Shown here one piece after another: positions 1-64,000 of a stretch of 64,000 bases of DNA (positions are counted from its first letter, which is position 1; each line of letters opens with the position of its first letter). The notes beneath the pieces are model-generated. The model searched no databases and was not told the DNA's origin. It saw only the letters and a list, made by a program, of their open reading frames with translations. The translations under genes were made by a program, and so were the position numbers. This DNA is from Trichobilharzia szidati (lineage: Eukaryota > Platyhelminthes > Trematoda > Strigeidida > Schistosomatidae). Location of the stretch: contig OX235277.1 of assembly GCA_944472155.2 (NCBI GenBank), positions 24,190,804 through 24,254,803 of the forward strand. Direction: 5' to 3'.

Positions 1-295
1 TGACTTTAGATTCATATTCTTATAAATAAACTTTTCTGGATAATCATTTTCACTCAGCAACCGTTTAATGTTATCAATTTCCTCATCAAGACATTCATCC
101 GAGGAGATCGCTCTTGCTCTGTGAACCAAGCACTTTATTAGATTGCGAAACGGATATTCTTTGCTCAATAATTTTGTGTTTTATAAATATCATCGCCCAT
201 GAACGCATGGCTCTATAAAATACGTCATGTGAAGATCAGGTCAATTTTCAGTGATGCAGTATTTTTCATTCATATTTGTATAAATTTTCCGACAG

Positions 296-307
296 GTTCC
301 TTTAAAA
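296..307 (+). CDS. Putative 12-base micro-exon 1
   Basis: GTTCCTTTAAAA lies after ttttccgacag and before gtaagt. In phase 1 it reads x-S-F-K. The pyrimidine tract is good. It is the first candidate in the window; its membership in the gene rests only on phase, order and splice signals. Confidence 0.35.
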
Positions 308-429
308 GTAAGTTAAAAATTAATATGAATCATAATGTTATTCGTGCTGTTGTGCTTTCTAAGCTGGATGGTTAAGTTGTAAAGCTGTCATTCTCCCTCT
401 GGCTAATATCTTCAGGGAAGACATCAGTG

Positions 430-1000
430 TTTAATATAACAGTGGACATGACTGGTTGTTTCTGGATATTTCCTCACCCTTTAGTCCATTTGTATCAGTA
501 TTGATTATTTTGTTGACCTGAACATAAACGTTTTGTCCATGTGACCTACTTTTATGTCAATATTTCTTCTATTAAGTGATTTGTCTGGGTACCAGGCTTC
601 TAGAAATTCCGCGACATTTTCGTTGTTTCCTTCATCTGGAAATTGTACTTTGTCCGAGCCGATTAGATGCATTAATAAGACAAAATGAAGGTCGTGTCTT
701 TTGAAAGTCTGCTCATGTTGTTTGTGTATGTGAAGGCGAAGGGGTTTTCTACTTTCACCAATATAAACTTCCTCGTATTCGTTGCAATTTATCGTGTAAG
801 CGATACTGGTTTCGTCTTCTTTCGATGTTGTGTCCATTGATTGACATTGTACAGACTGAAGAGAATTTGTTGGTTCAGTGAAAATGTGTTCAACAGCCTC
901 TGGTGGTTTCAGAGTTGTTCTCCGTTTATGGAGTGACTATTGTCTTTGTCGTTTTATGAGATGATTTTGAGGTGACTATTCAGTTTCCAGGGACAGTCAA
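430..1000 (-). mobile_element. Penelope-like element fragment with GIY-YIG endonuclease tail
   Basis: A 110-residue minus-strand reading frame (505-837) carries the PLE endonuclease signature: an initial short strand, then E-V-Y-I-G-E-S-R-K-P-L-R-L, followed by an H-x-x-x-H-E region and a tail ending in FLEAWYPDKSLNRR. The same linker and tail occur in the copies at 29.6-33.1 kb and 60.9-62.8 kb, so this is the same subfamily. The family makes a reverse transcriptase fused to this GIY-YIG nuclease and copies itself through RNA. Only the C-terminal part is present, with no RT domain in the window, so it is a dead fragment. Confidence 0.75.
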
Positions 1001-1308
1001 TTTTTAATGAGGTTCCGTGGATTTCCATTTGTCTGAAAGATGGTTATAAGATATTTCTGGGCTATTCTCCTCAAGACATAAGTGCTACAATGTGTCCTAA
1101 TTCTTTTTAATTGATGCTTGTATACAAGTGCTTTTGTTCACTACACATGTTCAAATAATTTGAGTAGGAATCGATTCTTGCTTAAAATGTGATAGATTAT
1201 GTTCTTATCGCATAGAATAAAATGGAAATAAGAAATTATTAAATTTATGATAACTATACTAGCTGTAACAATTTTTAAATCTATTGACTTCTGTACACAT
1301 CCCTTTAG

Positions 1309-1323
1309 GATCTGCTCCAAAAC
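1309..1323 (+). CDS. Putative 15-base micro-exon 2
   Basis: GATCTGCTCCAAAAC follows ccctttag and precedes gtgagttgggcc. Phase 1 reads x-S-A-P-K, matching the pentapeptide pattern of the 7-15 kb array, and the intron start resembles those of the other 15-base exons. Confidence 0.6.
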
Positions 1324-1514
1324 GTGAGTTGGGCCAACATTTAAATCGTTCCGACTCTTTGCTACATGACACGAATTGACGTCTTTGGTCAAGTTTAAGT
1401 AATTCCAGTCTACATAGGATCATGCCTCAAGGTAGTAAAGCCATATTTTTGTCATATCACCATAAGAAAAGCTAAAAAGTCAATAAATAAATGTGGAATA
1501 CATACTAGCTGGTA

Positions 1515-1812
1515 TTCAAATATCGGTTAATAGAGATTTCATCGGTTGGTTGCAGGATTTCATCAATAGCTGTTATCCATTATAGGACCATTGGAAAATC
1601 AGCCACAGGGAGTCCTGGATAGCTGTTTCGTCTGCCTGGTTTGAGCCTCTTCATCAGTTCGAAAGCAGGACCTTCAGGTTACAAGATGCGCTCGTAGACC
1701 ATAAAGCCACTGGGACTTGCCAGTACAGTCTAACTTCTATACATTCACCGTACAGCGTGACTGCTAGCCAATGTCATCGACGGTGAGCATTTGTCCTCAC
1801 ACCCGACCTGCT
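1515..1812 (-). repeat. Sm-alpha-like SINE with hammerhead core, minus strand
   Basis: This is a reverse copy of the commonest short repeat in the window: tRNA-like head (A-box tggtctacgagc region and a B-box-like segment), then the hammerhead region, then a tail ending near gaaatcctg. On the minus strand the core CTGATGA and GAAAC are both intact (1624-1658), with ACAGCTAT as the would-be stem III. RNA polymerase III transcription is expected for the family. The 3' arm is degraded. Confidence 0.7.
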
Positions 1813-1896
1813 GCTGGATTAAATATAAACGAATTAATTCATATAAGGTCAATTTGAAGAGGTAGTGTTCATTTCTCATTAAACTTATCATTTTAG

Positions 1897-1911
1897 AGTC
1901 TAATTTCAATA
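1897..1911 (+). CDS. Putative 15-base micro-exon 3 (divergent)
   Basis: AGTCTAATTTCAATA follows cttatcattttag and precedes gtgagt. Phase 1 reads x-S-N-F-N with no stop. Length and signals match the array but the sequence does not resemble the A-K pentapeptide, so chance is possible. Confidence 0.4.
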
Positions 1912-2084
1912 GTGAGTTTAGGATTGATTAGAATTACAGTGTTACTTTATCAATTACCGTAGAATAGTAAAAGTAATAAACTTCTAACTCGAATGTTTGA
2001 AATAATGCTGATTAAAGCCTGATTAAAATTTTGGCCTAACGAAAATCTTCGTTTTTATTTTGCATTGAATTTCTCTGCTACACT

Positions 2085-2226
2085 ACCTACGCACACCCGA
2101 TATCTATGGTTGGCCTGTAAAATTTGGGCTACCGATATTCATGCTGAAAATGTCATACTTGTACTGAGAATACGGTGTGGCATCAAGCTGTAACCAAAAT
2201 AAAAAATAAAATAAAATAAAAAAATA
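2085..2226 (+). repeat. tRNA-derived SINE (family C), 3' part with A-rich tail
   Basis: It shares with 2803-2968 the sequence cctgtaaaatttgggctaccg and the end catcaagctgtaac, followed by an A-rich tail (aaaataaaat units). The tRNA-like head is missing, so it is 5'-truncated. Confidence 0.6.
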
Positions 2227-2568
2227 GTCTGCTGACAAATATGACCTCTAATTAATGGTATTGTTTACTCGTGCGAGTAGTTCAAATGTTTACATCCTCC
2301 TGAATTACAAGTTTCTACTAAGTTTGAAAAAATGCATAATCTTGGGTGGCAACATTTCCCAATAAACACAAAGATAGGTAGTGGTACTATTCTAGAAGTA
2401 TTTCAGATCAAAGGGCAAATTTAAAAAATCCTACTTTTCAGTAGTTGGTTTGTAAGGACTAGATTTGTTTTTAACGAGTTGAACACGGATGGATATCAGT
2501 TAGAGGATTATTGAAAAACAAGTTTCTGACCCATATAGAAGAAATGACTTTTTGATGATGTTGAAAAT

Positions 2569-2715
2569 CCAGTGGCTGAGTGGTATACGAGCTCGCTTTG
2601 TCACTGAAAGGGGTGAGTACTGTCTATGACTCCCAAACTAGGATGAAACAGCTGTCCAGTACTCCTTGCTGGTTTTCAATGCTTCTCTAACTGATATCTA
2701 TCCGTGATCAACGTG
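2569..2715 (+). repeat. Sm-alpha-like SINE, plus strand
   Basis: It starts with the tRNA-like ccagtggctgagtggtatac and continues through the family's ggatgaaacagctgtccagtactcc to ctgatatctatccgtgatcaac. The first half of the hammerhead core is lost (tgtctatgactccc in its place), leaving GAAAC. A short inverted piece of the same family lies just upstream at about 2440-2520. Confidence 0.7.
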
Positions 2716-2802
2716 TAGAAAACTTTACAATGTTTAGTAGTTTTGAATTTTACTTTTGAGTTTGCTTTTGCTTTAGTAATTAATTCACTATTTGTGCTTT
2801 AG

Positions 2803-2968
2803 TGGCGCAGCGGTTAGGACGCTCGCCGACCATGCACATGGTCCGGGATTAGATCCCCTGCCGATGCATTTGTCGGCCTGAAAAAATTCGGGCTACTGAT
2901 TTCACATGCTAAGAATCCCATACTTGTACCAAAAATATGTGTAGAATCAAGCTGTAATAAAAAAATCA
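2803..2968 (+). repeat. tRNA-derived SINE (family C), near complete
   Basis: The head (agtggcgcagcggttaggac, an A-box-like stretch, and gggattagatcccctgccga, B-box-like) resembles a tRNA. The body reads ggcctgaaaaaattcgggctactg and the end is caagctgtaataaaaaaa. Sister copies are at 2085-2226 (+) and 22370-22535 (-). Confidence 0.7.
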
Positions 2969-3640
2969 CTCTCATATGTTCCTTTTGTACATTTTCACAC
3001 CCTCTTCACAATGGTTAAATTGACACTCACTCAATAACGATTTTTAGATCATGTAAATTATGTAATTACGTAATTTCGCCTCTAAAGCCACTTCTGAGTA
3101 ATTATGTATTATTACATATTGTAAATTTTTTTAATTTGACCTTTGACCTGAGATAATTCTGGAACTTTCTCACACATTCCCCAGTAAATTAGATATATGT
3201 TCATTGGGTCTCGAAATGTACTCTTGAACATTTCACAGATGACTTTCAAATAAATGCTATATGCTACCCCTGCTGGCCTCATCAATGTGTATCCACTAAT
3301 TCACCTGCTCGTGTTGAGCCAGGTATGTTGGCCGTACCCATCGTTCGCTATCCACAAGTATCATCGAACACTTAGCAGCACGGTTTTACAAAGGGGAAAA
3401 ACGATGCCCGCATGACTGTATCTTAGAACATCTGATAGACTCCGGACACCAAGCTACAACCCAAAAAAAACTTCAAAGTCGTCTACAGAACGCGAAGCAG
3501 TCTTCCTGAAAGTGTACGAGGCAGACTTCTTCAAACTGCAGAAGCAATGACAATTCACTTCCTAGGTCCTGAGCTTTGCATATAGAAGTTCGTTCAATCA
3601 CTACACTTGCAATGGAAGTAATCTGTCTTAATACCCGACA
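2967..3640 (+). mobile_element. Penelope-like element, compact copy: pLTR arm plus endonuclease tail
   Basis: Bases 2967-3120 match the pLTR-like arm also seen near 41.7 and 52.7 kb (catatgttccttttgtacatttt...). Bases 3300-3610 read, across frameshifts and stops, as the end of the PLE endonuclease: an intact-looking TPDTKLQ-FKVVYRTR stretch, then LLQTAEAM-IHFLGPELCI. The RT is absent. It is a dead fragment in the + direction. Confidence 0.65.
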
Positions 3641-3899
3641 GGTATTCTTTCTGCCTCTTCATTAGTATCATTTTGTCTTTACAATTGTAATATTTTACAT
3701 TTTCAACTTTACTGATCTCTAACCCCACCAGATTTAATTTCTACACCTCATTACCACTGTTTCTGACTTGACCAACGCTTGATTTCTAGTCATTTATGTT
3801 ACGTCATCCAATTTGTCTGCTCACTTCTAGCCCTAATCTAGTGCTTTTTTTTCAACTTCTGTTTCTTCTTTACATTTGCGTATTGAAAATTTTCAAAAG

Positions 3900-3911
3900 C
3901 TCCACCAATGC
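3900..3911 (+). CDS. Putative 12-base micro-exon 4
   Basis: CTCCACCAATGC follows a pyrimidine-rich stretch ending ttttcaaaag and precedes gtgagt. Phase 1 reads x-P-P-M. It could also be a decayed 15-base unit whose acceptor has mutated, because tttcaaaagctcc aligns loosely with tttagaaaatgct of the array. Confidence 0.45.
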
Positions 3912-4179
3912 GTGAGTTAAAAAAATATTATTCCATTCTTATTTTTTCCAGATATTGCGCCCTATGTGATACTGTTTAACTGATTCGATATTTTCACGCA
4001 TGTCTCTATCGTTTTTTAGAAATTCCTCTTGCACGTAAGATATTAATGCATTTGTATAATCATCTTTCTTTGAATCAAGTTTAAATAAAAATTGAACCGA
4101 AAAATAGTCACGAATGAAATGCGGTGAAAAAATTTTTTTGATGAAATAAATTAAGAAGTCAACAATCTATTAGTTTGAA

Positions 4180-4735
4180 TTATTTATTATCATTCACTCT
4201 GAATTCCTAATGGAACAAAGAGCTTAAACAATATATCCCCTGTTTCGTCCGATTCTCCGCGATCCTCTTCAACCGGTCACACAAATACCAAAAACCTTGC
4301 ACCTACTCTTCACTGTTAGACTCATGCATAACTCGTCTTTTCCATGCGATTTCATCCAATGACCTGCTCAACGTATGCTCAGTCCATTTCCAACTTCTTC
4401 GTCATATTCATTAAGGAACAGCTGCTTCATTGGTCCGTTCGTTTCCGGATGTTCTTGTTGCTGAGTCTCTCTGGCCAGCTGGTCACCTCATCTTCAGTAA
4501 GGAGCTAGTGAAGGCACTTCTTGATGCAAGTCTGTTTTTTGTGATGCGCCAAGTCTCTGGCCCATGTAGAGGAAATGACTTAACGTTGGTGCTGAATTCA
4601 GAGTGATAAATATCTGTCTTGCCTCTCTGATTCTAGTTTTAACATCCTATCCGCAAAGCTTGTTTTTCGCAGAAACGATGTTGCCTAGAAACGTGAAGTG
4701 ACCGCTTTCAAATTTCTTCTGCTGACGCTGCCTGA
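4180..4735 (-). mobile_element. RTE-like non-LTR retrotransposon, 3' tail
   Basis: The minus strand carries the decayed 3' end of the family best seen at 10.98-12.36 and 49.29-49.74 kb: the stretch after the RT that normally encodes a W-R-W-I-G-H-x-L-R-R region and ends in AEAL-C-S-x-R-N. Here it is broken by many stops. A 5'-truncated insertion is usual for this type of element. Confidence 0.55.
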
Positions 4736-4744
4736 TAATTGTTG

Positions 4745-6690
4745 TTGCAGCATATAGAAAATCAAAACAAATGATTCAGAGAAGAGACTCTTTTCAACAA
4801 CGAATTTGTTATCAAGCTGTACAATCGTATATATATATATATGTTTTTTAAGAACTTATATCCGGTGAGGGAACTGAATCATAGGTGTGAATGCATCAAA
4901 TGATAATAGTGGTATGAAATGCAGTTAAAATGGTTTTAATTATAAATGTCAGTTAGCAAAACAATTATTGTCATATAGAGAATAATTCATAGGATGGGTA
5001 GAACTTGGAAAGGGGTATGAAATTATAAGTTTAGTAGAGAAATCGCATAAAATAAAAACGCCATGTAATATTGTGTGAAATTTGATAACATAGAATTTCA
5101 CGTTGCAAAACAGAATTGATTTAGAATGACAAGTGGAACGAGTGAAATAATAACGGGGACAATTCAAAGTGAGAATAGTAGTAGTAACAATTGACGTAAT
5201 AAAGGAAGAGTATACAAATTGAATAGACAAAACGAGAAAAATTGGTAGAGCTAAAATATGATTAGGGATTACCATACTTTAGCATAGAGGGATTAAGACC
5301 ATGAAGGTTGGAGGGGTTGAACGAACGTTTTCTGTACGCAGAGATCTAGCTTCTCTGTTTCGATAGCCAAAACTTCAGCAATACAGATGGTTCAGGTACG
5401 TAGGGATTTGGCTAGAATACTTTTCACCTTGTAGATGACTTTATAGGTGGAGGCTGTAGAGATAGGGTGATCATTATCGACTAGATGTTCAATGATCGTG
5501 CTTCTTATTGCTCCAAGTTCACCTCTTCATAACCATGCAGGTTAGTGTTCTTTCATTCTCTTGAACAAAACTCGAGTCAAACGACCGATATACTTTGCTC
5601 CACACAAGTAGGTGAATTGATAAACGCATATAGAGTCGGTCAACAGCGGTATCATGTCCTTCATGTTATGAAACAGTAATGGTCGACTGGTAAAGTTTAT
5701 TCTCAGAGATGCAACAGGGAATGTGCTTTTCAGGGACTGTGATATCCTTCGTTTCATGATATTGGAAGCTAAGTCCCCTTTGAATTCCAAGCTCATGTAC
5801 AATATTTTCTTGAGTGCGGATGATAAGTCACATTTCATAGGACTTGAGTGTATTTTCCTGTCCATAAAACGTGGTGGAAATCCATTTTCTATTAAGATTT
5901 TCCCCAAAAGATTTAACTTGTACTCCTTATTATCACGGATACATATTCACCGAATGCGAGTGGCGAGTGACCAGATCAGGTTTCGTTTTCGACCATTGGT
6001 TACCCAGCTGTAGAAATTTGTCAGTTGATCATTCCATGACAACTTTCGATAAATCGATCTCGTCAGAGTTCCATCGGTCCTCCTTGATAAGTTCACATCG
6101 AGGAAATGAGAACTAGACTCGTTCTCCATTTCGAATGTGAGTTTTATCGCTAGATGGCAACCATTAAATACATCTGAAATACTATTCAAATTACAATCAC
6201 TATTAAAAATAATAAAGGTGTCATCTACATACCTTTTATACATTTGAAAGCTTTGGATTTTTGACTTCAACTGACCATTTTCTAGACCGGCCATACAACA
6301 GTCTGCAAGGAGAGGACCCAGAGGAGAACCCATTGCAGTACCATCTTTCTATCTGTAGATTTTTTTACTGAAAGTAAACTGTACATTCAAAGCACATCTC
6401 AAAAGTAGTTCTTTCAGATCTGTAGTGGCTATCTCTATATTTACTTTGTTATCTTCATTATATTTGCATATAAACCATATGGTTTCTGTCAGTGAAACGT
6501 TTGTTAATATGGATTCCATGTCCAAAGACAACATATGTTTATTCGAAGCATTTGTATCCTGTATACATCCAACGAATTGGAAGGTGTCACGAAAGGAATG
6601 ATTAGATAGTTGTCCCCTGACGGGTTCGAGGATTTCAGCTAACCATCCAGCTACTGAATGATAAGGTTGTTGTCTCACCTATGTTCACTT
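4745..6690 (-). mobile_element. Penelope-like element with RT and GIY-YIG parts, decayed
   Basis: This is one of the longest PLE copies here. Reading on the minus strand from 6690 down: an RT N-terminal stretch (6349-6678), then MGSPLGPLLADCC (about 6300) and YVDDTF (about 6220), the RT catalytic region; then at 5542-5907 a C-terminal segment with YLCGAKYIGRL, the GIY-YIG start. Frameshifts separate the parts. The distal arm 4745-5280 is nearly identical to the arms of the unit at 29.66-31.07 kb (ctcttttcaac...gaagagac, tatatccggtgaggga). The RT uses the catalytic aspartates of YVDD. No inverted partner arm was found on the upstream side. Confidence 0.8.
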
Positions 6691-6960
6691 GAAGTCCTGT
6701 CTTCATTGCCTCATTTTATTTTGCCAAATTGTTGTTTCCCGCCTGTAAGTCTTTCATTTTGTGTGAGACTAGATTAAAATCGCGCAGGAAGTCCACACCT
6801 TCCAGAGTCTTATCTTCTTACAAACTGTCGAGGTCCTCATGCTACGTTTTGCTTTCATCGAAAGAAGACATATCGGCTGACTAACTTTCCTGAGGCTTTC
6901 ACCAGCCCACATAATTCCCTCTTTTCCTGTGCTTACAATCTGATAGAAAACTAGCAAAAT
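6690..6960 (-). mobile_element. Possible RTE-like fragment
   Basis: Minus-strand sequence around 6740-6830 resembles the RTE segment near 14.24-14.34 kb (cgcctgtaagtcttt...tgtgtgaga...agattaa, ...gtcttat). The part at 6850-6930 (cgaaagaagacatatcggctgactaac) recurs near 34.33 kb. Too decayed for a firm call. Confidence 0.35.
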
Positions 6961-7074
6961 GGGAAACTAGGCGAGGTTTTTGTAAGTTAACTATACTAGA
7001 TATTTACAGATGAGGTCATATCATGTGTAACCGAAGTAAACTTGTTTTATCTACACTCTCATATATGATTTCAG

Positions 7075-7089
7075 ACGTTCCTGCAACAG
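7075..7089 (+). CDS. Putative 15-base micro-exon 5
   Basis: ACGTTCCTGCAACAG lies between catatatgatttcag and gtgaga. Phase 1 reads x-V-P-A-T. Its last G plus the next exon's AA gives a Glu codon. Start of the dense array. Confidence 0.65.
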
Positions 7090-7444
7090 GTGAGATATAG
7101 ACCTTAATTTTTTGTATACTTATGGCAAAATGATGCAGTAAAACAGTATTTGGCCTTATAAAATTTGCATTTCCCCAATATCACTGCTTGACAAAACATC
7201 CCACGAACTTGTTAGTCCACAATAATCACCAACGCCATCTGTCTCCCACCTACACTACACAAATAATGGTTGACCTGTCCACCCCTACTTCATTCAGAAC
7301 ACGCCTATATATATGTTAAGATAAAATCATTTAAATCTAAGAAACAGTTAGATATGTTACATATATATTTAAGATGGAATCCGATAAAACCTGAGTTTCT
7401 AAATCTCCTTCAATCATATCTTTACACATATCATACTACTTTAG

Positions 7445-7459
7445 AAAATGCTGCAAAAC
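7445..7459 (+). CDS. Putative 15-base micro-exon 6
   Basis: AAAATGCTGCAAAAC lies between catactactttag and gtgagtctggcactg. Phase 1 reads x-N-A-A-K. The intron start aligns with that of exons 7 and 11. Confidence 0.7.
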
Positions 7460-7713
7460 GTGAGTCTGGCACTGATTCTCTATATCATTTCATAGAATGT
7501 TTGCCGGTGTGACACTCAGCCGAACACTCACTGAATACAGGAGTTTTTTTCTAACTGTGTTTGGAATGATTTTGTTATTTGAAATTAAATAATTGTGGGA
7601 GGTTAGTAGATGTGTGGCAAAAATTTCGAATAGACAAATGTCTGAAAATGAGATTAAAATGAATTTTGACTGAGGCAAATTTTAACCAACCGTATTTGCA
7701 CATACTATTTTAG

Positions 7714-7728
7714 AAGCTGTTGCGAAAG
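7714..7728 (+). CDS. Putative 15-base micro-exon 7
   Basis: AAGCTGTTGCGAAAG lies between catactattttag and gtgagttggacagtg. Phase 1 reads x-A-V-A-K; the codon shared with exon 6 is CAA (Gln). The acceptor region catacta repeats that of exon 6. Confidence 0.72.
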
Positions 7729-7794
7729 GTGAGTTGGACAGTGATTTGAACCTTCGTTTTTCTATACTTTTATTTAAAATGGATTAAACATAGA

Positions 7795-8180
7795 GAGTAA
7801 TACTTTGGTGAGGCGGTGAGTACTAGTTAAGTTAGGGGGTAAGTGAGTTCATAAAGTTGTGAGGCTATATCGGTGGGGATAGCCAGCACACGTGTTACGC
7901 ACGCAGGGCCATTGCCTTCCTCTTAAAGCTGTATTAAGTGCCATCAGTCCAAGAAGTTGTTTGACAGTTATTTTAAGCCATGTGGGGAGGTGTAGACCAC
8001 ATGGTTGGGGTCACAGGAACCCTGAGAACTAACGGTTTGAGACTATTAGTTTTACTGTTTGAAACCATTCTCAGTGGAGTAGACAAATTCACTCTTTGTA
8101 GTATTCTGGGTCCAGTGAACCCTCATATTTATATCCTTGTCACTCTCCTTTCTTCTGTATACTTCTTCTGATTATAATCC
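7795..8180 (+). mobile_element. RTE-like retrotransposon, 3' end fragment
   Basis: Translated with frameshifts, it reads VRLYRWG-PAHVLRTQGHCLP, then SHVGRCRPHGWGHRNP and an NHSQWSRQIHS stretch. This is the C-terminal tail typical of RTE-family ORF2 proteins (R-W-L-G-H-V-L-R-M, then CRLPGWGPRD and a W-x-R-x-I-H end). Only the last part is present; it sits in the intron between micro-exons 7 and 8. Confidence 0.65.
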
Positions 8181-8396
8181 TTTCGAATGCCTTTTTGTTT
8201 CTTTTCTTCACCTTTGAGTGTTAAATGCTAGGTGGTAGCTTGCACTGTTGCACTCATATTCTCTGAGTTCTCTGATGAGTTTTACTCAATTATTTTCTTT
8301 ATTAAATGGCGTGAATTACAGCTCGTGGCTATGTGATTTTTGTTTCAAAACTGAGCGAAGAAATGATGTTTATCTATATCGGTATATGCATTTTAG

Positions 8397-8411
8397 ATAT
8401 TGCCGACACAA
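8397..8411 (+). CDS. Putative 15-base micro-exon 8
   Basis: ATATTGCCGACACAA lies between tatgcattttag and gtgagttgataactg. Phase 1 reads x-I-A-D-T; the codon shared with exon 7 is GAT (Asp). Confidence 0.65.
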
Positions 8412-8539
8412 GTGAGTTGATAACTGGTTTGAGTCATAGTTCTCTCATATTTGTATCCTTAAAATGTTGTTTCTGATCATATTTAAGTGGAACATGTCGA
8501 AACATGCTGATGAATGAAATGCAGGAACATATTACAGTG

Positions 8540-9395
8540 TTACGAATTTTGTATTGCCTTTGCTTTCCCAGTGGAAAACAGGCGCTAAGTCAAATTCATA
8601 TCTACTGGTTGATATGAGTGGTACTCAACTACTCACTCACCCACGAATGTTTGATATGCGATTCCTTCTCGTCAAATGTTCGATGATGTTACAGGACTGG
8701 ACTAGAATAACTCCAAGCTTAGAAATAGGGAGTGAAGTGGTAAGGGAGAACGTTGACAGCTTCACTTATTTGGGAAGTTGCATCAACCAACGCCAACGGG
8801 TAGATCTCAGACGAAATCTCAACATGGATACAAAGGGCTAGTTTTGCATTTGCCAGTTTACGTCCACTCTCTAGCGTAGATGTAATATCCGGCTATCGAC
8901 CAAAGGGCGTGTGTACTGCTCATCAGTCTGTGAGGCCTGGCCATTGAGAGTGGAAGACAGAGACCAGCTGTCTTAATGATAGATGCCTGCGTTTTATCTC
9001 CCGTGTGAAGTGGTATAGTAGGGTGAGCAGTATTGAGGTAAGGCATCAGTTGGGTCCTAGGTAAGGAGGGGAAATCAATCGACGAGGCTGTGAAGCTACA
9101 TCGATTAAGATGGTTAAGACATGTATTACGTATGCCTAGTCATCGATTTCCTTGACAATGGGTAATGTTAGCTGACATAGGGTCAGGTTTGAAAAGAGCT
9201 AGTGGCGGTCAAACCAAAACATGGCACCAGTCAATGAAATAAATCCACAACAGTTAGTTTAAGCCACATAGGAAGGTGTAGACTTCCTGGTTGGGGTCCT
9301 CGGTGTTGTAGAACCAGTGGCTGGAAACAATCGGTGATATGGCTTAAAATCGTTCTCTATGGCTGGTGGAGATGCATCCACTCCTTGTGACTTAT
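8540..9395 (+). mobile_element. RTE-like retrotransposon, 3' third, decayed
   Basis: The + strand reads TRITPSLEIGSEVVRENVDSF then TYLGSCI at about 8700-8785, next the region near 9090-9180 giving KLHRLRWLRHVLRMPSHRFP, then GLKRASGGQTKTWHQSMK near 9190-9240 and a tail near 9360. These are the late RT/thumb and C-terminal blocks of RTE-family ORF2. Stops and frameshifts show it is dead. It is the same subfamily as 7795-8180 and distinct from the W-R-W-I-G-H subfamily elsewhere in the window. Confidence 0.8.
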
Positions 9396-9597
9396 AATTT
9401 CCAATGAAACTATATTGTTCTTCGTTAATATAATTCCTTTTGTCTCATATCCCCGTCTACTGTCTCTATTATGCATTTCTTCTACTTTCTTCTCTTGCCT
9501 TGTGTGCAAAGTTCTATGTGGAAAACAGACAGACAGACTCACTCCAAACAACCGGAAGTATATAAATTTATGCAAATCCTGGGCCTTGAATTTTCAG

Positions 9598-9775
9598 TAG
9601 CACTGGTGTTTTTTTACTGGGTGGAGTTTTCTGCCTCATATCTTACCTTACCTATTTACCGGGCTTATTACTGGCTGAGCGAGGTGTAGGGACGCGTCAG
9701 CCGGAAATAGAAACACCGGAGTACATGTGACGTGATTGGCGAGTATTCTGCCGCTGAACCACCGACGCACAGTGT
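9598..9775 (-). repeat. tRNA-derived SINE (family B), minus strand
   Basis: The reverse strand gives gtgcgtcggtggttcagcgg at the start and the family body (cctcgctcagccagtaataag). Complete-looking sister copies are at 21470-21705 and 57793-58030. The tail is degraded. Confidence 0.6.
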
Positions 9776-9859
9776 CACATTATTTTAAATAAACATGGAC
9801 CAGAAACTAGACAACCAATCAAACAAAATCCCTACAAAACTAATACATGAAAATTAACC

Positions 9860-10230
9860 TGATGCTAACCAGCAACTGGCCCTATTCAAGCAGTTACCTA
9901 AACTTCTCGTGGGTAGCCATGACCAGTAGGCTACAGAAGGTCGAAGGTGAGGACAGTTACTTATTGGAGACGACATTGTAAAGTGGTCGCACTATGTCAT
10001 GAATTGGCAGAAAATAGAATTGATGGGCTGGTCATTGGGTCGGGTCCCATTGGCCTTATGGTAGACGAGCTCATTTTGTAACCAAAAGATCCTCTGTTCG
10101 AACCCTGGCGGTGGGTGCGTACTGATGGAGAGTCTCAAAAACTAGGATGATGAAACAGCTGTCCAGTACTCCCTGTGGCTGGTTTTCCAGTAGCTCTCTT
10201 ACCAATGTCCTCTAACCAGTCAAACGAAAT
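9860..10230 (+). repeat. Sm-alpha-like SINE, near full length
   Basis: It has the whole family layout: a 5' block (actggccctattcaagcagtta ... gaattggcagaaaatagaatt), the tRNA-like block ending in the B-box ctgttcgaaccctgg, then gtactgatggagagtctc ... gatgaaacagctgtccagtact. The core CTGATGA has become CTGATGG, so cleavage is unlikely. The two-block head suggests the tRNA-like part is internal, not at the very 5' end. Confidence 0.75.
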
Positions 10231-10352
10231 CCCCACGAAACCACTACTTGAGAATAAATATGTGTTAGATCTGTTTCTTTGGCGAATAATATCGAATGCA
10301 ATTAGGTCAAGAAACGGTTTTTATTATTAACTGTATATATATATCATTTTAG

Positions 10353-10367
10353 AAATGGCTGTGTTAG
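10353..10367 (+). CDS. Putative 15-base micro-exon 9
   Basis: AAATGGCTGTGTTAG lies between tatatatcattttag and gtgagttgactg. Phase 1 reads x-M-A-V-L. Phase 0 would end in a TAG stop, so the stop-free reading supports phase 1. Confidence 0.65.
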   Translation, partial: KWLC

Positions 10368-10591
10368 GTGAGTTGACTGTTTGGTGTAGGGTCCCTTTTT
10401 GATTACATTCAACTGATTCTTTTCTAAACTGAATCAAATATAGTTGTGACGGAAGTGATCGCATAAATTTCAGATGTCTATTGGAATGAATTCTATATAG
10501 TGGTTGCAAAATATATTTTTTTCGACAAGATCTTGTGAAATATGTTTGGAGAAAAAATTGTTCATCCATATATGTATGTATATAATTTCAG

Positions 10592-10606
10592 AAACTTCTG
10601 CAAAAG
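10592..10606 (+). CDS. Putative 15-base micro-exon 10
   Basis: AAACTTCTGCAAAAG lies between tatataatttcag and gtgagcctgacaaat. Phase 1 reads x-T-S-A-K; the shared codon with exon 9 is GAA (Glu). Confidence 0.7.
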
Positions 10607-10744
10607 GTGAGCCTGACAAATATATATGAACTTTGATGTTTTGTTATACTGACCATCGAATTCCATTTTGTAACACAGTCTAAATATGAAATGTTTGGAA
10701 GTGATTGTGTTTAAAATGCAGGGAAACATATTTGTGTCATATAG

Positions 10745-10990
10745 ACCAACATGTCAATACTATTGTAGATAGACTTGTGCAAGACAACAGTGAACATTAT
10801 CTTGTCGGACTCTATACACAAGTCTCTACTTGCATGTCAACCGCTGAGATAAGAAACAATTATGAAAGACTTTATCCTCGGATGACTAAGTATAAAGACT
10901 CTGCAATACTTTGTTTGGCATACATTTTATATGATGAGAAAGATGTAAGGCACAACATTACCAAATTACTAAGAAATACCATTGACTTAA
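10745..10990 (+). CDS. Unrecognised coding segment ('TKYK' domain), possible larger exon
   Basis: An open frame runs through this stretch (ORF 10705-11097) and encodes LYPRMTKYKDSAILCLAY then ILYDEKDVRHNITKLL. It resembles, at protein level only, the segment at 40357-40512 (IYARTTKYKNSTVPYLAR, then VLCEETNIRKELLQLL). I do not recognise the domain. An acceptor catatttgtgtcatatag just before 10745 would join it in phase 1, the phase of the micro-exons. From about 10990 the sequence switches to a 5'-truncated RTE copy, so the natural end is not visible. It may be a real exon, or a pseudogene fragment joined to the RTE. Confidence 0.4.
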
Positions 10991-12362
10991 AGAGACTTAA
11001 GTCAATGCAAGAACTGGCGCGGAAGTATGCTCCTGTCCATCCCAAGCAAAATACTAAGCCGCATCATCCTGGAGAGAATCAAACATGCCCTGGATGAAAA
11101 ACTTCGACCGGAACAGACTGGATTCAGGAGAAACAAGTCATGCATTGATAAGATCGACACATTACGGATCATCATTGAACAAAGCTTGGAATGGCAGTCA
11201 CCTCTCTATCTCAACTTCATCGACTTTGAGAAGGCCTTTGACAGCGTCGATCGAGAGGTGATTTGGAAACTACTTCGCTACTACGGGGTGCCACCGACAA
11301 TTATACATCTCATCCAACAGCTGTACGACAATGCTGCATGCCAAGTAATCCACAACGGGAAACTTACGGAATCCTTCGAAGTGAGGACAGGAGTAAGACA
11401 AGGCTGCCTACTATCGTCAATGATTTTCTTGATTGCAGTAGACTGGATAATGCGACAAACAGCGGGCAATGAGGAAACAGGCATAAAATGGACACACACA
11501 AAAAGCTTGGAGAATCTGGACTTTGCCGATGATATATGTCTGATTTCCCACAAACAATGGAAAATATGCAAGTGAAAAGCAACAAGTTGGTAGAAGAAGC
11601 ATCAAAGATAGGAATTCACTTCAGGTGAACAAAGAGAAAACAGAGGTGATGAAGATTCCTGGGCAACACCACTAACAGCAACAACAACAACAGAAAACAA
11701 TCAGCGTAAATGGAAGGAACCTGAAAGAAGCAACCTCTTTTACCTACCTGGGAAGCATCGTTTCAACTACAGGCGGAATCGACGAGGATATCAAAGCAAG
11801 AATCGGAAAAGCAAGACAAGCTTTCACTACTCTCAAGTCTGTGTGGAGGTCAGCAGCACTCAGCATCAAAAATAAGATCCGGATTTTCAACTCCAGTGTG
11901 AAGTCAGTGCTACTATACGGATCAGAGACTTGCACTGCGCGTCATAAAGAGCATCTCAAACAAACTACAGACCTTCATTAACAGTTGTCTTCGCTCAATA
12001 TTCAAGATCAGATGAATGGCTAGAAAAGATCAGCAACAGAGATCTCTGAGAGCGAACCAACCAAGAACTGATTGTGAAACAAATAGGCAGGAAGAAATGG
12101 AGATGGATTGACCATACTCTGAGGTAACCATCAAGTGACATCACTAGACAAGCCATCGCTCGAGTGGAAACCGAAAGGGAAGCGGCGAGTTGGTCGTCAG
12201 TGTGAGGGTGACTTGGAGGAGGTCATGTGAAGAGGAGATGAAGGCGTGTGTGCAGACTTGAAGCCAGGTGAAGACTCTAGCGCAGAGCCGAACGCAATGG
12301 AGACGCACGGCTGAAGCCCTATGTTCCTCTAGGAATTAAAGGAAACAATAAGAAGAAGAAAT
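10984..12362 (+). mobile_element. RTE-like retrotransposon, RT domain to 3' end, 5'-truncated
   Basis: This is the best preserved RTE-like copy. The frame 11027-11575 (182 residues) carries RT motifs: ILERIKHALDEKLRPEQTG, NFIDFEKAFDSVDREVIWKL, RTGVRQGCLLSSMIFL and LDFADDICL with the catalytic FADD. After a frameshift the 3' part (11580-12330) has the YLGSIV region, R-K-W-R-W-I and the end AEALCSSRN. The RT copies its own RNA at a nicked site. The endonuclease is missing, as expected for a 5'-truncated insertion. It lies in the intron between micro-exons 10 and 11. Confidence 0.88.
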
Positions 12363-12454
12363 ACCAAGTAAACGACCATTTTCATATTTTCGTTCATAAT
12401 TTTTCAAGTATTGATTTTGTAGGGATTTTGTTTGATTGGATGGAGGATTTCATC

Positions 12455-12645
12455 ATGAGCTGACATTAGTGGCGTAATGGTCTACGAGCTCGCCTTCCAA
12501 CGAGAAGGTCCTGGGTTCAAACTCTGGTGAGTGCATAATGATCAAGAGTCCCAAGAGACTAGGACGAAACAGCTGTTCAGTACTCCCAGTTTTTCCAGTG
12601 GTTCTCTGACTGATGTCAGCTCATGATGAAATCCTCCATTCTTTC
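12455..12645 (+). repeat. Sm-alpha-like SINE, plus strand
   Basis: Contains agtggcgtaatggtctacgag (A-box area), tcctgggttcaaactctgg (B-box), and gagactaggacgaaacagctg with GAAAC intact, but aatgatca replaces CTGATGA. It ends gatgaaatcctcc. The 40 bases before it (gtagggattttgtttgattgg, ggaggatttcatcatgagctg) are the start of an inverted copy. Confidence 0.75.
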
Positions 12646-12689
12646 ATAAATGTATTATTTCGAGTTTTTCCGGTTGGATGTGGTTGCGT

Positions 12690-13000
12690 CTGAGTGACTT
12701 CCAATAATATTTCGAGTTCCACTATTTCGAGTTTGACAATTGAGTGAGGATACATACTCGCCATGGATGACATTGGGTGGTGGTCTCTCTGGTCGTCGAA
12801 CCGAGTCCCACTGGTTGAATCGCTCCCAAGCTTGCTTTGTAATCAGAAGGTCAAATTCTTTCAAGTAGGTTCGTACAGTTGAGTAGTTCAAAACTAGGAC
12901 AAAGCATCTGTTCAGTACTCCCTATTGGTTCCCGATGGTTCTCTCACTGATATCGATCAATGGTCGAATCAAATCCCTACAACCTAACTCTTGAAAATAC
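12690..13000 (+). repeat. Sm-alpha-like SINE, diverged
   Basis: Matches the family from the 5' block (gtgaggatacatactcgcc) through cccactggttgaatcgctcc and ggttcgtacag to actaggacaaagcatctgtt. Many changes, including loss of the first hammerhead half. Confidence 0.55.
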
Positions 13001-13320
13001 ATTATTGTCAATATTTCCACTTAAATTTTAATTTTACATTCGTATTCTTATTGACATTATTATTATCGATGTAAATGTCCTGGTAATTATTTCCCATCTT
13101 ACTATGTGATATACAGAGAAAACTAGATGCGATGTTAGATTACATACTGAAAATTCCACATTGTTTCAAAAGTACTATTTGGAATAAAGCCATTCATGCT
13201 TCTTCGTATTAGAATGAACTTGAAATATATACTAAAGTGCGTAAGATGTATTATCGGTGAAACCACATTAGGCATTGGCGATGAAATCATATTAATCTAT
13301 CTCTGTATCCATAATTTTAG

Positions 13321-13335
13321 AATCCACTGCGAAAC
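13321..13335 (+). CDS. Putative 15-base micro-exon 11
   Basis: AATCCACTGCGAAAC lies between tccataattttag and gtgagtcggacagtg. Phase 1 reads x-S-T-A-K; the codon shared with exon 10 is GAA (Glu). The following intron start is almost identical to that of exon 7. Confidence 0.72.
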
Positions 13336-13494
13336 GTGAGTCGGACAGTGGTGTGAATTGCATGTGATTCTGTTTATGATCTAGTTTACTAGTAACGTGA
13401 AGGCATTACTATAAAAGGAAATGAAGAGGAACAGATTATTTAGTAGCATAAAGTTAGATAATTCTGTAATGTCAGTAGAGATATTACTATCATA

Positions 13495-14935
13495 TATCGT
13501 TATTATTATTCCCTTGGGTTCCGAGGGGAACATAGGACTACACAGTACATCTCTACTTTCTTCTATTTTCTGCCGTCCTCTTCAACTGGGCCCGTGATTA
13601 TCTTTAGTCCCTCATCTCCTCCTCATTACACGATCTCCTTTATGTCACCCCTGGGACGACCCACTGGTCACATCTCATTGAGATTCCACGCGGGCAGTGG
13701 CCTGCATCGTGTGCTCAACCTAACTCCATTTTCTCCTATGTATTTGTTGAACAGTAGGTTCTTGGTTAGTTTGTTCCCAAACAGAATTTCTCGCTAATTC
13801 TATCTGTACAGCCATCCCGCTATTTGATCTTCAGTATGGAGCCAGCGAAGTGGGCAGCTGTTGACATAAGTTTGCAGCCTACTGAAAATCTTTTTCGTAA
13901 CACGCAGGGCAAGTATCTTACATGTATAGAAGGACCGACTTGTTCTTCATGCTGAGGAGTGAAGAATATTTCCAATCTGATCTCAGGTTGATGAAGGTTT
14001 ATCTCGCCTTTCAGATTCCAACTTTGACATCTTCATCCGTTCTGCCAGCTGTGGTTGAAACCATGATTCCTGGCTGGATAAGTGAAGGAAGCAATCTCTG
14101 TCGAATCTCTTTCGTTGATGGTGATTGGTGCTGGTTGTTCTTGCTGTTGGTTGGTTGATTCGTTGGTTATCTTCAAAACCTCCGTATTATTCTCTATGTT
14201 CGCTTGGAGGTCTATCTTCATTGGGTGCTTCCTCTGCCGGTTCTTTGCTTTTCGCCCGCCTGCAAGTCTTCGAATTTGTGTGACATTAACCATAAATTAT
14301 CCACACGAGAAATCCAGATCTTCTACAGTCTTCTTATCGATCAGTACAGCGTATTCCTGTCTTATCACTCTGTGTGCACAGTGTGACGCATAATCCAGTC
14401 CACTACAACTAAGAGTATCGCTGGTGATAATAGGCGGCCTTGCCTTACTCCCGCATTCACTTTGAACGCCTCACTGGGTTTTCCGTTGTGGATCACCTGA
14501 CATAAGGCATTGTCGTATAGCAACCTGTTCAATGAGGTTGGTATAAATTTGGGCAATTCACGCCATTGTGTTGAGGCAGTTTTCAAACCACTTCTCGGTC
14601 AACTCTGTCTGGTGAAAGCCTTTTCAAAGTTGATAAAGTTGAGCTAGAGGTTTAACTGCTATTTTATGCTTTGTCCGATGACGATGTGTAGATTTGCTAT
14701 TTGATCAACACATGATTTTCCTTTCTTGAATCCAGTTTGTTCCGGGTGGGGGAGGGGAGGAGTTCTGTATCCAGTGCATCTTTTATTCCCTCCAGGATGA
14801 TGAGATTTAGTACTTTTCTTAGCGTGGACAATAGCATAATTCCATGCCAGTTCTTGTTGAGACTTAAGTCGACCTTGTTTGCTAGCCTGACAAGGTGCGG
14901 AGCTATCGACCCTACCCCACAAAACCAAATAAACT
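13495..14935 (-). mobile_element. RTE-like retrotransposon, RT to 3' end, minus strand
   Basis: On the minus strand, starting near 14930: LKSQQELAWNYAIVHAK (out of frame with the RT), PEQTGFKKGKSCVDQIANL, then LYDNALCQVIHNGKPSEAF and VNAGVRQGRLLSPAILLVV at 14365-14586, and the later part near 14033-14293. The 3' tail ends near 13500 (cattccttgggttcc). Frames are broken. Same subfamily as 10984-12362. Confidence 0.85.
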
Positions 14936-14984
14936 GCTACAGAAACTTCGACGCATATTAAAAAAGATATTATGGACGTATTAG

Positions 14985-15425
14985 TATTCGTTCCTTGCCC
15001 TCTGAGGGGAACATGGAGCTTTAGTACCTCACTCCCATTGCACCCCGTCCTCTGCTATCTCCTTCCACAATCACCCAAAACTTTCATTTCCTGCTCAATT
15101 GATTCCCTCTATGTCACCTTTAAACATACAACCCATCACTTCCAATTCATATTATACTAGAGTGCCCATCTGGCGCGTGATGTCACTCAGTAGTCTCTTT
15201 AGCGTATGTCCAACTCATCCAAATCTACATATTTGTGGAGTAACAAGCTGTTCATTATTTTATTGCTAAGGTTTTTTATTGGTCATCCTTTCCAACAGGC
15301 TAGTATGACGAGAAGTCAGTTGTTGATGAATGTCTGCAACCTGTTGGAAATACTTTTTGATACAGCAAATATATTTAGTTATAAAAAAGAATTTCATACG
15401 AGGTCAGATGAAGTCTCGCCTTCCT
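14985..15425 (-). mobile_element. RTE-like retrotransposon, 3' tail, minus strand
   Basis: Repeats the 3' end of the element just upstream: ccctctgaggggaacatgg, then a TATGTCACC and TCCAACAGG area as in 13.5-13.9 kb. It is a separate, shorter insertion in the same orientation, ending about 25 bases before micro-exon 12. Confidence 0.65.
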
Positions 15426-15448
15426 CCTTTTCTTCACACGCATTTTAG

Positions 15449-15463
15449 AAGCTGCTAAGAAAG
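15449..15463 (+). CDS. Putative 15-base micro-exon 12
   Basis: AAGCTGCTAAGAAAG lies between cacacgcattttag and gtaagttgctcactg. Phase 1 reads x-A-A-K-K; the codon shared with exon 11 is CAA (Gln). Last unit of the dense array. Confidence 0.7.
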
Positions 15464-15689
15464 GTAAGTTGCTCACTGATTTCAATAACAATGTTTCTTC
15501 ATTACGTGAGATGAATTGTTCCATAGTTATTGGCGAGTGTTTTGTCAGCCCCGTCTACTCTACCATGCTATCCTAAGGCCGGAAAAAAATAGGGGAGATT
15601 GAGAGTAGGGCTAGCGGCCCTATTTTGAAAAATTAATCAAACTGTTACAGAAAATTCAAGGCACAACAAAAATATTAAATGCAGACGAT

Positions 15690-17325
15690 GAAATGAAGTG
15701 GACTGGTGGAAACCTTCAGGAAGCCAATCCGCTGATGAGCCTTCTTTCAATCCAAGGAAAAATACAGATGGTGACATGGAATGTTAGTACAATGTGCGAA
15801 GCTGGGAAGGCTGCCTAGATTGCCAATGAAATAAGCATATTTGGCATAGAGCTACTAGTGATCTATGAGAGGAGGTGAGATGGATACGGAATCTCAAAAT
15901 GTTAGTAGGCGAAATGCATTATTGAGTTGGGATTGAAATATTCATGGGTTGAAAGGCCGTCGGAGTATTGGATGAGAACGGGGAACTCTTCTTAGCCTTC
16001 TGTGTATTCAGTGATCAAGTGATTGCAGGTGGCGTGAACGGACACAGTGATATACAGAAAGCGACATAGATTTCACCTAACGAACACACCAAAAACCAAA
16101 TAGACTTCATCTTAATGCTGATCAAGAAAATGAAGACGCAGCCTGCCGGACGCAAAATCGAAAAGCGGGGCAGATTCGGGCTCAGAACATTGTCTAGCTC
16201 GAGAAAACTTCAAAGAAGCTGTACATAGGCCGTAATCCTTGTTCAACATTCAGAAACTGAAAGTCGATACCACAAATAAACCTTTGCTGCTGCCAACAGG
16301 GAAAAATAGGAGACGCTTTACAGCATTTCTGAGGAAACCTTCACGAAAGAATACTGAAACACATTAAAAGTGATGCAAAACGAAACCTCTATAGCTGTCT
16401 TAGGAGAAGTTAAGTTTAGCAAACAACGCACTGGAAAATTGGAGAAGAGTGCGAAGAAAGACAAGGACAATTTTACGACACAATGACAAATGAAGAAGAA
16501 CAGGCCACAGACAAGAGGAACCTTGGATCACTGTGCTATATGACCAGGTCGATAGAAGGGAAATGATCAGCAGAGACGAAACCAATAAAAGATGGTGAAA
16601 AGGGTCCAACGACCAAGCAGGACGGGTGAAGGAAACCTGTCCAGAAATATCATCAACTGCCATAGGAATGCTGCTGGACGCCCGACCTCTAACAGAGTAT
16701 AAATCTCGAATGGCGCAAAGCTGCTGAAAGCATGGAAGGCAGGAGAAGCAGACGGAATTTCTGCGCAAGCACTAAAACTGGATCAAGTTTCTTCATCGGA
16801 TGTCCCCGCGCCACTATCACAAAACGTTTTAAAGGAAGGGAAGACAACTAATGATTGAAAGAAAGACTACCTTTTCAAACTGCCAAAAAGGCGAATTTAG
16901 ACCTTTGCAAAAACTGGTGCTGAATCACGCTACATTGCACGCCAACCAACACCTTTATTAGCCTAATTCAGAAGCTATATGATAATGATATGTCAAGTAA
17001 TTCACGATGGAAAACTCAACGGAGCCATTAGAGTGAAGAAACGAGTGACACAAGACTGCTTGCTACCCGTGACGACATTCCTCACTGTGTTGGAATGGAT
17101 CATAGAGTACACTGTACGTGGGGATCACGTGGACAGGTATATGTTGCACCGACAAGAAGACTCTGGAACATCCCAACTTCTCAGGTGACATGTAGCTAAT
17201 TTCACATAAACTCGAAATCTTAGAGGGAAAAACCAACAAGTTGGCTGGAATTCAGGTGAACGCAGAGAAGACAGATGTGATAAAGATAACCAACCAACCA
17301 ATAACGACAAGCACCAAATACTGTT
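15690..17325 (+). mobile_element. RTE-like retrotransposon, endonuclease to RT, decayed
   Basis: Unlike the other copies, this one keeps the N-terminal endonuclease: at about 15765 it reads IQMVTWNVSTMCEAGKAA, the first catalytic block of the AP-like endonuclease, and near 16080 NEHTKNQIDFIL, a late endonuclease block. A linker follows, then RT remnants at 16890-17110 (DNDMSSNSRWKTQRSH region and VTQDCLLPVTTFLTVLEWII). Stops, frameshifts and internal deletions make it non-functional; the catalytic RT motif is not legible. Confidence 0.8.
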
Positions 17326-17525
17326 AAATTCAGGAATTTGAAGGTGATCATCTCTTTTCGAGTTATGTATGTAGACTGTTGAAGCCCTGTGTTATGCTTG
17401 CAGTCCAATGGGATAATAATATTAAACTTTTTTTCCATTTTTAGGGGATTTCTTCCCACGTATGTTGTCATTGACTTGAAAAATTAATGCATTGTAAATA
17501 AATTAGGTCAAATCTTAAAAGTTAC

Positions 17526-17878
17526 GTAATACTAAAGGTGAAGTGGACAGATAATCAGACTTTAAATAAATATCATAAAAATACGAATGAGACGGAAAAT
17601 AAGAGAAGACGGAAGGCACTTCAAAGTTACCTATCGCATTCTGTCGAGCGTTTCGAACGGAATTCGAATCCGTCTTTTACACATAGCCGAAGCTATGGGA
17701 ATTCGAGAGAACAATCGTCGTCTTTGCATACAAAAAAGTGTGTTCTACCTTTGTCTCTCCCTTGACCTAAGTGAATTCTATTCAAAACCCTCCCACCCTT
17801 CCTTATTTTACATCTCCTTTGTACTTTTATGATATTTATTTAAAGTCTGATTATCTGTCCACTTCACCTTTAGTATTA
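17526..17878 (+). mobile_element. Mini Penelope-like unit flanked by inverted repeats
   Basis: About 350 bases. The outer arms (17530-17575 and 17826-17875) are near-perfect reverse complements (taaaggtgaagtggacagat ... atctgtccacttcaccttta). Between them the + strand reads HFKVTYRILSSVSN, then IRIRLLHIAEAMGIRENN and RRLCIQKSVFYLCLSLDL, which is the end of the PLE endonuclease protein. A very short 5'-truncated PLE insertion. Confidence 0.75.
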
Positions 17879-17879
17879 C

Positions 17880-18690
17880 ATAAATTTTGTTATTCGTATC
17901 GCCACCTGCATAAACCTTATTATCAATATTTTGTTATCATTATAATCACCGTTATTAACTACGTTCAAAACATTTACCACAATACTATTATTATTACTAT
18001 TATTTGATCTACAAAATCACCGTCATTGGTTAAATATTTTTACATATAAATCTATGTAAATTAGAGTAAAGGCTGAAAAAGATCTAACTGAAAAAATATT
18101 GTTCGCCTATATATCTTGTTCTAACAGATTATTCATTATTCTAAGTTTCATGCTGAACGAACCTCAGTTAAAGAATTACTGAAAGCCAGGATGTACTGGA
18201 CATCTAGCTTTTGCGTCCTCCTTCGACACTCTCCAATGGTATGCACTCATAGTCTCACCAAAACCTTCAGGGCTTGCAGGGGGAGCTCGCTGAACACTAA
18301 ACCATTGAGACAGAATTCAGTAATAACTGAATGTGACCAGAGCATTTTCGTGCAGCACATGTATTTTACAACCACTTTTATACGAAACAAATCAATCATG
18401 TGACATTCACGGTCAAAACTCTAATAATAAATTATACTGTGAAGAAAAGCGACGATAAGCAACTATGGAAATGTAAACCATCCTGGATAATGCAATGAAA
18501 TCATGAACTGGTTTAAACAAAATGAAACCGTGTATTTCGCCAAAATAACTGATCACACCAGATCGAAACAGTGTTTGATGACAGAGAGAAATGAGAGGTG
18601 AATAATTTTACCATTATTTCAAGGAACTTGAATTTAATCATGGAGTGATGTGGTTTATATATCTCGACTACAGCAGTTTTGTGACTTTTA
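17880..18690. other. No gene recognised
   Basis: AT-rich sequence with short ATT runs (about 17935-18005). No element, exon candidate or coding signal seen. Confidence 0.4.
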
Positions 18691-18699
18691 CTTTGTATT

Positions 18700-19430
18700 C
18701 CACTATACCAGTCTTACTTCTGTTGTCCATTTGGGTATAGTAGTTCAGAAATCTGCAACACACACAAATTTACCAAAAGGAAAATGTATGAGTTTCGATT
18801 CATGACGTAAACTGTACCGTTCCTCCATCTTCGTATTTCTTGACGCTTCACTTTTAAGTCTTTGGAATAAATCATCCAGAAAACTATGAACTTAAGGTTT
18901 GAATATATGTTCAGCAGGCGACAGTCCATTGGTAGTTGGACGATTTGGCGTTGATCAGTAATACAAAACAAACTTTTGTAGCAAGTGTCCCATGGTCCCT
19001 TCCTCTCTTTCTTTAAGAATGGTTCATTTGAGTGCATCAACAAGATGTCCTACTTGAACTATCGACTGCAGATGGTATGGTGGACATCGGACATGCTGAA
19101 TGCTATTTTACTAATTGTATTACTGGAACTGATTTGATGTAAAGTGCACTTCGAAATCAGCTAAAGCTGTATAAGGCAATCCAAAACGGTAGAATACTTC
19201 CTTAAGTTTTCGAACTGTCACAGCTGTCACAGAAACATTATCAATGATAAAAAATTCTAGCCATTTTGAAAATTCATTACCAGGAATTAGTTCCATTGAA
19301 ACGATCCAGTAAAAACAATAGAAACTCTCAACAATACACCTTATGGAATAGATTTTGACCGCAGTTCTCCTATTGCTGGTTGCCGAAAGGCTTCGGTTCA
19401 CTGCCTACAACTTTGGTCAATCTTGATAAA
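18700..19430 (-). mobile_element. Gypsy-type LTR retrotransposon fragment (integrase region)
   Basis: The minus frame 19120-19401 reads MELIPGNEFSKWLEFF, then KLKEVFYRFGLPYTALADFE and VHFTSNQF, matching the integrase core around S-K-W-L-E, F-x-R-F-G-L-P and the second catalytic Asp/Asn block of Gypsy elements. The frame 18714-19043 continues with SNEPFLKKERKGPWDTCYKS, QLPMDCRLLN and later VMNRNSYI, the part after the integrase core. No LTR was seen, and the two frames are split. This is an invertebrate LTR-retroelement remnant. Confidence 0.75.
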
Positions 19431-19439
19431 AAATAATGA

Positions 19440-20520
19440 GCACAAACTAAATTAGTATTAGAATGCTTTGGAATGCTTTTCAAAAATGAGTACAAATTCA
19501 ATTCGGTAGACCGTAGTTACAAATAAAATGAATTTCATTAACAAAACTTTGTGTGTCATTGTGTTTTCAGGCGAATGCAGAGTTTAGATTAGGTTTTTCG
19601 TTGAGGTATTTTTTTGTCAGCATATTTTGAAGAAAAAATTATATCCATTTCTAGGACAAGCTGTTTACAAAACTGCACTTCAGTACAAATAGTTAGTTGT
19701 GCGACTCCAGCAGATATTCTGTTGTCTGAATGGCAAATAGCTTGCAGAGCAATGGAATAATTCAGAAACAGCTATCGTATCACTTATTGATGTGTGTTAG
19801 AAAATACACAAAGCTATGAACCAACAGAGATAGGCGTGAAAAAGCTGGTTCAATCTAAGAAGCACACTGCCACGACTTCAGGAGCTACTAATTAGGCACT
19901 TTACCACCTCCGTTTTCAAATCAGTGAGCTACTCGACGGACAATTTCAATTGGCTTCCAAACTACTGGTCTGAATTTCTCCAAGGAAACAAAGGACGGAC
20001 ATCATATGGTATTGGTTTCTGTGTCAGATTTTAACAGCACTGTGTTATTCAGCATATTGTTAATTTAAAAGAAAAAGCGTTCAGCGAATATTTACACTTT
20101 TAGACTGTACAGTCGCATGCATCCAGTAGATTCTCTTAGCAATAAAATGAGTATCTCCAAATGCTTGTCATTAGAATTGTTTTACATAACAAATTCCTCA
20201 ATGTAGAAAGTGTTAATGGGTTGGAAACTAAAAGAAGACTAAATAAACAAGTAAGGTGACGTACTCTAATCGATAGGTTTGAGTAGATCTCAGCTAAAAC
20301 TAAAACTGAACAAAAGTCAAGTTAACAAATGTGGCAGTAAGGCGTAGAGATTTGATAAGAGGTTGGGGAAGAAGATATTTTACAATTAAGAAGCAAACAA
20401 GCCAGAAAAAGAAGAAACAAAAATTACGTAACTGAGGTCAAGATACATCTGGTACACTGTAGATTTAATAACTGGACAAACTTCTTCTGTATGTGAACTA
20501 ACGTTGCTTCTGCGTTTTGA
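19440..20520. other. No gene recognised
   Basis: No recognisable element. A fair acceptor gtgttttcag at about 19569 has no convincing donor at a multiple of three. Confidence 0.35.
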
Positions 20521-20529
20521 AGAAGTTTT

Positions 20530-20960
20530 TTCCGTACTCTTTTAGCAAGATTCCCACATATCCTGTAGATAACTTCGAAGGTACTTTATGGGTTTGTTTG
20601 GTGTCCCGATTCGATCAGATCTTCCAGAAGACAGCTTTGTAGGGACTTTTTTCTCCTTCATAAATCCATGAGGGTAAGTGTTTGATGATACGGGTACAGC
20701 CAACATATCTAGCCCCACACGGACAAGTGAACTGATAGAAGTACACATTGATGAGGCTAATAGTGGTAGCTTATACTTCACACCCATGCGAATCACTGGT
20801 TTCGTAGAGAAGATTTGTCTGAGTTCAGCCACGAAGAAGCGCTTCTTCAGTAAGTGGAACAGGCGGTTTCTTAGTATTTCTGACAATGAGTTTCCATTGA
20901 AGTAAAGATTCCGAAACAGAAACTGTGGGCGATCTTGGTGGTTTCGGCTTCATAGATTTT
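20530..20960 (-). mobile_element. Penelope-like element fragment, GIY-YIG region
   Basis: Minus-strand reading with frameshifts: ...RNRLFHLLKKRFFVAELRQ, then near 20710-20760 the start of the GIY-YIG part (YQFTCPCGARYVGC-like in another frame) and PHGFMKEKKVPTKL. These align by order with the tail of the copy at 5.5-5.9 kb. Confidence 0.6.
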
Positions 20961-21469
20961 GTGATGAAACGATCTGGGTGTTCAGCTCCTCTTCCCAAGT
21001 ATCCGTTAATTATTGTTTCTCGTGAAAATCAACGGTAAATATTATGCGATAAAAAATATTGAAATTTTTATATAGTATGCAAATGTTTCATACAGAATAA
21101 ACCTAAAATTATTAATTTATAAATATTGTATAGTGTCAAAATTGTATCGGGACAGTAAGTATTAGTATTGAAGAATAGTAAACTTTATAGTTTTGTGTCA
21201 CTAATACAGGAAAATATTTAGGAAATAATCACAAAGCAAAATCTACGCATGAATCTAGAAATCGTACCGTTTACATGCTTTATATTATGGTTGGTTTCGG
21301 CATTAACTATTTAAGGTTGACGACAGTGTTCTCCATCACACGACTTGTAATAGTAAAACTGACTTCCAAGTCCGGATGGTGATATAAAACACTGCAGGTG
21401 GAATGTTGAATTTATTATTTTTAAATGATTTTTGAAACATTATTAGTGCTATGATGGTGTATGCGGCGT

Positions 21470-21708
21470 CGATCGCGCAGAGGTATAATGTTCACCTGCC
21501 ACTCTCTAGGTGGTGCGGGGTTCGATCCACGGCCGACGCATTCCCAAACCTCGCCTAACTGGTAATAAGCCAGTTAAAAAGAGAGAGTTGAGCGTCACAC
21601 AAGCAACCCCGCCCCGAAAAAACAAAAACTACAGCTCCTGAAACTTAAAAGCTCTAGCTCTGAAGTCCTATGTTTCACTGGGAACGCAAAGGAATGAAAC
21701 AAAAATGA
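21470..21708 (+). repeat. tRNA-derived SINE (family B), near complete
   Basis: Starts gcgtcgatcgcgcagaggta with a tRNA-like A-box area and ggggttcgatccacggccga (B-box, exact GGTTCGATCC). The body contains cctcgcctaactggtaataag and the end is aagtcctatgtttcactggg then cgcaaaggaatgaaa. The same body occurs at 57793-58030. Confidence 0.75.
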
Positions 21709-21829
21709 TGGTGTATACTGCTGACTGACATGTGTAAATGGACAAGGTACACATCAATCAATAGCGATCTGACCAAAGCATGGCCATTTGTGGCCATAAA
21801 CACCAGAGTGAGCGCTATCTGGCTAACTC

Positions 21830-22370
21830 CCACAACTTTCCTGCTTTGTTTATATGGATGAGCAAAAATTGATTAGACATTTGAATCAAACCAATATAAG
21901 ATAAAGTACATTCAGAAATAATACTAGCGTTAGCAATCAAATACACTCAGATGGGAAACAAGATGCTTTTACAGTGAAAATTAGTGACCTCCTACAATGT
22001 CATAAGGTGAACTGAATACATTTTAACATTATTTATTATCTCTTCTGAACTGACTGGTAATGATATCTTCCATATCTCTATTATTTGCGTTGAGCCACTT
22101 CTGCTGCATGTGTTGGGTGTAGACTCGATGAACCAGGATTCAGTAATCAATCTCTCTCTCCACCTACCTATATTACTGCTTAGAATTTTGACTCTGTCCC
22201 ACTCTATTGTGTAGTTGTGTGATAATGCGTGCAGTGATATTGCTGAGTTTTTTCTAAATTGCTTATCTTCGTGGGATAAATCATTCTAACCTCAGTTAAA
22301 TTCTTATGTTCTGATAATCTCACTACTCCTGATCTACTAGTTTTAATTTTTTGATTATAGCTTGATTCTA
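21830..22370 (-). mobile_element. Penelope-like element, arm plus endonuclease tail, minus strand
   Basis: 21830-22010 is the reverse complement of the arm at 26700-26850 (agataaagtacattcagaaata). On the minus strand 22204-22350 reads QKIKTSRSGVVRLSEHKNLT then EVRMIYPTKISNLEK, matching SRSGVARLSEYMNLAKGRMI at 26.3 kb. Truncated copy of that subfamily; a family C SINE follows directly. Confidence 0.75.
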
Positions 22371-22535
22371 CACCGTATTTGTGGTACAAGTATGGGATTT
22401 TCAGCATGTGATATCGGTAGCCCAAATTTTGCAGGCCGGCCATTGATATCAGGTGTGCTTCAGCAGGGGATCGAACCCCGGACTATGTGCATGGCTGGCG
22501 AGAGTCCTAACTGCCGTGCCACCGACCTATGTCGT
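22370..22535 (-). repeat. tRNA-derived SINE (family C), minus strand
   Basis: Reverse strand reads ...ggtcggtggcacggcagttaggactctcgcc...ggggttcgatcccctgctga...ggccggcctgcaaaatttgggctaccgatatc...caagctataatc. Full-looking head and body. Confidence 0.7.
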
Positions 22536-22828
22536 TGACCTAACTCACAGTCATTGCAAGGTATTTTGTAAATTATATTATTTTGTTTAATTAGGTCAAC
22601 CTAGAGGGTTTTTAGCCTACAGAGATTGTCTCTGAGTGAGTGAATGCCTTCCTAATTCACGTGTTCCAACTGTGCGAATTGCAAAAAGGCAATTACTAGC
22701 AGTCTGTGTATATTGAAGTTTTATTCTCATAACTAAACGCACAACTTTAATATAAAGCTATCCTGAATAAACTAATCCCTACTTAAGACTGAGAATGAAA
22801 ACTTATTCTGATCTGAATTTGTGTACAG

Positions 22829-22849
22829 CACTGATAAAATGGTATGCCT
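22829..22849 (+). other. Weak 21-base micro-exon candidate
   Basis: Acceptor tttgtgtacag and donor gtaagt. Phase 1 is open (x-L-I-K-W-Y-A). The pyrimidine tract is poor, so this is weak. Confidence 0.2.
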
Positions 22850-23044
22850 GTAAGTTTAAACATTTTGTTTTTTGGCAGATTGTTTTAGCTTTGTGTTTCA
22901 TGAAAATTCTCTAATGAATGCTAGTAAAAGTGTAAAATGGCAGCTAATGTAAGAGATTCTCCTATGGTTTATCGAATCAGAATGATCACAAGGTTTCTTG
23001 ATTCTCTGTTGTGTTGATTTTATGATCGCCAAAGAGATTTTTGA

Positions 23045-23835
23045 ATGGCGGTCATATATCTAACCTCAACTTCATTGACTTTGAAAAAGCCTTCTACAGT
23101 GTTGACCGCTAGATAGTTTGGAAACTACTTTAAACACCAGATAGAGCATCAAATCAAACCTTTACAAACCTTATCCCACAACTACATGATGACGCAACAT
23201 GTCAGGTGGTCTACAGCGGATAAATCAACGAAGCCTTTGAAATGAATATAAGAGTAAGAAAATGATATCTGCCATTACCAATTTTATTCCTGGTTGCGGT
23301 GGACTCGATCATTCGGGAGACTGCGGCTAGGGATGTGATAGGAGTACCTTGGACTGATAATGTCAAACAAGATTCACAGGCGGAAAGCAACACGTTGTCA
23401 GAAGAAGCGAGCAATGAAGACAGAACTTCAAGTGAACGTAGAGACGATGGAGGTGATGAAGATGAGCGATGACCAAAATCAGCAGGCCAGAGACCCTGGT
23501 GAACGCGTTACCATAGGCATTTCCAAAAGTCTACTGCAGACTTTCAGGAAAAAACAGCTGCCTTCGATGAATCCATAGTGGAGATCAGATGACCAGAAAC
23601 GTTAAGTAGGGGTAGAAGAATCAACCATGAACCTGTTCTCTAAGAAATATGCAGAAAAGGGGAGTGGTATGGACAAACACACCGAGGACACCGTTCTATG
23701 ACATGGATTCCTAGGTCTTTGAGTGGAACTCAAAAGGGCTTTGTGTGGAAGCGAGGGTGACATAGGGTATATCGTGTAAAAATGAAACGAAAACACTGAT
23801 AGGGAATCCAGGAATCAATTAAAAAGAACTGAAAC
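23045..23835 (+). mobile_element. RTE-like retrotransposon, RT to 3' end, decayed
   Basis: Reads NLNFIDFEKAFYSVDR at 23070-23110, then QLHDDATCQVVYSG, and LFLVAVDSIIRET near 23285. The later part keeps the post-RT region and an end near 23800 with the ...KRGG... area degraded. Many stops. Confidence 0.75.
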
Positions 23836-23839
23836 GAAC

Positions 23840-24420
23840 AGCATAGAACAGAGATATGACGTTGAAATCGTCTGTTCCACTCGTAACCCAAACGAAAAAT
23901 AATAACATGACATCATCACTATTCGGTAATTTTTTCTTAGCCATAAGAACATATCGTTTCATATCATTGAGAATCCATCTGAGTTGATCAGATAGTGATA
24001 CTTTTGAGAAAGGAAACGCAGTTAATTCATACAGAAACTATCCTGCATGTTTCGTGAATCACTTGACTCCACAGGAATTCGCTGAAATTATAGTGCCAAG
24101 CGAATTGTAACTGAGATCTGAACAAATTACGTTAAACTTTGATTAATTATAGGTCGGGGAACACGTAAGCATTCAAAAAATACTAATTCGTGCTTAAATA
24201 TTTTTTGTTACGAATAAACACAAAATTTTATATTGATGTTTCATTGCTCTTATAACTTCAGATTTTTATGAACATGAATTTAGACATCAACACAGCTTAA
24301 CCATCTACTAAAAGCTGTAATAGTAAAAACGCGAAACTTGAAAAATCTTTGTGGATTTAAAGAATAGCTCTCCTGCGTCTATTCCAAAAGAAACTTTGAA
24401 GATCAATTTTCATGTTTATT
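23840..24420. other. Intergenic or intron, one weak exon candidate
   Basis: No element recognised. It contains the putative 12-base exon at 24153. Confidence 0.35.
24153..24164 (+). CDS. Putative 12-base micro-exon
   Basis: GTCGGGGAACAC lies between gattaattatag and gtaagc. Phase 1 reads x-R-G-T. Pyrimidine tract is modest. Confidence 0.35.
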
Positions 24421-24479
24421 TTCCCTTTGTGAAGAGTACCGTCCACATCATTGGACCAAGAGATGAAGAATGAATACCA

Positions 24480-24850
24480 TTCGTGGTTTGTAAAACACCA
24501 CAGAGGTTAGAAACCTGGACCTTCTCGTAACAAGGCTCGTAGACCATTAAGCGACTGGGACCTGCCAGTCCAATGGCCAGCCCATAAAATTCTAACTTCT
24601 GCCAATTCATGACATAGCTTGACCACTTCACAATATCTTCTTCGATGAGTTACTGCCTCACCTTCAGCCTGTTGCACCCTGCTGGTCACGGCTTCCTACT
24701 AGAACCTTACGTAACTGCCTGAATAGTTCCAGTCGCTAGTGAACATTAGATTAATTCTCAAGTATTGGTTTTGTAGGGATTTTGTTTGATTGAACGAAGG
24801 ATTTCATCATGATCTGATAACAGTTAGAGAATCAATAGAAAACCTGGGAG
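24480..24850 (-). repeat. Sm-alpha-like SINE, minus strand, first arm of an inverted pair
   Basis: Covers the family's 5' block in reverse (gccaattcatgacatag; acctgccagtccaatggccagc), then the outer end gtagggattttgtttgattg and gatttcatcatgatctgat. The plus copy begins immediately after, at 24860. Confidence 0.7.
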
Positions 24851-24859
24851 TACTGGACA

Positions 24860-25050
24860 GCTGTTTAGTCTACGAGCTCGCCTTGTAACCAGAAGGTCCT
24901 GGGTTTGAGCCCTGGTGTGTGCGTACTAATAAAGAGTCTGGAACTAGGCTGACGAAACAGCTGTTTAGAACTCTCAGATTTTCCAATGGTTCTCTAACCA
25001 GTGTCAGCTCATAATGAAATCCTGTAAACAGTCAAATCTCTACTAACCAA
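24860..25050 (+). repeat. Sm-alpha-like SINE, plus strand, second arm
   Basis: Contains ctacgagctcgccttgtaacc, gggtttgagccctggtg (B-box with change), gtactaataaagagtctgg, and gctgacgaaacagctgttta with GAAAC kept. The first core half CTGATGA is CTAATAA. Confidence 0.7.
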
Positions 25051-25439
25051 CACTTGAAAACCTCGTTATAGTGACATGTTTTAGACAAATGAAACTGTTT
25101 ACCAGTGTTCATGTTTTTTTCCCTTCTAAGTCATGCGACTGAATAAGCGAAACCTATTTAAACAGTTTGGCTCCATTTCGCCATCATTTGAAATTCTGTG
25201 ACGTGGTTCAATCAGACCAAAAATGGATACTCATCAAAAGTAATTACACTTAACTTCTTTAACCACTACAGCACTTCAAACTGGTACGTTTATAATTTTT
25301 TCTTACGATTCCAAAATTAAAATTATAAACAGTGATAACGGTATTGGTATAAGTACAAGACTTCGCCATTGTCGTAAAGTATAGCTTCATTATAGATAAG
25401 ATTTTATTCTGCTATCACACAGTGTTACACAGTAATATT

Positions 25440-26920
25440 TACTGATAATCACATTTCGAGAACAAATTAGTACCGCTCATAATCATATCAGGTCACTCAC
25501 ACAACGTTTTGCTTCATTTATATACATGAATAATGCACACATGATGCCTCACATCTACTGTCTTTAAATTCCAAGGCAAAATATATAAACAAACAGATGG
25601 AGTAGCGATGGGATCACCAATATCCCCTACTGTAGCAGATATCTTTATAGACAGTTGGGAAAATATTGCTCTTTAAATACATTTAATCCTACTCCAAAAA
25701 TATGGTGGAGATATGTGGATGAAACTTTCACAGTTTTAAGAACAGAGCATAACTGTAGCTTAATGATGCATATAGACTGACTATTAAAGGAGAAGTATTG
25801 TCTATGTTAGACTGTAAAATAAAACAAATAGAAGAACGTAAACTGCACACAAGCGTGCATAAAAAACCAACACAATCTAATTGGTATTTCGACTTTAATT
25901 CATCTCATCCGTTCGCTTTATATATCTGTGAAGGCAAGCTTAGTTAAGTGTCTAACAAACTGAGCGATAACAACACTAAGTAGTACAAGAAAAGACCTGA
26001 TGAAATAAAACAGATAGAAGAAGCGTTGGTATTAAATAACTATCCTATAAAAGTCATCAGGAAGACCAGGAAAGGCCAAAAGTAAAATAAAAATAATGGT
26101 TAAACTAATAATGATAACATAAATAAGAGAATATAAGGCATCTGCAGTTTTACCACATAAGGGGAGGGGGAGGACATCTGAGGTCCAGTCTGGGTTCTCA
26201 ATAAAGCAGGAATCAGAGTGGTATTTAAACCAACAAACTCACACAGGTAGGACAAGCTCTGTAGGTTAAAGGACCAGGTCGACCCAATTAGACAAAAATA
26301 CCCTGCAATGGCTGTGAGTGAGGTCAACTACATAGGTCAAACCAGTAGATCAGGAGTAGCGAGATTATCAGAATATATGAATTTAGCTAAAGGTAGAATG
26401 ATTGATCCCATGAAGATGAGTAATTTAGAAAATAACTCAGCAACAGCACTCCATGCATTAACACACAATAGAGTGATGTGAGAGGGCTAAAATTCTAAGA
26501 AATAATATGGGTGAATGGGGAGAAAGAGATTGATTACTGAATCCTGGTTCATCGAGTCTACATCCAACACATGCAACAGAAGTGGCTCAACGCAAATACC
26601 AGAGATATGGAAGATATTATTACCACCAGTCAAAATCGTACGAGGACAATAAATAATCTTAAAATTCTATTTCAATTCAAGTACATTATAACATTCGAAC
26701 AAGTCGTTTATTCATTTTACTATAAAAACATCTTAGTTCCCATCTGACTGTATTTTATTGCTAACACTAATATTATTTCTGAATGTACTTTATCTTATAC
26801 TGATATCCTTCAGATGTCTAATCAATTTCACTCATGTATATAAATGAAGTAAAAAGTTGTGTGAGTGACCTGATATGATTATGAGCAATAATTTGTGCTC
26901 AAAACGTGGTCATCAGTTAT
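25440..26920 (+). mobile_element. Penelope-like element with RT and GIY-YIG parts between inverted arms
   Basis: The + strand at 25560-25760 reads FQGKIYKQTDGVAMGSPIS, PTVADIFIDSWENIAL and later WWRYVDETFTVL, the RT catalytic region; near 25850 KPTQSNWYFDFNSSHPFALY follows. At 26310-26460 it reads VNYIGQTSRSGVARLSEYMN and LAKGRMIDPMKM, the GIY-YIG domain. The arms at 25440-25535 and 26822-26918 are inverted copies (tcataatcatatcaggtcac). Stops and frameshifts are frequent, so it is dead. Confidence 0.82.
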
Positions 26921-26929
26921 TAATACTGT

Positions 26930-26951
26930 ATATATATATATATATATATAT
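26930..26951. repeat. (TA)n microsatellite
   Basis: An uninterrupted TA run next to the PLE's outer arm. Similar shorter runs occur at 4829-4841, 29754-29764, 35513-35533, 43499-43511 and 60090-60112, several at PLE edges. Confidence 0.8.
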
Positions 26952-27245
26952 TGGAGATAACTACTGGAAATACTGAACTGTGGTCAAATATCGAAGAAAG
27001 AATAGACTTATACAACTTGATAATATATAGAGATTTCTTACGGAGCTTAGCGTGAATAAGGAACGCATGTGTCCATTGCACTGTTTAAATGGTTGAATTA
27101 TTGAGAAAACTTAAATTTATCTACATATTCACAAGTATAATCTATGTTGATTTCAACAGTGATCCATAGCCCATATTATTTGGATGGCAGGAAAACATGA
27201 CAGTATACCGAAGATTAAACTCAAGCGATAATTTTCCCGTTACAG

Positions 27246-27254
27246 GCTTGCCAC
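27246..27254 (+). CDS. Putative 9-base micro-exon
   Basis: GCTTGCCAC lies between gataattttcccgttacag and gtgagc. Phase 1 reads x-L-P. Strong pyrimidine tract. Confidence 0.45.
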
Positions 27255-27384
27255 GTGAGCTATATATATATATATGTATTGTAAATGACCATATGCAGTT
27301 CTACTGTGAAATACTTTGCATGCAATAACGCATACTCAGATTTATTTTATTTCAGAAACTATGAAGCAATTTTTATCCAATGAC

Positions 27385-27515
27385 AAATTCGAACCCCGGT
27401 GGGTGGGTGTGTACTAACGAAGAGTCCCAAAAGACTAGGACGAAACAGCTGCCCAGTACTACCAGCTGTTTTCCCAGTGCTTCTCCAACTGACGTCAGCT
27501 CACGCTGAAACCCTT
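27385..27515 (+). repeat. Sm-alpha-like SINE, 5'-truncated
   Basis: Starts inside the B-box (ttcgaaccccggtgggtggg) and runs gtactaacgaagagtccc ... actaggacgaaacagctgcc. GAAAC kept, CTGATGA lost. It lies just after an acceptor-like ttattttatttcag at 27355. Confidence 0.7.
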
Positions 27516-27519
27516 CAGT

Positions 27520-28800
27520 GAATTAGAATAATTTAAAAATTACGGAAATCATTATTTGCTGACCGATGGAAGATAAATACGATTTTTGAGACTTTTTGTA
27601 AATATTGACATCATGGCAATGGATTACATAACTGAGACAATACAGGAATGAATTAAACTGTCTCTCCTAGTGACCTGCATGGATCAATGAGCTACTTAAA
27701 TTTTCCGCTCAACAAAATGCGTCGATTTTACTCCATTTCAGATTGTCTTAATTGCCTAATTCCCATAAAGAGTCACCATCTATGCTTGCGCACAATTTTG
27801 AACAACTTTCTACCTACAACTGGGAGTTTTTCGAAGGAAATCGAGGAAGAACATTGTTGTTGAGTAGCTAGCACTGAAACATACTGAGGATAAAATAATA
27901 TTGCTTCATATAAAGTGTTGTCGATTGTTCTTCTAATTGAAGATTCCACATGAGGGGTAATTACCTTGAAATGGAACACGGTGGAGATCGTTTTTAGCGC
28001 GTCCAGCGCAATTTTTCAGAATAAAGCTATTATTATTATGAAAGTTCTTCATAAACCCTGAAAGATGGTTTTCAAAGCACTTCTGGACATTATATAACTA
28101 TCTGAGAAGAGCTTACTATCACCAAAGAAATGATCACACTTTAGAGTATATGTTAGGTGTATGAACTTTCCACATTTGTGAATTAATCCGCATATTTTAT
28201 TTACAGAATTGAACGGTAAGACATTTTATTGATTACATTCTCATTCCTGGTTAGTATAACTTGAGGAGTGAATACATTTCAACGCATTATGATTACTACA
28301 TGAATAGAAAGTGAGAACAGCAAAACTGTACGTTTTTTGAGTTAAACGTTTAAGAGAGAAAACTGTATAATTACTAGTTAACTTTATTTTGGTCCACGTA
28401 CGATAGAATATGTTACTTAAATATGTCCAGTAAACATACTATTCAATATACTGACAGACGGATATATAAGTAATTCGTTAATTGAAATGAACATGTAAAG
28501 ATTTGCTAGAAGACACCTGTCAAGAAAATTAATCCTAAGTTCCTGTTATTTCTGAAGACTCTCCAAATCCACAATTATACCAAGTACAGATATCGACTTT
28601 AATTCCAAAACAAAATGAATGACAAGAAAATGTATTTTTTGGCAGTAAAAAAACAATATTCTTTACTAAGTCTATAAACAAATGCTTTTACAAGAAATGC
28701 ATTGTACTTTTATTCGTATTCTTTCGTCTTCTTCCAACTTGTAAAAACGATTGAATCAGCCGCGCCTTCTAGTTGCCCGCCAATGGCTACCAAGGCCAGT
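27520..28800. other. Mostly unassigned intron; possible retroposed fragment
   Basis: At 27770-28040 an unidentified stretch ends with aataaagctattattattatg on the + strand, resembling a poly(A)-signal-plus-ATT tail. No product recognised. Otherwise only the 9-base exon candidate at 28207. Confidence 0.35.
28207..28215 (+). CDS. Putative 9-base micro-exon
   Basis: AATTGAACG lies between gcatattttatttacag and gtaaga. Phase 1 reads x-L-N; phase 0 would contain TGA. Good acceptor. Confidence 0.5.
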
Positions 28801-28819
28801 GAACAAACGTTCAGTGTTT

Positions 28820-29175
28820 ATAGTCATTGACATTACCCATTGAGTCATGAAGAAAATAAAAGACAAATTCAGAAAAGTAAATTTTCTTTATCGCCGAAAT
28901 CATATTCAGCAGCTGTACAGTCGTACTTAAATTCACCAGAAATGTAACGTAGTCTATTATTGAGTAATAGGGGGTGACATAATTAATATAATTACTCAGA
29001 AGTGGCTTTAGAAGTAAAACATAAAAGCTGTAGATCACGTAGTACTCATTGACACAAAGGAAGAAATTTAATAAAGTAAAAATTGCTATTGAGAGAGAAT
29101 CAAGGTAGTTGAGTGTCAGTTTAACAAGTGTGAAGATGGTGTGAAAATATACAATATTCACACTCATAATATACC
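28820..29175 (-). mobile_element. Solo Penelope-type arm
   Basis: Matches the arms of the units at 40.9 and 51.9 kb (gacaaattcag, aattttctt, tgaagatggtgtgaaaatatac in the reverse sense). No endonuclease sequence or partner arm sits beside it. Its minus-strand open frame is a by-product of the arm sequence. Confidence 0.6.
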
Positions 29176-29645
29176 GAGGGTGGAATTGTTCGAGTTCCTT
29201 TTTATTTTTTAATAATTAAATGCGATTTAATATATCGGGTTAACGTTTATAAAGTTTACCAGATAGTGAAAGGTTATCATCAAATTCACGAATTCGCAAA
29301 TAGCTGATGTTTGATTACGTATATTCATCAACTTGAATCAGACGGCATAGTGACTATGGAATATGTTTTCAAAAGCAATACAAATTCACCTTTATTTTAT
29401 GTAATGATTTTATATCTTCATTCTTTATTTCAAATGTTTGATAAATATCAGCATTAGTCGGTAAGTGAACATAGTTTCTGTTGGAAATAACTTCGTGGCA
29501 CACAGTTTACGTATTACTTAACATTGTTTAACTGTTAATTGTTCTTGATTTGGTTGTATTCTCTGGGGAGCTGGTTGATTTAATTGTGTAGCTGTCGTCG
29601 TCCTAATAGACAACATCTTCAACATATGTTTTGGCATGGAATGAA

Positions 29646-29655
29646 CTGATTTAAA
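29646..29655. repeat. Target-site duplication, left copy (CTGATTTAAA)
   Basis: Identical to 31073-31082. The related element at 60.93 kb has ctcatttaaattctcc with no insertion at the matching point, which shows the original uninterrupted state. Confidence 0.8.
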
Positions 29656-31072
29656 GTATGGAAAATTCCCATTGTAACATATAGAAAATCAAAACAAACG
29701 ATTCAGCGAAGAGACTCTTTTCAACGGATTTATCATCAAGCTGTACATTCGTATATATATATATGGTTTTTAAGAAGTTATATCCGGTGAGGGAATTGAA
29801 ACATAGGTGTGAATGCATTATAATAATAATAATATGAAATGCAATTAAAACTAAAATGTTTGTGATTATAATCACAGGTAAATGTCAAGTGGCAAAGCAA
29901 ATTAATGTCAAATATATAATAATTCACAGGATGGATAGAACTTGAAAAGGGTGTGCAATTATAAGATTAGTAGACAAAGCGAATCAAATAAAAACGTTAC
30001 GTAATATTGTGCGAAATTTAATAGCATAGAATTTAATGTTGTAAAAAGGAATTGTTTTAGAATGACAAGTGGAAAAAGTAAAATAATACCGAGGACAATT
30101 AAAAGTGAGAGTAGTAATAGTAACAATTGACGTAATAAGGAAGAGTATACAAATTGAATAGACAAAAATGAAAAAATGATAAATTGGTAGAGCTAATATA
30201 TGATTGGGGATTACCATACTTTAGCATAGAGGGATTAAGACCATGAAATTTTTCTGTACACAGAGATCTGGCTTTTCTGTTTCGATAGCCAAAGCTTCAG
30301 CAATACAGATGAGTCGGGTACGTAGGGATTTGGGTAAATTACCCTTTGCCTTGTAAATGACTTTGAAAGCGGAGGCTATAGAGATAGGGTGATCATTATC
30401 GTCCAGATGTTCAATGATCGCGCTTCTTATTGCTCCACTTCCACCTTCTCGTCACCATGCAGAATAGTGTTCTTTCACCCTCTTGGACAAAACTCGTGTC
30501 GAACGACCGATATACCTAGCTCCACACGAGCAGGTGAATTGATAAACACACATAGAGTTGGGCAACAGCGGGATCTTGTCCTTCAGGTTATTGAACAATA
30601 ATGGTCGACTAGAAAAGGCTATTCTCAGGGATGCAGCAGGGAATGTTCTTTTCAGGGATTGTGATATCCTCCGTTTCATGATATCGGAAGCTAAGTCCCC
30701 TTTGAATTACAAGCTCATGTAAAGTGTTTTCTAGGGTATGGTTGACAAATCACGTTTTTTAGGATTTGAATGCATATTCTTATCTATAAAACGTGGTGGA
30801 AATCAAAGGAAATTCAAGTTCTATCCATCCTATGAATTATTATATATTTGACATTAATTTGCTTTGCCACTTGACATTTACCTGTGATTATAATCACAAA
30901 CATTTTAGTTTTAATTGCATTTCATATTATTATTATTATAATGCATTCACACCTATGTTTCAATTCCCTCACCGGATATAACTTCTTAAAAACCATATAT
31001 ATATACGAATGTACAGCTTGATGATAAATCCGTTGAAAAGAGTCTCTTCGCTGAATCGTTTGTTTTGATTTT
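29656..31072 (-). mobile_element. Penelope-like unit with long inverted arms, inserted in an older PLE
   Basis: The arms 29690-29945 and 30808-31070 are almost perfect reverse complements of about 255 bases. Between them, the minus strand at 30452-30679 reads MKRRISQSLKRTFPAASLRI, then NLKDKIPLLPNSMCVYQFTC and SCGARYIGRSTRVLSKRVKE, the linker and GIY-YIG start, followed by the tail near 30245-30330. The RT is missing. Closely related to 4745-6690. Confidence 0.88.
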
Positions 31073-31082
31073 CTGATTTAAA
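31073..31082. repeat. Target-site duplication, right copy (CTGATTTAAA)
   Basis: Pairs with 29646-29655. Confidence 0.8.
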
Positions 31083-31627
31083 TTCTCCACGAATTACGAT
31101 ATGACTGTATCTCCCTGACTGACAACCACTGTCGAAACTGGTTGCTGAATTACATCTCTATCGGTCGTTTTTGTCGACTTGGAATTTGAATCTTCTTGTC
31201 ATATCAGTTATTTCTTGTTAGTTGGTAAACCTGATCTATAGTAATGTGTGTCTGATAATCGCTGATTCACCTGAGTACTATTCTTTGGCAGTATATTTGG
31301 TGTTTCTACTGTGCTAAAAATTTCCTTATTCTCCCAAAGAAATTGGTGTCCAATATTATCCATAAGCATAGATATGAAAGGATAGGGATCGAGTGTTTTC
31401 ACGGCTAACGTGTGCCCTTGTATCTTGAGTCGTAGAGGACGCCCACTTGGACCTAAGTCGTGTTTATCACAGTTCATGTAATTTATTTCGTCGATGGTAT
31501 TGATTTTGTTGGATGGATCCTTTGGTCTGCACAATTTTGAATGAAGTGATTGTTTCGCCTTGCGTGCTGTGTCTGTTTCAAATAGCTTTAATTTTCTAGC
31601 TGCCATTTCAAAGATATTCATTTATAT

Positions 31628-32040
31628 TGGTTGGAGGGTTTCATCATGAGCTGAAATCAGTTAGAGAACCATCGGAAAACCTGCAGAGATTACTAGACAG
31701 CTGTTTCGTCCTAGCGCTTAGCATCCCTCATCGGTGAGCAACCACCACAGAGGTTCAAACTCAGAACCTTCTAGTTACAAGACAAGCGAGCTCGTAGACC
31801 ATTAGGCCACTGGCACCCGATTCAATGGTCAGCCCACGAATTCTTACTTCTGCCAATTCGTGACATAGTGCGACCACTTCGTGATGTCTTCTTTGATGAG
31901 ATACTGCGTCACCTTCAACCTGCTCTAGCCTTCTTGTCATTGCTTCCCACTAGAACCCTACATAACTGCCTGAATAGGGTCACTTGCCAGTGTACATCAG
32001 ATCAATTTTCAAGGATTGGTTTTGTAGGGACTTTCTCTGA
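31628..32040 (-). repeat. Sm-alpha-like SINE, near full length, minus strand
   Basis: All blocks in reverse order: gtttcatcatgagctgaaat, gacagctgtttcgtcctagc, gttcaaactcagaaccttct, gagctcgtagaccattaggccac, gccaattcgtgacatag, gcctgaatagggtc, and gtagggactttctctgattg. The core on the minus strand is CCGATGA ... GAAAC. Inserted in the outer PLE. Confidence 0.8.
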
Positions 32041-33209
32041 TTGGTTGTAGGAATTCAAATATTGTCTATATATGTATGATAGAATGGATTTTGTTATGGT
32101 TTTTGTGAGAATGGTTTCTAGTTGGTATTTTGATTAGTGTTTGAACATTTTTTCAATGGAATTGTTAGGGTATTCATTCTTCTTGAAGACAGTTAGAAGA
32201 TATTTCTATTCTCTTCAGCATTGCAGTGCTGTAGTGTGTTTGAACTCTTTTAAACAATGTCTGTGTAGAGTTTCTTTAATGGGTAATTGTGTTATTATTA
32301 CCATAGTTGAGTATTTGGTCTGTGTGTGTCGATTTTCTGCATACTTGTGTTACTCAATTTCCTGTGTTTATTCTCTTGACTAAAATATCTAAGAATGGAA
32401 TTTTGCTATCTCACTCTTCTTCTCTTGTCAATTTAATGTCTTAGAATGTGCTGTTTATTGATTTGTGAGAGCATTTCATATCATTTCTTGATATTATTAC
32501 AAATGCTTCATTAACATAACACATCCAGATTTCTGGCTTAGTTATTGTTAGTGCTATTAACTCTAATCTCTGCATAACAACTTCAGGTATTAATCCTGAT
32601 ACAGGCGACCCCATTGCTGTTCCTTTAATCTGTTCTTATATGAGTGGTAATTGGAAATATATTGTAAGACACAATTCTATGAGTCCCATCCAAGTTGAGC
32701 GTATAGTTTGAGTGTGGGCATATCTATATATATAGTTGCTGCATAGTTTCTTTTGTTGATTACTAACCAACTTAAGCGTATATGGCTGTGACGTCACCAA
32801 AGGACACTATGATTTCACTTTCATCCTCTCGGACATTTTTTTCAAAAAATTGAATAAATTAAATGGTACAATGTTTCATGATTCTGTTAGACATTTTAGT
32901 TGTCTGAAAAGTCCTTCAGGTATATTATATGTTGGCGTTCCTGGTAGTTAAACTAAGGGTCGTCTGGAAATGTCTGCTTTTTAAAGCTCCGTCGACCTTA
33001 AAATTGACTTCATCCGCCGTTGATCTTGTTTTGTAATTTGTCTTGATTTCATTAGTTTATAAAATGTTGTTTTAATTTGTGATCACAGGAGACTATACAA
33101 AGATAGCAGATGATTTCCTCAAAGATAATAATGTACACCAACAGCTGAAGAAATCCCCTATACAAACATTTAGTAATTGAATCAAAGTCATCCACCCTAG
33201 CTGGCTACA

Positions 33210-33420
33210 AGTCTTCTCTATTGCCATTATTTGTTCCTTGAGTTTCGAGTGGAACTTGACACTTACGTACCACATCTACACTACACTTGGTTCCCACTAA
33301 TCACTTTCATCTAACTTCATGATGGCTCACAAGTTTTTATCTTCTCTTCGTATGAACTCCTTCATGTTTTCTACTGAGCCCCAAATCTGTCACTTGGACT
33401 TCACTCTTGGGCGTGAAATG
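33210..33420 (-). mobile_element. RTE-like 3' tail, small
   Basis: 33230-33300 (gttccttgagtttcgagtgg ... ttcccactaatc) resembles the terminal segment at 13.5 kb and 49.7 kb in reverse. The rest is not clear. Confidence 0.4.
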
Positions 33421-34070
33421 CGATATCTCGTCAGCATATGTTCTGTAAATCTGCATTTCTGTGTGCCTATTTGACACATCGAGATAGACTAAATTTATCA
33501 ACCGATAAGAAAGAAACCTCACACACAAAGGGTCAAAGTTCAAGTCAAAGAAACAATCAGTTCCAATACAAGTAGCCTAGAAGGTGTGAAAACACACAAA
33601 AACAACCAATCATGTCCAAGGTCCTCAGGAGAGATGATTAATAAACTCGTGGAGAAATCTAAAAGCTCACTTTAAATTGAAGTATGCGCTGAAGATGTCG
33701 CCTAGTAGGCTGATGAAAGCTTCGCAGATTAACTATCCAGCTCGGACATACAACCACATCAAAATCATCCACCTGAGCTACAAATCTTCTTTATCATATA
33801 TGCCTATTTATTAAGCCGTGGGTTGTATTCTGGTTCACTGTAACAGTTTCTTCTTGCTTATTCTCAATGACCATCTCCAGTATTTTTCGAAAACAAAAGC
33901 TGGTGGGAGTTTGGAAGCTGTCTGAAATATCTATCTAACATAAGTGTCAATTTACTAGTTGCAGCCATAAATAGTTTATAGTTTGAGATTTAGGTACTGC
34001 TACTTAGGTGTGTTTTCTGAAGTTAATTCTGCTTCGTGTTGAGGTAAGGAAAGTACTTGTATCAACAATT
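33420..34070. other. No gene recognised
   Basis: Nothing firm. A segment near 33690-33770 (cagctcggacatacaaccac) has the look of element sequence. Confidence 0.3.
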
Positions 34071-34425
34071 ATTATTATTATTCTCTTGTATTCCGAACGG
34101 AGCAAAGGCCTGTAACAAAACATCTCTAGTTTGTCCTATTTTCTGCTGGGTCCACGAATGCCTTTAATCTCACATCTACTCTTTCCACATCCATTCCATC
34201 TGCTTCCGCATATACCCAGCACTTCCATGCCATATCTTGGCATTTCTTTGTCTACCTGGGCAGCTCTTCCAGCCACCCTCGTACATTGTACGGACATTCC
34301 ACTTCCCTGTTCTTATTCTTACTTTCATCGAGATAAGACACATCAGTCGACTGACTAACTTCCCAAAGCCTGGCTTTCACCAGCCACCTGTGTCATTTCG
34401 CCTTACCGATTCGAGCAAAGAATGA
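34070..34425 (-). mobile_element. RTE-like 3' tail, minus strand
   Basis: ATT run, then tgtattccgaacggagcaaagg, as in the 3' tail at 13.5 kb; a further part (cagtcgactgactaacttcc) recurs at 6.87 kb. Frames are lost. Confidence 0.5.
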
Positions 34426-34489
34426 AATTGTTATTCAAAGTTTTTGTATTTTTGATATATATTCTGTGCGTTAAAGTTTCTATAGCAGT

Positions 34490-34620
34490 TTGATAGGTTT
34501 ACTGGTGAGGGATTGCTAGCCCAACGCCTAACCCTCCCACTTTTCCCGGGCTTGGGACTGGCTAAAAGACTAGCAAGCTGGTTAACTAGGTGTGTTCCCT
34601 GTCTCCGACTACAGTCTCAC
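34490..34620 (-). repeat. SINE family B fragment
   Basis: ttactggtgagggattgctagcccaacgcc and gggcttgggactggctaaaa match the middle of family B in reverse (compare 38440-38500). Confidence 0.4.
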
Positions 34621-34674
34621 AATCGGAACGAGTGAAATTCTTTTATCGAAGTCTCTAAAGGCCTTCGGTTAAAA

Positions 34675-34860
34675 GAACTGGACAGTTGTTTCATCCTAGT
34701 TTGAGAATCATCGGCAGTTCGCACCCACTTCCAAGGTTCAAACCCAGGACCTTTCGGTTACAAGGCAAGCTAGCTCGTATACCATTCAACCACTGGTCAG
34801 CCCATCAATTCTAACTTCCCTCAATTCGTGATTTAGCGTGATCACCAACCAATATCATAA
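34675..34860 (-). repeat. Sm-alpha-like SINE, minus strand
   Basis: Contains ctggacagttgtttcatcct, ttcaaacccaggacct and ctaacttccctcaattcgtg. The subfamily with gccgatgatt in place of CTGATGA, so the ribozyme core is lost. Confidence 0.7.
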
Positions 34861-34909
34861 GTCAGACATTAATCCTCGCACTTGAATTATGAACAATGAA
34901 TCAGGTTCC

Positions 34910-35095
34910 AGTGGCTGAATGGTATACGAGCTAGCTTGCCTTGTAACCGGAAGGTCCTAGGTTCGAATCCTGGCAGTGGGTGCTTACTGCCGATGATTCC
35001 CCAGCTAGGATGAAACAGCTGTTCCGTACTACTCAGTTTTCAATGGTTCTCTAACTGATATCAATCCGTGATCAACTCATAAAAACGAAAGTAAT
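34910..35095 (+). repeat. Sm-alpha-like SINE, plus strand
   Basis: ccagtggctgaatggtatac, ctaggttcgaatcctggca (clear B-box), gcttactgccgatgattccc, aggatgaaacagctgttcc. Forms a loose inverted pair with 34675-34860. Second subfamily (ctgatatcaatccgtgatca ending). Confidence 0.75.
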
Positions 35096-35321
35096 CCTTA
35101 CAAACCAAATATAGATAAAAATGATGGCCTTACTGAAAAGCAATGACTTTGTAATCTTGAAGATGCTCTAATTATTCTCCATTTCATAAGTAATAAATAT
35201 TCTACATAGTGACTGACATATCTTTACGATTGTTTTTCTTTTCAATGCTTGCTAAGATTTGTTTTTCACTTTTGTTCACATGCTGAAAAACAACTAAATG
35301 CATTTGTTTCTCCATAATAAG

Positions 35322-35330
35322 ATAAATTTA
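35322..35330 (+). CDS. Putative 9-base micro-exon
   Basis: ATAAATTTA lies between catttgtttctccataataag and gtaagt. Phase 1 reads x-K-F. AT-rich, so a chance match is quite possible. Confidence 0.3.
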
Positions 35331-35689
35331 GTAAGTCACTTTCATGTCCACACGTATAAGCTTCCTACTAATGCAATAAGTAAACTGATTTAGTGATTTC
35401 TCTTTCATTTTACTGGCAGTTTATTAGCCTTTGTATTAGAATATCTGATTGAATAATTGCCGACAATGCATGAATTTATCTGAACAACATAAAGTGATGT
35501 TGAATAAATATATGTATATACATATATATATATGCAGAAGTCAATAAAAAGAACTTCATAGAGTTGTGACTTCTGAATTATTGATTTTCTATACTCTGAG
35601 TGCTTCACACCTTTGATATTTGCCGCGTTCACATCGAAATCCCGAAATTCGTAGAATTATGTGGATCTATGAACACTACGTAAGATGGC

Positions 35690-37060
35690 CTCCTGACTGC
35701 CAGTAGGACTTAACCTCCTACTCACATGACCACCTCCACGTCACCCTCAGACCCATGGCCAACTCATCTTTTCCCCTCGGGTTCCACTGGAGCACCAGCC
35801 TGACCAGCGATGTCACTCATTGGCCTCCTAAATGTGTGTCCAGTCCACCTTCATTTATGTCGCAATATTTTTTCGAGCAATAGTTTTTTCATTCTTTCGT
35901 TTCCAGAGTTTGTTGTTCCTCACTCCTTTTCGTTTACAATCTGATCTTTACTATGGAGACAGAAAGGCAGGATGTTAAGAAAAGTCTGCAGTAGGCTGTT
36001 GGAAACACTTTTCATGAAGCGCCACATTTCTGATTCAAGTGGAAGTACCGAATTTTCTCGCTTATTCCGGATGCAGAAGAGTGACGAGGGCCTGTTTTGC
36101 CTTTCCGATTCTGGCTTTTGACATCGTCATCTGCGCCTCCGTCTTTGGTTAAGACAGTGTGGTCTAGATAAGTGAAGGGAATGACCTCCTTCAAACATCT
36201 GTTGAAAGTGATCGATACCTCTTCTGACACCTTGTTCATTTTTTGCCTGTACGTCTTTTAGTTTGTGTGATATTAGACATAAATTGTTCATGAAATCCAA
36301 ATCTTTTAGAGTCTTTTGAAAGTATTACTGTACTCTGGCTTCACCCGCATGGCTCCCGCATGAGTAATATCACCATAAGTAGGAATATTATCGTTGATGG
36401 TTGGCAGTGTAGTCTAGCTCCATATTACGCTTCAGATCCTTCAGTGAGTTGCGGCTGTGGGTCATTTAACATATGCAATATTCACATAACTGTTGAATGA
36501 GGTTTATAAAGATTTGGAGCAATTTATAATGTTCCAGTAGTTTCCAAATAAATTCGTGGCCAACGATGTCGAAGGTCTCTCCAAAAGTCTTCAAAATTGA
36601 GATGAAGATTTGGCTGCCACTCAATGCTCTGTTCGATGATGATGATGAGAAGAGCTGCTATTTGATCCGTACATTATTCATTTTTCCTGAATCCAATTTG
36701 TTCGGGGTGGATTTCTACATCCAGACCATCTTTATTCGCTCCATTATGACACAACGTAGTACTTCGCTTGGTGTGGACGATATCATAGTTCCGTGCTAGT
36801 TCTTGCCGAGGTCCAAGTCTCCCTTCTTTGGCTGTTTAACAAGGTAGCCTCCCTTCCAATCTATAAGGAACTTTTTTCCTTTCAAACGTTTTGCATTAGT
36901 GGCATAAGCATATCGCCTGCGGTCTTTGGATCAGTTCTCAGTGCTTCTGAGGGAATTCTATCTGGTCTTGCTTCATTCTCAGCCTTCAGTAACTTGACTG
37001 CCTTCAAGATTTACTTTTCGGAAAACGTAATCTGATATTTAACTTACTGTATATTACTGA
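35690..37060 (-). mobile_element. RTE-like retrotransposon, RT to 3' end, minus strand
   Basis: Same order as 13.5-14.9 kb: 3' tail at 35700-35880, then the frame 36012-36239 (EVIPFTYLDHTVLTKDGGAD, where others have FTYLGSIV), ctaaattgttcatgaaatcc (36270) and the RT part up to 36850 (gaatccaatttgttcggggt). All frames are broken. Confidence 0.75.
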
Positions 37061-37213
37061 ATATATCAGGCTGACGTCTTACGAAAGACTACTAACTGGA
37101 AACAGGTTTTCAATATTGCAATAAAAGCTCTTTCTAAAAAGACGCTGACTTTTTTCCGTGATTTTATTCTTCTCCACTGGACTTGAGTTAATTCTTCCGT
37201 CTTTTTCTTGTAG

Positions 37214-37222
37214 ATGCGACCC
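37214..37222 (+). CDS. Putative 9-base micro-exon
   Basis: ATGCGACCC follows a very strong pyrimidine tract (ttccgtctttttcttgtag) and precedes gtaagt. Phase 1 reads x-A-T. Confidence 0.5.
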
Positions 37223-37620
37223 GTAAGTTCATACTCGAATCTTATTAGAAGACATATTCTTGCCCCAACATAGTGAAAGGATATTTCCACAAAAGAAGAA
37301 TTCACATATTTGTGAAGGATTAATTTGACGTTATATCCAATAAACATGTTTCTTGAACAGAAGAGAATCACTTACGTTTCCACAAATAATGAAAACTTTA
37401 ATTCGATTTACATAGGTCGACATAAACAATAACAAAGTGTACGAAATAAAGTCTGTGTGGATTTATGAGCGTACTATTTGTTATTTACAATAACTACACA
37501 TATACATCTTATGGTAATTTTTATGATGAGTGTCACTGAGGATAAATCACATTTCAAACAGTTGAAAATTATCATCATTTCTGAGATGAATGTGCAAAGA
37601 TGACCCTCTTCCTATAACAG

Positions 37621-37626
37621 CAAAGC
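37621..37626 (+). CDS. Putative 6-base micro-exon
   Basis: CAAAGC follows ccctcttcctataacag and precedes gtaagt. Phase 1 reads x-K. Signals are excellent, but six bases give little independent support. Confidence 0.4.
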
Positions 37627-37799
37627 GTAAGTTAATTTGTCTGTATAATATTTGAACCAGTAGTTTTCTTTATATAAATTTCTGTGAAATTCCTTCTTCT
37701 CCTATGTTACTGTACACCAATTGCAGTCTCCACTCGTATTTCATTCCCTGATTATTACAAAACCTAGTCTAATTTGCTTAAATCAAAAATATAAATCCT

Positions 37800-38130
37800 C
37801 CAGTGACTGGCATCACGAAAAAGTTGGTTGCATGGAGATCTAGAGAGAAGAAGTGACCAGAAGGGTCCAGCTGGTCGGGAGTGAGGACGAATACTGTCCA
37901 ATGACACTAGCCATTGCATGCACTAAAATCACGAAATGTTCGAAGTTCGAATGAATGGGTTGGCCGCTGAGGAGTTGGGTCCCAGTGCCTGAATGGTCTA
38001 AGAACCTGACTTGTGGCCGACAGGCGAGTACTTACTGATGATGAATCTCAAACTAGGATGCAATAATAGTCCAGTACTCCCTCCTGGTTTTCGATGGTTC
38101 TCTAACTGATAGCAGTCCGTGATCAGGGTT
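37800..38130 (+). repeat. Sm-alpha-like SINE, long, diverged
   Basis: 5' block (gtgaccagaagggtccagct ... cgttgg-like area) then gggtcccagtgcctgaatgg and actgatgatgaatctcaaac, ctaggatgcaataatagtcc. GAAAC has become GCAAT, so it is inactive. Confidence 0.65.
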
Positions 38131-38389
38131 GAATTATCAACAAATCCTGTTCAAAACCGTGTTCTGTGAAAGATTCCAGCAAATGTTACTGAGAGAAATT
38201 CGACTAGACTAATACTGTTAAAATTTGTACTTACAATTACAATGCTTTTTATCACAGAATCTGGTAAGTGAATGTTATTCACAATATTGTGTGCAGTGAA
38301 CGTCTCATCGTATAGATTAATATTAATGTCTTCGTCATATTTCTTAAAATTTTTATTCCTTTTCATTTTCAATGGAACATAGGGATTCA

Positions 38390-38590
38390 AGCTAGAGACT
38401 TGAAGTTTCTTTAGCAGTGGTATTTATTTTACGGAATAGGACTGCTAGCTTCATACCCAGCTATCCCTCTTTACCATAATTATTGCTTGCTTAGTGAGGT
38501 AAAGGAGTGCGCCAGCCGGTTATGGAGCCCTGGACCACATGCGGGGTTGGCAAGCATTCTACTGCTGTGCCACAGACGCACGTCTACCTC
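38390..38590 (-). repeat. SINE family B, minus strand
   Basis: Reverse of the 57.8 kb copy: aatggaacatagggattcaa, ctttagcagtggtattta, ctttaccataattattgctt, gaggtaaaggagtgcgcc, gtgccacagacgcacg. B-box diverged. Confidence 0.65.
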
Positions 38591-38599
38591 ACATAATAT

Positions 38600-39760
38600 A
38601 AATTTACACTAGTTGTGGCCAGCGAGATGCCTTTTGATGACAGATGGTTAAGGTGTAATAAAGTATGTATTGTCCACGTCACAAATGTCTTCCATACACA
38701 TAACTACACATTCGTCAAATATTACTCAACATCCATATGAAGTCATTTCAATAACCTGTTGAATTATTGGATGAAATATTAGCATTACACTAAAGGAATA
38801 TATAATTCATGATTCTTTGACCTGCCTTACATGTGTTCGTCAGTAATTTAAATAGTTTATTCTTAGAGTAAGATAAGAACAAATAGAGTAGTGTAGACTT
38901 GATTAAGTGACTAGCACATGAACCCCTAATTCTGCACATTTTTGGTTTTAAGGCTGAAACAGACTTGTAAGAAGTAGTCTAGGCATCTTACTAGTTCCCT
39001 GTCAGGCTTCTTTATACCAACAGCATTTTCTGATGGATCAACACTGATAAAAGGTTATCAACTTCTGACTATTGCACCATTTCACCCCGACTTCCAAATA
39101 TGAAGTGAAGTTGTCAAGTGTTCCATCTGTAGTATTGGTGCTTACTGAATCCTACCATTCGAATACACATTATAATTATCAAGTAAATGCAGTGCGTTTT
39201 GAGGTGAAGTCTAGAAGCAGGTGGTAAATGACTGGGTTTACTCGTCTTCACCCAACCAATAGTCTATAGGTACAACGACTGCACAGAGTTTAAGATAAAC
39301 GATAATATAATAAAGTGACATGATTCTAAAATGGAGGGAATAATTGTTGGGATTCTGGCAAGAAATGATAAAAAAATACCCCTGGCAGTCTGGAAAATCA
39401 TGATTCCAGCTCGAATTCACTGGCATCCACCACTGATTCTTATTACCTTCCCCGTACCTCGACTAATTTAAATTATCGAGTACAACATTCTCATATCGGG
39501 ACGTGCATACATCAGAATTAAAGGAAGCGATAATTTAACAGTGATCCATTCACAATTATCTCGTCATCAAATAGTTTGAATTAAGAGCTAAGCAGTATGA
39601 TATGTACGTGAACAACGATATCTGCTGTGAGTAGAATCAAACTTCGTTTTAACATCGAAAGCGGAATTACTTACTACCACAGTGCCCAAGTTTTACACAT
39701 ACATTAATCGAAAGCATTTAGTTTTCTCTCTTTTGCTTTAATATAACTATTTTATTCAAT
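38600..39760. other. No gene recognised
   Basis: AT-rich, without an element or an exon candidate that passes the acceptor, donor and length tests. Confidence 0.4.
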
Positions 39761-39769
39761 TACTTGCTT

Positions 39770-39900
39770 GCAGGGATTTGATTTGTTTGGTTACAGGATT
39801 TCATCATGAACTGACATCAGTTAGAGAATCATCGGAAAACCTGCAGAGAGCACTCGTCCCATTTTGTGACTCCTCATCAGTACGCATCCACCGTCACGAG
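39770..39900 (-). repeat. Sm-alpha-like SINE, 3' part, minus strand
   Basis: Outer end gcagggatttgatttgtttgg, ggatttcatcatgaactgac, gaaaacctgcagagagcact, then tcctcatcagtacgcatcca. It lacks the GAAAC half. Inverted partner of the next entry. Confidence 0.65.
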
Positions 39901-39904
39901 CCAT

Positions 39905-40100
39905 TGGATTGGTTCCCTATTGCCAAATGGTCTATGAGCCAGCTCATCTTGTAACCGGAAGGTCCTGGGTTCGAACCTCGATGAGTGCGTACTGATGAGC
40001 AAACCTAAACTAGGAAGAAACAGCTGTCAAGTACTCTTTGCAGGTTTTCCAATGGTTCTCCAACTGATGTCAGTGCATGATGAAAACCTGCAACTAATTC
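39905..40100 (+). repeat. Sm-alpha-like SINE, plus strand
   Basis: gtcctgggttcgaacctcga (B-box), gcgtactgatgagcaaacct, aactaggaagaaacagctgt. CTGATGA and GAAAC are both present, but stem II is damaged. Confidence 0.75.
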
Positions 40101-40238
40101 ATATGTATTTATTGCCTACACTGAACTATCCCCTATCCGTTTCAAAAAAAGCCTGTAATTATTGACGCAAGACTATTCTCTTGTACCTTCAGTATGAAAT
40201 AATTACGAATTTAAATTCTTCTTTTCTGTCCTATTAAG

Positions 40239-40247
40239 AGAAAGATG
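40239..40247 (+). CDS. Putative 9-base micro-exon
   Basis: AGAAAGATG follows ttcttcttttctgtcctattaag and precedes gtaagt. Phase 1 reads x-K-D. The next AG, two bases on, would give 7 bases, so the upstream AG is preferred. Confidence 0.5.
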
Positions 40248-40356
40248 GTAAGTACATGAGTTATGGTTTATAAGTTTATGAATACGCATAAAAACGTTAA
40301 TATAATTGTATTACAATGCACAACTTCATCTAAGAGATTTAATTTCTCTTCCACAG

Positions 40357-40512
40357 TATTTTGATAGCAAAACAAGTTGTAATGCTACAACATTTATAAA
40401 CATTTATGCTCGTACTACAAAATATAAAAATTCGACCGTACCATATTTGGCACGAGTATTGTGTGAAGAGACGAATATCAGAAAAGAACTTTTACAACTT
40501 CTAAATCATTAA
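40357..40512 (+). CDS. Unrecognised coding segment ('TKYK' domain) with stop; candidate terminal exon or processed copy
   Basis: After a strong acceptor (tttaatttctcttccacag) an open frame of 51 codons ends at TAA, with a 3' region and AATAAA at 40747-40752 followed by an ATT run. It encodes YFDSKTSCNATTFINIYART, then TKYKNSTVPYLARVL and CEETNIRKELLQLLNH. It resembles 10745-10990. The exon start is phase 0, which does not fit the phase 1 micro-exons, so it may belong to another transcript or be a retroposed copy. I cannot name the domain. Confidence 0.4.
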   Translation, partial: YFDSKTSCNATTFINIYARTTKYKNSTVPYLARVLCEETNIRKELLQLLNH

Positions 40513-40746
40513 CTCAACTAAAAAATGTAATGATGTATATTATTGCATGTGTGATTTGTTATATTACTTATTTATTATTCACTATGACCTAGAAATGGTG
40601 TATTTTGTTGGGGTTTTTATTTTTCCTATTAACTATTACTATTTTTAAAATTTTATACATTTATATAATTATAAAAAGAGCTAAACCATTGCAATATGTA
40701 AAATGAAACGCTGAAAATTCCATGCTGTAAATTGTTATTGTTGTGG

Positions 40747-40752
40747 AATAAA
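40747..40752 (+). promoter_or_regulatory. Polyadenylation-signal-like AATAAA
   Basis: 235 bases after the TAA of the preceding segment and followed by (ATT)n. AATAAA is frequent by chance in AT-rich DNA. Confidence 0.35.
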
Positions 40753-40904
40753 GTGATTATTATTATTATTATTATTAAGTGCGTAACAGACGAAATGTTA
40801 TGAGACGTTTCAAGTACCTGTTTGTCAACCTATATTTCTCCTAGGTTGGTTAAATTAGGCAAAACTCATGCTTTCCATGATTTTTCTCATAGTGAAATCT
40901 AATA

Positions 40905-41984
40905 AAAGACAAATTCAGTAAAGAAAATTGTCTTTACCGACGAAATCATCTTCAGAAGCTGTACAGTCGTATTTATATTTACCGAACATGTGTAGTAGTC
41001 TATTAGTGAGGAATAGTTGGAGGAAGGGCTACATAATTGATATAATTAATCAGAAGTGACTTTAGAAGTAAAAAATAAAAGTTGTAAATTACGCGGTACT
41101 CAATGGCATAAAGGAAGAAAGGGTTAGAAATTTGATAAGGTTATAAATGCTATTGAGTGAGAATCAAGGTAGTTGAGTATCAATTTCACAAGTGTGACGA
41201 GGATATGAAAATGTTCAGCAGGAACATAGGAGAGTGATAATAGTGAATTGGTTTTTAAAGTTAAAGCAGACTAGTTAGCTAGTTATATTGGCCGCACAAA
41301 GCGCACACTTTCCAAACGCATCTCTAAACACTATCCGTCATGGTTAACAAATGAACAATGCAAGACAATGACTGGATCACTTATCGAGCACTTGGTGAAC
41401 TCAGGCTTTGTAGATACGACTATAGTAGTCTTTCGAGATCATCTACAAGGTGAGACCAAAGGCAGTACAAAGGGCGTCAATTTTCGGCGGAGGCGCTAGC
41501 GATTCGTCAATACAACCCCAAACTCTGAATACAGGAAAAATTTGTCCAGTCTCTTATTCTATGTTGGTCTTAACCTCTTCACTAGTCCTTCGCTGTAAAA
41601 ATTTTGATTTTTTAAATTTTCAATTCTACTTTTAGTTTGCTTTCACTTTCATAATTAATTCACTATTATAAATCTCATATGCTCCTTTTGTATATTTTCA
41701 CACCCTCTTCACACTTATTAAATTGACACTCAACTATTTTGATTCTCACTCAATAGAAATTTTAACTTTGTTAAATCTACAACTTTGTGTCATTGAGTAC
41801 CACGTAATTATATCAATTATGTCACCCCCCTCCACTATTACTCAATAATAGACTACTATAAATTTTTGGTAAATATAAATATGACTGTATAGCCTGTAAA
41901 GATGTTTTTTGTCGATTAAGAAAACTTTCTTTGCTGAATTTGTCTTTTATTTTCTTCATGACTCAATGGGTATTTTCATTGAAT
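40905..41984 (+). mobile_element. Compact Penelope-like unit with inverted arms and 12-base target duplication
   Basis: Flanked by TGAAATCTAATA at 40893-40904 and 41985-41996. The arms 40905-41270 and 41640-41980 are reverse complements (gacaaattcagtaaagaaaa / tttctttgctgaatttgtc). Between them the + strand reads LYWPHKAHTFQTHL, then in shifted frames a stretch up to FSAEALAIRQYNPKLC and IQEKFVQSLILCW, the endonuclease C-terminus. RT absent. Confidence 0.85.
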
Positions 41985-41996
41985 TGAAATCTAATA

Positions 41997-42740
41997 CTCA
42001 ACGTTGCTGTGGATTTTGTAAACCTGAACTCCTAGCTAGTGGTTTACGTGAATGCCTATATACTATAAATTTTATTGGTTAACGAAGCGCGACAAACAGA
42101 CAAACATCTGGAAGAGAAGACAAAATACCATAAATTAACAAAGATTTATTCAGAGAAAATATGATGAATTTGTCGCATTATCCTGTTGTATGAAAACAGG
42201 TCGACTTGACAATCAGACGAATAGCAGAACACGCTTTAATATGTAAGAAATATTTAGAAGGTATCTCGAAGCTTCACTTATCATGACCACTTCATGGTTC
42301 TTAATTTAGATTTAAGATAGGGATTGCTAGATCCTTTATTTTATATAATTCTGACCATAACTCCGGATCAAAATCGAACAGTCTTGTGTATATTGAAGGA
42401 GGTGAATATGAGAGTTACACAGCTGGATTCCAGATGAGTATAATAGATCTACAACAAGAGAAGACAAGAAGAATCTGGCTGGATAAACTGAACAATACAC
42501 GAACACTGAAGAGTTGAAAGAAGAAGACTGAATTGTGATTTATTATGTATGTTTCTTCATAATTTAGATCTTTATGGTAAGTTACCTCAGATAAAACTTT
42601 CTCAAATTTGGTGGGTAAAATGTTTCTAAAATGAACGACATGAGGAAGAAGACTCTGTGAACTTTATGGAACATTTTATCAAGTAACAAACAACGATTTG
42701 TGGTTTCCTATGAAGGTTTGTCATATGTTATATGCATATT
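41997..42740. other. Intron-like, no gene recognised
   Basis: Only the 9-base exon candidate at 42568 is notable. Confidence 0.35.
42568..42576 (+). CDS. Putative 9-base micro-exon
   Basis: ATCTTTATG follows gtatgtttcttcataatttag and precedes gtaagt. Phase 1 reads x-L-Y. Confidence 0.42.
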
Positions 42741-42744
42741 TTTT

Positions 42745-42835
42745 ATTCCTTGACGTTCCCAAAGGAAAACAGGGCTTCAATCTAGAGCTGTGAAGGTTCG
42801 GTGGCATTGGTATTTCACTCTCTATTTCATACATT
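42745..42835 (-). repeat. SINE family B fragment, minus strand
   Basis: ttattccttgacgttcccaa, acagggcttcaatctagagc and cattggtatttc match the 3' end of family B in reverse. Confidence 0.5.
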
Positions 42836-42872
42836 AATTTCCCTTATTGACATTTTTGTAGAATGAAATGAT

Positions 42873-43643
42873 ACTATCGTATATTTCTTTGGTTTCTCAT
42901 CAGCTGCTTACAGGCCATAGTCATTATTAAGTATATGCACAGAAACAATTTTAACACACTTGCACAAAGTTTATTTTTAAACAAAAATCAATCAATCACT
43001 ATATATATACAATAATAATAATATATATAATAATAAACACTTTATCTCAAACAATAATGATCATACACAATGGATATTTTCGACGTTACGTAATCAGGTG
43101 AAATTTACATGTATCTGCGGGAGCAGTTACATTGGAAGAACAGAAATAAAAAGGGCATACCTACGATTTTCTGAACATGTACCAAAAGGCCTATATCTAA
43201 AGCGAGTAAATGCTTTAGACAGTGTCATCGTCAGGCATCTCCTTGACACGGGTCATGAGGTGGACGTTGTAAGATCGTTCAGAATTATCAGTAGGCAAAA
43301 GAGTTCAATACTCCTCAAGTTTGCCGAAGCGATCTCCATCAAATGCCTGAAACCCGGTTTGTGCGTTCAGAAAGTAGCGGATATCCGTTTTTCTTTACCC
43401 TGGTAACTGGATATTTTCAATTCTCTTTCATCTGAATGCGTAATCCTGAAAGGTTTCCATTGTGTATGATTATTATTGTTCGGAATAGTGTTTAATGTTA
43501 TATATATATATTACTGTATGCATATATTGATCGATTGACTTTTGTTTAAAAATGAACTCTGTGCAAGTATGTTAAAATTGTTTCTGAAGATATACTTAAT
43601 AATGACTTTGGTGCGTAAACAGCTGATGAGAAGCCAAAGAAAT
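42873..43643 (+). mobile_element. Compact Penelope-like unit with inverted arms and intact GIY-YIG frame
   Basis: The + strand frame 43098-43406 (102 residues, no stop) reads MKFTCICGSSYIGRTEIKRA, then LRFSEHVPKGLYLK, IVRHLLDTGHEVDVV and FAEAISIKCLKPGLCVQ, the whole GIY-YIG region to the PLE C-terminus. Arms 42885-43000 and 43520-43640 are inverted (tttctttggtttctcatcagc / gctgatgagaagccaaagaaa). AAATGAT at 42866-42872 and 43644-43650 may be a short target duplication. RT absent, so not autonomous, but this is the best preserved endonuclease domain here. Confidence 0.85.
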
Positions 43644-43689
43644 AAATGATGGCACCGTTTTATTCTGCAAAAAATGTTGTTGTTCTTGC

Positions 43690-43800
43690 TTCCCTCTAAA
43701 CCAGTTTTATAACAAGCTTAGTGAGGTCAAGGTGTTCGTTGGCCTGGAATCCAGCCACGAGCATCCTACCACTGTGCCACCTATGCATCACTAATGTGAA
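43690..43800 (-). repeat. SINE family B fragment, minus strand
   Basis: taacaagcttagtgaggtcaag, cgagcatcctaccactgtgccacc match the head and middle in reverse. Confidence 0.45.
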
Positions 43801-43849
43801 CGATATCTGCATATGATTATTCAGTAACTGCCATAAATTATTATTTCTT

Positions 43850-44320
43850 TGGGTTCCAAGTGAAAAATATAAGGCTTCAGCAGAACGTCTCCAGTCCATC
43901 CTGCTTACCTCAGTCCTCTTTACTGACTGCGCGATTACCGTAAGCTCCTCACACGATCTCCTACATGTTACCCTCTCACCTACAACCAACCCGTCTCTCG
44001 CTTCCCATTTGGATTCCACAGGAGTGCCAGCCTGGTGCATGATATCTTATTCCATATGTTGAATGCGCCAGACTTCCACACTGATTTGAACTTAATGAAG
44101 ATCTGTCTTGCTTTTCCAACCCTGCCTTTGACATCTGCCCCGTTTTGCCACCTGTGGTTGAATCAATGCCAGCAAGATAAAGCATTTCCTTTAAATATCT
44201 CCTGTTAATAGTGACTGGTGCTTGTTAGTGTTGCTGTCGGTTGGATATCTTCTCCAAGTTCACTTAAAGACACTGACTTCAGTTCACAGTGAATCCTAAA
44301 TTCATTCATATTTCTGGGAA
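43850..44320 (-). mobile_element. RTE-like 3' tail, minus strand
   Basis: Minus frame 43696-44040 includes ...ALYFSLGTQRNNN at the end (usual AEALCSxRNxxxxx) and MDWRRSAEALYFSLG. The preceding block is seen at 43976-44185. Same subfamily as 49290-49735. Confidence 0.65.
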
Positions 44321-44829
44321 GAAAAATTTAAAGACTACAATTTAAATCTGTTTTATATATTATATGAGTGAGAGCAATTTATTCTAAGCATTCTAGGTTG
44401 TTAGTTTTAAAGAAGAATATAAGTGGTATTAGATTGCAATAAAATGAGCAAAATTGAACTATTTAATTACATTTTGTCACTATTTATGTTGCATATAATT
44501 GTCGTTTCTTTGGATCGTGGTATGTTGTCAACTGATCGGCCTGAAATGAGTCTTTCAGACATGAAGCAGTGGTACACAACTTAGGAAACTGAACGGTATA
44601 CGTTTTAAGTGGGTTCTCACGAAACCTTGTCTCCAAAAGATGTCAGCGTTTTGTCTATTATTAAAAACCAAAACTTACTCCTTCTGGTCTGAATGCAGGA
44701 AAATGATCTCTGCTTTCTACTGTACAGCTGAAAAAAATCCATTGAGATGAATACAATCGCAAAACGCTAGTGAGACTACATAAGAACGGTTATTCTGAAA
44801 TACCTTTTCAGTTCTATTAAACAACGTGA

Positions 44830-45225
44830 AACTAGTTAGTGAACCATTGGAAAACCTGCCAAGGAGTACTGGACAGCGGTTTCGCCCTAGCTTGGAACTT
44901 TTCAGCAGTACGCACCTATCACCATGGTTCGAACTCAGGACCTTCTGGTTACAAGGCCAGCGAGCTTGTTGACAATTAGGCCACTGAAACTCAATCCAAT
45001 GGCCAGCCCATGAATTCTAACTTCTGCCAATTCACGAAATGGCGCGACCCCAAGCTAATATCATCGGTGGCGAGTATTCGTCCCCACTTCCGACCTGCTC
45101 TAACTTACTGGTCACGACTCCTGAGTATAACCCAGGTAACTACCTACCTGAATAGGGCCCGTCGCTAGTGAGCGAGTATTGGTTTGTAGGGATTTGAATG
45201 ATTGTTTACAGGATTTCATGAGATG
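44830..45225 (-). repeat. Sm-alpha-like SINE, full length, minus strand (left half of palindrome)
   Basis: All family blocks in reverse, from gaaccattggaaaacctgcc to the outer ttggtttgtagggatttgaa. Core on the minus strand is CTGCTGA ... GAAAC. Head-to-head with the next entry. Confidence 0.8.
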
Positions 45226-45229
45226 CCCA

Positions 45230-45600
45230 CTAGCGACTGGCCCTATTCAGGTAGGTAATTACCTGGGGTAACAGCGAGAAGCCGTGACCAGTAGCACACA
45301 GCTAGTCGAAGGTAAGGATGAATACTCGTCGAAGACATTGGCTAGTGTTAGAGCTATTTCGGGAATTGGCAGAAATTAGAATTCACGGGTTGGCCACTGA
45401 ATCGGGTCTCAGTGGCCTAGTGGTCTAGGATCTACCTTGCCTTGTAACCAGAAGGTCCTGGGTTCAAACCATGGTGGTGAGTGCGTACTGCTGAAGAGTT
45501 CGAAGTTAGGGCGAAACAACTGTCTAGTACTCTCAGGTTTTTAAATGGTTCTCTAACCGATTTTCGCTGATGATGAAATCACATAAACAATTGCAGAGTT
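45230..45600 (+). repeat. Sm-alpha-like SINE, full length, plus strand (right half of palindrome)
   Basis: actagcgactggccctattc (5' block), tcagtggcctagtggtctag, gggttcaaaccatggtg (B-box), gtactgctgaagagttcgaa, agggcgaaacaactgtctag. With 44830-45225 it makes an inverted repeat of about 770 bases. Confidence 0.8.
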
Positions 45601-45769
45601 AGTAGAAACATTCAAATAAGAATCAACACTGTATTATCATCGTTCAGGAAAAAATTTTTCAAACAATTTTTCTGTTACACACGAGGTCCTGATAATATTA
45701 TTCCTTATATTGGAGTTTTGAAGCGATCAGATTCCTTTGATGGTATGGAAATGTTGAATTTATAATTAC

Positions 45770-46842
45770 GCAATATACATACTTGATCATTAAGAATAAT
45801 AAAAAGAGAGTTACAGCGAAGAAAAGTTTCTCTTCGACGAAATCATCAACTAGGCTGTACATTCGTGTATTTATGACGAATGGGTGGGAAAGTTTCAGGA
45901 TAAATTCCAGTCAAGAGTCGAATTAATAAAATTACAGTTAGGAATCAAAATGCCATAATAAACGTTTGGGACAGATAAAACTCAAACAAAGAAGCATCAT
46001 AATTACTGAGAAGATTTAAATATTGCGCAATTAGGGGTTAGAAATGTAGAAATAACGAAACAGTCAGGATGACAGAATAAAAAATCTATTGGGATCATAA
46101 CTAATCTGACGAATAATTGTTTATGCAGTTAGGGATTAGATATGTAGAAATAATGAAATGACAAAATAGACAGGAAGTTAGGATATGAAAATATGGTAGT
46201 GTAAATGGGGATTAAGAAAAAACTTAAAAGAATAACATGAATAAACAGGAATTATGGATAAGAAAGGCAATGGGATGGTCATTACTGAAAGAATTACCTG
46301 TTTATGATGGATGGCCATGACAGGGACAAGGGTTGGACGTATTTCTTTTGGATACATACAGTGGATTTAAGCTTTTGGATGGCTAGTGCCTCGGCTGTGC
46401 CCAAAGTCTTGATTTTACTCTCTTTGATAGGTTTGTTCGAAATAAAGAAAAACGCCCAACCCTTGTCCCTGTCATGGCCATGCATCATAAACAGCTAATT
46501 GTTTTAATAGTGACTATCCTGTTGCCTTTCTTATACAAAATTCCTGTCTATTTTGTCAATTTATTATTTCTACATGTATAATCCTTAATTGAGCAATATT
46601 TAAATCTTCTCAGTAATTATGATGCTTCTTTGTTTGAGTTTTATCTGTCCCAAACGTTTATTATGGCATTTTGATTCCTAACTGTAATTTTATTAATTCG
46701 ACTCTTGACCGGAATTTATCCTGAAACTTTCTCACCCATTCGTCATAAATACACGAATGTACAGCCTAGTTGACGGTGACTTCGTCGAAGAGAAACTTTT
46801 CTTCGCTGCAACTGTTTTTTTATTATTCCCTATGATCGAAGG
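45770..46842 (-). mobile_element. Compact Penelope-like unit with long inverted arms
   Basis: Arms 45770-46030 and 46575-46842 are near-perfect reverse complements (cgtttgggacagataaaact / agttttatctgtcccaaacg). Between them the minus strand reads IKTLGTAEALAIQKLKST then VCIQKKYVQPLSLSW, the PLE C-terminus; its ends are themselves an inverted repeat around 46294-46498. TATAATTAC at 45761-45769 and 46843-46851 may be a target duplication. Confidence 0.8.
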
Positions 46843-46859
46843 TATAATTACATGAATTC

Positions 46860-47480
46860 ATTTAATTGAATAATTATGCTTTCTGATTACTTGAATTTTG
46901 CCATTGTTTATTTGACAAATGAAGATGATGCAAGTAAGTTATACCCTGATCTTTTCTATTCCTTCTAATGATCATACTGGGTGCTTTTCAGTGATAATGA
47001 CTAGTTTTGTGTTGCAGTTATAATGGCACAAAACTTATTTCTTACATCTTAGAATTATAGTGAATTTTCTCACCACTAAAAAAGGCAAATCTATATGAAA
47101 CTCGAGAATAACTAACGATACATCTTAGATTTCAATAACTTCTTTTGATTTCAAATCCACTTTATTATTTTGGAATATGAAAGGTGTGCATTTAAAGTGC
47201 AGCATTGAAATATTCATCATTTCTGGGGACTGTTTCGGCCAACCTAAAGAATAGCCATCAGTACGTGAGTACATACATCATTTGTTGGATTAAGGAACCT
47301 GCCGTTATTACAGTTCCACTATGAGCGATGTATATGACATGACGTGCAAATTTCATCTTCGATCTCGTTTTCAAGCATTGTTTGGATGATGGGTTGATAG
47401 AATGTTAGGGAAAGGGTTAAGGTTACAGTCGGGTTTGCGTTTAGATTTGCGTTTAGGATCACGATTTATAAACCTTTAGG
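46860..47480. other. Intron-like, no gene recognised
   Basis: Holds the 9-base exon candidate at 46925. A 'gggttaaggttacagtcggg' stretch near 47415 is telomere-like by eye only. Confidence 0.3.
46925..46933 (+). CDS. Putative 9-base micro-exon
   Basis: ATGATGCAA follows tttatttgacaaatgaag and precedes gtaagt. Phase 1 reads x-D-A. Acceptor is fair. Confidence 0.35.
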
Positions 47481-47484
47481 TGAG

Positions 47485-48427
47485 AGGCAAAGTTAAACTT
47501 TAAGCACCACTAACAACCAATCAGCGAACGATCTTCAACGAACCAACCATATGAAAGATGGAATTTTGATTAAGGAAAACGTATGTTTAGGAAAAAAAGC
47601 ATAGAAACTTCATAGAACTGTTACGTAGCGTGTCTTTCTCTAACATGTGACAGAAACGTCTCCCTATTTAGCATGGGAGTGTCAAAACATTCACACCACA
47701 TTCTGTACATATATTCATCCAAATGACTATAAATGGCATCCATTTGAGATCCATTTATAGCCCTAATCCTATTTTTAATCTTCCCTCCACTAATTCTTTC
47801 TGCAGATGGATGTCATATAAACCGATCACTCAAACATTGTTTGCTCGCTCACGACCACGGTTTTATTTTTTCTTCAATAAGACAGTTTCATCCACGTGTA
47901 CGACGACATCTTCTCAGCCTAACAACGAAGTAACTCTCTCTATTTTCCATCAGGCTATGTCTTCGCAGTTCTGGTATGACTGAACGGTTGACACTAGGCT
48001 ATTTTCAGTTCCAGCAGCTGCGCCTCTCACAGGCTGTTTTGAAACCTAGTAATTACAATTATACAAAATCTGCGTTAGGGAGAGATGTGACCTAGAAAAG
48101 ATGTTCCTACGAAATAATAAAATCATCGGCTTACCTTCCCTAATACTAACTGATCTCAAGCAAATTGCACAATGATAGACATATCCATCAATCGACCTGC
48201 TAAAGCTTTTTAAACGCATGACATCACCACATAAACAAATCCTCTTCTTCCTAAGCAACCCCGAAATCCAGGCATTACTGCAAAACATTATCCTCCTCAA
48301 ACTGCAAGCGTAACTTCGTTAGAGCATGCCCTATGCAACATTGAACTCACATGTACGAACCTCACTGGACCACTCGAGGTCATTCGGGGATTGGTAGCTA
48401 GTGGTGCTTAAAGTTTAACTTGGCCTG
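47485..48427 (-). mobile_element. Merlin-type DNA transposon, decayed, with inverted ends
   Basis: The ends 47491-47522 and 48389-48420 are inverted repeats (agttaaactttaagcaccac / gtggtgcttaaagtttaact). The minus frame 48046-48300 reads CGDVMRLKSFSRSIDGYVYH then CAICLRSVSIREG and SRSHLSLTQILY: the N-terminal zinc-ribbon of Merlin/ISXO2-like transposases (paired cysteines, then R-x-G and L-S-L-x-x-I-L). Further on (about 47890-47750, shifted frames) come VDETVLLKKK-like and GLYDIHLQKE-like blocks, the start of the DDE domain. The second half is absent or unreadable. Merlin elements are known from schistosomes. Confidence 0.8.
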
Positions 48428-48429
48428 CA

Positions 48430-49285
48430 AATATATAGAAGGGGAGGACGTTTTCCATATAGATAGAACCTTTTCGATGAATATGTGAAACTTCATAACT
48501 GCTACCTGTCATTATAATTGGAAAGCACTTTAGAGTTCCGTCAGGGTAGAATATATCGTCTTTAATGCATTTTATTACTTGTATGTGTATCTCTTTTTAT
48601 AATGTAAAATACACGGCCTGTTCTCATTGGCCTACCCAAGTTCATTGGCGTGTTCTCACTTCATGGTGGGCATTCTTTATGCTGGCCGCTGTTTCAAATT
48701 CACTTTACTCACTGACTGTGTACTATCTGTGCTTATTAATGATATCTTAGTGGTTCCTGTAGATTCACCGTACTTCTTTCATGCTCAGTGTTTGAAGCGA
48801 AGTTATTTTGCATTAAAACGTCGCGTACTGGAATCCGTCGAACTGTTGCTAAGGCTGGTCAAACAAGCAATACAGGCATACTCGGACTATATTTAAAGTC
48901 TCTTCCATTACAAATCAGTACTATTTGTTCACAATAGTATTTCGGAATAGTATTTCTAATGAAATGTCTACGATCTTGACGTCCGTCAGTTTCCAAGAGG
49001 TTTGTCACATATGGCTGGCTTAACTCTTGCCTAATATATCCTTGAATGGTAGTCATTTATGTTTCGCTGTTGAGAGTTAACGTTATAAATAAGAGACGCG
49101 TAACACTTAAAAAAGTACCCTTATAGACTTCCAAATCATGATAGTGTTGAGTCTCAATCACAATGATGCTGAATTAGGGTGAGGCGATGGAATGAATTTA
49201 TTATGGTGGACAACAGTTGCGGTGTCCAGTCTATTGTGAAGTACATGTTCATGTAAGAGTTTTCAAATAGTATGCTTCGGGTTTC
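48430..49285. other. No gene recognised
   Basis: Two open frames near 48565-48896 show no family motif. The stretch may be an unclassified repeat. Confidence 0.35.
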
Positions 49286-49289
49286 AATA

Positions 49290-49738
49290 CAAACGTCAAG
49301 TCAGTTCTCCTATACGGATGAGAAACTTGGCGGGTCACAAAGAACATTTCCAACAGGTTCCAGACCTTCAACAACAAGTGTCTTCGTTCTGTACTGAAGA
49401 TCAGATGGCCAGAAAGAAGCATCAACAAGAAACTATGGGGAGAAACAAAACAAGAAACAATCACTCAACAAATTTGCAGGAGAAAGTGGAGATGGATTGG
49501 ACACTCGCTGAGGAGGCCGCTGAGTGATATCGCGCGTCAGGCCGTCGAGTGGAACTCGAAAAAAAGAGGTGAGGGGGGCGTCCAAGGGTGACATGGAGGA
49601 GATCGTGTGAAGAGGAGGTGAAACAGTATGGAGTAACATGGATGCAAGTGGAAAGTACAGCAGAAGACAGAAGCAAATGGAGACGTGCAGCTGAAGCCCC
49701 ATGTTCCACTAGGAACCCAAAAGAAAATTAATAATAAT
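49290..49738 (+). mobile_element. RTE-like retrotransposon, 3' end
   Basis: Reads, with shifts, SVLLYG-ETWRVTKNISNR, QTFNNKCLRSVLKIRWPER, CRRKWRWIGHSLRRPLSD, IARQAVEWN and the end WRRAAEAPCSTRNPKENN, followed by an ATAATA run. This is the classic C-terminal tail, relatively well preserved. 5'-truncated. Confidence 0.82.
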
Positions 49739-49818
49739 ATAATAATGCTTTGTGAAATCAGTACCGAAAGATTTATCAGGAATAATAAATAAAATATAAA
49801 TTACGTTTTTGAATTCAG

Positions 49819-49824
49819 GGAAAA
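49819..49824 (+). CDS. Putative 6-base micro-exon
   Basis: GGAAAA follows tacgtttttgaattcag and precedes gtgagt. Phase 1 reads x-K. Confidence 0.38.
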
Positions 49825-50453
49825 GTGAGTCATTAACCATTTGAAAAAGTGTGTGTTTGAAAATAATTTAGGCATGGAAATTTGATGAGAGTGAGAGCTC
49901 GTTACAACTTTACGCGCTCTAACATGAAAACAGTCTACGCTGACAAAAGGAGCATCAAGACTTGACACCTGCTGAATGATAGTCTGTATTATTTAAAGGT
50001 TATTTGAGAGATAGGTATAGAGGGAAGCCCAGATCAATAAAAGTTGTCACTGAAATGTAATATCGTCAAATATTAGGTCACATTGGTATCCTTTTGAGGA
50101 GAAAAAATACATTTTCGGAAATAATAAAAGCAGTGTGAGAAAAATGAAAGATAATGGTTAGTAGGTAGATATCTGATAAGGTAATTATTTCATCTGCAGA
50201 CATCGTTATGAAGTGCTAGAGACAATGGGGAATCCAACGAACTGTTAAAAACCACTCAGTGAGGACTCATAAAAATAGTTACAAATTAACAGAAGGTGGT
50301 TTTCATAACTCATCAACTTCTTGAAGATATAAAGAAACATGGTTGACAGTTTCATCAGTCGCTAGGAAAAATTATGTGTTTAAAAATTCTATACAAAACA
50401 ATATTTCGCTGGCAAAATCAAACTACTACTTTAATGTTTTTGTTCTATGGAAG

Positions 50454-50459
50454 AATACT
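50454..50459 (+). CDS. Putative 6-base micro-exon
   Basis: AATACT follows aatgtttttgttctatggaag and precedes gtaagt. Phase 1 reads x-Y. Weak acceptor context. Confidence 0.25.
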
Positions 50460-50559
50460 GTAAGTAAAGTAAACTCAAATATATAGTTAACTCATATGAT
50501 CACTTTTCAGTACTGTTTTAATTTCCCATGCACTTTAAACTGCTTAAGAGAAATTTCAT

Positions 50560-50830
50560 TTATCAGACTTCCATCACGAACCAACCAATACATCAGCTAT
50601 GCGGTTTACTGAAAACTGGAAATCTGTTTCATCCTCTTCTGAGACTCTTCTGCACACCAGCGACCTCACCAGTAATCAAACGCAGGACCCTCCGTGAAGA
50701 AAATCCAGTCGACTGGATTGGAATTATATCATCTTTGAGTCCTAACTCTTTGTCAACCCGTGGGTACGCACTCTGAAGAGTCTCCAAATCGGACGAAACA
50801 TCTGTAAAGTGCTCTCTGATTTCCAACAGA
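50560..50830. repeat. Sm-alpha-like SINE pair, degenerate
   Basis: 50600-50700 is a minus fragment (aaatctgtttcatcctcttc ... gtaatcaaacgcaggaccct); 50750-50825 is a plus fragment (gggtacgcactctgaagagt, ggacgaaacatctgtaaag). An inverted pair, much reduced. Confidence 0.55.
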
Positions 50831-51880
50831 TACTGATTTGTTACAAAAATCTTACAGATGAAATAAATTCAAAGTCTCTGAAAATCCAATAATCTATACG
50901 TTGAGTGAAATTAACTATCGGTCGGGATTCCCTTATATCCTAGCTGATTTAGCCAGCCTTATTCTTTATTGGATGGAACTTAAAATGACTGCTAGCGGTT
51001 AACCAGTTTATTCCCTTCAGCAAGTAAAACTGAAATGATGCTACGTTTTAACAACTGTGAAAGTATAAAGATGGAGAAAAACACTATCTATCGTTAAATG
51101 TAGGTGGTGTGCCTTCCTGAACATCTATCCATTAGTTAGACTAACATGATGAGACCGACTGTTCTTCAATTTGAAAATGACGGCCACTTATGTTGACTTT
51201 ACTTGGAGTATTGTATTTACATAGAGTCTGTGTAATTCAGTGTGGATATATAAAGTGTAACTATTGGAGGTTCTGAAAAAGCGTCGATTACATATTACGT
51301 GAATGTGATTTCACTATAATATTCATTCATCACTATTGTATATTTGCATTGTCACAAATTCAACAGAGTTGTACTGTAGTATTCGATTTGCAAAGCAGAA
51401 GTGAATCGCTTTACTTGCACGGGTTTTAGCGAACTATATTTCGGGTGTTTATATGATCATAAAGACAGTAATGGAAACTTTATAATCCGCTATGCCCTGT
51501 AAAATAATAAAGCATTACTCAAATTAATTCACACTTGTTTCTCCCTTGCATCCTAACACTTGCGCTCCATTTATGGCTTTCCGAGTGCAAAGCAGGAGCT
51601 TAAGCATTGAAATTGCAGTGGGGATGGTACTGTTTTTACGAGTTAGGATCTAGCTAGCCTAAAGTCTTACTTTCCTTCTTCTCCTGGGTGACTACAGGAT
51701 AGGGGAGGTTTCAAAGAACGTTGCCTTGGAATGGACTGTCTGCTTTGCTGGACAGCATTCAGTTGTTGAACAACTGACGCATGCTTACTTTGACTTTTCA
51801 TTACACATTTACTGGAGCCGAAAAAGCTGTTTGAAAACGCTTGAAGTCGATAATCAGTATTTGCTTTCACCTACTTCTAA
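50830..51880. other. No gene recognised
   Basis: Nothing firm. 51575-51660 looks like a worn family B SINE in reverse. Confidence 0.3.
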
Positions 51881-51897
51881 TGAGTATCATAAAAATA

Positions 51898-53011
51898 AAA
51901 GATAAATTTAGCGAAGAAAATTTTCTTCATCAACGAAATCATCTTCACAGGCTCTACAGTCGTATTTATATTTATCGAACATGTATAGTAGTCCGCTACT
52001 GAGTAATAGTTGGAGGAAGGTGACATAATTGACACAATCACTCGGAAGTGGCTTTCGAAGTAAAAAATAAAAGTTGTAAATTCCGCGGTACTCAACGGCA
52101 TAAAGTTAGAAATTTGATAAGGTTAAAAATTCTATTAAGTGAGAATCTAGGTAGTTGATTGTCAATTTAACAAGTGTGAAGATGGTGTGAAAATATACAA
52201 AAGGAGCATGTGAGAGTGATAATAGTGAATCAATTATTCAAGTAAAAGCAAACTAAAAGTAGAATTGAAAATTTTAAAAAAATTAAAATTTTTTACAGCG
52301 AATGACTAGTGAAGAGGTTAAGACCAAGCTAGAATAAGAGACTGGACAAACTTTCTCTGTATACAGAATTCGTGGTTGTATTGACGAATTGCAAGCGCTT
52401 CCGCCATACAGAAAAGCCGAAACATAACTTCCTTTGTTCCATTTGGTCTCACCTTGTTGATGATCTTGAAAGACGACTCTGGTGAAGCTTTGTGGCTTGA
52501 GTTCACCAAGTGCTCGATAAGTGAGCTAGTAATTGTCTTGCATTGTTCATTAGTTAACCATACCGGACAGCGCTTAAAGATATTTTTGGGAAGTGTGAGC
52601 TTTGTGCGGCCAATATAACTGGCTATCTAGTTTGCTTATACTTTCATAATTAATTTACTATATATCACTCTCATATGTTCCTTTTGTACATTTTAACAAC
52701 CCCTTCACACTTGTGAAATTTACACTCAACTACCTTGATTCTCACTCAATAGCAATTTTAACCATATTAAATGTCTTCCTTTGTGTCATTGAGTACCACG
52801 TAATTTACAAATTGTATGTTTTACTTCGCAAGCCACTTTTGAGTGATCATATCAATTATGTCACCCCCGTCCAACTATTACTCACTTACAGACTACTATA
52901 CATGTTTGGTGAATATAAATACGACTGTAGAGCCTGTGAAGATGATTTCGTTGATAAAGAAAATTTTCCTTTTTGCTGAATTTGTCTTTTATTTTCTTCA
53001 TAACTCAATGG
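51898..53011 (-). mobile_element. Compact Penelope-like unit with inverted arms and 14-base target duplication
   Basis: GTATCATAAAAATA flanks it at 51884-51897 and 53012-53025. The arms 51898-52260 and 52640-53011 are reverse complements. Between them the minus frame 52318-52509 reads KASPESSFKIINKVRPN then RLFCMAEALAIRQYNHEF and CIQRKFVQSLILAW, the PLE C-terminus. Same subfamily as 40905-41984. Only a short end of the protein remains. Confidence 0.87.
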
Positions 53012-53126
53012 GTATCATAAAAATAGTTTATTGTGGATAGAATGAAATAGTCGTATGGTGACACTTAACTCTAGAAAGCTTTTCATTTTGCTTTAAATTC
53101 TCTTCACTCTGGTGTTTTTTAAACAG

Positions 53127-53138
53127 ATAAATGTCTGA
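53127..53138 (+). CDS. Putative 12-base micro-exon
   Basis: ATAAATGTCTGA follows ctctggtgttttttaaacag and precedes gtaagt. Phase 1 reads x-K-C-L (phase 0 would end in TGA). Strong acceptor. Confidence 0.5.
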   Translation: MNV

Positions 53139-53304
53139 GTAAGTGATGAGATTCATTTGGGCATATACCACTGTATTTCCATCCCGTAATTGATGACATG
53201 TCTCTTAGGATCCAGAAATCGATTAGAATAGTGCATTACTGCTTGATTGCTAGTCAACTATAACTCATTCCACCTATTTCTGGAACAGATTTTTTCAAGT
53301 ATTT

Positions 53305-53510
53305 ATTTGTAGGGATTTGGTTGATTGGTTACAGGATTTCATCATGAGCTGACATTGGTTAGAGAACTATTGGAAAAGCTGTGATTACTGGACAGCTGTT
53401 TCATCCTAGTTTGGGACTCTTCAGCAGTACGCTACCACCACTGTAGTTCGAACTCAGGACCTTCTGGTTACAAGGCCAGCAAGTTCGTTGACCATTAAGC
53501 CACTGGTACC
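53305..53510 (-). repeat. Sm-alpha-like SINE, minus strand
   Basis: gtagggatttggttgattgg, tttcatcatgagctgacatt, tggacagctgtttcatccta, gttcgaactcaggaccttct. Core CTGCTGA ... GAAAC. Inverted partner follows. Confidence 0.75.
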
Positions 53511-53559
53511 CCAAGGCAATGTCTTTGGCGAGTATTTTTCGTCACACCCGACTTGCTGC

Positions 53560-53775
53560 AGAATTGGCAGAAGTTAGAATTCATGTGCCATTGGTTCAGG
53601 TACCAGTAGCTTAATGGTCTACGAGATCGCCTTGTAACCAGAAAGTCCTGAGTTCGAACATCGGTGGTGGATGAGTACCGATGAAGAGTCCCAAACAAGG
53701 GTGAAACAGCCGTCCAGTACTCCCAGGTTTTCCAAGGGTTCTCCAGTCGATGTCAGCTCATGATGGAATCCTGTA
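53560..53775 (+). repeat. Sm-alpha-like SINE, plus strand
   Basis: agcttaatggtctacgagat, cctgagttcgaacatcggtg (B-box), gagtaccgatgaagagtccc, aagggtgaaacagccgtcc. CTGATGA is CCGATGA. Confidence 0.75.
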
Positions 53776-53779
53776 AAAA

Positions 53780-54035
53780 ATGTTTTTTCTTCAAATAATT
53801 GTTTATACCTCTCGTCAACTATTTTCTAAATTCTTTGTAAAGACTTATTTGATTTTTATTGCTTCCAAAAGATTTTAGCTCCCATTAGCCTGATGAATAA
53901 ATACTACCTATTTGTCACATTCCTATTGAAAACTTGGCAACATTATTTTCGGAGAGTACATACTTCATAGTCTTTCTTTACTTTAAGTTAGATGAATTCG
54001 CATTCGTTAATTGGAGCTGTGTTAGGGTTCTCAAC
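53780..54035. other. No gene recognised
   Basis: AT-rich, no motif. Confidence 0.3.
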
Positions 54036-54039
54036 ACTT

Positions 54040-55055
54040 TCAATCATAGCTTCAGCATGTTGTGTTACGTTATAAAATGTTGAATGGTATGGAGGGAGTT
54101 CAGATCGTTGTCAGCCTAGTTCAACAGCTACCTAAAAATGCCATATGTCAGGTGACGTACAACGGGACACTTAGAAAAACCTTTGAAATGAAGACAGCAG
54201 TAAGACAAGGTTGCTCACTAAAACTGAGGGAAGTGAGAAAACTTGCATATGCTGGACGGACAGCAAGACTCTAGAAGATCTGGTTTTCGCAGAAGATCTA
54301 TTTCGTGTCACACAAATTCGAAGGCTCAGACGATAAATCCAAAACGAGTCAGCAGAAGAGCTGGCAACAAAGCCAGGACTTCAATGAAGCATAGAGAAGA
54401 CAGAGATGACGAACATAACCGGCCACCCATGACAACAATAAGCACAATCACGACCAACGGAAGAAATATGAAAGAGGTCACTTACTTCAATTATCTAGGA
54501 GGCTTCGTTTCACCTTCAGTCTGATACATGCATGAAGATGTCGAAACCAGAGTCGGATAGGCTAGGAAAACCATCATTACCACGAAATCAAAATGGAAAT
54601 AATATTCAGGATTCCAGCACCACTGTTAAATCAGTTCTTCTATGTGGGTCAGAAATTTTACCTTCATCAACAGTTGCCTTCTTTCCATATTGAAGATCCA
54701 ATGGCTTGCCAGAAATAATTAGAAACAAGAAACTATTGGGTTGAACCAACAACCTACTGTCTAACCAGAGAATACGTTGAAGAAAGTGGAGATGAATTGG
54801 ACGCACGCTGAGGAGACCGTTAGGTGACATGTCTCACCAAGCAATCTTTCCAGTTTAACCCAAGTTGAAGACAATGAGTTGGGCATTTGAAGGAAATATT
54901 GAAGGAGATTGTATAAGGGGGAAATGAAAGCTTATGGCAGTCTTGGAGTCAGCAGAGAGGACCGCTGTAAGTCGCATGAAATGGAGAATTGCTGTTGAAT
55001 TCCAGTATTCCACTCGAGGGACCCAAGGGAATAGGAATAATGGAAAAGGTTATTT
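54040..55055 (+). mobile_element. RTE-like retrotransposon, RT to 3' end, decayed
   Basis: Reads YKMLNGMEGVQIVVSLVQQL, then AICQVTYNGTLRKTFEMKTA and VRQGCSLKL (54062-54230); the FADD region near 54285 has become LVFAEDL. Later, EVTYFNYLGGFVSPSV (54475) and the tail WRWIG...HTLRRPL-like near 54790, ending near 55040. Frames are broken. Confidence 0.8.
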
Positions 55056-55059
55056 TTGT

Positions 55060-55455
55060 AACTGAATGTTATTCAAATTTCAGAAACCTTTAAACGCGAA
55101 GGGTAACCATTTCATCTTTTATGCGTAGTATGGATTTACATGAATGATATTGAAGCTCTTGAATTCAAACCTTCGTTGCACATGTTCACATTGACTTGTG
55201 TGATATCCTGGTAACCTGATAAGAGGGTTACCCATGTTATTTCTGTTTTCCTTTAATTAGCTTTGTTTTACTTTCATGACTAATCAGAGTTTTTAAAAAT
55301 GTTGAGTTGATAAGGAGAAATATGTGATTGATTTGTAAAAACTCTCATTTTCTGACAGATGAAAAGGTAAGCAAACTATGTGTAGACAGTTCAGTTGGAA
55401 TAAACACAATCATTTACTGCATACTCATACATGTTAGTTTTTCGAATTTGACCAT
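55060..55455. other. Intron-like stretch with exon candidates
   Basis: Contains an array-like but unclear unit at 55084 (ttcagAAACCTTTAAACGCG...gggtaacc, no clean multiple of three) and the 8-base candidate at 55359. Confidence 0.35.
55359..55366 (+). CDS. Putative 8-base micro-exon (a)
   Basis: ATGAAAAG follows ctcattttctgacag and precedes gtaagc. Entering in phase 1, it reads x-E-K and leaves in phase 0. First of three 8-base candidates. Confidence 0.42.
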
Positions 55456-55459
55456 GGAC

Positions 55460-55600
55460 TGAAATGAGTCAGAGAGACAGCCATTGAAAACCAGGGAGTA
55501 CTGGACAGGTGTTTCATCCTAATTTAGGAATCATCGGCAGTAGGCACTCACCACAGGAGGTTCAAAGCCAGGACCTTCCACTTACAAGGGAAGCACTTTT
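55460..55600 (-). repeat. Sm-alpha-like SINE, minus strand, interrupted
   Basis: gtactggacaggtgtttcat, gttcaaagccaggaccttc, then acaagggaagcac where family B begins. Similar short block reappears at 55830-55870. Confidence 0.65.
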
Positions 55601-55830
55601 TTCTTTCATATTCCCCAGTGGAACATAGGGCTTCAAGCTTGTAGCTTGAAGTTTCTTTAGCAGTGTTTATCTTACAGGATGGGGTTGCTAGCCTCATGCC
55701 CAACCTTTCCTCTTCACCAGCATTATTTGTGGCTTAGCGAGGTAAAGGAGTGCATCGGTGACCGGGGATCGAACTCCGGACTATTTGCATGGTCATCGAG
55801 CGTCCTAACCACTGCCCCCACCACATGAAG
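55600..55830 (-). repeat. SINE family B, near complete, minus strand
   Basis: Reverse copy: ccagtggaacatagggcttc, gaagtttctttagcagtg, ggcttagcgaggtaaaggag, ccggggatcgaactccggac (B-box), gcgtcctaaccactgcc. Inserted between two Sm-alpha-like pieces. Confidence 0.75.
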
Positions 55831-55980
55831 TTCAAACCCAGGACCTTCGAATTACAAGGCAAGCACGTACTGCCGATGATTCCTGAACTAGGATGAAACA
55901 GCTGTCCAGTACTCCCTGGTTTTCAGTGGCTCTCTCACTCTCTAACTGATATCAATCCGTGATCAAATTCCAGAAAAACA
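55830..55980 (+). repeat. Sm-alpha-like SINE, plus, 3' part
   Basis: A short minus piece (gttcaaacccaggaccttcg) joins at gcacgtactgccgatgattc to a plus copy: aggatgaaacagctgtccag, ctgatatcaatccgtgatca. Core half GAAAC kept, CTGCCGATGA in place of CTGATGA. Confidence 0.65.
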
Positions 55981-55984
55981 AATC

Positions 55985-56400
55985 AACCCTTGAAAACACA
56001 TTAGTTTATCGAAATTTGAACCGGTGCTGTTTTTAAAATAATCTCTAATGGCGCCTTTTATATCGTTACTATTTAATTTATAATAATGTGAATGGAATTC
56101 ATATTGTAAAAGCAATAAGGTGAAATGCCATATACTTATGGTACATCGTGCAAACGATCTTAAGTCTCATAAGAACCCCAGCAATCATTGTTGGTATGCG
56201 AATCGGCGTAAGAGAATGAGGACTGAAACATGACAAAAATAGTGAGTCTTTGAAGGGAATTGGTGGATGGGAATTAGTAGTGGATGGAATCAAGGATGGG
56301 TATTTCGTCCTATTTGGGACTCGTCAGATATCGTTGAAGCATCCATACAAGGAGGTCGAACACTTCGGTCCAATCAATCAGCGTGAAAGTCTAAATTGAA
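55985..56400. other. No gene recognised
   Basis: AT-rich. A worn tRNA-like fragment may lie near 56290-56390 (gtcctatttgggactcgtca; cttcggtccaatcaatca), compare 59270-59620. Confidence 0.3.
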
Positions 56401-56409
56401 TAGATTTTC

Positions 56410-57590
56410 AAGTGAAAATTGTTGTTATGAGCAAAAACGCGTGAACATTGAGAAAAGTTTCCTTCCTGGGGGAATCATTTTAAAGAGCTGCAAAATTGCA
56501 TTTATATTTAAAAAAGGAATCCACAAGACCAATCAGAAACTGACAAATTTATTCTAGTAAAGGCGTTACATAATGTGGATGATTAATTGAAAATTAGAAA
56601 AGAGGAGGCAGAAGTATATTGAGATGACGTAATATATGTGTGTAAAATGACCATAAAAGTGTTTGGACAAAACCTGCATGAAAATGTAATGTTATATGAA
56701 AATAATAATAGAGCGGTTGTAAAAACAATAATAGTAATAACAGTAAAATAACAAAGTAAAATAAAGCAAAATTATGATAAGAATGTTAGTGGTTTTGAAC
56801 TCAGAGGTCTGGTTTCAACTCCCGAATAGTCAATAATTTGACTGTGTAACTCTGGTAGCCACCCTACGAATCACATTCTTCAGGCGATAATTAATCCATT
56901 GAAGCTTCAAGGATAAGATAGCGCTTTCGGCAATCTCAATGTTTATTTATTAGGTTACTTGTACCTATAGAGCGGAGTTAATTGGCCGTAGAAAACGTTA
57001 AGTTAGCAAACGTATTCGGCAGATTTGTTCAGCCTGGTTAGACAGAGGAGAAAAAAAGCTTTATCCTTGAACATCTTGTCAACTGTTGATACTAGGCGAA
57101 CACTATCGCTCCATGACTACTTCACAGTGCTGCACACACAGTCCTTGAATATTTCACAAGAGGAAATAGAGTACGCTATCTATACATAGCTGAATCATTG
57201 TGTGTTGAGGATTTGAAACTATACCTCTGAGTTCAGAGGCACTACATTCACTCACCTAACCGTGATCAGAGTAACATTCCGACCATCATTTCGCCTCATT
57301 TATTGTGTAATTTTACCAGCATTACTCCTAATATCCTTGTTTTACAATCACTATATTACTGTTTATTAATAACATCGCATTATCATACATACTTTATATA
57401 AACACTTTACTATATAGCAAAAATATTCATTCAGACATTTCGATTACAAATCAAGCAAAGGATTTCCTTTTCGACAATTTTCTCTTCTGGCTTTACCATT
57501 ATATATATATATGTTCATAAACACGGAGTTCGTCCATTACATTTTGCTGAAACTATCGGGATCTACATTAAGAAACCTAACCTATATATC
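56410..57590 (+). mobile_element. Penelope-like element fragment, endonuclease tail with possible arms
   Basis: Bases 56975-57080 (+) read ELIGRRK then VSKRIRQICSAWLDRGEKK, a decayed GIY-YIG start. 57170-57250 keeps an end like IAESLCVEDLKLYL. The flanks 56450-56770 and 57300-57500 look like a degenerate inverted pair, but I could not align them firmly. Confidence 0.55.
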
Positions 57591-57792
57591 CAAAAGAAAA
57601 ACGTAGTTCAGACATTTTCCTTACCTTAGCCATCAAGGTTTTAATGATCCTCAATTTGTTGTGGAAATTCCCCTAATTTTATTTGATATTCTTTTTGCTA
57701 TTACATTTTTATGCTTATTATAACTTAAGCGTCTTGAAAAATCGAAAATATCTAAAAACAATATTGCTAATGACGATTATTCTCGAATATTG

Positions 57793-58030
57793 GTGCGTCG
57801 GTGACACAGCGGTAGAGTGCTCACCAGCCACACAGGTTTTCCGGCGTTCGATCCCTAGCCACCGACGCACTCCTTCACCTCGCTAAGCCAGTAGTAAGAC
57901 TGGTAAAGAGGGAAGGTTGAGCATGAAGCTATCAACCCCATACTGTAAAAATAATCACCACTGCTACAAAAACTCCAAGTCTCTAGCTTGAAGCCCTATG
58001 TTTCACCGGGAACGTAAAGGAATAAAAAAT
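57793..58030 (+). repeat. tRNA-derived SINE (family B), near complete
   Basis: gtgcgtcggtgacacagcgg and gcgttcgatccctagccacc (B-box GTTCGATCC), then cctcgctaagccagtagtaa, gctagcttgaagcccta-like end and cgggaacgtaaaggaata. Best copy with 21470-21708. Confidence 0.75.
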
Positions 58031-58259
58031 TCTAGAATATTCTTTGCATGTAGACACATATATAATTGTAGATCCAGAAGAAAAAATAATTGAAAAGAAT
58101 ATACTCTGCCCAATTTTTTTATGAAACTTTACTGTTTTCCCACTATTTTTTGTTGACTTTATACAATCACACTGATTTATAAATTTTTTCACAATTATAA
58201 CGTCATCCCAAATTCTACCTCCATTTTCCTAGTTTACAGTTACTCATCTAATTTGACGT

Positions 58260-58490
58260 TAGACGGTTGGAGGCAATCAGTCACAGGAAGCCTTGCTCGA
58301 CCTAGGTTTCATGCTAGTTGGCACTCACCTACCAGTAAGGTGTTTGTGCAACTTTGAAGGAACCCATGTCCCGTCTGAGATTCAAACCCATGTCACCAAG
58401 TGTTACATTCAGAGACTGGACAAAGGACTGTACACATCACACTAATTACTAGTGTCCAAAGAAAGTATCTAATACAATCCTACAGAAGGT
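58260..58490 (-). repeat. tRNA-like SINE (family D), minus strand
   Basis: Reverse strand has ggttcgaatctcaga-like sequence as in the next entry (gagattcaaacccatgtc). Contains tcctgctcgacctaggtttc-like block shared in inverse with 58590-58620. Confidence 0.5.
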
Positions 58491-58494
58491 CACT

Positions 58495-58755
58495 CGCAAG
58501 CCCCAATAGCTCATTGGTAACGTCTCTAACTGCAGACAGCACTGAATGATGCCGGTTCGAATCTCAGAAAGGACATGAGTTTCTTCAAGGCGGAACCTAA
58601 GTCGAACAAGGCTTCCTGCCGATTGCTTTCAATCATCTTACATCATCAAATCAGTGTGCACCGTGATGGCGAGCTACCTCGAATGGTGGCCAGATTGCAA
58701 ACCTGACTGATAGGATTCAGTCTGCACCAAAGAAAGGATTAGACACGTCGCACTA
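58495..58755 (+). repeat. tRNA-like SINE (family D), plus strand
   Basis: ccccaatagctcattggtaa (A-box-like) and gccggttcgaatctcagaaa (B-box GGTTCGAATC). The pair 58260-58490/58495-58755 is inverted; actaattactagtgtccaa (58440) and actagttactagtgtctaa (58750) mark the ends. Confidence 0.55.
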
Positions 58756-58759
58756 GTTA

Positions 58760-59270
58760 CTAGTGTCTAATCAAGATATAAGTATTTTATTTTAATGAAG
58801 CATTAGCCATGAAAACATTGTTTGATAGACGTGTTAAAAGTGAATTATGATGTATTTTGTCCTTTTTTCATCACAGGCGAAAACGTAAGGCTAATTGTTT
58901 TTATACCCAACCTCTGACTCAAAGTAAAACCTTGTTAAAATCCTCCGATATTCCTCCAAGATGATGAGTCCATTAGATTATTTCAAGCTTCAGTGGTGAA
59001 TTACTTATCAAGAACTGGATGTTTGTACGTACCAGATGCTGCACACCCAATTTCCTTTATTATTAAAGATTTAAACATGTCTCTGGATGGTTCCATACTG
59101 TATTAATACGAATGCGATATTTAGCTTACGAATTAGAATTAGAACAAATGGAAGAACGAACGTTTTACAGGATAATACGTTTTATTTCGTGGTCTCTCTT
59201 CGTATGCGTACATTCTAAGCAAAATCAAAATATAGGATGGATTGCGACTGGTAGTGGAATCCAGGATGAT
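58760..59270. other. Intron-like, no element recognised
   Basis: Contains the 8-base candidate at 58877. Confidence 0.3.
58877..58884 (+). CDS. Putative 8-base micro-exon (b)
   Basis: GCGAAAAC follows tccttttttcatcacag and precedes gtaagg. Coming in phase 0 it reads A-K then two bases, leaving in phase 2. Confidence 0.42.
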
Positions 59271-59620
59271 GCGCATTTCGTCCTCCTAACGACTCATTAT
59301 CCGGATGGCCTTGCATTCCACAAGGAGTGATGGCGTTCTCACTGAGGCTCGAAACCAGCGCCCATAGTTTCAAACGCCAAAGCGTTATCCAATAGACCAC
59401 TTGGGTCACAACAGCCACCTCTTGTGCAGCGGGTCTTACTAATTATTTAATTCAATTTAAGATTTTCTCGTCGATTGATCAGACCGAGCTCCTGGAGTCC
59501 ACTGCTAGTCACCATCCACCAGTTAACTTCAAGTTACATGAACAGACATCGTAGAAACATCTGCACAGGCAGAAGACTTGTCAACCTGAGACTGAGCACT
59601 TCAGTCCAATCAATCACCGG
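59270..59620 (-). repeat. tRNA-like SINE, minus strand (tentative)
   Basis: gctcgaaaccagcgcccata resembles a reverse B-box, and ttatccaatagaccacttgg a reverse A-box. Related short pieces near 56.3 kb. Low certainty. Confidence 0.35.
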
Positions 59621-60165
59621 AATAATCCATAATTAAATTTAAAAAAATCAAATTATAGTTTACGAAATTTCTGAACACACTATTTTTTACGGTGACTTCG
59701 ATTTATAGTTAGAAAATATAAGCATCATAATTCCAAAAAAGATAAAAGTACACAAATTAATGTTAGAAGTCTAGCTATTCATAGAATAACTAGACAAAAG
59801 GGGAGGGAATAGGGTTCTGATTTGGCTTGTAAACAAGGATGGACTAAAGACAAACTATAAGGTCGCAAAACACACACAGAATTTACACATATTATGACGG
59901 AGAGTTCATGACGGTGGAAGTGAATAGTAAAGCAAAATTATAACAAATAATTAAGTGCATATGGAAACCTAATAGCGATTTCAACTCAGCTGCTTGTTTT
60001 AATAAAATTGTGTTTGCTCAGAATACCCGATGAGTCATAAAGGAGATATTCGTACACGAAGATGCGTAACTGTAAATATATGATAGTGTATATATATATA
60101 TATTATATATACTTGCGTATGTATGCTGTGATATAGACTTTATGGAAAGTTTCAAATCTGATCAC
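59620..60165. other. Possibly a Penelope-type arm; no gene
   Basis: aagcatcataatt and the AT run at 60090 recall PLE arms, but no partner or protein was found. Confidence 0.3.
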
Positions 60166-60169
60166 AGAC

Positions 60170-60625
60170 TGATGTTTCTTAGGGAGCCATTAGATACCAA
60201 AATTTACTGAACAGTTGTTTCGTCCTAGTTTGAGACTCTTCGTCGGCATATATCCTCTGGAGTTCGAACCCATGACCTTCCGGTTATAAGGCACACTAAG
60301 AATATGTGAAGTTCTCTGGAGTTCTAGTGGGAATTCATGACTACTGAAGTCTATCATCAGATCGACGACGAGGGCATGTACTCGCCGAAAACATTGGTTG
60401 GTGCCAGTCGCGTTCAAATCATGAACTGGTAGAATTCGGTATTCTTAGGCCATTGAATCGAGTCCTAATGGCTGATTGGTCTCTCCAAGCTTGCCTTTTA
60501 ACCAATAGGTCCCGGATACGAATTGCAGTGGATGCACAATGCTGAAGGGTACAGAATAGGAGGAGACAGCCGTCCAGTACTACATAGTTTTCAGTGGGTT
60601 TCCAACTGACCTCAATCAAATCCTT
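60170..60625. repeat. Sm-alpha-like SINE inverted pair, degraded
   Basis: 60190-60410 is a minus copy (cagttgtttcgtcctagttt; gttcgaacccatgaccttcc). 60425-60620 is plus (tcctaatggctgattggtct; gaggagacagccgtcca). Hammerhead core lost in the plus copy. Confidence 0.6.
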
Positions 60626-60771
60626 ACAAACTTACTATGAAAAATTTTTGAAAGGTTGTTTCACCTTTTATCTATGTGTAATTACCTTCTTGTTTATGAC
60701 AGGTTACGGACAAATTATAAATTAAAGTTATTAACCTGACCCATTGAAACAAATTTTCACTTTTTCAACAG

Positions 60772-60779
60772 GAGAGAAA
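60772..60779 (+). CDS. Putative 8-base micro-exon (c)
   Basis: GAGAGAAA follows ttttcactttttcaacag and precedes gtaaga. Entering in phase 2 it reads G/R-E then one base, leaving in phase 1 again. With (a) and (b) it totals 24 bases. Confidence 0.42.
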
Positions 60780-60856
60780 GTAAGATTTAGTGAAACAATT
60801 TCTTCTTTCTATTAATAGTATGTGTTTAGCAGGAATTAGATGTGTTCTCTAAGATG

Positions 60857-62854
60857 GTTGGTATATTCGCGTAGTTTTCCTCGTCCTTCTAGACAACATC
60901 TTCTGCGCATGCTTTAGCATAAAATCAACTCATTTAAATTCTCCATGAATGATAGAATCCTGTCTCCCATCAACCATTGCATGACCGGTGACCGTCTTTA
61001 CATCTGTATTGATCGACTTGGATTTTGAACTCTCTTGTCACGTGGTTCACTTTTTATTAGTTGGTCAGTTTGATCAACATTAATGAGTTTGTTCAGTGCT
61101 AATTCACTTGACTGGCAACCAGGCTTCTAGGAATTCTCTGGCAGCACTTTTGACGTTTCCTCTGTTTAAAATTTCGACATTATCCCAATCATCAAATTGA
61201 TGTCCATAATTATCCACACGCAAGGATACGAAAGAATATATACATCATGTCTTTTTATAACTTATGTGCGTTCTTGGTAGACGGAAACTTCACAAACCAA
61301 ACACTTCCTTACGACCAATTGGTTTGCTGCCCGGAATACCAACATACAATATGCGTAAAGAACATTTCAGGAAATTGAAATACCTAACTGAATCATGCGG
61401 CCATTCTCTCAAGTCGTCAATCTAATTTTTAGACGAAATCAAAAACACTCAAGTTGCGGTGTCCCTTGATGATGTCACAGCATTATATACTTCCATTAGT
61501 CCAAAACTAGCAAAAAGAAACCATGCAACAATCACTCTATAACGACGAATACACAAACACGCTATGTTCAACTCGGATAGAACTCATAGAATTGTGTCTT
61601 ACAACATACTTCCAATTCAGTAATCAAATATACGAACAGAAAAATGAAACACCAAGGTGACCGTCCATATCAGGATTAATAGCTGAAGCTATCATGCAAA
61701 GATTAGAATTAATAGCTCTATCTATAACTAAACCGAAAATCTGGGCACGTTTCACTGATGACACATTTGTAATAATTAAAAGAAATATGATTTGGAATAC
61801 ACCCATAAATTAATAAACAACATATTTGAAGACATCAAATTCACCACGAGAGAAGAAGAATTAGATAACAAAATCCCATTTTTAGATATCTTAATCAGGA
61901 GAACTAACACAGAGAATTTGGAAACACAAGTATGTAGGAAATTAACGCACACAGACCAAATACTGAACTAAAGTAGTAATAACCCAATTACCCACAAAAG
62001 ACACTGTGTGCAGACATTGTTTAAAAGAGTTCAAACACACACTGTGACACTTCAGTGTTGAAGAGAATGGAGAAAAAAATACCCACTTGCCGTCTTCAAA
62101 ATGAATACATATCCTCACAACTTCATCGAAGAGTATTTCAAATAGAGTCACAGGACCAACAAGAAACCATCATCAAAGACTACAAGAAAATTCATTCTAC
62201 CATACATGAAATATATCTCTGATATAACACCTAGAATAATAAGACCGTTTGAAATAGATACAGCACACAAGCCAGTTCAATCACTTCATTCGAAATTGTG
62301 CAAACTGAAATATCCAACAGAAAACAAAGATAAAATTAATACCATTAATACCAAAATAAATTATATGAACTGTAACAGACAAGACGTCAGTAGAAGTATG
62401 CGTCCTCTTCGAATCAGAATACAAGAGCACAAATTAGATGTAAAAAGACATGATATATATATGTTCTTTTGTATCCATGCATGTGGATAATTATGGACAT
62501 CAATTTGATGATTGGGATAATGTCGAAATTTCAAAGAGAGGAAACACCAAAAATACTGCCAGAGAATTCCTAGAAGCCTGGTTGGTAGTCAAGTGAATTA
62601 GGAATAAACAAACACATTAATGTTGATCAAATTTACCAACTAATAAAAAGTAAATCACGTGAGGAGAAAGTTCAAAATCCAATTAGATAAAAAACTGATC
62701 AATACAGATGTAAAGGTGGTCACCAGTCACGAAGATGTTTGCCAGGCGACGCAATTCTGTCATCCATGGATAATTTCAATCAGTTCATTTTATACGAAAA
62801 CGTGCGCGTAATATGTTGTCCAGAAGGACGACGACAACTCTGCGATTAAACCAA
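60857..62854 (+). mobile_element. Penelope-like element with long inverted arms, decayed RT and GIY-YIG
   Basis: Arms 60857-61265 and 62460-62854 are reverse complements of about 400 bases (catcaaattgatgtccataa / ttatggacatcaatttgatg). Between them, pieces of the RT are legible (61660-61760, FTDDTFVII-like in shifted frames; 61870, NKIPFLDILIR-like). The frame 62206-62490 reads IRPFEIDTAHKPVQSL then NTKINYMNCNRQDVSRS and MRPLRIRIQEHKLDVKR, the linker and the GIY-YIG region. Same subfamily as 29575-33060. Not functional. Confidence 0.82.
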
Positions 62855-62859
62855 CCATC

Positions 62860-63425
62860 TCAGAGAACACAACTAATTGCAAATCATCCACCTGAGCTAC
62901 TAATATTCTCTATTATCATTTCAAGGATATACTTAGATCAGCTGACCTCACTTGACTCTTGTGTAATCTCCGTTGGTCATTTAGTCTCAGTTAAGGTACA
63001 TTAAATATATTACTTTATATTGTGGCATAAATCTTGTGAAAACAGTTGTGGGGTTACTAGACATTTAGCGGATCTCATCTCTAAGGTTGTATCTGTAATT
63101 ATTAGAGAAGAATATCCAATATAGTTTAACTGAAGATATTCAACTCGCTTATTTGAAGATATTTCATGGTTGCCCTGTATTTTTATTGACTAAAGTCATT
63201 AATATTCCTTGAAATGTTTAAAACAGGAACAGACGACAGGATGAAATAAATTATCTATCAGTTCGTAACATCATGTATTTTTTTCATTTCTTATTCTTTG
63301 TAGAATGGTTCTAGTAAAGGTAATGAACGTTTATATACAAATAACAAAAACGATGAATCCGTCTAGATCTTAAAACCCATATCACAAAAGATTCTCCGTT
63401 TTGAATAAAATATTTCAGTGTTACT
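62860..63425. other. Intron-like, uncertain exon signal at 63304
   Basis: ttattctttgtag at 63303 is a strong acceptor. In phase 1 the following AATGGTTCTAG stops after two residues, so it could be a terminal exon; donor gtaatg at 63320 would give 16 bases. Undecided. Confidence 0.25.
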
Positions 63426-63429
63426 AGGC

Positions 63430-63740
63430 AACGATCTGATTGGCTGCAAGATTTAATTTTGAACTGATATCGGTTATAGAACCACTGGAAAAACTGAAAG
63501 TAATGGACAGTTGTTTCGCCCCAGACTCTTGGGACTCTTCATCAGTATCATCCACCGCAGACGTTTGAACTCAGGACCTTTTGATTACAAGGCTAGCGAG
63601 CTCATAGATGATTCAGCCACTGGCACCTAATTCAGTGGACAGCCCATGAATTTCAACTTCTGGGAATTCGTAATTTAGCCCCAACACTAGCCATTGTCAT
63701 CAGTGGGGAGTATTCGTCTTCACGCTCGACCTCCTGTACC
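63430..63740 (-). repeat. Sm-alpha-like SINE with best preserved hammerhead core, minus strand
   Basis: On the minus strand (63513-63545) CTGATGA and GAAAC are both intact and stem II GTCCC/GGGGC can pair. The 5' block (gggaattcgtaatttagccc) is also present. A plus fragment follows at 63745-63850. Confidence 0.75.
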
Positions 63741-63744
63741 CCGG

Positions 63745-63850
63745 TTGGTTGGTACCATTGAAGAGTCTTGAAGTAGGATGAAACAGCCATCCAGTACTCT
63801 CAGGTTTTCCTACGGTTATGTAACTGATGTCAGCTCACGATGAAAACCTA
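63745..63850 (+). repeat. Sm-alpha-like SINE fragment, plus strand
   Basis: ggtaccattgaagagtcttg, aggatgaaacagccatccag, gatgtcagctcacgatgaaa. Inverted partner of the previous entry. Confidence 0.6.
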
Positions 63851-63902
63851 GAAAATATTTGTTCAAGTGTATTGTATTTCATTAAAATATCAAACATTTT
63901 AG

Positions 63903-63964
63903 GAAGCTGTTTAGTTCTCGTCTACTCTGATAGCTGTCGAAAATTAGAAATAGAGTACATCTAG
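63903..63964 (+). other. Weak candidate terminal exon
   Basis: After tatcaaacattttag, phase 1 reads R-S-C-L-V-L-V-Y-S and continues for 20 codons to TAG at 63962-63964. Phase fits micro-exon (c), but nothing else supports it. Confidence 0.2.
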
Positions 63965-64000
63965 AAAATTACTTGTAGCATTATAGTGAGTAGATGGCAA

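What the first reader, a model, noticed from the sequence alone, without database searches (positions are those of the whole stretch)
7075..15463. Array of duplicated 15-base exons encoding a pentapeptide repeat one unit at a time
Eight 15-base segments (7075, 7445, 7714, 8397, 10353, 10592, 13321, 15449), plus 1309 upstream, share acceptor (..ttttag/ttcag), length, phase 1 and donor. Most encode x-(T/S/A/N)-(S/T/A/V)-A-K with the shared codon Glu, Gln, Asp or Lys. Skipping any unit would keep frame, so one locus could yield many protein lengths in steps of five residues. What is seen: sequence and signals. Known: schistosome micro-exon genes vary proteins this way. Inference: this array belongs to one.
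Basis: partly seen in the sequence, partly recalled or inferred. Interest (0 to 1): 0.93.

Follow-up and report, generated by a model that had tools for sequence, protein, structure and literature searches.

The report
Serially duplicated 15-base exons in fluke
A fluke chromosome, probably from a bird schistosome, carries about ten tiny, related 15-base exon-like units in a row, each of which could be left out without upsetting the reading frame; this looks like one of the flatworms' known micro-exon genes and suggests that such a gene can grow by copying one tiny exon over and over.

Summary
The array is real. All nine reported 15-base units lie where stated on the + strand, with AG acceptor, GT donor and phase 1 on both sides. 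A matrix trained on them adds a tenth at 1897 and a doubtful eleventh at 4020. TTTYAG-15-GTRAG gives 9 + strand hits, all among these eleven; 13 control combinations of strand and length give 0. Exon identity among the nine averages 57%, and 7 of 10 units share intron sequence to about +22: copies of one exon. All 45 in-order junctions are open. The genome is Trichobilharzia, probably T. szidati. As far as testable, this fits the middle of a micro-exon gene (MEG); T. szidati has MEG transcripts. No transcript of this locus was seen; end exons, signal peptide and family are unknown. MEGs, mostly 15-base exons, frame-preserving skipping and some exon duplication are in print. Added here: a likely bird-schistosome gene built by repeated duplication of one 15-base exon, where the residue at each join depends on the preceding exon. 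The stated pentapeptide fits 4 of 9 units, not most.

The parts
1309..1323 (+). 15-nt unit, codons 2-5 SAPK, ends in C
1897..1911 (+). 15-nt unit not in the finding, codons 2-5 SNFN, ends in A
   Evidence: matrix score 21.6 without training on it; donor and intron flank fit when held out
4020..4034 (+). possible 15-nt unit, codons 2-5 IPLA, ends in C; doubtful
   Evidence: score 12.6, within the chance range; passes TTTYAG-15-GTRAG; peptide
7075..7089 (+). 15-nt unit, codons 2-5 VPAT, ends in G
   Evidence: weak when held out (9.6) and without the downstream intron similarity
7445..7459 (+). 15-nt unit, codons 2-5 NAAK, ends in C
7714..7728 (+). 15-nt unit, codons 2-5 AVAK, ends in G; reference copy of the repeat family
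8397..8411 (+). 15-nt unit, codons 2-5 IADT, ends in A
10353..10367 (+). 15-nt unit, codons 2-5 MAVL, ends in G
   Evidence: without the downstream intron similarity
10592..10606 (+). 15-nt unit, codons 2-5 TSAK, ends in G
   Evidence: downstream intron similarity weak
13321..13335 (+). 15-nt unit, codons 2-5 STAK, ends in C
15449..15463 (+). 15-nt unit, codons 2-5 AAKK, ends in G; last unit found in the window
7729..7753 (+). intron start after unit 7714, the clearest copy of the shared downstream flank (+1 to about +22) that 7 of 10 units carry
5728..6811 (-). transposon remnant inside the long intron 1912-7074, with a weak reverse-transcriptase match (below Pfam's cut-off)
10973..12046 (+). 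reverse-transcriptase retrotransposon remnant inside the intron 10607-13320
13924..14927 (-). related retrotransposon remnant, opposite strand, inside the intron 13336-15448

Best explanation
This is the middle of a micro-exon gene (MEG) of a bird schistosome, Trichobilharzia, probably T. szidati, grown by serial duplication of one 15-base exon together with its splice sites and, still visible in seven of ten copies, about 20 bases of the following intron. SHOWN: ten related 15-base units on one strand, phase 1 at both ends, with consensus splice sites; every in-order combination of them is open. INFERRED: the + strand is transcribed; the spliceosome includes or skips single units; the product is a secreted or surface protein with a variable number of pentapeptides; transposon insertions enlarged some introns. 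Because the first codon of each unit is completed by the last base of whichever unit precedes it (C gives Gln/His, G gives Glu/Asp, A gives Lys/Asn), skipping removes five residues and can also change the residue at the new join.
For: Units and held-out tests; spacing control 9 against 0 in 13 control combinations; mean exon identity of the nine reported units 57% against 27% by chance, and no relative of another length in free-length scans, i.e. many substitutions and no length change seen; in-register intron similarity at +7 to +22 beats all 10,000 random registers; all 45 in-order junctions open, residues E15 Q13 K10 H3 N2 D2; transposon piece 97% identical to a T. szidati protein, another closest to T. 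regenti; MEGs described as mostly 15-bp exons with introns of 0.1-5 kb, and 10 MEG transcripts reported in T. szidati; 3 of 4 introns of 1.9 kb or more contain transposon-protein matches, 0 of 5 shorter ones, and MEG regions of S. mansoni are described as transposon-rich.
Against: No transcript of the locus was available. No first exon, signal peptide or last exon was identified in the window (first exon and exons up to 99 nt searched; a last exon was not searched for on its own). The open frame alone is weak evidence, since only 40 whole codons are involved. The fixed length of 15 and the AG/GT are partly built into the matrix. Three of ten units lack the downstream intron similarity. Pairwise pN/pS above 1 fits MEG-like change, but the matching column test is not significant, and a silent relaxed remnant would also lack purifying selection.
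Confidence: 0.8

Rival explanations
1. The micro-exons belong to a gene that is not a MEG in the strict sense: a conventional secreted protein with a micro-exon tail (as SmVAL6) or another schistosomatid gene spliced by cassettes (as LEV1).
For: SmVAL6 has ordinary exons followed by small alternatively spliced ones; LEV1 has frame-preserving cassette exons and probable exon duplications. The gene ends were not found in the window.
Against: A run of ten predicted micro-exons with no other exon of up to 99 nt convincingly placed among them; longer exons were not searched systematically. Ten ORF pieces given to Pfam showed only transposon-type matches (3 of 10) or none (7 of 10), but they were chosen as likely transposon pieces.
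Confidence: 0.1
2. A dead remnant: the array was once a micro-exon gene but is no longer transcribed or spliced.
For: Transposon matches in three introns; no sign of purifying selection between units; no transcript seen.
Against: The ten units keep AG and GT and an open frame, and no unit of changed length was found; drift would be expected to break some. This is partly a matter of how units were found, since broken ones would score low.
Confidence: 0.07
3. Chance splice-like sites or a dispersed repeat rather than exons.
For: The window is rich in repeats and transposons, and acceptor plus donor alone gives some non-unit pairs as strong as the weakest units.
Against: Same strand 10 of 10, confined to about 14 of 64 kb, no other position on either strand above the chance range of the full matrix; 0 matches in 13 control combinations.
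Confidence: 0.03

Closest known systems
Schistosoma mansoni micro-exon genes (MEG families, notably MEG-1 and MEG-2 with several isoforms)
   Same: Exons mostly 15 bp, introns 0.1-5 kb; symmetric exons whose removal keeps the frame, transposon-rich loci.
   Different: Here the 15-base exons are recognisable copies of one another. Whether that holds for MEG-1 or MEG-2 could not be checked: the founding papers are not held and no MEG sequence was compared.
MEG transcripts of Trichobilharzia szidati and T. regenti
   Same: Same genus; 10 and 4 MEG transcripts reported, some not close to known S. mansoni MEGs (passages seen).
   Different: Gene structures are not given in the passages seen; whether this locus is one of them is unknown.
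MEG-26.2 and MEG-26.4 internal duplication; MEG-3.1 duplicated 9-bp exon
   Same: Exon duplication inside a MEG (passages).
   Different: There a repeated exon-length pattern or one extra 9-bp exon is described; here one exon type occurs about ten times.
MEG-4 / antigen 10.3 tandem 81-base exons
   Same: Tandemly repeated exons coding a repeated peptide (title of a 1988 paper in a reference list; review passage).
   Different: 81-base units instead of 15-base ones.
SmVAL6 micro-exon tail
   Same: Small, alternatively spliced exons in a schistosome protein (passage).
   Different: VAL6 carries larger exons with conserved motifs; none was seen here.

Membership tests
Micro-exon gene (MEG), operational definition of PMC7653826 | Exons shorter than 70 nt and divisible by three | tested here: met
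   10 of 10 predicted units are 15 nt; predicted, not seen as RNA, and length 15 is built into the matrix
[quoted passage not shown]
   Ten predicted units in a row, no other exon of up to 99 nt convincingly placed between them; prediction only
Micro-exon gene (MEG), operational definition of PMC7653826 | At least seven exons, at least half of them micro-exons | tested here: inconclusive
   Ten micro-exons predicted; the remaining exons were not found in the window
Micro-exon gene (MEG) | Symmetric exons whose removal keeps the reading frame | tested here: met
   Phase 1 at both ends; 45 of 45 in-order junctions open; frame assigned from sequence only
Micro-exon gene (MEG) | Signal peptide on the first exon | tested here: inconclusive
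   No candidate: the three hits are contiguous reads into known units; the first exon may lie left of the window
Micro-exon gene (MEG) | Transcripts that differ by skipped micro-exons | not testable with these tools
   No RNA data on hand
A named MEG family | Protein similarity to that family | not tested
   Needs the predicted exons joined; step referred
SmVAL6-like gene | Venom-allergen-like domain exons beside the micro-exons | tested here: inconclusive
   No such domain in the ten ORF pieces given to Pfam, out of 112 stop-to-stop ORFs of 75 aa or more; the gene may extend left of the window

The most novel reading that the evidence does not exclude
The array is a splice-adjustable helical spacer: the seven units from 7445 on are proline-free, five of them end in Ala-Lys or Lys-Lys, and they resemble the helix-forming EAAAK pentapeptide (resemblance recalled, not tested). 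Including or skipping units would lengthen or shorten a rod by five residues and turn its far end, while the order-dependent junction codon (Glu, Gln or Lys) changes its charge pattern. One locus would tune both length and surface of a host-facing protein.
Probability: 0.1. Interest if true: 0.75.

Novelty: new member of a known kind. Interest (0 to 1): 0.45.

Why it matters
How micro-exon genes arise is open; [quoted passage not shown] If this locus is a living gene, it shows such duplication directly, with copied flanks still visible. It gives a concrete locus in a schistosome probably of birds to ask whether 15-base exons are skipped independently, and it implies a simple rule: the residue at each join is set by the last base of the preceding exon used. 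It also matters for annotation: MEGs are described as a challenge for gene finding, with reads that often fail to align (passage).

Tried and rejected
Exons of other lengths in the same style: free scans of 6-99 nt with acceptor and donor and of 3-99 nt with the extended downstream flank gave no convincing micro-exon outside the 15-base class; most of the best non-15 hits reuse a unit's own acceptor or donor. In one search one non-unit pair (63903, 83 nt, stop in frame) scores 20.6, inside the range of the units (19.4-29.7), so those two signals alone do not separate the weakest units. A 12-base candidate near 3900 has a poor acceptor (AAG) and was dropped.

First exon: ATG, hydrophobic stretch and phase-1 donor gave 3 hits on + and 0 on -; two start at neighbouring ATGs and read straight through the acceptor of unit 8397, and one through that of 7075, so none is a first exon. 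A last exon was not searched for on its own.

Downstream intron similarity as a required splicing element: rejected as a general rule, because 7075, 10353 and 10592 lack it (6,758, 5,795 and 473 non-unit positions on both strands score higher when they are held out; the model includes the donor itself). Shared descent is simpler.

Longer duplicated flanks: positions +23 to +46 show a weaker in-register excess (p 0.021 with nine units, 0.002 with ten), but gapped local comparison up to 220 bases either side gave only marginal scores (best downstream 28 against a null maximum of 27; best upstream 30 against a null maximum of 37), so nothing firm is claimed beyond about +22.

Diversifying selection: pN/pS 1.41 (nine units) and 1.54 (ten) over four codons, bootstrap 5-95% 1.06-2.16 and 1.19-2.27, but third codon positions are not significantly more alike than other columns (0.12-0.30 of column choices do as well). 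Left as a hint.

No unit ends in T, which would make a stop before 8 of 10 units; not claimed as selection, since splice consensus already disfavours T there (recalled).

Tools that gave nothing: the genome search was unreachable five times; the 2010 and 2009 founding papers on MEGs are not held; the tandem repeat finder found nothing.
Full report
WHAT IS THERE. Nine 15-base segments were reported. All nine are at the stated places on the + strand, each between an AG acceptor in a T-rich context and a GTGAG/GTAAG donor. A position matrix over 10 bases of upstream intron, the exon and 22 bases of downstream intron was tested with each unit held out: in every case at most 9 of about 128,000 positions on both strands scored above the held-out unit, and the other eight units can account for eight of those. 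Held-out scores were 9.6 (7075), 16.1 (10353) and 25.1 to 47.4 for the other seven; the best scores of the full matrix in 20 Markov-1 random windows (one strand each) were 3.8 to 13.3, so 7075 is not above chance by score alone. The full matrix finds one further unit at 1897 (21.6) and a doubtful one at 4020 (12.6); the next position scores 11.2 (3897) and the best minus-strand position 8.7.

SPACING. TTTYAG-15 bases-GTRAG occurs nine times on the + strand: seven of the nine reported units, 1897 and 4020 (1309 and 7445 have CTTTAG). It occurs zero times on the - strand, and zero times on either strand at lengths 9, 12, 14, 16, 18 and 21: 0 in 13 control combinations. The looser YAG-15-GTRAG gives 13 on the + strand against 1 to 7 in those controls. 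Acceptor and donor scores alone, at free length, separate less well: units 19.4-29.7, one non-unit pair 20.6, best minus-strand pair 18.5.

PEPTIDES. Codons 2 to 5 of the ten units read SAPK, SNFN, VPAT, NAAK, AVAK, IADT, MAVL, TSAK, STAK, AAKK. Over all 45 in-order pairs of the ten units the junction residue is E 15, Q 13, K 10, H 3, N 2, D 2, never a stop. With ten units there are in principle 1,024 inclusion patterns. Skipping a unit therefore removes five residues and may also change the residue at the new join. That is arithmetic on the sequence; whether the worm uses it is not shown.

COMMON DESCENT. Mean pairwise exon identity of the nine reported units is 57% against 27% expected by chance. 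The matrix fixes the length at 15, but scans of free length found no relative of another length. Similarity does not stop at the splice sites: intron positions +7 to +22 and -12 to -6 are more alike in register than in any of 10,000 random registers; +23 to +46 show a weaker excess (p 0.021 with nine units, 0.002 with ten), and -30 to -13 none (p 0.44 and 0.21). A donor-plus-flank model with the unit held out places 7 of 10 units above all but at most 4 non-unit positions on both strands; 7075, 10353 and 10592 do not fit. So there may be two sub-groups. I read this as duplication of the exon with a short flank, or with more flank that has since decayed. Between units, replacement differences exceed silent ones (pN/pS 1.41 and 1.54 over four codons), but a column test is not significant.

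SETTING. Introns between the ten units are 224 to 5,163 bases long. Three of the four introns of 1.9 kb or more contain stretches matching transposon proteins, and none of the five shorter ones does; the query set was the 200 proteins found with two transposon pieces, so other elements could be missed. Of ten ORF pieces given to Pfam, two pass a curated cut-off (reverse transcriptase at 10991-11572, DUF6451 at 11676-11978), one has a reverse-transcriptase match below it (5950-6348), and seven have none. The window has only one stop-to-stop frame of 150 residues or more, the reverse transcriptase. Five type I hammerhead ribozymes lie at 27-56 kb.

SPECIES. A retrotransposon piece is 97% identical over 91% of its length to a Trichobilharzia szidati protein; among the 120 of 1,099 hits listed, the best named T. 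regenti and Heterobilharzia hits are 74% and 72%. A second piece is closest to T. regenti (74% over 72%), with T. szidati at 56%; a third was closest to an unnamed protein (57%), then Schistosoma guineensis 55% and T. regenti 47%. The genus Trichobilharzia is well supported; the species is probable only. Both species are bird schistosomes (passages).

MEMBERSHIP. Micro-exon genes are described as mostly 15-bp exons with introns of 0.1-5 kb (PMC10526429, parts 1-3 of 5 read), as mainly short symmetric exons, all with a signal peptide, in transposon-rich regions (PMC8293314, passages), and operationally as at least seven exons, half of them micro-exons below 70 nt and divisible by three, with a run of at least four (PMC7653826, passages). 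The features testable here are met as predictions; signal peptide, total exon count and transcripts are not established. Ten MEG transcripts are reported for T. szidati, some of the Trichobilharzia ones unlike S. mansoni MEGs (PMC6362228, passages); T. regenti has MEG-4 and MEG-8/9 relatives (PMC5825161, passages). I did not identify the family: that needs the exons joined, which I left out and referred.

HOW NEW. Exon duplication in MEGs is in print: an extra 9-bp exon of MEG-3.1 beside a transposon, an internal repeat of exon pattern in MEG-26, and 81-base tandem exons of antigen 10.3 (title in a reference list; review passage in PMC4015677). In my eight paper searches I saw, in the listed titles and abstract beginnings, nothing on a tenfold series of one 15-base exon or on such a gene in Trichobilharzia. 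That is weak: four of the listings were cut well short of the number found, the two founding papers are not held, and of ten papers opened I saw three of five parts of one, an outline and two sections of another (PMC10399815), and passages of eight. I file it as a new member of a known kind.

NOVEL READING. The likeness to EAAAK helix repeats is recalled, not tested. A splice-adjustable helical spacer is possible and unproven (probability 0.1).

Noticed in passing
27411-27459 +, 45485-45530 +, 53385-53430 -, 53675-53720 +, 56289-56329 -: Five type I hammerhead ribozyme matches above Rfam's gathering score, perhaps carried by repeats.
   Followed up: no
   Followed up: yes
10973-12046 + and 13924-14927 -: Two related retrotransposon remnants in opposite orientation in neighbouring introns; they form 73-78% complementary inverted repeats of 110-154 bases on either side of unit 13321, which might pair in a pre-mRNA.
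   Followed up: partly
17517-17616 and 17789-17888: Inverted repeat with 100-base arms, 87% complementary, 172 bases apart, about 2 kb downstream of the last unit.
   Followed up: no
7075, 10353, 10592: These three units lack the downstream intron similarity of the others; two of them (7075, 10592) also have a TTTCAG acceptor, suggesting a second sub-group.
   Followed up: partly
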